NCBI GenBank assembly: GCA_004321925.1
Contig: SCQH01000061.1
Span: 1-34,652 of the forward strand
Reading direction: 5' to 3'
Origin: Nitrospirota bacterium
GTDB lineage: Bacteria > Nitrospirota > Thermodesulfovibrionia > Thermodesulfovibrionales > UBA6898
Length of the DNA stretch: 34,652 nucleotides
Made by a program: the position numbers and the translations under genes. Below are positions 1 to 34,652 of the stretch, in pieces (the stretch's first letter is position 1; each line of letters begins with the position of its first letter). The notes beneath the pieces were generated by a model. The model worked only from the letters and a program-made list of their open reading frames with translations. It was not told the DNA's origin and did no database searches.

Positions 1-144
1 CAGAGCGATGACATGAAGGCACGGGTCAGCGCCTTTGTCCGTGGGGCGAGGGTGGTTTCGGAGCGGGCCCTCGGCGACGGCAGCTACGAGGTGGAGGTCG
101 AGATAGATGTGGACCCGCTCGTGAGAATGTTTCCGGACCGGTAA
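1..144 (+). CDS. LPP20-type protein, C-terminal fragment (5' truncated by window)
   Basis: Frame 1 is open from the first base to a TAA at 142-144, giving 47 residues of a protein whose start lies outside the window. The fragment (SDDMKARVSAFVRGARVV, then a GDGSYEVEVEI segment) matches, position for position, the C-terminal end of the LPP20-like domains in the genes at 172-618 and 1805-2806 (DTIKARVNAYIKGAKVI and DLIRARVDSFIKGAWIA). It is therefore a third copy of the same module. It is followed after 27 bases by the next LPP20 gene, probably in the same transcript. LPP20 proteins are outer-membrane or periplasmic; any N-terminal signal or lipobox of this copy cannot be seen. Confidence 0.75.
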   Translation, partial: QSDDMKARVSAFVRGARVVSERALGDGSYEVEVEIDVDPLVRMFPDR

Positions 145-171
145 ATAAAAAACTTTACTCAGGAGGCGTTT

Positions 172-618
172 ATGAAAATGAGAGTTCTTGCAGGTTTGCT
201 GATAGTGTTTGCGATTGCGCTGGCCGGATGCCAGACATATGAGACCAGGCCCGTCGGAGAGGTCGGTCCGGCATATGATGCCCCTCCGCCGGCAGGGGAA
301 TGGGTGCCGATCAAGGTCACGGCAAAGGGCGGCGGTGCCCCTCCGCCGAATGCCGTCAATGCGGCGCAGGCACGGCTTATGGCCGAGCGCGCGGCGAAGG
401 TCGATGCGATGAGGAACCTGCTGGAGCAGACCTATGGCGTGACGATCAAATCACGGACAACGGTCAAGGACTTCATCACACAGAATGACACGATAAAGGC
501 GAGAGTCAATGCGTATATCAAGGGTGCGAAGGTCATTGATACGAAGTATCTCAGCGACGGCAGCGTCGAGGTCGAGATGGAGATAATCCTTGACTGGGAA
601 TTCAGGAGAATATTCTAA
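172..618 (+). CDS. LPP20-family outer-membrane lipoprotein (FlgP-like)
   Basis: 148 residues. The N-terminus is a lipoprotein signal with a lipobox LAGC (Cys20), so the mature protein should be lipidated and probably outer-membrane anchored. Residues about 60-145 form an LPP20-type domain with the block ARLMAERAAKVDAMRNLLEQ and a closing DGSVEVEMEI strand. The same domain is found in Helicobacter LPP20 and Vibrio FlgP, an outer-membrane flagellar ring lipoprotein. AGGAGG at 161-166 lies 5 bases before the ATG and supports this start over the in-frame ATG at 178. The stop overlaps the next start by one base (TAATG), so translation is coupled to the FlgT-N-like gene. Function as a flagellar basal disk part is inferred from domain company only. 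Confidence 0.8.
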   Translation: MKMRVLAGLLIVFAIALAGCQTYETRPVGEVGPAYDAPPPAGEWVPIKVTAKGGGAPPPNAVNAAQARLMAERAAKVDAMRNLLEQTYGVTIKSRTTVKDFITQNDTIKARVNAYIKGAKVIDTKYLSDGSVEVEMEIILDWEFRRIF

Positions 619-1799
619 TGAACCGGAGCGTTAGCAGAAAGTCAGGCATCCTCTTTGGTATCCTGGCCATCTCATTGTGGGTGCTCGTCTCATCCGCCAT
701 GGCTGGAGAGATGATAACCGCCGACGGGTATGCGGCGATCACCGGAGGCAACACGGTCATTGCCAGGGACAAGGCAGTTGATGACGCCCTGAGAAAGGCG
801 GTCGAGCAGGCGGTGGGCACCATGGTCTCGTCAGACACGATGACCGAGAGCTATAAGGTGATCCACGACAAGATCCTGGCGCGTACCTCCGGCTATGTCG
901 AAAAATACAAGATCCTCTCGGAAGGTCCGGAACGCGATCTCTACCGGGTCAGGGTTCAGGCTGAGATCGGCAAGGCCGACCTGACGAGCGATCTCAGTGC
1001 CCTCGGGCTGCTGCATGTGATGGTCGAAAAACCGAAGGTGATGGTGATCATCGATGAGAAGATCGGGGGGTTGTACGGGACGACCGGGTCGGAATCCGTC
1101 GGCCAGGCAGAATCGACGATCATCGAAAGACTGCTCAGCTCAGGCTTCAATGTGGTCGACGCTGATACGGTCAGGGCGAATATCTCGCGCGACAAGGCCT
1201 TGCGGATCCTCGAAGGCGACAACAAGGCTGCAGCGGCCGAAGGCCTGAAGTACGGGGCGCAGATCGTTATCACCGGCAAGGCCTTTTCGAAGAACGCTGG
1301 CGGCGGGATCCGCGGGACCAACATGCAATCGATCCAGGCAACCCTTCAGGCCAGGGTCGTCAGGACCGACACCGGCAAGGTGATAGCCTCAAAGAGTGCC
1401 CAGGCAGCTCAGGCGCATATCGATGAGATGCAGGGAGGTGCGCTTGCGATCAAAGAGGCAAGCGAGCAGCTTTCCGGCGAGCTCATCGATATGATCGTCA
1501 AACAGTGGAGCGGGGAGGTCTACGGACGCTCCCAGGAGATCACGGTCATGATCAGCGGCCTGGTCTCTTACCGGCATCTTGCCGCGGTCAAAAAGATCCT
1601 TGAGAAGGAGACCCAAGGGGTCAAGGCGGTCCATCAGAGGAGCTTTACCGGTGGTATCGCCGAACTGGCGCTCGATTACGGCGGCAAATCGACCAATATC
1701 GCCGATGAACTGGCAAACAGAAAGTTCACCGGATTCAGGCTGGAACCGACGAATGTGACGCCTCACCGGATCGATATCAAGGCGATAGTCGGTAAGTAG
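618..1799 (+). CDS. secreted FlgT-N-like domain protein
   Basis: 393 residues with a Sec signal peptide (cleavage likely after SSAMA, residue 29). Residues about 31-120 carry the block GYAAITGGNTVIARDKAVDD followed by ALRKAVEQAVGTMV, typical of the flagellar assembly protein T N-terminal domain. Residues about 125-230 look like an alpha/beta domain (PKVMVIIDEKIGG; GAQIVITGKAF) of the kind found in CsgG/TolB-N-like folds. AGGAG at 604-608 precedes the ATG by 9 bases, and the start overlaps the previous stop. Lying between two LPP20 genes, it probably works with them in the periplasm or at the outer membrane. FlgT proteins help build the H-ring of polar flagella; no flagellin or basal-body gene is present here, so that role is not shown. 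Confidence 0.7.
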   Translation: MNRSVSRKSGILFGILAISLWVLVSSAMAGEMITADGYAAITGGNTVIARDKAVDDALRKAVEQAVGTMVSSDTMTESYKVIHDKILARTSGYVEKYKILSEGPERDLYRVRVQAEIGKADLTSDLSALGLLHVMVEKPKVMVIIDEKIGGLYGTTGSESVGQAESTIIERLLSSGFNVVDADTVRANISRDKALRILEGDNKAAAAEGLKYGAQIVITGKAFSKNAGGGIRGTNMQSIQATLQARVVRTDTGKVIASKSAQAAQAHIDEMQGGALAIKEASEQLSGELIDMIVKQWSGEVYGRSQEITVMISGLVSYRHLAAVKKILEKETQGVKAVHQRSFTGGIAELALDYGGKSTNIADELANRKFTGFRLEPTNVTPHRIDIKAIVGK

Positions 1800-1804
1800 A
1801 AAAT

Positions 1805-2806
1805 ATGATCTCTGCAGGAAAGAAAATAACTCAGGGGAGACCTTTTCTCAGATCCCGCAGTGTTGTTGCGGGAGGGATCGCTCTCCTTTTATTCTGCGCC
1901 CCGCCGAACCTCTTTGCTGCCGCTGAAAATGAGGTCGGCAGTATCAAAGAACTCAGGGGCACTGCCGCGATACACAGGGCAAAGGAGAAGATCGAGGCAC
2001 GGAAGAACGAGGCGGTCTTCAAGACCGATGCGGTCAAGACCTTCGACAAGTCCCGTGCAAAACTCATCTTTGTCGATGATTCACTCGTGATGGTCGGCCC
2101 GAATTCGATGTTCCAGATCTCGGAGCATTTCAAGGGGACAAAGAATACCTCTGTCTTCAACCTTGTCGACGGCGTGATGAACGTGATCGTCGGCAAATCA
2201 GGCTTCGAGGTCCGCACGCCGACTGCCGTCACTGCCGCACGGGGCACCTCATATCTGGTATGGGTCGAGGGGGGCAAAACAGGGCTTGCCGTCACTGAAG
2301 GAAGGGTTGATTTCAGTGCGGTCAATGCCCCGCCCGACAAGAAGATGATAATTCCGGCAGGGAGGATGAGCGTCATCGAGATCGGGAAGCCGCCGGTGAT
2401 CGCGGTTAAGACGCCGCCCGATGTCATCAACCGGTTCTACGAGCAGACGCTTGAAAAGGATGAGCGCTGGGGCCCGGTCCTGCTTCGTGCGACGGGCAGC
2501 GGCATACGGCCGCCGAATATGACGAACCCCGCTCAGTCGCGGCTCATGGCGGTGCGGGCGGCAAAGGTGGAGGCGATGCGCAACCTGCTTGAGCAGGCAC
2601 AGGGCGTGTCGATCGTGTCTGACACGAAGATCCAGGATTTTGTGACAAAGAGCGATCTGATCAGGGCTCGGGTCGATTCTTTCATCAAAGGGGCCTGGAT
2701 TGCCGAGGAGAGGGAACTTGCCGACGGGACTATCGAGGTCGATATGGAGATAGCCCTCGGCATCGGTTTCCGGCGGATGTTCCTTGAGCAGGCAGAGAAA
2801 CAGTAA
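1805..2806 (+). CDS. FecR domain - LPP20 domain fusion protein, secreted
   Basis: 333 residues. A long signal peptide (hydrophobic 20-37, ending LFAAA near 40) is followed by a FecR-type domain at about 47-172 (VGSIKELRGTA, FKTDAVKTFDKSRAKLIFVD, VRTPTAVTAARGTSYLVWV, TEGRVDF). A linker leads to an LPP20-type domain at about 243-325 (QSRLMAVRAAKVEAMRNLLE, DGTIEVDMEI), closely similar to the C-terminal part of the lipoprotein at 172-618. FecR domains here are probably structural envelope domains, not the sigma-factor sensor, because no sigma-factor gene or inner-membrane helix arrangement is seen. The start lies 5 bases after the previous stop without a clear ribosome site, suggesting coupled translation. 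Exact function unknown. Confidence 0.75.
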   Translation: MISAGKKITQGRPFLRSRSVVAGGIALLLFCAPPNLFAAAENEVGSIKELRGTAAIHRAKEKIEARKNEAVFKTDAVKTFDKSRAKLIFVDDSLVMVGPNSMFQISEHFKGTKNTSVFNLVDGVMNVIVGKSGFEVRTPTAVTAARGTSYLVWVEGGKTGLAVTEGRVDFSAVNAPPDKKMIIPAGRMSVIEIGKPPVIAVKTPPDVINRFYEQTLEKDERWGPVLLRATGSGIRPPNMTNPAQSRLMAVRAAKVEAMRNLLEQAQGVSIVSDTKIQDFVTKSDLIRARVDSFIKGAWIAEERELADGTIEVDMEIALGIGFRRMFLEQAEKQ

Positions 2807-2824
2807 GACCATGCGGAGGTGCAT

Positions 2825-3403
2825 ATGACCACCGGTAGCATAAGGAAATACATCGGTTTGACAATGCTTATCCTGCTGCTGGCCTGCGGCCTTTCCCTTG
2901 CCGCTGCGAACCCGAAGGGGCGGCTCTCTGTCACTCAGCAGAAATATTATAAGTCTGAAGGTGCGCCGCAGCTCTTCATCATCGTCTTTGACCACGACAA
3001 AAAAAGGGGGAGCATCCCCCGGAGGATAGACGCCTGGATCTACCTGCAGCAGGCGAAGTTCGTGATATTCGACAACGGTTATTTTACCGAGGAACAGCCG
3101 ACAGGGGCGACTCTGCCTGACCTTTCTCAACTCCCTCATACGCCGCTCGATCCGGGACGTTTTCATGCCGGTATGACGTCAAAAGATATCAACCGTCTTT
3201 ACGGGAAGCCGGACAGCGTCGAGACCGCAAAACTCGGAAAGCATACCTTCAGGACCTTGCGGTACCTGACCCGCCAGAGCAGATCAGGCATACTGAATGT
3301 GACCTTCTACGATAACAGGCTGGCAGGGGTTGTTGCCGGGTTTGCCCTGCAGCCCGACGACCTTGATGCGCTCAGCCGCGATCTTCAGAGGGGGGCGAGA
3401 TGA
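2825..3403 (+). CDS. secreted protein of unknown function
   Basis: 192 residues from the ATG at 2825. A GTG six bases upstream is also in frame, but GGAGG at 2815-2819 overlaps it and sits 5 bases before the ATG, so the ATG is preferred. The N-terminus is a signal peptide (hydrophobic LTMLILLLACGLSLAAA). I do not recognise the family. The C-terminal half (FHAGMTSKDINRLYGKPDSV, then a LNVTFYDNRLAGV strand) resembles the small alpha-beta fold of SmpA/BamE-like envelope proteins, a weak similarity. It follows the FecR-LPP20 gene by 18 bases and overlaps the next start by 4 bases (ATGA), so it belongs to the same envelope transcript. Confidence 0.65.
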   Translation: MTTGSIRKYIGLTMLILLLACGLSLAAANPKGRLSVTQQKYYKSEGAPQLFIIVFDHDKKRGSIPRRIDAWIYLQQAKFVIFDNGYFTEEQPTGATLPDLSQLPHTPLDPGRFHAGMTSKDINRLYGKPDSVETAKLGKHTFRTLRYLTRQSRSGILNVTFYDNRLAGVVAGFALQPDDLDALSRDLQRGAR

Positions 3404-4233
3404 AGACCTTGAGAAGATTTTTCGCACCTCTTCGGAACGACAGCGGTTTCTTTGTCCTGATAGCCGTTACGCTTACCCTGACGGCGCTCATTGGCGGGGC
3501 AACGCTCCTGTCCATTGTTGCAACCAGGAAGCCCGTAAGCGGTGCAATGGACCGGCTCGACAGCAATACGGCAACACCCGAGGACATGAACACCCTCCAG
3601 AATGCCGGCAATGACATGGTGCGCAGCACCCGGATCGCTGCGGCAGGGGGTAGCCTTATCGGCGGTGGCGGTCCTGCTTCGAACCCTGCAGGTGCGGGTT
3701 CGCTCTTCCCCGGGGACAAGGCCGCTGCCGGGATCATCACGAGGGTCATCAGCAGGGTGACCAACCGGGCATCCAATCCTGCTCAAACGAGGGACAATCC
3801 GCTGCCTTCCGCTGCAGGGGGCGGAAGCGGAGGGTATAACCCGCTTTCCGATCCGAACCTCGGCGGACAGGGGAGCAGCCCCAATACGACTGATGTTGAA
3901 AGATACGGCAGCGAATTCCAGAACCGGCAGCCGGGAGGCACGGGAAGGGCCGGCCAGCAGCCCGACCAGAACGTGATCCCGCAGCCCGGAGCCTATACCT
4001 CGCCGGGCGCACCGCCTGACGGCGGACCAGCAGAAGGCACGCCGCCTGACTATTATCCCTACCCTCCGTACGGACCTGACCGGGGGGACAGCGGGACCGA
4101 TTGGACGCGCTGGACAAACAGACCTCCGCGGCGACCGCACTCAGACGGACGGCAGCCGGGCCATTCAACAGGTCAGCCGGCCACTACCCCGTCGCCCGAA
4201 CCTAAACCGGGCGAATCAGGCCATCATCACTGA
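3400..4233 (+). CDS. single-TM anchored protein with Gly/Pro-rich disordered tail (prepilin-like N-terminus)
   Basis: 277 residues, start overlapping the previous stop by ATGA. A basic N-terminus (KTLRRFFAPLRNDSG) is followed by one hydrophobic helix at about 17-40 (FFVLIAVTLTLTALIGGATL). A Gly directly before a hydrophobic FFVLIA stretch resembles a type IV prepilin or PilX-like N-terminus, but the usual Glu at mature position 5 is an Ile, so this is only a suggestion. From about residue 80 the protein is Gly-, Pro-, Asn- and Gln-rich low complexity, ending in three His. Such tails are usually disordered and extracytoplasmic. It is the last gene before an independent promoter. Not recognised as a named family. 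Confidence 0.6.
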   Translation: MKTLRRFFAPLRNDSGFFVLIAVTLTLTALIGGATLLSIVATRKPVSGAMDRLDSNTATPEDMNTLQNAGNDMVRSTRIAAAGGSLIGGGGPASNPAGAGSLFPGDKAAAGIITRVISRVTNRASNPAQTRDNPLPSAAGGGSGGYNPLSDPNLGGQGSSPNTTDVERYGSEFQNRQPGGTGRAGQQPDQNVIPQPGAYTSPGAPPDGGPAEGTPPDYYPYPPYGPDRGDSGTDWTRWTNRPPRRPHSDGRQPGHSTGQPATTPSPEPKPGESGHHH

Positions 4234-4254
4234 CAGGATGAGCTGAGACGAAAG

Positions 4255-4283
4255 TTGCAAGAACTGCAGGACTCATTTATAAT
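4255..4283 (+). promoter_or_regulatory. sigma70-type promoter upstream of the CsgG-family gene
   Basis: TTGCAA at 4255-4260 (4 of 6 to TTGACA) and a perfect TATAAT at 4278-4283 are separated by 17 bases. The start codon at 4311 follows after a strong AGGAGG at 4298-4303. The CsgG-family gene can therefore be transcribed apart from the upstream LPP20 genes. Confidence 0.6.
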
Positions 4284-4310
4284 TTATTATCTTTTTCAGG
4301 AGGTTACAAG

Positions 4311-5306
4311 GTGAAAAAAGTTTTATTAATTGTGCTTGGTATTATGCTTGTTTTGACGAGCGCTCTCCCGGTACTTGCATATGACCCTATATCAGGTGAC
4401 CAGCAGCAGGACAGCGACTACAGCAGACCCTCAAAGAAGTCTGCCCCTGAAGTGGTCTACGCACCGTATACCGGTCCCAAGAAACGGGTTGCGGTCACGA
4501 AGTTCGATAACAAGGTAAAAGGGACATACGGCAGCTGGAACATCGGTGAAGGCATGGCCGAGCAGTTGACGACGGCGCTCATCAAGACCGGCCGCTTTGT
4601 GGTCGTCGAGCGTCAGGCACTTCAGGACGTCCTGGGTGAGCAGGAACTCGGACAGACCGGGGTCATCAAGAAGGAGACCGCCGCAAAGGTCGGCCAGGTG
4701 CTGGGGGCACAGATCATCGTACGCGGTGTCGTCTCTGAATTCGAGCAGAGCGAGTCGGGCGGCGGCGGCGGGATCGGCTTCGGCGGCTTCAGGGTGGGCG
4801 GCAGGTCATCAAATGCCCATGTCGGTATCGATATCCGTCTTATCGACGCATCGAGCGGACAGGTCCTTACCTCTCACAATTCGGTTGGAAAGGTTGAATC
4901 ATCGGGGATCGCGGTCGGGGTTTCCCGCGGCATGCTTGACTTTGGCGCTGATTCCTTCAAGAATGCACCGATCGGCCAGGCAACACGGCAGGCCATTGAG
5001 GATGCGGTTAAGTTCATTGTCGATACCATGGAGACGGTCCCTTTCACCGCCAAGGTCGTCAAGATCGAAGGCAAGAAGATCTATATCAATATCGGCTCGA
5101 ACATGAATGTCAGGTCAGGCACGAAGATGTATGCCTATGCACTGGGGGATGACCTGGTCGACCCTGACACAGGCCTGAGGCTCGGCGCCGACGAAAAGCT
5201 GCTCGGGACGGTTGAGGTGCGGGACGTTCAGTCCAAGTTCTCTATCGGGTATATGGTCTCAGGCAACGGTCCGCTAAAAAGAGGGGACGTACTCAAGCTG
5301 CAGTAA
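4311..5306 (+). CDS. CsgG-family protein with FlgT-C-like C-terminal domain (FlgO/CsgG-like)
   Basis: 331 residues, GTG start with AGGAGG 7 bases upstream. A Sec signal peptide ends in PVLA (residue 23). There is no lipobox Cys, unlike E. coli CsgG. Residues about 57-245 match the CsgG fold: KRVAVTKFDNKVKG, GEGMAEQLTTALIKTGRFVV, ERQALQDVLGEQ, GAQIIVRGVVSEFE, then a Gly-rich loop and HVGIDIRLIDASSGQVL. The C-terminal 246-331 part (TAKVVKIEGKKIYINIGSN, RSGTKMYAY, GPLKRGDVL) looks like the small beta domain at the end of FlgT. CsgG proteins form outer-membrane channels, whereas FlgO is a related flagellar protein. With LPP20 and FlgT-N-like genes upstream and no csgA, csgB, csgE or csgF, an envelope ring or assembly role is likelier than curli secretion. 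Confidence 0.8.
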   Translation: MKKVLLIVLGIMLVLTSALPVLAYDPISGDQQQDSDYSRPSKKSAPEVVYAPYTGPKKRVAVTKFDNKVKGTYGSWNIGEGMAEQLTTALIKTGRFVVVERQALQDVLGEQELGQTGVIKKETAAKVGQVLGAQIIVRGVVSEFEQSESGGGGGIGFGGFRVGGRSSNAHVGIDIRLIDASSGQVLTSHNSVGKVESSGIAVGVSRGMLDFGADSFKNAPIGQATRQAIEDAVKFIVDTMETVPFTAKVVKIEGKKIYINIGSNMNVRSGTKMYAYALGDDLVDPDTGLRLGADEKLLGTVEVRDVQSKFSIGYMVSGNGPLKRGDVLKLQ

Positions 5307-5319
5307 CTGCGAGATTCGG

Positions 5320-5353
5320 GTTCCGGGGGGGGCTCAGTGTCATCCCCCGGGAC
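5320..5353. terminator. GC-rich hairpin between convergent genes (putative bidirectional terminator)
   Basis: Bases 5320-5330 pair with 5343-5353 in an 11-bp stem (nine Watson-Crick pairs and two G-T pairs) around a 12-base loop. It fills the 53-base gap between the CsgG-family stop and the Prc stop. There is no run of T on either side, so termination may be weak or Rho-assisted. Confidence 0.5.
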
Positions 5354-5359
5354 GCGCTT

Positions 5360-7507
5360 CTAATGTACGGTAATACCGCCGGAGCCGGGGAGCATATCGA
5401 GGATCACTGATATGCCTTCCCGGACGTAGGCATCCTCACTCACTTCCTTGTTCCAGAACGCATTCTTTTCTTCCTCTGTCATGCGCCCGTTGGCGCCTTT
5501 CTTCACAGCGCCATGCGGGGAGTGGGGGCCCTTGCCTTCGTTGTCCCTCAGGAGCTTCGTCTCCGCAACTTCTATTTTTGCCGCCTGCAAATTCAGGGTC
5601 CTCACGGTCTTTTTCTGCTGTTCGGTCACCTTCCTGCTGTAGGTCTCTATATCGGTGAAGTCCTTCAGGGAAGAGACCCTGCTGCTGCTTTTTGACCTGA
5701 GGGTCGTCAGGTCGGAGACCGGGGTTGGCCATTTTGCATACGTTGCAGGCCCTATCTTGTCCCAAGGGAGCGCGTACTCAAGGAACTGCTCCCCGCTCTT
5801 AAGGCCGGTGAATTTGTCCGGAAGGATGATGTCGGGAGTGATCCCGCGATATTGTGTCGATTCCCCGGTGATGCGGTAGAACTTCTGGGTCGTCATCCTG
5901 AGGGCGCCGATAGGTTTCAGGTGGTCCATATTCTGAAAAGGCATATCATCGTTGAGGTCGATGATCGTCTGGACCGTGCCCTTGCCGTGCGTATGCTCCC
6001 CGCCTATGATCACCGCCCGGCCGTAGTCCTGGAGGGCGCCGGCGAGTATCTCCGACGCGGAGGCGCTGAATTTGTTCACCAGTACGGTGAGCGGTCCGTT
6101 ATAATTTATCTCCGGGTCGTCGTCCGACAGCACGGAGACCTTCTGGTCGCTCCCTTTGACCTGGACGACCGGCCCGGTCTTTATGAAAAGCCCTGCGATC
6201 CTGACGGCATCCGTAAGGGCGCCGCCGCCGTTGTTCCTGAGATCGAGGACAAGGCCGCCGATCTTCTCAGATTCAAACTTCTTCAGCTCATTTCTGACAT
6301 CGTCGGTCACGTTCCTGCCTTTTCTGCCAAACTTTGTCCCCTCAAAGTCCCGGTAAAACGTCGGGATCCTGAGATACCCGAAGGTCTGGCCTGACTTGTC
6401 ATCTTTAATGAGCGTGCTTTTTGCAAACCCCTCTTCGAGCTGGACCACGTCACGGATGATCGTGATCGTGTTGAGGACCCCTGAGGGTTTTTTCACCGTA
6501 AGGGTCACCTCGGTGCCCTTCTTGCCGCGGATCAGCTTTATCGCCTCCCGCAGCTTGAGATCGGTGATATCGACCGGTTCGTTCTTGCCTTCCCTGACCT
6601 TCACGATGGTGTCCTCCGGCTGCAGCGCCCCCTGTTTGTAGGCGGGCCCCCCCGGTACGATGCTCACAACCTTTATATTCCCCTCGTCCTCTTTGAGCGT
6701 AGCGCCTATCCCCTCAAGAGAGCCCTTCATGCCGATATCAAAGTCTTCCTTCTCGACCGGCGGCATATAATCGGTATGAGGGTCAAAGGCCTTTGCCACG
6801 GCTGCAAAATAACGGTCGTAACGCTCGCGCGGTTTTTCCTGGCGGAGCCGTGCGAATATGGTCTCGTAGTCCTTTGCTATCTTCGTCCTGGCCGATTCCA
6901 TCAGATCTCCAGGCTTTTTCTTCTCCTTATCAGCGGGAGCATTGGGGTCTCCCTTTTCTTCCTCCTCAAGCATACCCAGGTAGCGGTGGAGCACCTGGTA
7001 TTTGAGCGTTTTTCTCCAGCGTTCACGCAGCTCCTCAGGAGAGTTGCAGAACTCGAGCTTCTCGGCGTCGGTCTCAGCGGTCTCATTCAGGGAAAAATCA
7101 AAATCCTTTAAAAGGATGTCCCTGATGAGTTCCTGGACCTCGGCAGTTCTCCTGGTCAGGAGGCTGGCTGCCAGCTCAGGGAGCAGGATATTGCTGCTCT
7201 TTATCTCGTCGTCGATCTTGTCGGCGAAGACCTGCAACCGGATGATATCCTCCTGCAGCAGATAGCGTTTCTGGGGATCGAGCTGTTTCAGGTACAGACC
7301 GAAGGCTGCCTTGGAAAGGTCATCATCGACTCCCTTCTTGGTGAAATGGAATCTTGTCAGGTCGGTGTTGAGTATGTAAGCGATGATCCGCGCCCGGCTC
7401 GCCTCCAGTTTTGCGTCGTCGTCGTTCCCGTGTGAAGGCGCAAGACTGAAGGAGAAGGAACAGAGGATCAGGACAAGCAGTATTTTTTTCAGGGATGAAT
7501 AATTCAT
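5360..7507 (-). CDS. prc: tail-specific protease Prc/Tsp (S41A carboxy-terminal processing peptidase)
   Basis: 715 residues, close to the E. coli Prc length. An N-terminal signal peptide (KKILLVLILCSFSFSLA) sends it to the periplasm. An N-terminal helical domain (30-250) is followed by a PDZ domain (about 258-345, GSLEGIGATLKEDEG and VSIVPGGPAYKQGAL), then the S41 protease core (about 370-550) and a C-terminal helical domain. By alignment in memory with E. coli Prc (Ser430, Asp441, Lys455), the catalytic set is Ser483 in FSASASE, Asp494 in QDYGRA and Lys509 in HGKGTVQ, all present. The enzyme degrades or trims periplasmic proteins from their C-termini, including lipoproteins and peptidoglycan enzymes. 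It stands alone on this strand, convergent with the CsgG gene and divergent from the TetR operon. Confidence 0.93.
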   Translation of the reverse strand: MNYSSLKKILLVLILCSFSFSLAPSHGNDDDAKLEASRARIIAYILNTDLTRFHFTKKGVDDDLSKAAFGLYLKQLDPQKRYLLQEDIIRLQVFADKIDDEIKSSNILLPELAASLLTRRTAEVQELIRDILLKDFDFSLNETAETDAEKLEFCNSPEELRERWRKTLKYQVLHRYLGMLEEEEKGDPNAPADKEKKKPGDLMESARTKIAKDYETIFARLRQEKPRERYDRYFAAVAKAFDPHTDYMPPVEKEDFDIGMKGSLEGIGATLKEDEGNIKVVSIVPGGPAYKQGALQPEDTIVKVREGKNEPVDITDLKLREAIKLIRGKKGTEVTLTVKKPSGVLNTITIIRDVVQLEEGFAKSTLIKDDKSGQTFGYLRIPTFYRDFEGTKFGRKGRNVTDDVRNELKKFESEKIGGLVLDLRNNGGGALTDAVRIAGLFIKTGPVVQVKGSDQKVSVLSDDDPEINYNGPLTVLVNKFSASASEILAGALQDYGRAVIIGGEHTHGKGTVQTIIDLNDDMPFQNMDHLKPIGALRMTTQKFYRITGESTQYRGITPDIILPDKFTGLKSGEQFLEYALPWDKIGPATYAKWPTPVSDLTTLRSKSSSRVSSLKDFTDIETYSRKVTEQQKKTVRTLNLQAAKIEVAETKLLRDNEGKGPHSPHGAVKKGANGRMTEEEKNAFWNKEVSEDAYVREGISVILDMLPGSGGITVH

Positions 7508-7575
7508 TTTTTATTCTACCTCTAATATTCGGGGTTTAGCAAACAAGGGGCGGGATACCGGCCCGGATCATCTCT

Positions 7576-7604
7576 TTGACAATTCCGGGCATATCCCGTA
7601 TCAT
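7576..7604 (+). promoter_or_regulatory. strong sigma70-type promoter of the TetR-efflux operon
   Basis: A perfect TTGACA at 7576-7581 and TATCAT at 7599-7604 (5 of 6) are separated by 17 bases. Transcription would start near 7611, about 23 bases before the TetR start codon, and directly inside the palindrome at 7610-7629. Confidence 0.65.
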
Positions 7605-7609
7605 AAAAT

Positions 7610-7629
7610 GTAAGTAACCGCTAACATAC
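7610..7629. promoter_or_regulatory. putative TetR operator (imperfect palindrome)
   Basis: GTAAGTAACCGCTAACATAC is an imperfect inverted repeat (7 of 10 base pairs match across the centre). It covers the predicted transcription start and ends 4 bases before the TetR gene. This is the usual place for an autoregulatory TetR operator, so the regulator probably represses its own nine-gene run. Binding is inferred. Confidence 0.5.
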
Positions 7630-7633
7630 GTAT

Positions 7634-8245
7634 ATGGCAATAAAAACACGTGATAAGATTCTGAACGCCGGGCTTAAGCTCATTTCGACGAGGGGCTATC
7701 TCGGCGCCACGACAAAGGAGATCGCCCGGGCTGCCGGGGTTGCCGAACTGACCGTTTTTCGGCACTTCGAGTCGAAGGAGAAGCTCTTTGAGGCGGTGCT
7801 CACGCGGTATACCTTCCTGCCCGTGCTGAAGGAGATGATCCCCGAGATAGCAGGCATGCCCTATGAAAAGGCGCTCCGTGAGATCGCCGGGAGACAGCTC
7901 CAGGTCCTGAGCCTCAGAAGGGACATGGTCAAGATAATGCATGCGGAGATGGGCAGGTATCCTGAAAAGGTCCAGGAGATCTATCATTCCTTTATCGATC
8001 AGCTGATCAAGGTCCTGGCCGCATATTTTGACGGCCTCATAAAAAAAGGCCTGCTCAGGGAATTCGATGCGGAGTTAGGCGCCCGGGCATTTTTCGGCAT
8101 GTTCTTTTCATATTTCAACGCACAGGAATTCCTGATGAGAAAGAAACACCGGACGACCGATCAGGATAAGGTGGTCAGCGAGTTTGTGAAAATATTTGTT
8201 CAGGGCACGCTCATTCCGGGTGCTGAGGAAACGGAGGCAGTGTGA
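7634..8245 (+). CDS. TetR/AcrR-family transcriptional repressor
   Basis: 203 residues. The N-terminal DNA-binding domain (residues 5-50) has the TetR pattern: TRDKILNAGLKLISTRGYLG, then ATTKEIARAAGVAELTVFRH and FESKEKLFEAVL, including the helix-turn-helix. The remaining 150 residues are the helical ligand-binding and dimer domain, which cannot be assigned a ligand from sequence. It is the first gene of a long run of efflux genes and overlaps the next start by 4 bases (GTGA). A promoter and palindrome lie immediately upstream. It most likely represses this operon and is released by a substrate of one of the pumps. Confidence 0.9.
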   Translation: MAIKTRDKILNAGLKLISTRGYLGATTKEIARAAGVAELTVFRHFESKEKLFEAVLTRYTFLPVLKEMIPEIAGMPYEKALREIAGRQLQVLSLRRDMVKIMHAEMGRYPEKVQEIYHSFIDQLIKVLAAYFDGLIKKGLLREFDAELGARAFFGMFFSYFNAQEFLMRKKHRTTDQDKVVSEFVKIFVQGTLIPGAEETEAV

Positions 8246-9411
8246 AGAAGGCACTTGTAGCAGCAGTATTGCTTGTCGTCGTCATGGGAGCAGGTTATGT
8301 TCTTCTGAAAAAGGACAATGCCGTGCAGAAGTTCCGTACCGAGAAGGTCGTCAAAGGGGATATCATCGAGGCGGTGACGGCCACGGGGACCGTTAACGCG
8401 GTCACGACGGTCCTGGTCGGCACACAGGTCTCCGGCACGGTGAGGCAGATACTTGCTGATTTTAATTCGCCGGTAAAGAAGAACCAGCTGATAGCCGAGA
8501 TAGATCCTGCAACGTTTGAGGCACAGGTGGAGCAGTCCCGGGCCAATGTGCTGAATGCGATGGCGAATAAAGCGAAGGCTGATGCGACGCTTGCAGATGC
8601 AGAGAGGTCGTTTGCACGAAACAGGGAGTTGTTCGGCAAAGGTTACATTGCGCGCAACGACCTTGATTCTTCAGAGACGAACTTTGAGACGTCAAGGGCA
8701 CAGGTCAGCGCAGCAAAGGCCTTGCTTGCCCAGTCCGAGGCTGCCTTAAAGATCTCTGAGACGAACCTCCGGTATACAAAGATCCTCTCTCCGGTCGACG
8801 GGGTGGTCATTTCGCGGAATGTTGATGTGGGCCAGACCGTTGCGGCAAGTTTCCAGACCCCGACGCTCTTTACGATCGCCCAGGACCTGACGAAGATGCA
8901 GATCGATGCGAATGTCGACGAGTCTGATATCGGGCGTGTGAGCGTTGGACAGGACGTTGAATTCACTGTGGACGCCTACCCCGATACCACCTTTAAAGGA
9001 AAGGTCTCCCAGGTCAGGAACGCCCCTATCTCGGTCCAGAACGTTGTCACCTATGATGTGGTCATCCAGGTGTCGAACCAGGAACTCAGGCTGAAGCCCG
9101 GGATGACCACAAATGTGTCTATCATCATTTCGGTAAAAAAGGATGTCCTTAGAGTTGCGAATGCCGCGCTTCGTTTCAAGCCCGCCGAAAGGGAAAAAGG
9201 GACTGGAGGCAAGACTTCGGGGAAAAAGGGACAGGCGGTCTGGATCGTCGAAAATGACAAGCCCAAGCGCATCAGCATCTCTGCCGGCAGCAACGACGGA
9301 AACTTCACCGAGATCGCATCCGGCGAGCTCAGGGAGGGCCAGGAGGTCATCATCGAGGCCAATTCCAAGGAAAGATCGAAGGCTGCGTCCGGTCCGCCAA
9401 GGATGTTCTGA
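8242..9411 (+). CDS. macA: MacA-type periplasmic adaptor (HlyD family) of an ABC efflux system
   Basis: 389 residues from a GTG that overlaps the TetR stop, with GGAGG at 8233-8237. One N-terminal hydrophobic anchor (residues 3-17) is followed by a lipoyl-like half (GTVNAVTTVLVGTQVSGTVR), a long coiled-coil hairpin (about 90-175, QSRANVLNAMANKAKADATL) and the second lipoyl half (LSPVDGVVISRNVDVGQTVA). Beta-barrel and membrane-proximal domains follow. This is the order seen in MacA, which bridges a MacB transporter and TolC across the periplasm. The ATPase, permease and TolC-type genes follow directly. MacAB-TolC exports macrolides, peptides or lipids; the substrate here is unknown. Confidence 0.88.
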   Translation: MKKALVAAVLLVVVMGAGYVLLKKDNAVQKFRTEKVVKGDIIEAVTATGTVNAVTTVLVGTQVSGTVRQILADFNSPVKKNQLIAEIDPATFEAQVEQSRANVLNAMANKAKADATLADAERSFARNRELFGKGYIARNDLDSSETNFETSRAQVSAAKALLAQSEAALKISETNLRYTKILSPVDGVVISRNVDVGQTVAASFQTPTLFTIAQDLTKMQIDANVDESDIGRVSVGQDVEFTVDAYPDTTFKGKVSQVRNAPISVQNVVTYDVVIQVSNQELRLKPGMTTNVSIIISVKKDVLRVANAALRFKPAEREKGTGGKTSGKKGQAVWIVENDKPKRISISAGSNDGNFTEIASGELREGQEVIIEANSKERSKAASGPPRMF

Positions 9412-9412
9412 G

Positions 9413-10108
9413 ATGCCTATCATAGACGTCAGCGAGCTCTGCAAGACATACCACGTCGGGGATATTGACCTGAAGGCGCTCTGCGGCATATCCCTGACCA
9501 TTGAGAAGGGCGAGTTCGTTGCGGTGATGGGGCCTTCAGGCTCAGGGAAGTCGACCTTCATGAATATCCTCGGCTGCCTGGACAGACCGACGCAGGGGCA
9601 GTATGTCCTTGACGGCCAGCAGGTGAGCGGTCTTTCCCGGGATGAACTGGCCGGGATCAGGAACCAGAAGATCGGCTTCGTCTTTCAGGGCTTTAATCTT
9701 CTGCCGAGGACCTCTGCCCTGGAAAATGTTGAGCTGCCGATGCTCTACGCAGGGGTCAGCGCCTCTGACCGAAAGGAGAGGGCTGCTGAAGCGCTCAGGA
9801 GCGTGGGGCTCGAAGGCAAGGGGCAAAATCATCCTAACCAGCTTTCAGGAGGTCAGCAGCAGCGGGTGGCGATCGCGCGGGCGCTGGTCAATAACGCGCC
9901 GCTCATCCTGGCGGATGAGCCGACGGGCAACCTCGATACGAAGACGAGCAATGAGATCATGGAGCTTCTTGTCAGGCTCAATGACGATGCCGTCATCACG
10001 GTGATCCTGGTAACCCATGAAAATGACATAGCAGCCTTCAGCAGGCGGGTGATCCGTTTTGTGGATGGCGGGCTGGTCAGCGATATACGACAGGAGCAGA
10101 GACGATGA
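9413..10108 (+). CDS. MacB-type ABC transporter ATP-binding protein
   Basis: 231 residues. The frame is open further upstream to 9143, but the ATG at 9413, one base after the MacA stop, gives a standard ABC N-terminus (MPIIDVSELCKTYHVG). It shows Walker A (GPSGSGKST), the Q-loop (FVFQGFNLLPR), the signature LSGGQQQRVAIARAL, Walker B (LILADEPTGNLD) and the H-loop His (VTHEND). This matches the LolD/MacB ATPase group. It energises the permease encoded next, which overlaps it by ATGA at 10105. In E. coli MacB the ATPase and permease are one chain; here they are separate genes, a common arrangement. Confidence 0.93.
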   Translation: MPIIDVSELCKTYHVGDIDLKALCGISLTIEKGEFVAVMGPSGSGKSTFMNILGCLDRPTQGQYVLDGQQVSGLSRDELAGIRNQKIGFVFQGFNLLPRTSALENVELPMLYAGVSASDRKERAAEALRSVGLEGKGQNHPNQLSGGQQQRVAIARALVNNAPLILADEPTGNLDTKTSNEIMELLVRLNDDAVITVILVTHENDIAAFSRRVIRFVDGGLVSDIRQEQRR

Positions 10109-11334
10109 TCAGTATACCCTCAACATTCAAGCTGTCCTTCAGGGCCCTCCGGGTGAACAAGATGAGGTCCTCTCTGACCATGCTCGGCATTATCATCGGG
10201 GTCGGGGCCGTTATTGCGATGCTGGCGGTCGGGACCGGGGCAAGCAGCAAGATAGCCGAGCAGATATCAAGCATGGGGAGCAATATGCTGATGGTCCTCT
10301 CGGGTGCATCCACCTCGGGCGGTGTGCGTATGGGCGCCGGAACGCAGTCGACGCTGACCATAGCTGATGCCGAAGCGATGCTGAAGGAATGTCCTGCGGT
10401 CGCTGATGTTGCCCCGACCCAGAATGGTGTTGCCCAGGTCGTCTACGGCCATCAGAACTGGTCTACCGGGGTTACCGGGACAGTGCCGGGCATGCTGAAT
10501 GTCCGGGACTGGCCTGTCGCGTCCGGACGTGCCTTTACAACGCAGGATGTGCGGAGTGCGACCAAGGTCTGTCTGCTCGGACAGACCGTCGTTGACAACC
10601 TCTTCGGCAGCGAAGACCCGATCGGCAAGATCATACGGATCAAGAAGGTGCCGTTCACCGTCATCGGTGTCCTGGGGCCCAAGGGGCAGTCCCCGAACGG
10701 CCAGGACCAGGACGATACGATCTATGTGCCTCTGTCGACCGCCCAGAAGAAGCTTTTCGGGACGACCCTGCCCGGGATGGTCCGGATGATCATGGTGAAG
10801 GCGAAGACCTCCCAGGACCTCATCTCGGCAGAACGGCAGATCTCGGACCTGCTGCGGCAGCGGCATCATATCGGTCCGAAGCAGGAAAATGATTTTACGG
10901 TGAGAAACCTTACCCAGATCATGCAGACACAGGAGCAGTCCTCCAAGATCATGACGATGCTGCTGGCTGCGATCGCCTCGGTCTCGCTCCTTGTCGGCGG
11001 GATCGGGATCATGAATATCATGCTGGTCTCGGTGACCGAACGGACCCGTGAGATAGGCATCAGGATGGCGATCGGCGCGAAGACCTGGGATATACGTCTT
11101 CAGTTCATCATAGAGGCGCTTACCCTCTCGATGATCGGAGGAACTATCGGCATCATGCTCGGGCTGGGCGGATCGCGGCTGCTTTCGATGCTTGCGGGAT
11201 GGCCGACGATCGTCTCTCCCCTGTCAGTGGTCCTTGCCTTCGGATTTTCAGGGATGATAGGGATCTTCTTCGGATATTATCCGGCATATAAGGCGTCGCT
11301 GCTCGATCCTATCGATGCGCTGCGCTATGAGTAG
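10105..11334 (+). CDS. MacB-type ABC transporter permease (FtsX/MacB_PCD)
   Basis: 409 residues. The first TM helix (about 22-42, RSSLTMLGIIIGVGAVIAML) is followed by a large periplasmic MacB core domain (about 45-270). Three C-terminal TM helices follow, with the FtsX-type signature GIGIMNIMLVSVTERTREIG then IRMAIGAKTWDI. The chain ends in the usual YPAYKASLLDPIDALRYE form. Together with the ATPase and MacA adaptor this makes a MacAB-type pump that works as a mechanotransmission machine, moving substrate from periplasm to the TolC channel. The start overlaps the ATPase stop by 4 bases. Substrate not predictable. Confidence 0.93.
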   Translation: MISIPSTFKLSFRALRVNKMRSSLTMLGIIIGVGAVIAMLAVGTGASSKIAEQISSMGSNMLMVLSGASTSGGVRMGAGTQSTLTIADAEAMLKECPAVADVAPTQNGVAQVVYGHQNWSTGVTGTVPGMLNVRDWPVASGRAFTTQDVRSATKVCLLGQTVVDNLFGSEDPIGKIIRIKKVPFTVIGVLGPKGQSPNGQDQDDTIYVPLSTAQKKLFGTTLPGMVRMIMVKAKTSQDLISAERQISDLLRQRHHIGPKQENDFTVRNLTQIMQTQEQSSKIMTMLLAAIASVSLLVGGIGIMNIMLVSVTERTREIGIRMAIGAKTWDIRLQFIIEALTLSMIGGTIGIMLGLGGSRLLSMLAGWPTIVSPLSVVLAFGFSGMIGIFFGYYPAYKASLLDPIDALRYE

Positions 11335-11363
11335 CCCGGGATGACATCGGGGGATCCTGCCTT

Positions 11364-12674
11364 ATGAGAGCAGGACACGGGTCTTTTGTGGTCTTCTGCA
11401 TGCTCCTGCTGATCGCTGCTACAGGCCGGGCCCCGGCTGCCGAGCTGAAACTGGCTGATGGATTGCGCCGGGCAACGGATTCCAGCAGGCTGTTAAAGAT
11501 AGCCCTGCATGAAGAAGAGATATTCAACGCTGATGCCGCCATCGAAAAGGCGCGGATGCTGCCTGCGGTAAATGCCGGTTTTGGCGGCACGCTGCTCACG
11601 TCCCAGCCGGCAGCCATCTTCGGGCCGAATACGGTCCCGTTATCCCAGAAGGATTTTCTGGCCTACAGCCTGAGCATTCAGCAGACCCTGTATGATTTCA
11701 GGGGCAATGCCTCCCGGTACGAGGCAAGCCGGATCAGGGCAGATGCCAAAAGACTTGATACGGAAAGGCTCAGAAACCTTGTTGCCGTTGATTTCGCCCT
11801 GACCTATCTCGACCTGCTAGAGGCTCAAAAACTGATGACCGTGGCCGAGAAGGAGGTCGAGAGGCTCGGAGCCCACGGACGGGACGTCCGAACGCTGTAT
11901 GAGGAGGGTGTGGTCACAAAAAATGATCTCCTGCAGGCCGAGGTGAGACTCTCTGACGCCCGCCAGAGGCTCCTTGGTGCCGCAAACCTCAGGTCTGTCC
12001 ATGCCTCCCGTCTCAACAACCTGCTGAATAATCCCCTTGAAGAGCCGTTGCAGCCGGCTGAGGTCGATCTGACCTCCATGCCGGCCTTCGATATGCCGAT
12101 CGGGCAGATCTGGCAGCTTGCCCTGGAGCAGAGGGCTGAACTCAGGATCCTTAAGGAGATCATGGCGGCGCTTGACCTTGAAGAGACGGCGCGGAGATCG
12201 GAATATTTCCCCCGGCTGTTCGTTAAGGGGGGATATGATTTTACGGAGAACCGCTATCAGGTGCATGAGGGAAACTGGTCAGTGACCCTCGGTCTGGGCA
12301 TCAGTCTGTACAGCGGCGGGACCACCAGGGCGGAACTCCTCAAAATAGGGTCTCAGCGGGCAAGGCTTATCGGGCAGAGGGACAAACTTGTCGACGATAT
12401 AAAGCTTGAGATAAAAAAATACCTGCTTGATTCAGTGACCGCCCGGGAGCGCATGAAGGTCACGGCTGGCGCTGTCGGGCAGGCAGAAGAGAATCTCAGG
12501 ATAAACAGGTCCCGGTATGAAGAGGGCGTGGGCACGGCAACGGAGGTCCTGGATGCCGTGGCCCTGCTGAGTGCGGCCGAGACCAATTATTTCAAGTCCC
12601 TCTATGACGCGAAAAAGGCCGAGGCAGCGGTCCTGTATGCGGTAGGGCAGAATCTCCTGGAGGTATATAAATAG
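11364..12674 (+). CDS. TolC-family outer-membrane channel
   Basis: 436 residues with a signal peptide ending near APAAE (residue 26). The body has the internally duplicated, helix-rich outer membrane efflux protein fold. Each half shows a long helix pair, for example LAVDFALTYLDLLEAQKLM-like and NDLLQAEVRLSDARQRLLG in the first half, and ENLRINRSRYEEGVGTATEV in the second. TolC proteins form the trimeric outer-membrane duct for tripartite pumps. It lies 29 bases after the MacB permease and 11 bases before the EmrA-type adaptor, so one channel may serve both pumps of this operon. A GGGGGA stretch at about 11349 could serve as ribosome site. Confidence 0.92.
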   Translation: MRAGHGSFVVFCMLLLIAATGRAPAAELKLADGLRRATDSSRLLKIALHEEEIFNADAAIEKARMLPAVNAGFGGTLLTSQPAAIFGPNTVPLSQKDFLAYSLSIQQTLYDFRGNASRYEASRIRADAKRLDTERLRNLVAVDFALTYLDLLEAQKLMTVAEKEVERLGAHGRDVRTLYEEGVVTKNDLLQAEVRLSDARQRLLGAANLRSVHASRLNNLLNNPLEEPLQPAEVDLTSMPAFDMPIGQIWQLALEQRAELRILKEIMAALDLEETARRSEYFPRLFVKGGYDFTENRYQVHEGNWSVTLGLGISLYSGGTTRAELLKIGSQRARLIGQRDKLVDDIKLEIKKYLLDSVTARERMKVTAGAVGQAEENLRINRSRYEEGVGTATEVLDAVALLSAAETNYFKSLYDAKKAEAAVLYAVGQNLLEVYK

Positions 12675-12685
12675 GTGAGGAAAAC

Positions 12686-13792
12686 ATGGATGAGATAAGA
12701 CCGGAAGAAAAGACAGAACCCAATAACGGCAGGAGGAAGACGGTCGGATTGTCCCTGGTCATCCTGATAACGATAGCCGGACTTATCTCGGTATTTTTCT
12801 ACCTCCGGTATAAGAGCACGCATATATCGACCGACGATGCCTTTATAGAAGGCAGGGTCCATACCATAGCATCGAAGGTCCCGGGTACGGTCAGGACGAT
12901 CACCGTGGAGCATAACCAGATGGTCAGGAAAGGCGACCTGCTGATAGAGATCGACGATGCGGATCATCAGGCCCGGCTTTCAGAGGCCGTGTCCGGGCTT
13001 GAGACAGAAAGATCGAGGCTTGCCGAGGGCAGTTCCAGGGTCGAGGTCGCAAAAAAACAGATGTCCGAACTGCGGCATAGGGTGGAGGCGGCCCGTGCGA
13101 ATCTTGACCTGCAGGAGGCAACGCTGAGGCAGGCGGAGGCGGACATGAAGAGGGCAGGGAACCTCCTGTCGAAAGAGGTGATCTCGAAGGAGCGGCATGA
13201 GAAGACGCGGACCGCCCATGATGTTGCGGCCGCACAGGTCAGGGCTGCCCGGGACCAGCTCAGGCAGGCGGAGTCATCTGTCGAGACCCAGGCATCGGTG
13301 ATCAGGCAGTCGGAGTCATTCCTGCAGTCCCAGGCCTCGGTCATCAGGCAGCGGGAGGCCGGGAAAAGGTTGGCTGAGCTGCAGTCGGGATACACAAGGA
13401 TCGTTGCCCCTGCGGACGGGTATATAACGAAGAAATCCGTCGAGGCAGGCAACCAGGTCCAGTCAGGCCAGCCGCTTATGGCCGTTGTCCCGCTGGATGA
13501 CATCTGGATCATTGCCAATTACAAAGAGACGCAGCTCGAAAAGGTGAAACCGGGCCAGAAGGTGAAGATCTCGGTGGATATGCATCCGGGGGTGACCTTT
13601 GACGCCAGGGTCGACAGTATTATGGCCGGCACCGGTTCGGCCTTTTCCCTTTTCCCTTCAGAAAATGCCACGGGGAATTTTGTGAAGGTCGTCCAGAGGG
13701 TCCCGGTCAGGATGGTCTTCGAAAAGAACAGGGACCCCAAGTATATTCTCCGGATAGGCATGTCAGCCGAACCGACGATCATTATCGAGTAG
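12686..13792 (+). CDS. emrA: EmrA-type membrane fusion protein (HlyD family)
   Basis: 368 residues. A cytoplasmic N-terminus of about 20 residues, one TM helix (22-42, TVGLSLVILITIAGLISVFF) and the EmrA-like entry motif HISTDDAFIEGRVHTIASKV are followed by a lipoyl domain. An unusually Gln/Ala-rich coiled coil (about 95-235) holds an internal repeat, with QASVIRQSESFLQSQASVIRQ present as two near-identical units. The second lipoyl half and barrel follow (YTRIVAPADGYITKKSVEAG; IANYKETQLEKVKPGQKV). EmrA links an EmrB-type MFS transporter to TolC. The EmrB partner is not next but two genes later (16333-17892). GAGGA just upstream of the ATG supports the start. Confidence 0.9.
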   Translation: MDEIRPEEKTEPNNGRRKTVGLSLVILITIAGLISVFFYLRYKSTHISTDDAFIEGRVHTIASKVPGTVRTITVEHNQMVRKGDLLIEIDDADHQARLSEAVSGLETERSRLAEGSSRVEVAKKQMSELRHRVEAARANLDLQEATLRQAEADMKRAGNLLSKEVISKERHEKTRTAHDVAAAQVRAARDQLRQAESSVETQASVIRQSESFLQSQASVIRQREAGKRLAELQSGYTRIVAPADGYITKKSVEAGNQVQSGQPLMAVVPLDDIWIIANYKETQLEKVKPGQKVKISVDMHPGVTFDARVDSIMAGTGSAFSLFPSENATGNFVKVVQRVPVRMVFEKNRDPKYILRIGMSAEPTIIIE

Positions 13793-13804
13793 GCTGCGAA
13801 GCTC

Positions 13805-15007
13805 ATGATTGGGACAGATATCTTCCCGGCTGGAAGGAACGCGGGCAAGGCAGTTCTCTTCCTCTGCTTCTTTATCTTTTCTTCGTATCAGGACATTTCG
13901 GCCGGGAATGGATTGCCCGAAAAATACCGGCCCCTGAAAGTTTCAGAGGGGATCGCCCAGGACCCCGGCAGGGTCTCCTGGCATCCCGACAGCAACAGGC
14001 TCGCCTATGTTGCCGGGGCAGTGCATATATATGATATGCAGACCAAAGAGCAACGGACCGTGCATGTGGACAGTCCATATTATGCGGCCTGGGGAAAGGG
14101 AGATGACCTGTTCATCCTCTACCGGGAGGATGGCAGTAAAGCCTTATGCCGGGTCGATGGCCGGGGGCAGGGACTAAAAAAGATATCCCTTGCCATTGAA
14201 CCTGATGCGGTATTTCCGGTTAAGGATGGCTCGCAACTGCTGCTGCTTTCAGTGAGAGTGTTTGCCCGGGCTTTATGGACGGATTATCATTACGGCCTCT
14301 ACCTCTATGACCTGAGGACAGGTTCAACAAAGAAGATCCATGAAGCAACGAACAATCTTTCCCTCCGAAAACTGAGACCTGAGGACCTGAAAGGCCTGAT
14401 ACAGCCCTCGATGAACCCGTTTGATGCCACTGCCCTGGTCCTCGAATCTGTCAGGCCCCCGAATGCTCCATCCTACCTGAAGATAATGCATCTCGATTAT
14501 ATTACGGGCAAGGCTGAGGCAGTCGGTCGCCTGAACAGCAAGAGCCTTTCTGTGCCTTTCAGCAGCTCACCTGACGGCAGGAGGTTTGCTTTTACGGACG
14601 AGAGCGGCCGCCTTAAGATATACGATCACAACGGCGGGGTGTCGGACAGCGGCTTTGATATACAGGGCCGGCTGCCCGCATGGAACCCCGCAGGCAGCCA
14701 GATATATTTCGGGGGATATGTTGTCGGAAGCAGCGCCGGCGGAGAACCGGAGTTATTGCTTCCGGGAGGGGCTGCGAGCCTTGCAGTCTGGTCGCCTGAC
14801 GGCAGGAAAATGGCGCTTGTCACCGGAGACGGGCTTTGGCTGCTTGATAATTTCATACCGTCGTTCCTCCCTCCGGACAGGGTTCCTGACAGGTCTCTGT
14901 CAGATAAGATAGTTCTCTTAAAGGAGCTTCTCGCTGAAGGCCTTATTACAGACCGTGACTATAGGGAGAGATATGAAAAACTCGTAAAGGGGAGAAGGGG
15001 GCCATAA
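13805..15007 (+). CDS. secreted TolB/WD40-like beta-propeller protein with SHOCT-like tail
   Basis: 400 residues. A hydrophobic stretch at about 17-30 (AVLFLCFFIFSS) acts as a signal peptide or anchor. Propeller-type blades carry PD40 motifs: SWHPDSNRLAYVAG, SSSPDGRRFAFTDESG, then AWNPAGSQIYFGGYV and VWSPDGRKMALVTGDG. The last 40 residues (KIVLLKELLAEGLITDRDYR, then ERYEKLVKG) form a SHOCT-like helical hairpin, a short oligomerisation motif. It lies 12 bases after the EmrA gene, and its stop overlaps the cytochrome start by one base (TAATG). No ribosome site is clear. The role is unknown; a periplasmic scaffold or binding partner for the cytochrome is an inference from gene coupling. Confidence 0.7.
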   Translation: MIGTDIFPAGRNAGKAVLFLCFFIFSSYQDISAGNGLPEKYRPLKVSEGIAQDPGRVSWHPDSNRLAYVAGAVHIYDMQTKEQRTVHVDSPYYAAWGKGDDLFILYREDGSKALCRVDGRGQGLKKISLAIEPDAVFPVKDGSQLLLLSVRVFARALWTDYHYGLYLYDLRTGSTKKIHEATNNLSLRKLRPEDLKGLIQPSMNPFDATALVLESVRPPNAPSYLKIMHLDYITGKAEAVGRLNSKSLSVPFSSSPDGRRFAFTDESGRLKIYDHNGGVSDSGFDIQGRLPAWNPAGSQIYFGGYVVGSSAGGEPELLLPGGAASLAVWSPDGRKMALVTGDGLWLLDNFIPSFLPPDRVPDRSLSDKIVLLKELLAEGLITDRDYRERYEKLVKGRRGP

Positions 15008-16332
15008 TGTTACGCCTGTATGTTTCGCTGATGGTGTTCTGCTCATTATATCTATCCGGCGTATGCGGCATCTCTTTCGCCAGCGCAGAAGACGTATGTC
15101 TCGGATGCCATGAAAAGAAGACCCCCGGGATTGTGAACCACTGGAAAGAGAGCGCCCACTTTAAGAAACAGGTGGGTTGTGCAGACTGCCACGGCAGCGA
15201 TATCGAGGCCGGTCATAAGCGGGAGGCGGTGGTAGACGCCGCAAAGTGCGGGACCTGCCACAAAAAGACTTTTGACGAGCACAGCCTGAGCAGGCATTCC
15301 AAAGGGCTCAGGACAGGGCAGGGTTGCACCCGGAACATGGCAGCCACTGACGAGCAGAAGAAAAGCTGTTCCTTCTGCCATGCCCCCGGTTCGACAAAGC
15401 CCTTTGATGAAACGGAATGCGCCATGTTCCTCGCCCAGAGCAAAGACATGCAGGCGCATGGCTGCAGTTCCTGCCACAGGGTGGAGGACCGGTGCGACAC
15501 CTGTCATACAAAGCACGGCACTGATCTTTCCCTGGCAAGGATGCCGGGAACCTGCGGGACCTGTCATATGGGGCCTGACCACGCGCAGTATGAAATGTGG
15601 GACGCATCTTCCCACGGTGTTATATTTCGCGCACGGGGCGAAAAGGACGGACCGTCCTGTGTGACCTGCCATATGAACAGAGGCTCGCATAATGTCAGCA
15701 GGGGGATCGCCACAGGCCTCCCGGAGGCCCTGCCTGAGATGAAGAAACAGGAGAGGGACTATATGGTGAGCATCTGCTCGGGCTGTCATACCTCCGGGTT
15801 TTCGGCCCGGAACCTTGCCGGGGCCGACAACATAGAACAGCAGAGCAGAAAGATCGTCGAAGAGGCCAGGGTCCTGGTGGAGGAACTCTACCGGGAAGAT
15901 CTCCTGTTTCCCCCGCCGTCGGAAAGGCCAAGCCACCCGCTCTTCGGGAAGAAATTCGTTATTGGGCCGCATATGTTGTATGAGAACCTCTCGCTTTCCG
16001 AAAGCCTTTTTTTCAGGATGAAGCAGTTCTATTACATGAACACGGTCAAAGGGGCTTTTCACCAGAACCCTGACTATACCCACTGGTACGGCAATGCGCC
16101 CCTGAAACTGGCCCTGTCAGAACTGAAAAGCGAAGCCGCTTCACTGCGGCGGGCCAGGAACCTGAAAGACCGGCTCGACAACCTGCTCCTTGCGCCGGAG
16201 TCCCCCAGGGATGACACAGGCGATGTACGGAAGGCCTTGCGAGAGCTCAGGGAGCGGATGCTAAGGGGAGCTATCTCCGGGAAAGAATACGACGACCTCA
16301 AAAAGAAGGCCCTGGACGAAAAAGGGTTGTAG
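15007..16332 (+). CDS. multiheme cytochrome c, hydroxylamine oxidoreductase-like, nine CXXCH
   Basis: 441 residues with a Sec signal peptide (ending FASA, residue 27). Nine CXXCH heme sites start at Cys31, 58, 81, 121, 153, 163, 183, 218 and 257, so it should be a periplasmic nine-heme protein. The order and the blocks CDTCHTKHG, CGTCHMGPDHAQYEMW and KGAFHQNPDYTHWYG are hallmarks of the octaheme HAO family, which interconverts hydroxylamine, nitrite, ammonia or related N and S compounds. The count of nine is one more than the usual eight. The tail (406-441, LRERMLRGAISGKEYDDLKK) is SHOCT-like, as in the gene before it. I cannot tell whether a catalytic Tyr crosslink exists, so direction and substrate are open. 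It sits between EmrA- and EmrB-type genes. Confidence 0.85.
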   Translation: MLRLYVSLMVFCSLYLSGVCGISFASAEDVCLGCHEKKTPGIVNHWKESAHFKKQVGCADCHGSDIEAGHKREAVVDAAKCGTCHKKTFDEHSLSRHSKGLRTGQGCTRNMAATDEQKKSCSFCHAPGSTKPFDETECAMFLAQSKDMQAHGCSSCHRVEDRCDTCHTKHGTDLSLARMPGTCGTCHMGPDHAQYEMWDASSHGVIFRARGEKDGPSCVTCHMNRGSHNVSRGIATGLPEALPEMKKQERDYMVSICSGCHTSGFSARNLAGADNIEQQSRKIVEEARVLVEELYREDLLFPPPSERPSHPLFGKKFVIGPHMLYENLSLSESLFFRMKQFYYMNTVKGAFHQNPDYTHWYGNAPLKLALSELKSEAASLRRARNLKDRLDNLLLAPESPRDDTGDVRKALRELRERMLRGAISGKEYDDLKKKALDEKGL

Positions 16333-17892
16333 ATGCAGGGCGAGACTGATACAGCCGGCAGTATGAGCAAGTGGATTGTGGCCCTGACCGTGATGCTCCC
16401 GACGCTCATCGAGATCGTGGACACCTCGGTCGTGAACGTCTCGCTCGACAGCATCAGGGGGAGCCTCTCGGCCGGCATCGACGAGTCCACCTGGACCATT
16501 ACCTCATACCTCGTCTCAAATGCGATCATCATCCCGATGACCGGCTGGCTCAGCAGGGTCTTTGGCAGGAAGCGGTACCTCATCTTTTCGATCATGCTCT
16601 TCACCTTCAGTTCCTTTCTCTGCGGCATATCCTGGAACCTTCAGAGCCTGGTCTTCTTCAGGATACTCCAGGGCATGGGCGGCGGTGCGCTCCAGCCCAT
16701 ATCCCAGTCGATCCTGCTTGAGACCTTTCCGCGAAAGCAGCACGGCATGGCGATGGCCATCTTTGGTGTTGGCATCATGTTCGGTCCGATCATCGGGCCC
16801 CTGCTGGGCGGCTGGATAACCGACAATTGGTCCTGGCACTGGATCTTCTTCATCAACATCCCGATCGGGGTACTCTCCGTCCTTATGGCGATGCTCTTTA
16901 TCGTGGACCCTCCCTACATGAAACGGATGAGCATGAAGATAGACTACTGGGGGCTTGCCCTGCTGGCGCTCGGTCTTGGCTGCCTGCAGATCGTCCTGGA
17001 CAAGGGGCAGATGGAAGACTGGTTCTCCTCGAACTTCATCACGACCATGACCCTGATATCCGTGGTCTCCCTGGCCCTGTTCCTGTATGTCGAGAGCGTC
17101 GTCGAGCACCCGATCATGAACCTCAAGACCTTCAAGAATATCTCCTTCAGCACGGGAAATATCGTCATGTTCTTTGCCTTTTTCAACCTCTTCGGCAGCA
17201 TCGTCCTGCTGCCTGTTTATCTGCAGACCCTTATGGGCTATACCTCGACGCTCTCGGGGATGGTGCTCGGTCCGGGCGGGATCGCCACGCTCATCGCGAT
17301 GCCCGTGGCAGGAAGGCTGATCACAAAGATGAACCCCAAGGCCCTGCTTGGCTTCGGCATTGTGGTGTCGGCATACTCCACGTATCTTATGTCCCAGTTC
17401 AGCCTGCAGGCGGACTTTAATACGGTCATATGGCCGAGGATAGTCCTGGGTATCGGCATGGGTTTTCTCTTTATCCCTCTGACGACCCTGACCATGTCGA
17501 GCATCCGGAAAGAGGATATGGGTAATGCCTCGGCGATCTATAATCTTTTGAGGAACCTTGGCGGAAGTTTCGGGGTTGCCTTCGTCACCACGATGATCGC
17601 CCGGCGGGCCCAGTTCCATCAGGTCAGACTTGCCGACCACCTGACCCCTTTTGACCGGAGCTTCCAGTCAGCCTCCCAGGGCGCGGCACAGTATCTGCAG
17701 CTTCAGGGGATGGACAGCGTCTCTGCGGGTCAGGGCGGGCTCGGGGCCCTGTACGGTCAGATGATAAAACAGGCGGCGATGCTTTCGTTCAATGACGCCT
17801 TCCATCTGCTGAGCGTTTTTATGATCTGTATCCTTCCCCTGGTGCTCCTGATGAGGGCCGGGAAGGGTGAGGCCCCGGCCGGTATGCACTGA
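16333..17892 (+). CDS. emrB: EmrB/QacA-type MFS drug:proton antiporter (DHA2, 14 TM)
   Basis: 519 residues starting on the base after the cytochrome stop. The pattern is that of 14-TM DHA2 transporters: a motif near DTSVVNVSLDSIRGSL, motif A GWLSRVFGRKRYLIF, motif B/C region FRILQGMGGGALQPISQSIL, and GIMFGPIIGPLLGGWITDNW. The C-terminal half continues with hydrophobic helices to the end. EmrB exports hydrophobic compounds or uncouplers in exchange for protons and passes them through EmrA and TolC, both encoded upstream in the same run. It is the last gene of the operon and is followed by a perfect hairpin. Confidence 0.93.
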   Translation: MQGETDTAGSMSKWIVALTVMLPTLIEIVDTSVVNVSLDSIRGSLSAGIDESTWTITSYLVSNAIIIPMTGWLSRVFGRKRYLIFSIMLFTFSSFLCGISWNLQSLVFFRILQGMGGGALQPISQSILLETFPRKQHGMAMAIFGVGIMFGPIIGPLLGGWITDNWSWHWIFFINIPIGVLSVLMAMLFIVDPPYMKRMSMKIDYWGLALLALGLGCLQIVLDKGQMEDWFSSNFITTMTLISVVSLALFLYVESVVEHPIMNLKTFKNISFSTGNIVMFFAFFNLFGSIVLLPVYLQTLMGYTSTLSGMVLGPGGIATLIAMPVAGRLITKMNPKALLGFGIVVSAYSTYLMSQFSLQADFNTVIWPRIVLGIGMGFLFIPLTTLTMSSIRKEDMGNASAIYNLLRNLGGSFGVAFVTTMIARRAQFHQVRLADHLTPFDRSFQSASQGAAQYLQLQGMDSVSAGQGGLGALYGQMIKQAAMLSFNDAFHLLSVFMICILPLVLLMRAGKGEAPAGMH

Positions 17893-17912
17893 GCCCTGCC
17901 GGCTGCCCCTGA

Positions 17913-17955
17913 AACGATCGATCCCGGGACTCATACAGCCCCGGGATCGATCGTT
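17913..17955. terminator. perfect 16-bp hairpin between convergent genes
   Basis: Bases 17913-17928 (AACGATCGATCCCGGG) are perfectly complementary to 17940-17955 around an 11-base loop. The stem contains the self-palindrome CGATCG on both arms. It lies between the EmrB stop and the stop of the actin-like gene on the other strand, so it can serve both directions. No T-run follows. Confidence 0.65.
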
Positions 17956-17999
17956 CTAACTATGTGCGGGCGAAACGCCCTTCGGTGAGAGGACTACGC

Positions 18000-19028
18000 C
18001 TACAGGGGCTCCCAGTATTTCACCGGCATGTCCTTGGCGAGCTTAATGGCCCCGTCCGAGCCTGCAAACAGGGGGTCCTGCACACAGGTCACGTTGCAGG
18101 GCCCGTATTCCTTCAGCGCATCCTGCAGGTATTCCTTGATGCCCCTGATGAGGCTGCCGCCGCCGGCCAGGACGATGTTGTTCTTTATCTTGACCTGGAA
18201 TTCCGGATCGAACCGCGCGATCATCTCGATCGTTGTCTCGGTCAGGGCAGGCAGGATGCTTTCACAGGCCCGCTTTATCTCATTTTTGATATCATGCATG
18301 ACCGGCTTGCCGGCAACAGGTATCTCGACCCGGATGTCCTCGTCGAGGTCCCTGACAAAGCTGTACTGCTCCTTGAACTGGCGGACCATGTTCTTGTTGA
18401 ACCGGGAGCCAGGATATTTTTCGATCAGATAGCTGTAGAGCTGGTCGTCGATATAGTCACCCGCGGTCAGGATCGTCTTCTGGTCATCCTCCGACGGGAT
18501 GGTGCCGTGCATGATGCAGAAGTCGGTCGTGCCTGCCCCGATGTCTATCACGAGTGAATTATTCAGCAGGTTCATGCCATAGGCCACGGCAAAGGGTTCT
18601 GTAACGACCATCAGGGAATGGACGAAGTCTGTCACGGCCTTCCTGATGGCGAGCTTATTGACCTTGAGCGTATCGGCAGGCACCCCGACCACCGCGAATA
18701 TCTTCTGATCGGGTGCGGGCTCTGCCAGTTCGATGAGATACTTTATGATATCCTTGACCGCCTCTTCGTTCCTGCTGATGCCCTCCTTGATGACCCCGTG
18801 CTCAAGGGGCCGGCAGAGGTCCAGGGAAAGCCTGTTCTGAAGGGCCTCGGCGCCGAAGAGGACCGGCTTGCCAACGACCTGTGCCGCGATGAAGTCCTTC
18901 GGCCATCCAACATAGCTTTCGATCCACTGGCGCGTACCGTTGCTGGCGGATATGGAACTCCGTGAGGTGCCGAGGTCTATCCCTGCGTAAAGGATATTCT
19001 CATTTTTCTGTATGTCGTCTTGCTTCAT
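18000..19028 (-). CDS. MamK-like bacterial actin
   Basis: 342 residues, the length of MamK. The actin ATPase core is complete: phosphate-1 GIDLGTSRSS (16-25), the hydrolysis Glu144 in VVTEPFAVAYG, phosphate-2 VIDIGAGTTD (160-169, Asp162) and the adenosine loop NIVLAGGGSLIRG. Compared from memory with Magnetospirillum MamK, blocks such as VGWPKD, AVVGVPA, LNNSLVIDIGAGTTDFC, GTIPSEDDQKT, KEQYSFV and a C-terminal YWEPL agree closely. Glu144 and Asp162 sit one residue from MamK's catalytic Glu143 and Asp161. MamK forms filaments that align magnetosomes. AAGGAG 9 bases before the ATG supports the start. The gene overlaps the amidase gene upstream by 29 bases. No other magnetosome gene is visible, so the cell role may differ. 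Confidence 0.85.
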   Translation of the reverse strand: MKQDDIQKNENILYAGIDLGTSRSSISASNGTRQWIESYVGWPKDFIAAQVVGKPVLFGAEALQNRLSLDLCRPLEHGVIKEGISRNEEAVKDIIKYLIELAEPAPDQKIFAVVGVPADTLKVNKLAIRKAVTDFVHSLMVVTEPFAVAYGMNLLNNSLVIDIGAGTTDFCIMHGTIPSEDDQKTILTAGDYIDDQLYSYLIEKYPGSRFNKNMVRQFKEQYSFVRDLDEDIRVEIPVAGKPVMHDIKNEIKRACESILPALTETTIEMIARFDPEFQVKIKNNIVLAGGGSLIRGIKEYLQDALKEYGPCNVTCVQDPLFAGSDGAIKLAKDMPVKYWEPL

Positions 19029-20052
19029 GGGTCACGTCTCCTTTATTGAGATATTCTAAGATTCCTAATTCCAGATAACGGGCGATGTTCTCCCTGTGGG
19101 ATTCAGTATTAAGCTGGACCTCCTCTTCCTTGCTGCTGAGGCAGGATACCTCAGCCAGAACAGAGGGGACATCCACCCCGAGCAGAACGACAAAGGGGGC
19201 GCGCTTGACCCCGAAGTTATATGCGGTGCCGGTCTCCTTCCTCATATTCATGAAGAGCTTCTTTTGTATGGAGGCGGCAAATTCCTTCGACTCCTGGAGC
19301 TTCATCGTATCGCCGATCTTCCCGATGATCTCTCTGAAATCGCTGTTGCCGTAGCTTGATTCTGCATTCTCCTGCTCTGCCAGCTTCAGTATCTTGGGGT
19401 CCGACGAAGGCCCGAAATAATAGGTCTCGATGATATTGATCGGCCGGGACGGCAGGTAGTTGAGGTGTATCGAGAGGAAGAGGTCGGCCTTGCTGGCCTT
19501 GGCCATCTCGACCCTCCGGTTAAGCGGCACGGTAACGTCAGAGTCGCGGGTCAGCACGATATTGTAATTGCCGTATTTCTTCAGCCGGTCCCTGAGCCGT
19601 TTGGCAATATCAAGGGCGATGTCCTTTTCTTTGGTCCCCATCTCACCCTTGGTGCCGGTGTCGTTGCCGCCATGCCCCGGGTCGATCATGATCGTTCTGA
19701 CACCGAGGCCGAATATCCTGCTGATCGGCATGCCGGGTGAACTGATAAAGGACTTGTAATTGGACGGACCCTCCTCCGAGACCCCGCCGGCTGACGGCTG
19801 GTAGGCCTTCTGGAACGTGTTTGCCGTTATCTGGCTGCGCTGCTGCATGGGCGTCGGGACAAAGCTTTCCTGGAACATGAGGATCATCAGGGATATGAGG
19901 AAGGGCAGCATGAGCCTCTTCGCAGAATAAAAGCGCGTCTTGTAGATGACCGCAGGACCCTTCCCGACGATCCTGAGGTTTTCCTCATAGACACCGCGCA
20001 GGATATCTTTCCTGACCCGCTGCTCCTTATTCCATGGAAAAAAGCGTTTCAT
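19000..20052 (-). CDS. membrane-anchored N-acetylmuramoyl-L-alanine amidase (Amidase_3)
   Basis: 350 residues. A basic cytoplasmic N-terminus of about 46 residues precedes one TM helix (about 47-61, LMLPFLISLMILMF), then a linker to residue 115. The amidase_3 domain (115-340) keeps all zinc and catalytic residues: His127 in IDPGHGGND, Glu142 in TKEKDIAL, His196 in FLSIHLNY and catalytic Glu301 in VLAEVSCLS. The enzyme cleaves the bond between MurNAc and L-Ala in peptidoglycan, typically to split septa or remodel the wall. Most AmiA/B/C enzymes are freely secreted with an AMIN domain; this one is a type II membrane protein without AMIN. It is translated just before, and overlaps, the MamK-like gene, suggesting filament-guided wall cutting (inference). 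Confidence 0.88.
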   Translation of the reverse strand: MKRFFPWNKEQRVRKDILRGVYEENLRIVGKGPAVIYKTRFYSAKRLMLPFLISLMILMFQESFVPTPMQQRSQITANTFQKAYQPSAGGVSEEGPSNYKSFISSPGMPISRIFGLGVRTIMIDPGHGGNDTGTKGEMGTKEKDIALDIAKRLRDRLKKYGNYNIVLTRDSDVTVPLNRRVEMAKASKADLFLSIHLNYLPSRPINIIETYYFGPSSDPKILKLAEQENAESSYGNSDFREIIGKIGDTMKLQESKEFAASIQKKLFMNMRKETGTAYNFGVKRAPFVVLLGVDVPSVLAEVSCLSSKEEEVQLNTESHRENIARYLELGILEYLNKGDVTHEARRHTEK

Positions 20053-20060
20053 AGTGAATA

Positions 20061-20073
20061 GTTACAATGTAAC
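20061..20073. promoter_or_regulatory. perfect palindrome over the amidase promoter (putative operator)
   Basis: GTTACAATGTAAC is a perfect 6+1+6 palindrome 9 bases upstream of the amidase start. It covers the predicted -10 element (TACATT on the - strand, 20066-20071). The matching regulator is unknown. Confidence 0.4.
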
Positions 20074-20094
20074 AGTTTACTGAGAAAAATTCAA
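20066..20094 (-). promoter_or_regulatory. putative sigma70 promoter of the amidase-actin pair
   Basis: On the - strand, TTGAAT (20089-20094) and TACATT (20066-20071) are 17 bases apart, each matching 4 of 6 consensus bases. Transcription would start near 20059, leaving a very short leader before the amidase ATG at 20052. Confidence 0.4.
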
Positions 20095-20135
20095 ATGTCA
20101 GCAGGTCCGCATATTGTGTATACTATCAGTTCCCT

Positions 20136-20164
20136 TTGTCATAACCGGCAATCTGTGGTATCTT
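20136..20164 (+). promoter_or_regulatory. putative sigma70 promoter of the universal stress protein gene
   Basis: TTGTCA at 20136-20141 (5 of 6) and TATCTT at 20159-20164 (4 of 6) are 17 bases apart. GGAGG at 20180-20184 then lies 7 bases before the ATG at 20192. Confidence 0.45.
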
Positions 20165-20191
20165 GTTGTTGTCTGTACCGGAGGTTAGAAT

Positions 20192-21094
20192 ATGAAAATA
20201 CTGCTGGCGGTGGACGGGTCAGAATACTCCGAGGAGGCTGCCAGAGCGCTGACCTGCATGGATCTGACCGAGCAGGACGAGATCATGCTCGTCCATGTGG
20301 TCAGTTGGGTGCCGTTCCAGTATGACGCTGCGTCCTACTATGAAAATCTGAAGCAGATCAAGCAGGACGTGGCCCCGAGGATCATCGACTCGGCCCTCAG
20401 GCTGCTCACCCCGGTAAAGGCCAGGATCAGTACTGCGATCATCGACGGTTCGCCTGACCGGTATATCGCGGAGACTGCGGCTGAGGCCGGCATGGACCTT
20501 ATTGTCATGGGCGCGCGGGGGGTCAAGGGCATGAAGTCCGTCCTTATCGGCAGTGTCACCAAGGCGGTGGCCCTTCATGCCTCAAAACCGGTGCTGGTCA
20601 TCAAGCCCGGATTCTGCGGCCGGGCAGCCGGCGGGAAGATGCGGGTGATCCTGGCGGTCGACGGGTCTGAATCATCGGAGCAGGCGGCAATGATGCTTGC
20701 CGCAATGCCGCTCGGTAATGCCGTCGAGATAACCATATTCAATGCCATCTGGTCTGACTTCTCCGATATCCCGGAGCGGTTCGTTGCCGAGATAAACGAC
20801 CGGGTCAAGGACGTCATCGCCGAAAACAGGACCCAGGAGTTCAAGGACTCCGAGCAGGTCCTTGAAAAGGCCCAACAATTTCTCAGGGACAGGTTCAGCA
20901 GCATTTCCCTGGTCTCCCGGGTCGGCGACCCTTCGCAGGAAATAATGAAGATCGCAGAGGTCAGGGACGCCAGCATGATCGTGGCAGGCTGCCGGGGGCT
21001 CAGGGGCATACCCGGCATGATGGGCAGCGTCTCGAGGAATATCCTGACCCATGCCGGCTGTTCCGTCCTCATCGGAAGGACCTGCACCGGATAG
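20192..21094 (+). CDS. tandem universal stress protein (two UspA domains)
   Basis: 300 residues made of two UspA domains. Domain 1 (1-145) begins MKILLAVDGSEYSEEAARAL and ends with the ATP loop GARGVKGMKSVLIGS, an exact G-2X-G-9X-G(S) pattern. Domain 2 (about 150-300) begins MRVILAVDGSESSEQAAMML and has GCRGLRGIPGMMGS, one residue short of that pattern, so ATP binding may be weaker there. Tandem Usp proteins act in the cytoplasm in stress, energy or redox adaptation, usually by binding ATP or sensing AMP. It is divergent from the amidase gene with its own promoter-like sequence, and 89 bases before EttA. Confidence 0.92.
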   Translation: MKILLAVDGSEYSEEAARALTCMDLTEQDEIMLVHVVSWVPFQYDAASYYENLKQIKQDVAPRIIDSALRLLTPVKARISTAIIDGSPDRYIAETAAEAGMDLIVMGARGVKGMKSVLIGSVTKAVALHASKPVLVIKPGFCGRAAGGKMRVILAVDGSESSEQAAMMLAAMPLGNAVEITIFNAIWSDFSDIPERFVAEINDRVKDVIAENRTQEFKDSEQVLEKAQQFLRDRFSSISLVSRVGDPSQEIMKIAEVRDASMIVAGCRGLRGIPGMMGSVSRNILTHAGCSVLIGRTCTG

Positions 21095-21183
21095 TCAGTT
21101 CTGCGGCGGGCATCGAAGCAGCCAAGGCATTGACCAAAATTTTGAATTAAACTCAAAGCAAATAAAGGAGGATATGGACGTAT

Positions 21184-22869
21184 ATGGCAAATGAACCGAA
21201 CAAGGTGATCTACTCCATGATCGGAGTGAGTAAATATCATGACAAGAAACAGGTACTGAAGGACATTTATCTGTCTTATTTTTATGGCGCAAAGATCGGT
21301 GTGCTCGGACTTAACGGCTCAGGGAAAAGCTCCCTCCTGCGCATCCTTGCGGGGGTCGACAAGGAGTTTGTCGGCCAGACCGTGCTTTCTCCGGGGCATA
21401 CGGTCGGGTTCCTGGAGCAGGAACCGCTGCTGGACGAGACAAAGACCGTTAAGCAGATCGTCGAGCAGGGCGTCCAGGAGACGGTTGATCTCATCAACGA
21501 GTTCAACAAGATCAACGAGAAGTTCGGCGAACCCATGTCCGACGACGAGATGGCGGCCCTCTGCGACAGGCAGGGGCAGGTGCAGGAGAAGCTCGACAAC
21601 CTCAATGCCTGGGACCTTGATTCCCGCCTTGAGATGGCGATGGACGCACTGAGATGTCCTCCGGGAGATACGCCGGTCAATGTCCTTTCAGGGGGAGAAA
21701 AAAGAAGGGTGGCCCTCTGCAGGCTCCTGCTTCAGAAGCCGGACATCCTGCTGCTGGACGAACCGACGAACCATCTCGACGCAGAGACGGTCGCGTGGCT
21801 TGAGCATCATCTGCAGCGTTACGAAGGCACCATCATCGCGGTCACCCATGACCGCTATTTCCTGGACAATGTGGCAGGCTGGATACTTGAACTCGACCGG
21901 GGGCAGGGCATTCCCTGGCAGGGGAACTACTCCTCCTGGCTCGACCAGAAGCAGACACGCCTGAAACAGGAGGAGAAGACCGAGAGCGAGCGCCAGAAGA
22001 CGCTCCAGAAGGAACTGGAGTGGATCAGGATGTCGCCGAAGGGCAGACATGCCAAATCGAAGGCCCGTATAACATCCTATGAGAACCTGCTCTCCCAGAA
22101 CAAGGAGAAGCTGGCGAAGGAGCTTGAGATCTACATCCCCCCGGGTCCCCGGCTCGGCTCGATCGTCATCGAGGCTGACAACATAACAAAGGCATACGGG
22201 GAGAATGTCCTGGTCGAGGGGATGACCTTTACGCTCCCTCCCGGCGGGATCATCGGGGTGATCGGCCCCAACGGAGCCGGCAAGACGACCCTGTTTCGGA
22301 TGATCACGGGCCAGGAGAAACCCGACTCCGGCACGATCAGGGTGGGCGAGACCGTGAAGCTGGCCTATGTGGACCAGTCGCGGGATGCGCTGGACCCCGA
22401 CAAGACCGTATGGGAGGTCATCTCCGGCGGGGATGACTCGATCCAGATAGGCTCACGGGCGGTCAATTCCCGCGCCTATGTCGGCCGGTTCAATTTCTCG
22501 GGCCAGGACCAGCAGAAAAAAGTGACCATGCTCTCCGGGGGCGAGCGCAACAGGGTCCATCTTGCGCGGATGCTGAAAGAGTCGGCAAACGTGCTGCTGC
22601 TGGACGAGCCGACGAACGACCTCGACGTCAATACGATGCGGGCGCTTGAAGAGGGGCTCGAAAACTTCGCCGGCTGTGCCGTTATCATAAGCCACGACCG
22701 CTGGTTCCTCGACCGGATAGCGACCCATATCCTGGCCTTTGAGGGCGACAGCAAAGTGGTCTGGTTCGACGGGAACTATTCGGAATACGAGGCTGACCGG
22801 CATGCCCGGCTCGGCGCTGCCGCTGACCAGCCGCACCGTATCAAATACCGCCATCTGACAAGAGAATAA
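21184..22869 (+). CDS. ettA: energy-dependent translational throttle protein EttA (ABC-F)
   Basis: 561 residues, close to the usual 555. Two ABC domains lack any TM part. The first has Walker A GLNGSGKSS (42-50), the signature LSGGEKRRVALCRLLL and Walker B LLLDEPTNHLD. The second has GPNGAGKTT, LSGGERNRVHLARML and LLLDEPTNDLD. The inserted arm (about 95-135) and the linker between domains (ELEWIRMSPKGRHAKSKARI and LEIYIPPGPRLG) are EttA-like. EttA binds the ribosomal E site and gates the first elongation step according to ATP/ADP ratio. AAGGAGG at 21165-21171 is 12 bases from the ATG at 21184; an ATG at 21174 opens only a 6-codon frame ending inside the gene start. Confidence 0.95.
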   Translation: MANEPNKVIYSMIGVSKYHDKKQVLKDIYLSYFYGAKIGVLGLNGSGKSSLLRILAGVDKEFVGQTVLSPGHTVGFLEQEPLLDETKTVKQIVEQGVQETVDLINEFNKINEKFGEPMSDDEMAALCDRQGQVQEKLDNLNAWDLDSRLEMAMDALRCPPGDTPVNVLSGGEKRRVALCRLLLQKPDILLLDEPTNHLDAETVAWLEHHLQRYEGTIIAVTHDRYFLDNVAGWILELDRGQGIPWQGNYSSWLDQKQTRLKQEEKTESERQKTLQKELEWIRMSPKGRHAKSKARITSYENLLSQNKEKLAKELEIYIPPGPRLGSIVIEADNITKAYGENVLVEGMTFTLPPGGIIGVIGPNGAGKTTLFRMITGQEKPDSGTIRVGETVKLAYVDQSRDALDPDKTVWEVISGGDDSIQIGSRAVNSRAYVGRFNFSGQDQQKKVTMLSGGERNRVHLARMLKESANVLLLDEPTNDLDVNTMRALEEGLENFAGCAVIISHDRWFLDRIATHILAFEGDSKVVWFDGNYSEYEADRHARLGAAADQPHRIKYRHLTRE

Positions 22870-22920
22870 CGAAGAAGTTTGAAACAAAAGAAAAGACGAA
22901 AATAATAAGGAGAATTACCC

Positions 22921-23103
22921 ATGGCTATGAACGTTGAGATCAAGAATAACAAGCTGTACATCGAGATCGACCTGGAGACCCCGACCCCGTCGGCATCAGG
23001 CAAAACACTCGTGGTCGCAAGCACGAGGGGAAATGCCGTCACCACGGCGAAAGTAAATGACAAATTTGTCACTATCGGCCTGAACGCCTATATCAAACCG
23101 TAA
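22921..23103 (+). CDS. small conserved protein of unknown function (60 residues)
   Basis: 60 residues with AAGGAG a few bases before the ATG. It begins MAMNVEIKNNKLYIEIDLE and contains TPSASGKTLVVASTRGNAVT and KFVTIGLNAYIKP. I recall similar 60-residue proteins with the SGKTLVVAST and GLNAYIK blocks in distant bacteria, but no function. It has no signal, TM helix or Cys. The alternating pattern suggests an all-beta fold. It follows EttA by 51 bases on the same strand, possibly cotranscribed, and converges with CvpA. Confidence 0.75.
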   Translation: MAMNVEIKNNKLYIEIDLETPTPSASGKTLVVASTRGNAVTTAKVNDKFVTIGLNAYIKP

Positions 23104-23138
23104 AAAGAAGTTTGATGTTAGAAATAAGGGAAAGTAAC

Positions 23139-23675
23139 TTATTCGTTTTCTGACCGGAGCAGTTCGAGGAGTTCGATCCTTTTTTTGTACTTGACCTTGA
23201 TGTCTTCAGGGACCGCCGCCATGAAGAGCTTCGACGCTGTGATGATATGCGGCACAGTCAGTGAATCCCTGAACATGGCGTTCCCTGAGGGCAGGAAGGC
23301 CAGCATGATGATCAGGACGACCATGGTGATCAGCACACCCTTGAGGAGACCTGCTGCCCCGCCGAGGAGCCTGTTGGCCCAACTCAGGCCGGCGAGTTTC
23401 AGGACCCTGGTGGCCAGCCTGCCGAGCAGGAAAGAGACGATGATGCAGAGGATGAAGATCGACAAAAAGCCTATGATCCGGGCGGTGCCCTGGTTGATGT
23501 CCGGCAGCAGGCCGGCTATCTTCAGGTAGTAGCGCGTCGAAAGGATATAGCCCGCAATAAGGCCTCCGAGGCCGAAGACCTGGACGACCAGCCCCTTCCA
23601 TAATCCCAGGGCAATAGTAATGCCGATGATGGTCAGGACAAACAGATCAAAGAGGCTGATGTCAGGCAGTCCCAT
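23139..23675 (-). CDS. cvpA: CvpA-family membrane protein
   Basis: 178 residues with four predicted TM helices: about 9-27, 29-48, 64-86 and 100-126. The N-terminal DLFVLTIIGITIALGLWKGL and the loop with RLLGGAAGLLKGVLI are characteristic of the CvpA family (colicin V production protein). Members sit in the inner membrane and have been linked to envelope stress and peptidoglycan upkeep; the exact activity is unknown. Its start is 6 bases from the RNase J stop, so it is the last gene of the argD-argF-rnj-cvpA operon. Confidence 0.88.
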   Translation of the reverse strand: MGLPDISLFDLFVLTIIGITIALGLWKGLVVQVFGLGGLIAGYILSTRYYLKIAGLLPDINQGTARIIGFLSIFILCIIVSFLLGRLATRVLKLAGLSWANRLLGGAAGLLKGVLITMVVLIIMLAFLPSGNAMFRDSLTVPHIITASKLFMAAVPEDIKVKYKKRIELLELLRSENE

Positions 23676-23681
23676 GTGCCG

Positions 23682-25340
23682 TTATATCTCGAAGATGATA
23701 GGCAGGATCATCGGCATGCGTTCCATGGTGTTCCTCAGATACTTCTTCAGCACGCTCCGGATCTTTGCCGTAAGCAACGCCCTGTCGGCGATCACCTCGC
23801 TGTCAAGCTGCCGTATCGTGGTGTAGACGATCTCACGCGCCTCATTGATGATGTCTTGTGAGGCGTCCTCAAAGACGAAGCCCCTGGATATGATGTCAGG
23901 CCCTGATATGACGGCGCCGGTCAGCTTTTCTATCCCGATGAGGATGATCACGATCCCGTCATGGGCAAGCCGCCTCCTGTCCCTGAGCACCATGTCGCCG
24001 ACATCGCCGACCCCTTTGCCGTCCACATAGACCCTGCCGGTGGTCACCTTGCCGTTCTTGGCGGCCGTGCCGCCTGAGATCTCGAGGACCTCGCCGTTTT
24101 CGAGCAGGAAGATGTTGGCCTTGTCAATGCCCGTCTTTTCGGCAAGTCTGGCGTGGTAGACCTTGTGGCGGTACTCCCCGTGGATCGGCATGAAATAGGT
24201 CGGCTTGACGAGGTTCAGCATCAGCTTGAGCTCTTCCTTCGAGGCATGGCCCGAGACATGGATCTCGGATACCTTCTCGTAGATGACGTCCGCCCCGCGT
24301 CTGAAGAGGTGGTTGATGATCCTGCCGATCGACCGCTCGTTGCCGGGGATCATCTTGGCAGAGAGGATGATGACATCGCCTTCCTTCACCTTGATCTGCT
24401 TATGCTCGTCGGTCGCTATCCTTGAGAGCACGCTCATCGGCTCGCCCTGGCTGCCGGTGGTGATGAGGACGACCTGATGGTCCTCCAGCCGCCTGAGGTC
24501 TTCGAGCCTGAGCCAGGTGTCTTCGGGTATCCGCAGGTATCCGAGGTCGAGGGCGATCTGGGTGTTCGAGATAAGGCTCTTGCCGGAGAGGATGATCTTT
24601 CTTCCGAACATGGCTGCAACATCGATCACCTGCTGGATGCGGTGTATGTTCGAGGCAAAGGTGGCGATGATGATCCTGCCCTTTGTCTTTGCGAAGATCT
24701 CCTCGAAGGACCGCCGGACCTCCTTTTCGGAAAAGGTGAAGCCGCCCTTTTCGGCGTTGGTGCTGTCCGACATCAGGAGTATCGTACCGTTCTCTCCGTA
24801 CTCGGAGAATTTATGGAAGTCCATGAGCTGGCCGTCGACCGGGGTCGGATCGAGCTTGAAATCCCCGGTATGGATGATCAGTCCCTCAGGGGTCTTTATG
24901 CCGAAGGCCACGCCGTCGACGATGCTGTGCGTCACCCTGATGAACTCCACCTCAAAGACGCCGACGGTGATGACCCCCCGGGGTTTTACCGAGATGAGCT
25001 CTGTCTTTTCGAGGTGATGCTCCTTCAGCTTCTCCCTGACGAGCCCGAGGGTAAGCGGGGTGCCGTATACGGGTACGTCACCAAGCTCTTTCAGCAGGAA
25101 GGGAAGGGCGCCGGTATGGTCCTCGTGACCGTGGGTGAGGAAAATGCCCCTGACCTTTTCCCTGTTTTCGAGGACATAGGTGAAATCGGGGATGACGAAA
25201 TCGATGCCGAGCATGTCTTCTTCGGGGAACATGAGGCCGGCGTCTACGATGATCAGGTCATTGCCGTACTCAAAGACGGTCATGTTGAGGCCGATCTCCT
25301 CAACCCCGCCGAGTGGTATGACCGATAAGGAGTTCTCCAT
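23682..25340 (-). CDS. rnj: ribonuclease J
   Basis: 552 residues, typical for RNase J. The metallo-beta-lactamase motif HGHEDH (70-75) lies in IFLTHGHEDHTGALP, followed by a beta-CASP domain with SDSTNAEKGGFT, TFASNIHRIQQVID and the SGHASKEEL segment. The C-terminal domain ends near the last 100 residues. RNase J has 5'-3' exonuclease and endonuclease activity on mRNA and rRNA and works in the cytoplasm with two zinc ions. It is coded just after argF (13 bases) and before cvpA. The start ATG at 25340 gives MENSLSVIPLGGVEEIGLN, a standard N-terminus. Confidence 0.95.
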   Translation of the reverse strand: MENSLSVIPLGGVEEIGLNMTVFEYGNDLIIVDAGLMFPEEDMLGIDFVIPDFTYVLENREKVRGIFLTHGHEDHTGALPFLLKELGDVPVYGTPLTLGLVREKLKEHHLEKTELISVKPRGVITVGVFEVEFIRVTHSIVDGVAFGIKTPEGLIIHTGDFKLDPTPVDGQLMDFHKFSEYGENGTILLMSDSTNAEKGGFTFSEKEVRRSFEEIFAKTKGRIIIATFASNIHRIQQVIDVAAMFGRKIILSGKSLISNTQIALDLGYLRIPEDTWLRLEDLRRLEDHQVVLITTGSQGEPMSVLSRIATDEHKQIKVKEGDVIILSAKMIPGNERSIGRIINHLFRRGADVIYEKVSEIHVSGHASKEELKLMLNLVKPTYFMPIHGEYRHKVYHARLAEKTGIDKANIFLLENGEVLEISGGTAAKNGKVTTGRVYVDGKGVGDVGDMVLRDRRRLAHDGIVIILIGIEKLTGAVISGPDIISRGFVFEDASQDIINEAREIVYTTIRQLDSEVIADRALLTAKIRSVLKKYLRNTMERMPMILPIIFEI

Positions 25341-25353
25341 GATCAGGCTGTCG

Positions 25354-26259
25354 TCATCTGATGATCATCTCAAGCAGGGCCTTCTGGGCATGCAGCCTGT
25401 TTTCGGCCTGGTCGAAGACAGCGCTTTGAGGGCTGTCGATGACGTCATCGGTGATCTCCTCCCCGCGGTGGGCAGGCAGGCAGTGAAGTACGGTTGCGTC
25501 CTTCTTTGCGCAGGCCAGGAGCTCTTTGTTTATCTGGTATCCCCTGAACTTGTTCTTCTTGGAATCCGCCTGCCCTTCCTGTCCCATGCTCACCCAGACA
25601 TCGGTATAGATGACATCCGCCATCCCAGCCGCCTCTTTGGGGTCCCGCAGGACGACGATCTCGCTTTGGGAGCCTGCGTGTGCAGCGGCAAGGATGTCGG
25701 CATCCGGCTCGAACCCTTCGGGGCAGGCGATGGTGAGGTGAAATTCCATGCATGCGGCAGCCTCGATCAACGAGTTGCAGACGTTGTTCCCATCGCCGAT
25801 AAAGGCGACCTTAAGCCCCCTGGTCCGTCCTTTTCTCTCCTGCATGGTCATGATATCGGCGAGGGCCTGGCAGGGGTGATGCAGGTCGCTCAGCCCGTTG
25901 ACGACAGGGATGGAGGCTGCCCTGGCAAATTCAGTTACCCGCTCATGAGACGAGGTCCTGATGACGATGCCGCCGAGGTACCGCGACAGGGTCATGGCCG
26001 TATCGGCAATGGTCTCTCCCCGTCCGAGCTGAAGTTCCTGGGGGCTCATCCAGACCGCCTGACCGCCGAGCTGATATATGCCGACCTCGAACGAGACCCT
26101 CGTGCGGGTCGAGGGCTTTTCAAAGAGCAGTCCGATGCTCCTGCCGATCAGGGGACAGGCCGAGCCGTCAACGCCTCCCTTCAGGTCGATCGCCCTGCTG
26201 ATGATGCGGCTGATCTCTTTTTGGGATAAGTCTCTTAATGTCAATAGGTCTTTATTCAT
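25354..26259 (-). CDS. argF: ornithine carbamoyltransferase
   Basis: 301 residues. It transfers the carbamoyl group from carbamoyl phosphate to ornithine, giving citrulline in arginine synthesis. Carbamoyl-phosphate binding is shown by STRTR (50-54) and HPCQ (128-131). The ornithine site is shown by the DVWVSMGQE loop (220-228, SMG motif) and HCLPAHRG (259-266). All catalytic residues are in place. It lies 8 bases after argD on the same strand and 13 bases before rnj, so it is cotranscribed with both. Confidence 0.96.
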   Translation of the reverse strand: MNKDLLTLRDLSQKEISRIISRAIDLKGGVDGSACPLIGRSIGLLFEKPSTRTRVSFEVGIYQLGGQAVWMSPQELQLGRGETIADTAMTLSRYLGGIVIRTSSHERVTEFARAASIPVVNGLSDLHHPCQALADIMTMQERKGRTRGLKVAFIGDGNNVCNSLIEAAACMEFHLTIACPEGFEPDADILAAAHAGSQSEIVVLRDPKEAAGMADVIYTDVWVSMGQEGQADSKKNKFRGYQINKELLACAKKDATVLHCLPAHRGEEITDDVIDSPQSAVFDQAENRLHAQKALLEMIIR

Positions 26260-26267
26260 CAGGTCTC

Positions 26268-27470
26268 CTACGAGAGATTGTCAAAGATCTGTTCGAGTAT
26301 CTCTGCGAGGTGGTCGATCTCTTTTTCTGTCACGATCAGCGGGGGCAGGAACCGCAACACATTCCCCGAGGTGCAGTTGATCAGGACCCCCCGGTCCATG
26401 CAGGTCTTGACGATCGGCGCACCGTCCCGGGTCAGCTCCATGCCGACGAGCAGACCCATATTGCGGACATCGGCGATAAGGCTCGGGAATTCCTTCTTGA
26501 GGTCCTCGAGCTTGCTCCTGAAGTATTTACCCATCCGCCGGCACTGGTCAAGGATGAAGCCGTCCTCAAGGATGAGGTCCAGCGTGGCGATCGCCGCGGC
26601 ACAGACCAGCGGGTTGCCGCCGAAGGTGGCTGCATGGGACCCCGGCTGAAAGCCTGCCGCGATCTTATCGGTCGTGAGCATCGCCCCGATCGGCACGCCG
26701 CCGCCGAGCCCCTTTGCGAGCGTCATGATATCGGGGGTCGTGGCGTAATGTTCATAGGCAAATAATTTCCCTGTCCTGCCGATGCCGGTCTGGACCTCGT
26801 CAAAGATGAGGAGCACCCCGTGCTTGTCGCAGAGCCTTCTTACCTCGCTCAGGTAGTCGGGGTCAGGCAATCTCACCCCGCCTTCGCCCTGGATAGGTTC
26901 GAGGAGCACGGCGCAGGTCTCCTTGGTGAGCGCGCCTTCGAGCGCATCGATATCGTTGAAGGCGACATGTTTGAAACCCGGGACAAGAGGCTCAAAGCCC
27001 TTATGGAACTTCTCCTGGCCCGTGGCCGAAAGGGATGCATAGGTCCGGCCATGGAACGAATTGATGGCAGAGACGACCTCGAACCGGTGCTGATTGAGCA
27101 CCTCATGGTAATATCTCCGGGCCAGCTTGATCGCTGCCTCGTTCGCCTCGGTGCCTGAGTTGCAGAAGAAGACCTTATCCGCAAAGGAGTTATCGACAAG
27201 GAGCTTGGCCAGCTTGATCTGTGGTTCTATATGATAAAGATTTGAGGTATGGATCAGCCGCTGCGCCTGCTTCTGTATGGCGATCACGACCTTGGGGTGG
27301 CAATGGCCAAGCACATTGACCGCTATGCCGCCGACAAAGTCGTGAAATTCCTTGCCGTCCGAACTCCAAACCTTCATGCCCCGGCCCTTTCTCAGCACGA
27401 GCGGGAACCGGTTATAGGTCTGAAGCAGGTAGTGCGCGGAATCCTCTAAAAGCTTCCTGTTTTCCATCAT
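26268..27470 (-). CDS. argD: acetylornithine aminotransferase
   Basis: 400 residues. It is a PLP class III aminotransferase that makes N-acetylornithine from N-acetylglutamate semialdehyde and glutamate. Motifs are NSGTEANEAAIKLARRY (105-120), FDEVQTGIGRTG (223-234) and the PLP-binding Lys253 in LAKGLGGGVPIGAML. Two consecutive ATGs open the gene (27470 and 27467). There is no ribosome site, and a TATTAT lies only 2 bases before the first ATG, so the second ATG may be the 5' end of a leaderless mRNA. It is the first gene of argD-argF-rnj-cvpA and is divergent from cooC. Confidence 0.94.
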   Translation of the reverse strand: MMENRKLLEDSAHYLLQTYNRFPLVLRKGRGMKVWSSDGKEFHDFVGGIAVNVLGHCHPKVVIAIQKQAQRLIHTSNLYHIEPQIKLAKLLVDNSFADKVFFCNSGTEANEAAIKLARRYYHEVLNQHRFEVVSAINSFHGRTYASLSATGQEKFHKGFEPLVPGFKHVAFNDIDALEGALTKETCAVLLEPIQGEGGVRLPDPDYLSEVRRLCDKHGVLLIFDEVQTGIGRTGKLFAYEHYATTPDIMTLAKGLGGGVPIGAMLTTDKIAAGFQPGSHAATFGGNPLVCAAAIATLDLILEDGFILDQCRRMGKYFRSKLEDLKKEFPSLIADVRNMGLLVGMELTRDGAPIVKTCMDRGVLINCTSGNVLRFLPPLIVTEKEIDHLAEILEQIFDNLS

Positions 27471-27472
27471 AC

Positions 27473-27501
27473 ATAATAACTAAAATTCGTAGATAAATCA
27501 A
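27473..27501 (-). promoter_or_regulatory. putative argD promoter giving a leaderless transcript
   Basis: On the - strand TTGATT (27496-27501) and TATTAT (27473-27478) are 17 bases apart. The -10 ends 2 bases before the first ATG, so transcription would start at or near the second ATG (27467). Confidence 0.45.
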
Positions 27502-27512
27502 ACAGATAGCCT

Positions 27513-27542
27513 TTGACAAAAATCATAACCTGATGCTAGAAT
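27513..27542 (+). promoter_or_regulatory. putative cooC promoter giving a leaderless transcript
   Basis: A perfect TTGACA (27513-27518) and TAGAAT (27537-27542, 5 of 6) are 18 bases apart. The ATG is at 27548, the place where transcription would begin. No Shine-Dalgarno sequence lies before it. Confidence 0.5.
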
Positions 27543-27547
27543 GAAGA

Positions 27548-28327
27548 ATGAAGATAGCTGTTACCGGAAAGGGAGGCGTCGGGAAGACCACGCTCTCCTC
27601 AGTCTTAAGCCACCTCTACGCCGCCGAGGGCAGAAAGGTGATAGCCGTGGATGCCGACCCTGATGCGAACCTGGCCTCTGCGCTGGGTGTGCCGCGCGAG
27701 GTTGCAGCAAAGATTCGGCCTATTGCCGACATGGGTGAGCTCATCGAAGAGCGCATGGGCACAAAGCCCGGCACCATGGGCGGCGTTTTCAAGCTCAATC
27801 CCAAGGTCGAGGACCTGCCTGAGGAGATCGGGCTCAAGTTCAGCGGCATGACGCTCATGATCATGGGCAAGTCAAAGGCCGCCTCCTCCGGCTGCTACTG
27901 CCCTGAAAATGTGCTGCTTCGCAGGCTGTTGCGCCATCTCGTTGTTGAGCGGGACGAAGTAGTTATCGTGGATATGGAGGCCGGCATAGAGCATTTCACC
28001 CGCGGCACCGCAGATTCCGTCGATGCCTTCATCGTTGTGGTGGAACCGGGACAGCGGAGCATGCAGACCGCAGGCGTGGTGCAGGAGATGGCAAAAGGCC
28101 TCGGCGTCAAGAATGTCTTTGTTGTCGCCAATAAGGTGCGGGGTGAAGAAGACCTCGCCTTTATAAAAAAGAACCTCGGTGCCATGCAGTTGGCCGGCCA
28201 TATTTCCTTCAATAACGACGTGATGGAGGCGGATATCAACGGCGCCGCACCCTACGGCCATTCCCCAAAGACGGTCGAAGAGATCCGCGGCATCAAGGCA
28301 GTGATCGAAAAAACCCTGAATGTCTGA
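27548..28327 (+). CDS. cooC: CooC-type nickel-insertion ATPase for CO dehydrogenase
   Basis: 259 residues of the MinD/SIMIBI P-loop class. It shows a deviant Walker A GKGGVGKTT (7-15), a switch DADPDANLASALG, and a Cys pair C116-Y-C118 in SSGCYCPEN that matches the Cys112-x-Cys114 metal site of CooC1 (numbering from memory of Carboxydothermus). The block VDMEAGIEHFTRGTA is also CooC-like. CooC dimers bind nickel and, with ATP, load it into the C-cluster of CO dehydrogenase. No CODH or acetyl-CoA synthase gene is in the window. The gene overlaps the 5-formyltetrahydrofolate cyclo-ligase start by 8 bases. Confidence 0.88.
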   Translation: MKIAVTGKGGVGKTTLSSVLSHLYAAEGRKVIAVDADPDANLASALGVPREVAAKIRPIADMGELIEERMGTKPGTMGGVFKLNPKVEDLPEEIGLKFSGMTLMIMGKSKAASSGCYCPENVLLRRLLRHLVVERDEVVIVDMEAGIEHFTRGTADSVDAFIVVVEPGQRSMQTAGVVQEMAKGLGVKNVFVVANKVRGEEDLAFIKKNLGAMQLAGHISFNNDVMEADINGAAPYGHSPKTVEEIRGIKAVIEKTLNV

Positions 28328-28967
28328 TACGGGGCAGGATAAGGCAGCCCTTCGCAAAGAGATCCTCCAGAGACGCAACAACATCCCCCTTGTCGTACGC
28401 AAAGCAAAGAACAGGTCGATCCAGTATAACCTCGAAACCCTCGACGAAGTAGTACATGCCGGGACTATCCTGCTGTTTGCCTCGTTCAGGTCCGAAGTGG
28501 ATATGCATTCTATGATCGCTAAGGCCCTCTTCGCCGGCAAGCGGGTCATCCTCCCGAAGGTCGATATCGGCACCCGGTCGCTCCTGCTTCTGGAGATCAA
28601 AAGCCCCGACGACCTCGTCCCCGGTTACATGGGCATCCCGGAGCCGGTTCTCCACCCTCATAAAGAAGGGGAGCCCGGGTCCGCTGAAGATGGATCCTCC
28701 GTGGAAAGGTCTGTTGACATCAATGCGGTTGACGCGGTCGTCATCCCCGGCGCCTGCTATGATGAGGAAGGCAACAGGATAGGTTATGGCGGAGGCTACT
28801 ACGACCGCCTTCTTTCCGGACTTCAAAAAGCCATCCCGATCATCGCGCCTGCCTACGAAGAACAGCTCGTGGATTCTATTCCCGCGGAGCCTCACGATAT
28901 GAAAGTGAGCATCATCGTCACCGACCGGCGGGTGATATACTGCCAGACAGAGACGGATGCTCTTTGA
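28320..28967 (+). CDS. 5-formyltetrahydrofolate cyclo-ligase
   Basis: 215 residues. It converts 5-formyl-THF to 5,10-methenyl-THF with ATP, returning the dead-end folate to the C1 pool. The family signatures are present: KNRSIQYNL in the N-terminal part, GYMGIPEP in the middle, and VVIPGACYDEEGNRIGYGGG then YYDRLLS near the end, which hold the ATP and substrate sites. Its start lies inside the cooC coding end, so the two are translated together. The pairing of CODH maturation with folate recycling points to an active methyl branch of the Wood-Ljungdahl pathway elsewhere in the genome (inference). Confidence 0.92.
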   Translation: MSDTGQDKAALRKEILQRRNNIPLVVRKAKNRSIQYNLETLDEVVHAGTILLFASFRSEVDMHSMIAKALFAGKRVILPKVDIGTRSLLLLEIKSPDDLVPGYMGIPEPVLHPHKEGEPGSAEDGSSVERSVDINAVDAVVIPGACYDEEGNRIGYGGGYYDRLLSGLQKAIPIIAPAYEEQLVDSIPAEPHDMKVSIIVTDRRVIYCQTETDAL

Positions 28968-29076
28968 GCCATCCTCCCCCTCGGGTCGGACCGGTCTACA
29001 CCCTGAAGCTGAAGAATTTTCCGGACCTGATAACAGAGGCAGAATGAGCCGGGTCCAGCGGAGGGGAGTTGAGGAT

Positions 29077-30255
29077 ATGGGGCTGAGAACATATATTCTG
29101 CTCCTGGTTGTTTTGACAGGACTGCTTATACCCTCGTATGGTTTTGCGGGTGCTGTCGAGGATGGGGAAGCCGCCCTAGAGAAGGGTGATCACAAGGCTG
29201 CCTATGATATATTTCTCAAAGCGGCCGAAGGCGGGAATGCCTGGGCCCAGGCCCATCTCGGCCAGATGTATGGGGAAGGGCAGGGTGTCAAACAGGACCA
29301 TGCCGCATCCGCCAAATGGTACCGCTATGCCGCTGATCAGGACAACGAAATAGCCCTGAACAATCTTGCCGTCCTGTATGCGACCGGCCAGGGGGTAAAG
29401 CAGGATCTCAAAGAGGCGCTGAGATTGTATCTCCGTTCAGCGAAGAAAGGCTATGTGATCGCGCAGAACAATGTCGGTGCGGTCTATGAGAACGGGCAGG
29501 GGGTCGAGAAGGATTATCAGGAGGCCCTCACCTGGTACAGACGAGCTGCCGAGCAGGGGCACTCGGTATCACAGAATAATATCGGCAGCATGTATGAGCA
29601 TGGCCGTGGGGTCGGTCAGGACTTTGAAGAGGCAATGAAATGGTACATCCTGGCCGCCGGGCAGGGCAATGCCCAGGCCCAGTTCAATCTCGGCATGATG
29701 TACGCAGAAGGCAACGGTGTCCCCAAAGATCTGAAGGAGGCGGCCGGATGGTACCGGCTTGCCGCAGATCAGAAATATGCGCAGGCGGCCTTTAATCTGG
29801 CGGTCTTTTATTCCGACGGCACAGGGGTTGTGAAAGACCTGAAGGAGGCCCAACGTCTATACCGGCTGTCCGCCGACCTCAAATATGCCCCTGCCCAGTA
29901 CAACCTCGGCATGATGTATCTGAACGGCACGGGGGTCAGGCAGGATTTCAAAGAAGCCTTAAAGTGGTTCAAACCGGCCGCTGACCAGGGCTACCAGCCC
30001 GCCCAGCACAACCTAGGGACCATGCATCTCAACGGTGACGGCGTCCCCCGGGACTATAAAGAGGCCGCAAAATGGTATCGTCTTGCCGCAGAAAGCGGAG
30101 ATGCCGAGGCCCAGTGCACGCTTGCCGAGCTCTATGCCCGGGGCCTGGGAGTCAGAAAAGACCGGAAGGAGGCGTCCCGGCTCGCAAAAGAGGGATATGC
30201 TGCCAAAGGGGGTAATTGCAGGCAGGTGATCGATACCTATCATCTGGCGAAGTAG
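29077..30255 (+). CDS. secreted Sel1-repeat protein (nine repeats)
   Basis: The frame is open from 28957, overlapping the previous gene, but the ATG at 29077 starts a clean signal peptide (MGLRTYILLLVVLTGLLIPS, cleaved near FAGA) and follows GAGG at 29071-29074. This gives 392 residues; an ATG at 29044 is an alternative. From about residue 45 there are nine consecutive 36-residue Sel1 repeats of the form AQxNLGxMYxxGxGVxxDxxEA with WYRLAADQG. Sel1 repeats form alpha-alpha superhelices that bind proteins and often act as adaptors in envelope or signalling complexes. A short conserved-Cys end (CRQVIDTYH) closes the chain. Partner unknown. Confidence 0.88.
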   Translation: MGLRTYILLLVVLTGLLIPSYGFAGAVEDGEAALEKGDHKAAYDIFLKAAEGGNAWAQAHLGQMYGEGQGVKQDHAASAKWYRYAADQDNEIALNNLAVLYATGQGVKQDLKEALRLYLRSAKKGYVIAQNNVGAVYENGQGVEKDYQEALTWYRRAAEQGHSVSQNNIGSMYEHGRGVGQDFEEAMKWYILAAGQGNAQAQFNLGMMYAEGNGVPKDLKEAAGWYRLAADQKYAQAAFNLAVFYSDGTGVVKDLKEAQRLYRLSADLKYAPAQYNLGMMYLNGTGVRQDFKEALKWFKPAADQGYQPAQHNLGTMHLNGDGVPRDYKEAAKWYRLAAESGDAEAQCTLAELYARGLGVRKDRKEASRLAKEGYAAKGGNCRQVIDTYHLAK

Positions 30256-30294
30256 AAAGAGGATAATAACGACTTATTTAGTATTGTATAACTT

Positions 30295-30306
30295 CTGACG
30301 TGCTAT
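30295..30306. repeat. 12-bp direct repeat, left of the insertion sequence
   Basis: CTGACGTGCTAT here is repeated exactly at 31631-31642 on the other side of the insertion sequence. It is the probable target-site duplication; 10-13 bp is usual for IS4-family elements. Confidence 0.65.
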
Positions 30307-30312
30307 CATTAG

Positions 30313-30326
30313 TGTCCGGTTAAGAA
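30313..30326. repeat. left terminal inverted repeat of the IS
   Basis: TGTCCGGTTAAGAA, perfectly complementary to 31614-31627. Confidence 0.9.
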
Positions 30327-30336
30327 TTGAATAAAT

Positions 30337-31491
30337 TCAACTGGTTTTGATTTTCGAGCATGATTGAGCGTTCTCCGGTAGTCTGAAATGCTTGTTGCAA
30401 AGGCATTTTTTTGCGAAAAGAGTAACCGAGAGAATCTGTAGCAACGTATAAAGAGATGCATCGAGGTTGAGTTTTTTCTTGATGATGGCGATGAGCACAT
30501 ACACGGAGACTGCGGTCCAGATTTGGGTCTTCACGGCGTTTTCCGATGTACCATAGAATCGTTTGATGCGAAGATGCTGCTTGATCCATTTGAAGAACAG
30601 CTCGATCTGCCATCGGCTTTTGTAGAGAGCAGCGATTGTGAGTGCTGGCAAGGTAGTATTGTTGGTTAGAAAAATCAGCGTCTTGTCTCTGTCGGTGTCT
30701 TTGAAGCGGATACGACGCAAATGCTCGGGGTAATGACAATGACTGTAGTAACCGTTCAACATGATGCTCTGGTCGCAGATAATGCCAGAGGACCGGTCGA
30801 CTGGGGCAGAGTATACGCGCCTTGCGTTGAGGTTCGACTTTGTGCGGGTCACGAAGAAACTGCCCGCCGTGTGCAAAGCATAGAGGCGAGCGAAGTCCGT
30901 GTATGCCCGGTCCATAATGTAGAACGCTCCAGGTTCCGGGATAAGCATGTCGAGCATATTGATGTCGTGCCACTTGCCGTCTGTAATATGAATGAAGCTG
31001 GGTATTGCACCTCTGAGATCCAGAAGTGTATGAACTTTGACTGCTGCCTTGGCCTCGCGGAACGGAGCCCATGGAAATACAGAAAGACAAAGGTCGATAG
31101 TCGTGGAGTCCAGTGCGTAAGCCGTATTGGAGAGGTCGAGTCCGAGATCCTCGTCGGCATAGAGCCCTCTTGCTTGGGCAATCAGTTTCTGTGCAAAATC
31201 GGCATAGATGCGCCAGTCGCGGGATTCGTTTGCGTCGGCCAGAGTCGAGCGAGAAATCGCTCCGCTGATGCCCATATGGTAGAGCTTCGACGCCTGAGCC
31301 GACAGGCATGCCTCTATATCGCGAAGACTCTCCCGATACGTCAACTGGGCGAATGCCAGGATACGAAACTGCTCCGTGCAACGGAACGTGCGAATACGAT
31401 GGTCGCCTCCATAACGAGCGACGATACGATGAAATGTGCTCCAAGGAAGAAAATCCATGATCTGGGCAAATAGCGTTTTGCCGGTATACAT
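30337..31491 (-). CDS. IS4-family transposase (DUF4372 N-terminal domain)
   Basis: 384 residues from the ATG at 31491. The frame is open to 31512, but GGAGGT lies 4 bases before the ATG at 31491, and family members I recall begin with the same TGKTLFAQxMDFLPW block. A DUF4372-type N-terminal domain (about 1-75) precedes the DDE catalytic core: the first Asp in YALDSTTIDL, the second in FYIMDRAYTD, and Glu in the Y-(2)-R-(3)-E motif YKSRWQIELFFKWIKQHL. All three are present and there is no frameshift, so the element may still be active. The gene fills the element almost from end to end. Confidence 0.92.
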   Translation of the reverse strand: MYTGKTLFAQIMDFLPWSTFHRIVARYGGDHRIRTFRCTEQFRILAFAQLTYRESLRDIEACLSAQASKLYHMGISGAISRSTLADANESRDWRIYADFAQKLIAQARGLYADEDLGLDLSNTAYALDSTTIDLCLSVFPWAPFREAKAAVKVHTLLDLRGAIPSFIHITDGKWHDINMLDMLIPEPGAFYIMDRAYTDFARLYALHTAGSFFVTRTKSNLNARRVYSAPVDRSSGIICDQSIMLNGYYSHCHYPEHLRRIRFKDTDRDKTLIFLTNNTTLPALTIAALYKSRWQIELFFKWIKQHLRIKRFYGTSENAVKTQIWTAVSVYVLIAIIKKKLNLDASLYTLLQILSVTLFAKKCLCNKHFRLPENAQSCSKIKTS

Positions 31492-31613
31492 CGCCACCTC
31501 CGGAAATATCAATTCCGAAAGGATTGCCCATCAGCCGATTTGTATTCAAGTCGACACCATGCAAAATATCGTAAAAGTGCTTATCTATCATATAGTTTTA
31601 AGTGCTCGCCTGT

Positions 31614-31627
31614 TTCTTAACCGGACA
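31614..31627. repeat. right terminal inverted repeat of the IS
   Basis: TTCTTAACCGGACA, perfectly complementary to 30313-30326. Confidence 0.9.
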
Positions 31628-31630
31628 GCA

Positions 31631-31642
31631 CTGACGTGCTAT
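31631..31642. repeat. 12-bp direct repeat, right of the insertion sequence
   Basis: CTGACGTGCTAT, identical to 30295-30306. It runs into TATAAT at 31640-31645, which may have been a -10 element before the insertion. Confidence 0.65.
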
Positions 31643-31768
31643 AATTCTTAACAGATTCAGCAGAAGGTGATGAGATCGACCGCGGGCCATACAAAATTGA
31701 ATTTTGAGTTAAAGCCCCGGTCGGAAGCGGGATTATGTGACCGATGAAAAGAGAACGCAGGAGAGGCC

Positions 31769-33766
31769 TTGAGATTAAGCCTTAAATTGGGCGGCATTTT
31801 TCTGGTATTTGCCGTTTTCATCAGCCTGCTTTTTTATTTCATCGGTGTCTACGGCCAGAACAGGACCCTCCAGCAGATCTCAACTGAACATGTCAAGGCA
31901 TCAGGGACAGCCTTTCGCAGTCTGAAAGAACGTGATGCAAAGATGCTTTCCGCCTCCCTGGATGTGATCGTTCAGGACCCGGGTATAAAGGCACGATATC
32001 TGAAGAAGGACCGTCAGCTTCTCTATTCCCATCTGCAGCCATTGTTCGAAAGGCTTAAGGGCAACTACGGCATTACCCATTTCTATTTTATCCTGCCGGA
32101 CGGCCATGTTTTTCTGAGGATGCATGAAAAAGATTACCACGGGGATCTGATCAAGAGGGCATCCTTTGAGGCGGCGCGAAATACCGGGAAGACTTCAACG
32201 GAAATGGAACTCGGCCAGACCGCCTTTGCCCTGAGAACGGTAACGCCGTATTTTGATGGCGGGAATCTGATAGGGTATGTGGAATTGGGCGAGGAGATAG
32301 ACCATTTTCTGCATATATTAAAAGGGGAGACGAATAATGAGTTTGTCATAATGGGTGACAAGAAATATCTCAATATTGTTGATTGGGTGGCATTCAGGGA
32401 TAAGGTCAGGTCAGGCCGGCAGATGCCGGCCTGGGATTCGATGCAGGACCATCTTCTTTTGGGCAGCACCAGCGGGGAAGGTCCGGCAAAACAATGTTAT
32501 ACCGAGGAAAATGTGGATAGGCTTGAGCGGGGGGCCAGCATAATCAGCCAGATAAGCAATGGCGGCAAGATCTATTCCTGCGGGGGGTTCACGTTGAATG
32601 ATGCAGCCGGAAATCACGTCGGGGCTATCATGTCGCTCATCGACGTTACCGACCACGTCGCCACAACGAACGGAGCCAACAGCTTGATACGATGGACGTC
32701 CTTCTTATTGTTTTTAATTACCTTTGTTATGGCTATGGTGCTCTCACGCTCGATCTCGACCCCGATACTGAAGCTCGCAAATCTTGCAAATGCCGTCGGG
32801 AGGGGCGATCTGGATCAACGAGTGGACATCAATTCTCAGGATGAGATAGGGCTGTTGGGACGGGCCTTCAACGGAATGATCGAGATGAGGAGAAAAGCCG
32901 AGGATGCGCTCGCAACCAGCGAAAGAAAATACCGGTCCCTGATGGAGTCGACCGACGATTATGTATATCTGGTGGACAAAAGCTATAACTATCTTTACAT
33001 GAACAGAAATTATGCCGAGAGGATGGGCTTTTCCGGAGATGAGTATCTCGGCCGTTCGTATCTTGATATACATATGCCAACAGAAATAGAATGGTTTGTA
33101 AAAAAAGTGGATGAGGTCTTTTTGACCGGCAGGTCGGTGCAGCGCGAGTATAAGAGCAAGAGAGATGGCAGATATTATCTTCAGACCCTGAGCCCTGTTG
33201 AAGGCCAGGGCGGGGGAACAGAGGCAGTCACTATTATTTCGAAGGACGTCACCGACCTCAAGGCGATGGAGGAGACGCTCCATTCCTTGTCCGTCACCGA
33301 CGAACTCACCGGACTGTTTAACCGGCGCGGATTCTTTGGTGAGTCCGACAGGCTTTTCAAGATTGCATCCCGGAAGAAGACCGGGATATGTCTTCTCTAT
33401 ATCGACATGGACGGCCTGAAGCATATTAACGACACCTTCGGACACAAGGTGGGAGATCTGGCGCTCACGGAGATGGCCAATGTCTTAAAGAACTGCTTCA
33501 GAGAGTCCGATATCATCGCCCGCATCGGCGGCGACGAATTTGTGGTCTTCCCGGTCGAGACCACCTGCGCAACCACGGACTTAATTACCGGACGCTTCAA
33601 TGACAGCCTCAAAAAATACAATGACGCTTCTGCACATGAGTTCAAATTGTCGGCGAGCGTCGGGATAGCGTATTATGATCCGGAGATTCCCCTGTCCCTC
33701 GACGAGCTCCTCATGAAGGCCGACAAGCAGATGTACGAACAGAAAAACAGCAAAGGCAGATCCTAA
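31769..33766 (+). CDS. membrane sensor diguanylate cyclase (Cache-like, HAMP, PAS, GGDEF)
   Basis: 665 residues from a TTG start that follows a GGAGAGG stretch. TM1 (about 8-28) and TM2 (about 307-327) enclose a 280-residue periplasmic sensor of the double-Cache type (ITHFYFILPDGHVFLRMH, GYVELGEEIDHF). A HAMP domain (328-380), a PAS domain (385-500, YRSLMESTDDYVYLVDKSYN) and a GGDEF domain (505-660) follow. The active site IGGDEFVVF (586-594) is intact, and an RxxD inhibitory site (RESD, 578-581) lies 5 residues before it, so the enzyme should make c-di-GMP from two GTP and be product-inhibited. The ligand is unknown. It lies 126 bases beyond the insertion sequence. Confidence 0.92.
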   Translation: MRLSLKLGGIFLVFAVFISLLFYFIGVYGQNRTLQQISTEHVKASGTAFRSLKERDAKMLSASLDVIVQDPGIKARYLKKDRQLLYSHLQPLFERLKGNYGITHFYFILPDGHVFLRMHEKDYHGDLIKRASFEAARNTGKTSTEMELGQTAFALRTVTPYFDGGNLIGYVELGEEIDHFLHILKGETNNEFVIMGDKKYLNIVDWVAFRDKVRSGRQMPAWDSMQDHLLLGSTSGEGPAKQCYTEENVDRLERGASIISQISNGGKIYSCGGFTLNDAAGNHVGAIMSLIDVTDHVATTNGANSLIRWTSFLLFLITFVMAMVLSRSISTPILKLANLANAVGRGDLDQRVDINSQDEIGLLGRAFNGMIEMRRKAEDALATSERKYRSLMESTDDYVYLVDKSYNYLYMNRNYAERMGFSGDEYLGRSYLDIHMPTEIEWFVKKVDEVFLTGRSVQREYKSKRDGRYYLQTLSPVEGQGGGTEAVTIISKDVTDLKAMEETLHSLSVTDELTGLFNRRGFFGESDRLFKIASRKKTGICLLYIDMDGLKHINDTFGHKVGDLALTEMANVLKNCFRESDIIARIGGDEFVVFPVETTCATTDLITGRFNDSLKKYNDASAHEFKLSASVGIAYYDPEIPLSLDELLMKADKQMYEQKNSKGRS

Positions 33767-34110
33767 CCCCCGCCTCTTAATGCCTGGGGTACTCACAGGA
33801 ACAAGCATTAGGCCCATCCCCCAAAATAGCAAGAGGTACTTCCTGAACTCGAAATATTGGCTGCTGCAAGAAGATAGCAAAGTTACTGCAGGTAATTAAC
33901 GTGCGGACAGAGTTCCCGTATATTACGAAAGTGCACAATTAGTCCATAATACCGTAATATAAGCACTGTGGCAATATACGCACTTTGATTCTAATAGATT
34001 TTTTGACCTGGATATTCCTGAATATGCTATAGTGATAATGAAAATGGGGAAAAGTCGCATATTAATTGTTGTGCACTTCAATAGGAAAGCTCGGGTATAG
34101 ATAGTCTGCC
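33767..34110. other. 344-base AT-rich gap with nested inverted repeats
   Basis: No gene is supported here. It holds a perfect 9-bp inverted repeat (TATATTACG at 33919-33927 and CGTAATATA at 33953-33961). It also has an imperfect longer pair built on AAGTGCAC (33929-33936) and its complement GTGCACTT (34071-34078), flanked by matching AATT bases. Near the start, TAATGC and GCATTA can pair weakly; this is not a convincing terminator. A promoter-like sequence lies at 34003-34033. Confidence 0.5.
34003..34033 (+). promoter_or_regulatory. putative extended -10 promoter for the last gene
   Basis: TGCTATAGT at 34025-34033 is an extended -10 (TGn before TATAGT). TTGACC at 34003-34008 is a -35 candidate at the long spacing of 19 bases, which an extended -10 can tolerate. 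It is 78 bases before the first start codon of the last gene. Confidence 0.35.
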
Positions 34111-34652
34111 ATGCAATCTTCAGGTTCACCATCTATTAAGAAACAACTCATGTGGCAGGAACCAAAATGCTTTCAAAAACTTGGTCTGAATGCCTCACGA
34201 AAAGTCATGTTTCGCATCATCGGTCTATCTGTGTGTTCTGCTTTAGTCTTCATCGGCCTCGCCAACTGGTTCGGTCTCGGGACAGAGATGACTTGGAAAC
34301 TGATGATCGCTACCTGCGGCATTATCTTTATCTGCCTGCTGCTCTTTGTTGGCGCTCACTTTGTGCAGAATACTGTAAAGATTACCGATAAAGCCATCGT
34401 CGTCATAGATTTCAGCGACACGCTGACGGTCTACAAGTTTAAAGCTATTGATCATTGCGAAATTGGCAACATGCTCGTTGGGAACAAGACGTATAGTGTT
34501 CTGGTAGCAGAACTAAAGAACGGCGACAGGGAGATCATCGGCGTTGCCCCGCCCATATCCAAAGATATCCTACGGCTAACATTGGAACAACGGGGAGTGA
34601 ACGTTGTGACAAGGTCTGATACGCTGAGCGAGCGCTCCCTTTCAGGCGAAAA
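34111..34652 (+). CDS. two-TM membrane protein of unknown function (3' truncated by window)
   Basis: The frame is open from ATG 34111 to the end of the window, at least 180 residues. ATG 34150 is an alternative start; neither has a clear ribosome site. Two adjacent hydrophobic helices (IIGLSVCSALVFIGLANWFG and LMIATCGIIFICLLLFVGAH) are followed by a soluble part of beta type (VKITDKAIVVIDFSDTLTVY, YSVLVAELKNGDREIIGVAP), which resembles a PH-like or membrane-tethered beta domain. I do not recognise the family. It lies beyond an AT-rich gap, uses more A/T-ending codons than the genes before it, and may be acquired DNA. Confidence 0.6.
   Translation, partial: MQSSGSPSIKKQLMWQEPKCFQKLGLNASRKVMFRIIGLSVCSALVFIGLANWFGLGTEMTWKLMIATCGIIFICLLLFVGAHFVQNTVKITDKAIVVIDFSDTLTVYKFKAIDHCEIGNMLVGNKTYSVLVAELKNGDREIIGVAPPISKDILRLTLEQRGVNVVTRSDTLSERSLSGE

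Follow-up and report, generated by a model that had tools for sequence, protein, structure and literature searches.

MamK is usually treated as a signature of the magnetosome, and the gene immediately upstream of mamK encodes MamJ, the adaptor between magnetosomes and MamK, or, in MV-1, the MamJ counterpart (PMC10653835). That MamK-related actins also occur in non-magnetotactic bacteria is already known in principle from BeeR of Verrucomicrobiota (PMC11929497). Elsewhere among the bacterial actins, MreBH of B. subtilis interacts with the autolysin LytE and positions it (PMC3817527). Here we describe a MamK-family actin encoded together with a membrane-anchored cell-wall amidase in a 34,652-nt stretch of DNA from a Nitrospirota bacterium (contig SCQH01000061.1; the whole stretch is called the window below), and we trace both genes, and a short motif in the amidase tail, across related genomes.

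A MamK-family actin in an amidase operon

Judged by its sequence, the open reading frame (ATG at 19028, stop at 18000) is a real gene for a MamK-family actin; the preliminary description had its coordinates and 342-residue length right, and its strand is minus. The protein scores 407.6 bits against the NCBIfam MamK model (NF040964; cut-off 400, E 3.5e-122, 329/335 positions) and falls below the cut-offs of the models for BeeR (NF053558, 223.9 versus 530 bits), MreB (TIGR00904, 72.2 versus 365.75) and FtsA (TIGR01174, 27.4 versus 175.85). A PDB search returned AMB-1 MamK at E 2.5e-91, BeeR at 9e-43 and MreB at 2e-14. AMB-1 MamK, the best solved relative, aligns with the window actin nearly end to end and without gaps, pairing its catalytic Glu143 and Asp161 with Glu144 and Asp162, and its C-terminal QYWRQ has KYWEPL as its counterpart. 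The NCBIfam and PDB alignments thus bear out the block-by-block likeness to MamK, with these two residues and the YW C-terminus, that had been noticed earlier, and the protein may putatively undergo ATP-dependent polymerisation. Codon-position GC of the gene is 0.57/0.35/0.77. Many metagenome-assembled genomes of Nitrospirota have orthologues whose proteins are 76-88% identical to the window actin. For orthologues dN is 0.075-0.15 and synonymous sites are saturated or nearly so, and the gene is therefore under purifying selection.

Table 1. Features of the window and their coordinates.
Feature	Position	Strand	Basis
EmrB-type MFS	16333-17892	+	
MamK-family actin, 342 aa	18000..19028	-	NCBIfam NF040964, PDB 5jyg/5ljv best, clade support 99
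Asp162 codon of MamK-family actin	18543-18545	-	
Glu144 codon of MamK-family actin	18597-18599	-	
Membrane-anchored N-acetylmuramoyl-L-alanine amidase, 350 aa, first operon gene	19000..20052	-	Amidase_3, full-length relatives
Actin Shine-Dalgarno stretch within amidase 3' end, ATAAAGGAGACGTGACCC	19029..19046	-	
Amidase_3 catalytic domain, residues 121-331, predicted periplasmic	19060..19692	-	
Predicted single transmembrane helix of amidase, about residues 45-63	19864..19920	-	Hydropathy, charge
Amidase cytoplasmic tail motif, residues 14-31 (RKDILRGVYEENLRIVGK), proposed MamK docking motif	19960..20013	-	
Universal stress protein	20192-21094	+	

The amidase gene lies directly upstream of the actin gene and overlaps it by 29 nt. 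Its product matches Pfam Amidase_3 at 144.8 bits (gathering score 27), and H127, E142, H196 and E301, the zinc and catalytic residues by the roles known for the family, are invariant in 27 amidase sequences. A net charge of +9 ahead of the transmembrane helix predicts that the tail is inside and the catalytic domain outside; in an AF2 model (mean pLDDT 60, tail helix <50) a helix at 45-61 is present at low confidence.

The association of the two genes is strict. A search of the class for full-length relatives of the amidase (E below 1e-85) picks out 43 genomes, exactly those that carry a window-type MamK, and the tailed amidase is always directly upstream of that actin; the remaining amidases of the class genomes match mainly in the catalytic domain and have no tail. 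Among the relatives the overlap is usually 4-35 nt, and the actin Shine-Dalgarno stretch inside the amidase gene is conserved as ATAAAGGAGA in most. The same adjacency is found in Aminicenantes and, beyond the phylum, in Acidobacteriota, where a MamK-like gene is present in 41 of the 396 genomes sampled and every locus examined (30/30) has an amidase gene immediately ahead of the actin gene, in the same orientation. The preliminary description was correct about the neighbours (an amidase, an MFS pump and a stress protein), yet its label of orphan is misleading: the actin gene is part of a conserved operon that occurs in two phyla. Its suggestion that a MamK-type filament has another job, such as one at the wall, is well supported by this strict pairing.

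A third gene often follows. Of 56 Nitrospirota and Aminicenantes loci, some of them from one and the same genome, 45 have next to the actin gene, on its downstream side, a gene whose product combines a receiver domain with a transmembrane helix and a C-terminal SPOR domain. Acidobacteriota vary at this position, with SPOR, PilZ or unrelated genes, so we do not claim the SPOR gene as universal; three of these loci (L140, L145 and L161) have PilZ in place of SPOR, hinting at c-di-GMP control. No SPOR gene adjoins the actin in the window. The window genome (G000) encodes a full-length receiver-SPOR homologue with 32% identity on contig C49, and relatives of it are also present in genomes without a window-type actin; the SPOR link therefore looks looser than that to the amidase. 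On that contig the gene lies, by eye, near MglA GTPase-like and roadblock/MglB-like ORFs (L222, G000:C49:14000-21500). SPOR domains bind septal glycan strands that amidases have stripped, hence the module points to the septal wall, which we infer to be its site of action.

Other parts of the window show further features. Between 7634 and 17892 (+), TetR, MacA/MacB-like, TolC-like and EmrA/EmrB-like genes stand together with a multihaem cytochrome (15007-16332, +) that is hydrazine-dehydrogenase-like (93 bits, cut-off 900). An IS4-type transposase at 30337-31512 (-) is, by eye, the sole clear mobile element in the window.

Two MamK types and the distribution of magnetosome genes

Does this actin serve a magnetosome? 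The window contains no mam or mad genes, as the preliminary description had said of the surroundings of the actin. The window genome (3.2 Mb, 100% complete) encodes one MamK and one MreB (contig C113). Magnetosome genes in the same genome, which would mark MamK in the functional sense, were sought as MamM, MamP and magnetochrome, and none had a match; the magnetochrome search says little alone, since its controls gave no match either, and for this reason MamM and MamP were searched class-wide with magnetotactic members as positive controls. From the wider mam-gene search of the genome proposed in the preliminary description, MamM and MamP were thus the genes looked for, and neither was found.

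Of 230 genomes surveyed in the class, 66 have a MamK above the cut-off, and these split by score into 23 genomes with a magnetosome-type protein (455 bits or more) and 43 with a window-type protein (403-441 bits); none of the 230 has both. The MamM cut-off is passed in 22 genomes and a MamP match is present in 20, all of them magnetosome-type genomes or fragmentary relatives of these, and 0/43 window-type genomes have either. Within the magnetosome type, MamM is present in 20/23; the others are G029 and G030 (mamK near a contig end) and G083 (56% complete). A Geobacteraceae locus (L040) with MamM above the cut-off was set aside as magnetotactic.

We built a tree of 84 actins that included MreB and BeeR rows, with FtsA and ParM left out. 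One clade (support 99) unites the amidase-linked MamKs of Nitrospirota, Aminicenantes and Acidobacteriota. The Nitrospirota magnetosome MamKs stand apart from it (support 100), and BeeR branches outside it; the exact order relative to AMB-1 MamK is unsure, with a long branch. MreB rows split off at 100%, so that the branching inside MreB which had been named beforehand as evidence against the MamK assignment is not seen. Two Acidobacteriota actin-amidase pairs (L132, L133) nest among Nitrospirota rows, so the pair has probably moved from one phylum to another.

These data bear on two explanations that would tie the gene to magnetosomes. The preliminary description had offered a magnetotactic host with a second mamK copy away from its magnetosome island, and the protein does pass the NCBIfam MamK cut-off and has a magnetotactic relative (G153) in the same family as the window organism. 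That relative, however, has a magnetosome-type MamK only, the complete window genome has a single MamK and none of the magnetosome genes sought, its 43-genome group has no MamM or MamP, and the window actin sits in a separate clade. We rejected a second copy on gene content and on the lack of any genome with both MamK types, and consider it next to impossible. Another thought is that the gene is a leftover of an ancestral magnetosome cluster, functionless or recruited late; magnetotactic and other lines do both lie within Nitrospirota, and all their MamKs are relatives. Strong purifying selection on the actin speaks against this, as does the failure of the amidase-linked clade to nest in the Nitrospirota magnetosome clade, and since the amidase pairing is found in Acidobacteriota too, an old pair is suggested rather than a recent local loss; we find a leftover highly doubtful. 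As far as gene content and phylogeny can tell, the window actin has nothing to do with magnetosomes.

The tail motif as a candidate docking element

In the amidase alignment the catalytic domain and the tail motif ILRGVYEENLRIxG are kept, and the transmembrane segment and linker adjacent to the motif are variable. The consensus is R-x-x-I-L-[RK]-G-V-Y-E-[DE]-N-L-x-I-x-G, in which N25, L26 and G30 are invariant and I17, L18, Y22 and E23 nearly so, and the motif is predicted to be helical and amphipathic. A profile of the tail finds a single significant site per genome, the amidase, and no significant site in genomes without a window-type actin.

The same motif recurs beside other MamK-type actins. 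In Planctomycetota, 130 of the 343 genomes sampled (38%) encode a MamK-like actin, often in two copies, and none of the first 20 loci read has an amidase beside it. The gene directly upstream of the actin, whose product is often coiled-coil-looking, carries the motif near its C-terminus in 45/62 ORFs, against 0/50 downstream and 1/62 antisense ORFs (p 1.6e-17). Against shuffles, a matrix built solely from the amidase tails of Nitrospirota recognises 29/62 of these upstream proteins at p<0.05 and 17/62 at p<0.01. At Nitrospirota magnetosome loci, 11 of the 14 genes immediately upstream of mamK encode the motif at the C-terminus, versus 8/261 other ORFs (p 1.8e-12); the gene upstream of the Geobacteraceae mamK (L040) lacks it. 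Matches to a regular expression depend on its wording, as with the Acidobacteriota amidase tails, of which 17/30 match and more do so by eye. Broadly, the motif takes the form hydrophobic pair-x-x-[IV]-aromatic/aliphatic-x-x-N-[LV]-x-[LI]-R-like.

Its position varies with topology: it is N-terminal where the C-terminus lies outside the membrane and C-terminal in proteins without a predicted transmembrane segment, a placement that fits a cytoplasmic role. In one locus (L034) an in-frame read-through joins motif, linker and MamK, and its AF2 model gives the motif helix a pLDDT of 92 and a MamK fold whose best match is the MamK filament 5ljv (Z 41.8, rmsd 1.6 over 325 residues); the alignment used was made without motif fragments, since these aligned inside full MamK rows.

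A magnetotactic relative (L075; G085:C39, 8533-9252 and 9364-10443) encodes a second MamK at a distance from its MamM gene, and the gene upstream of this MamK encodes CheW with the motif at its C-terminus, a possible link between filament and chemotaxis. Planctomycetota loci L162-L221 have varied coiled-coil partners, and those of L165 and L168 carry the motif more than once. By eye the motif resembles WH2 actin-binding motifs; we do not claim kinship.

The shared short tail probably hooks the amidase, and the partners of other actins, to the filament. On balance we favour the broader view that MamK-family actins of at least three phyla, the Nitrospirota magnetosome MamKs included, share an upstream-encoded docking motif and make up a general cargo-positioning family.

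A proposed mechanism and its relation to known systems

We think there is a good chance that a MamK-type filament docks and positions the cell-wall amidase through an adaptor motif common to the MamK family. The two-gene module would combine an ATP-dependent cytoplasmic filament with a single-pass membrane amidase whose catalytic domain is periplasmic. The short amphipathic motif in the cytoplasmic tail would dock on the filament, and the filament would gather or position the enzyme, setting where peptidoglycan stem peptides are cut; the receiver-TM-SPOR protein, the usual third partner, would tie the module to the septal wall. Other family members would hold other cargo by the motif, such as a magnetosome-cluster protein, coiled-coil proteins or CheW.

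Docking and positioning are steps that we infer, and the pair might instead be co-expressed without contact, the tail being a generic membrane-surface or dimerisation helix. The predicted amphipathic helix would suit such a role, the motif is on short tails in nearly all cases, and the tail might anchor to the membrane or serve another partner. We nevertheless regard this as unlikely: unrelated proteins, which have in common only that they are encoded directly upstream of a MamK-type actin, show the same hydrophobic pairs, Asn and Leu, also where no transmembrane segment is predicted. The place of action is a separate matter. The filament could position a non-septal site (side-wall elongation, a pole or a chemosensory cluster) at which the amidase opens the wall, and the receiver domain in the third gene, the MglA/MglB-like polarity genes that by eye adjoin the receiver-SPOR homologue of the window genome, and the CheW gene adjoining the second MamK of the magnetotactic relative are all in keeping with this. 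SPOR plus amidase is, however, the usual septal pairing, and a non-septal site seems to us possible but not the reading to prefer.

These findings have consequences for how MamK is read. The family is wider than the magnetosome, spanning Planctomycetota as well as genomes of Nitrospirota and Acidobacteriota in which no magnetosome genes were detected; mamK alone is therefore no marker of magnetotaxis, and the NCBI MamK label covers proteins of other function. If the shared motif is what we propose, the magnetosome would be only one cargo beside a wall amidase, coiled-coil proteins and CheW, and the motif would offer a testable explanation of cargo holding by MamK where MamJ is lacking. The amidase pair also suggests that bacterial actins of a second type guide the cutting of the wall. 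An open-literature search, with most subscription journals outside it, returned no paper naming both MamK and the tailed amidase, nor did the amidase-linked clade, its operon or the shared motif appear in the literature searched.

Among described systems, magnetosome MamK of Magnetospirillum and of magnetotactic Nitrospirota has the fold, ATPase residues and C-terminal YW motif in common with the window actin, at about 40-45% identity in the case of the latter. It too has an adaptor gene directly upstream, which in magnetotactic Nitrospirota ends in the tail motif; unlike it, the window actin has no magnetosome genes, has a wall-amidase partner and belongs to a separate, well-supported clade. 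BeeR has a long N-terminal extension, which the window actin lacks, and no known partner, whereas the window actin is paired with an amidase. The MamJ and MV-1 adaptors resemble the window amidase as cargo adaptors encoded directly upstream of mamK, but their cargo is the magnetosome and we saw no sequence relation. The general amidases of the class genomes match the catalytic domain only and are without the tail of the window amidase. In MreBH-LytE, as proposed for the window pair, a bacterial actin joins a cell-wall hydrolase and positions it; there the actin is MreB-type and the autolysin secreted, whereas here a MamK-type actin and a bitopic, tailed amidase share one operon. In AmiC-type periplasmic amidases and FtsN-type SPOR proteins, Amidase_3 and SPOR domains work at the septum, as we propose for this module.
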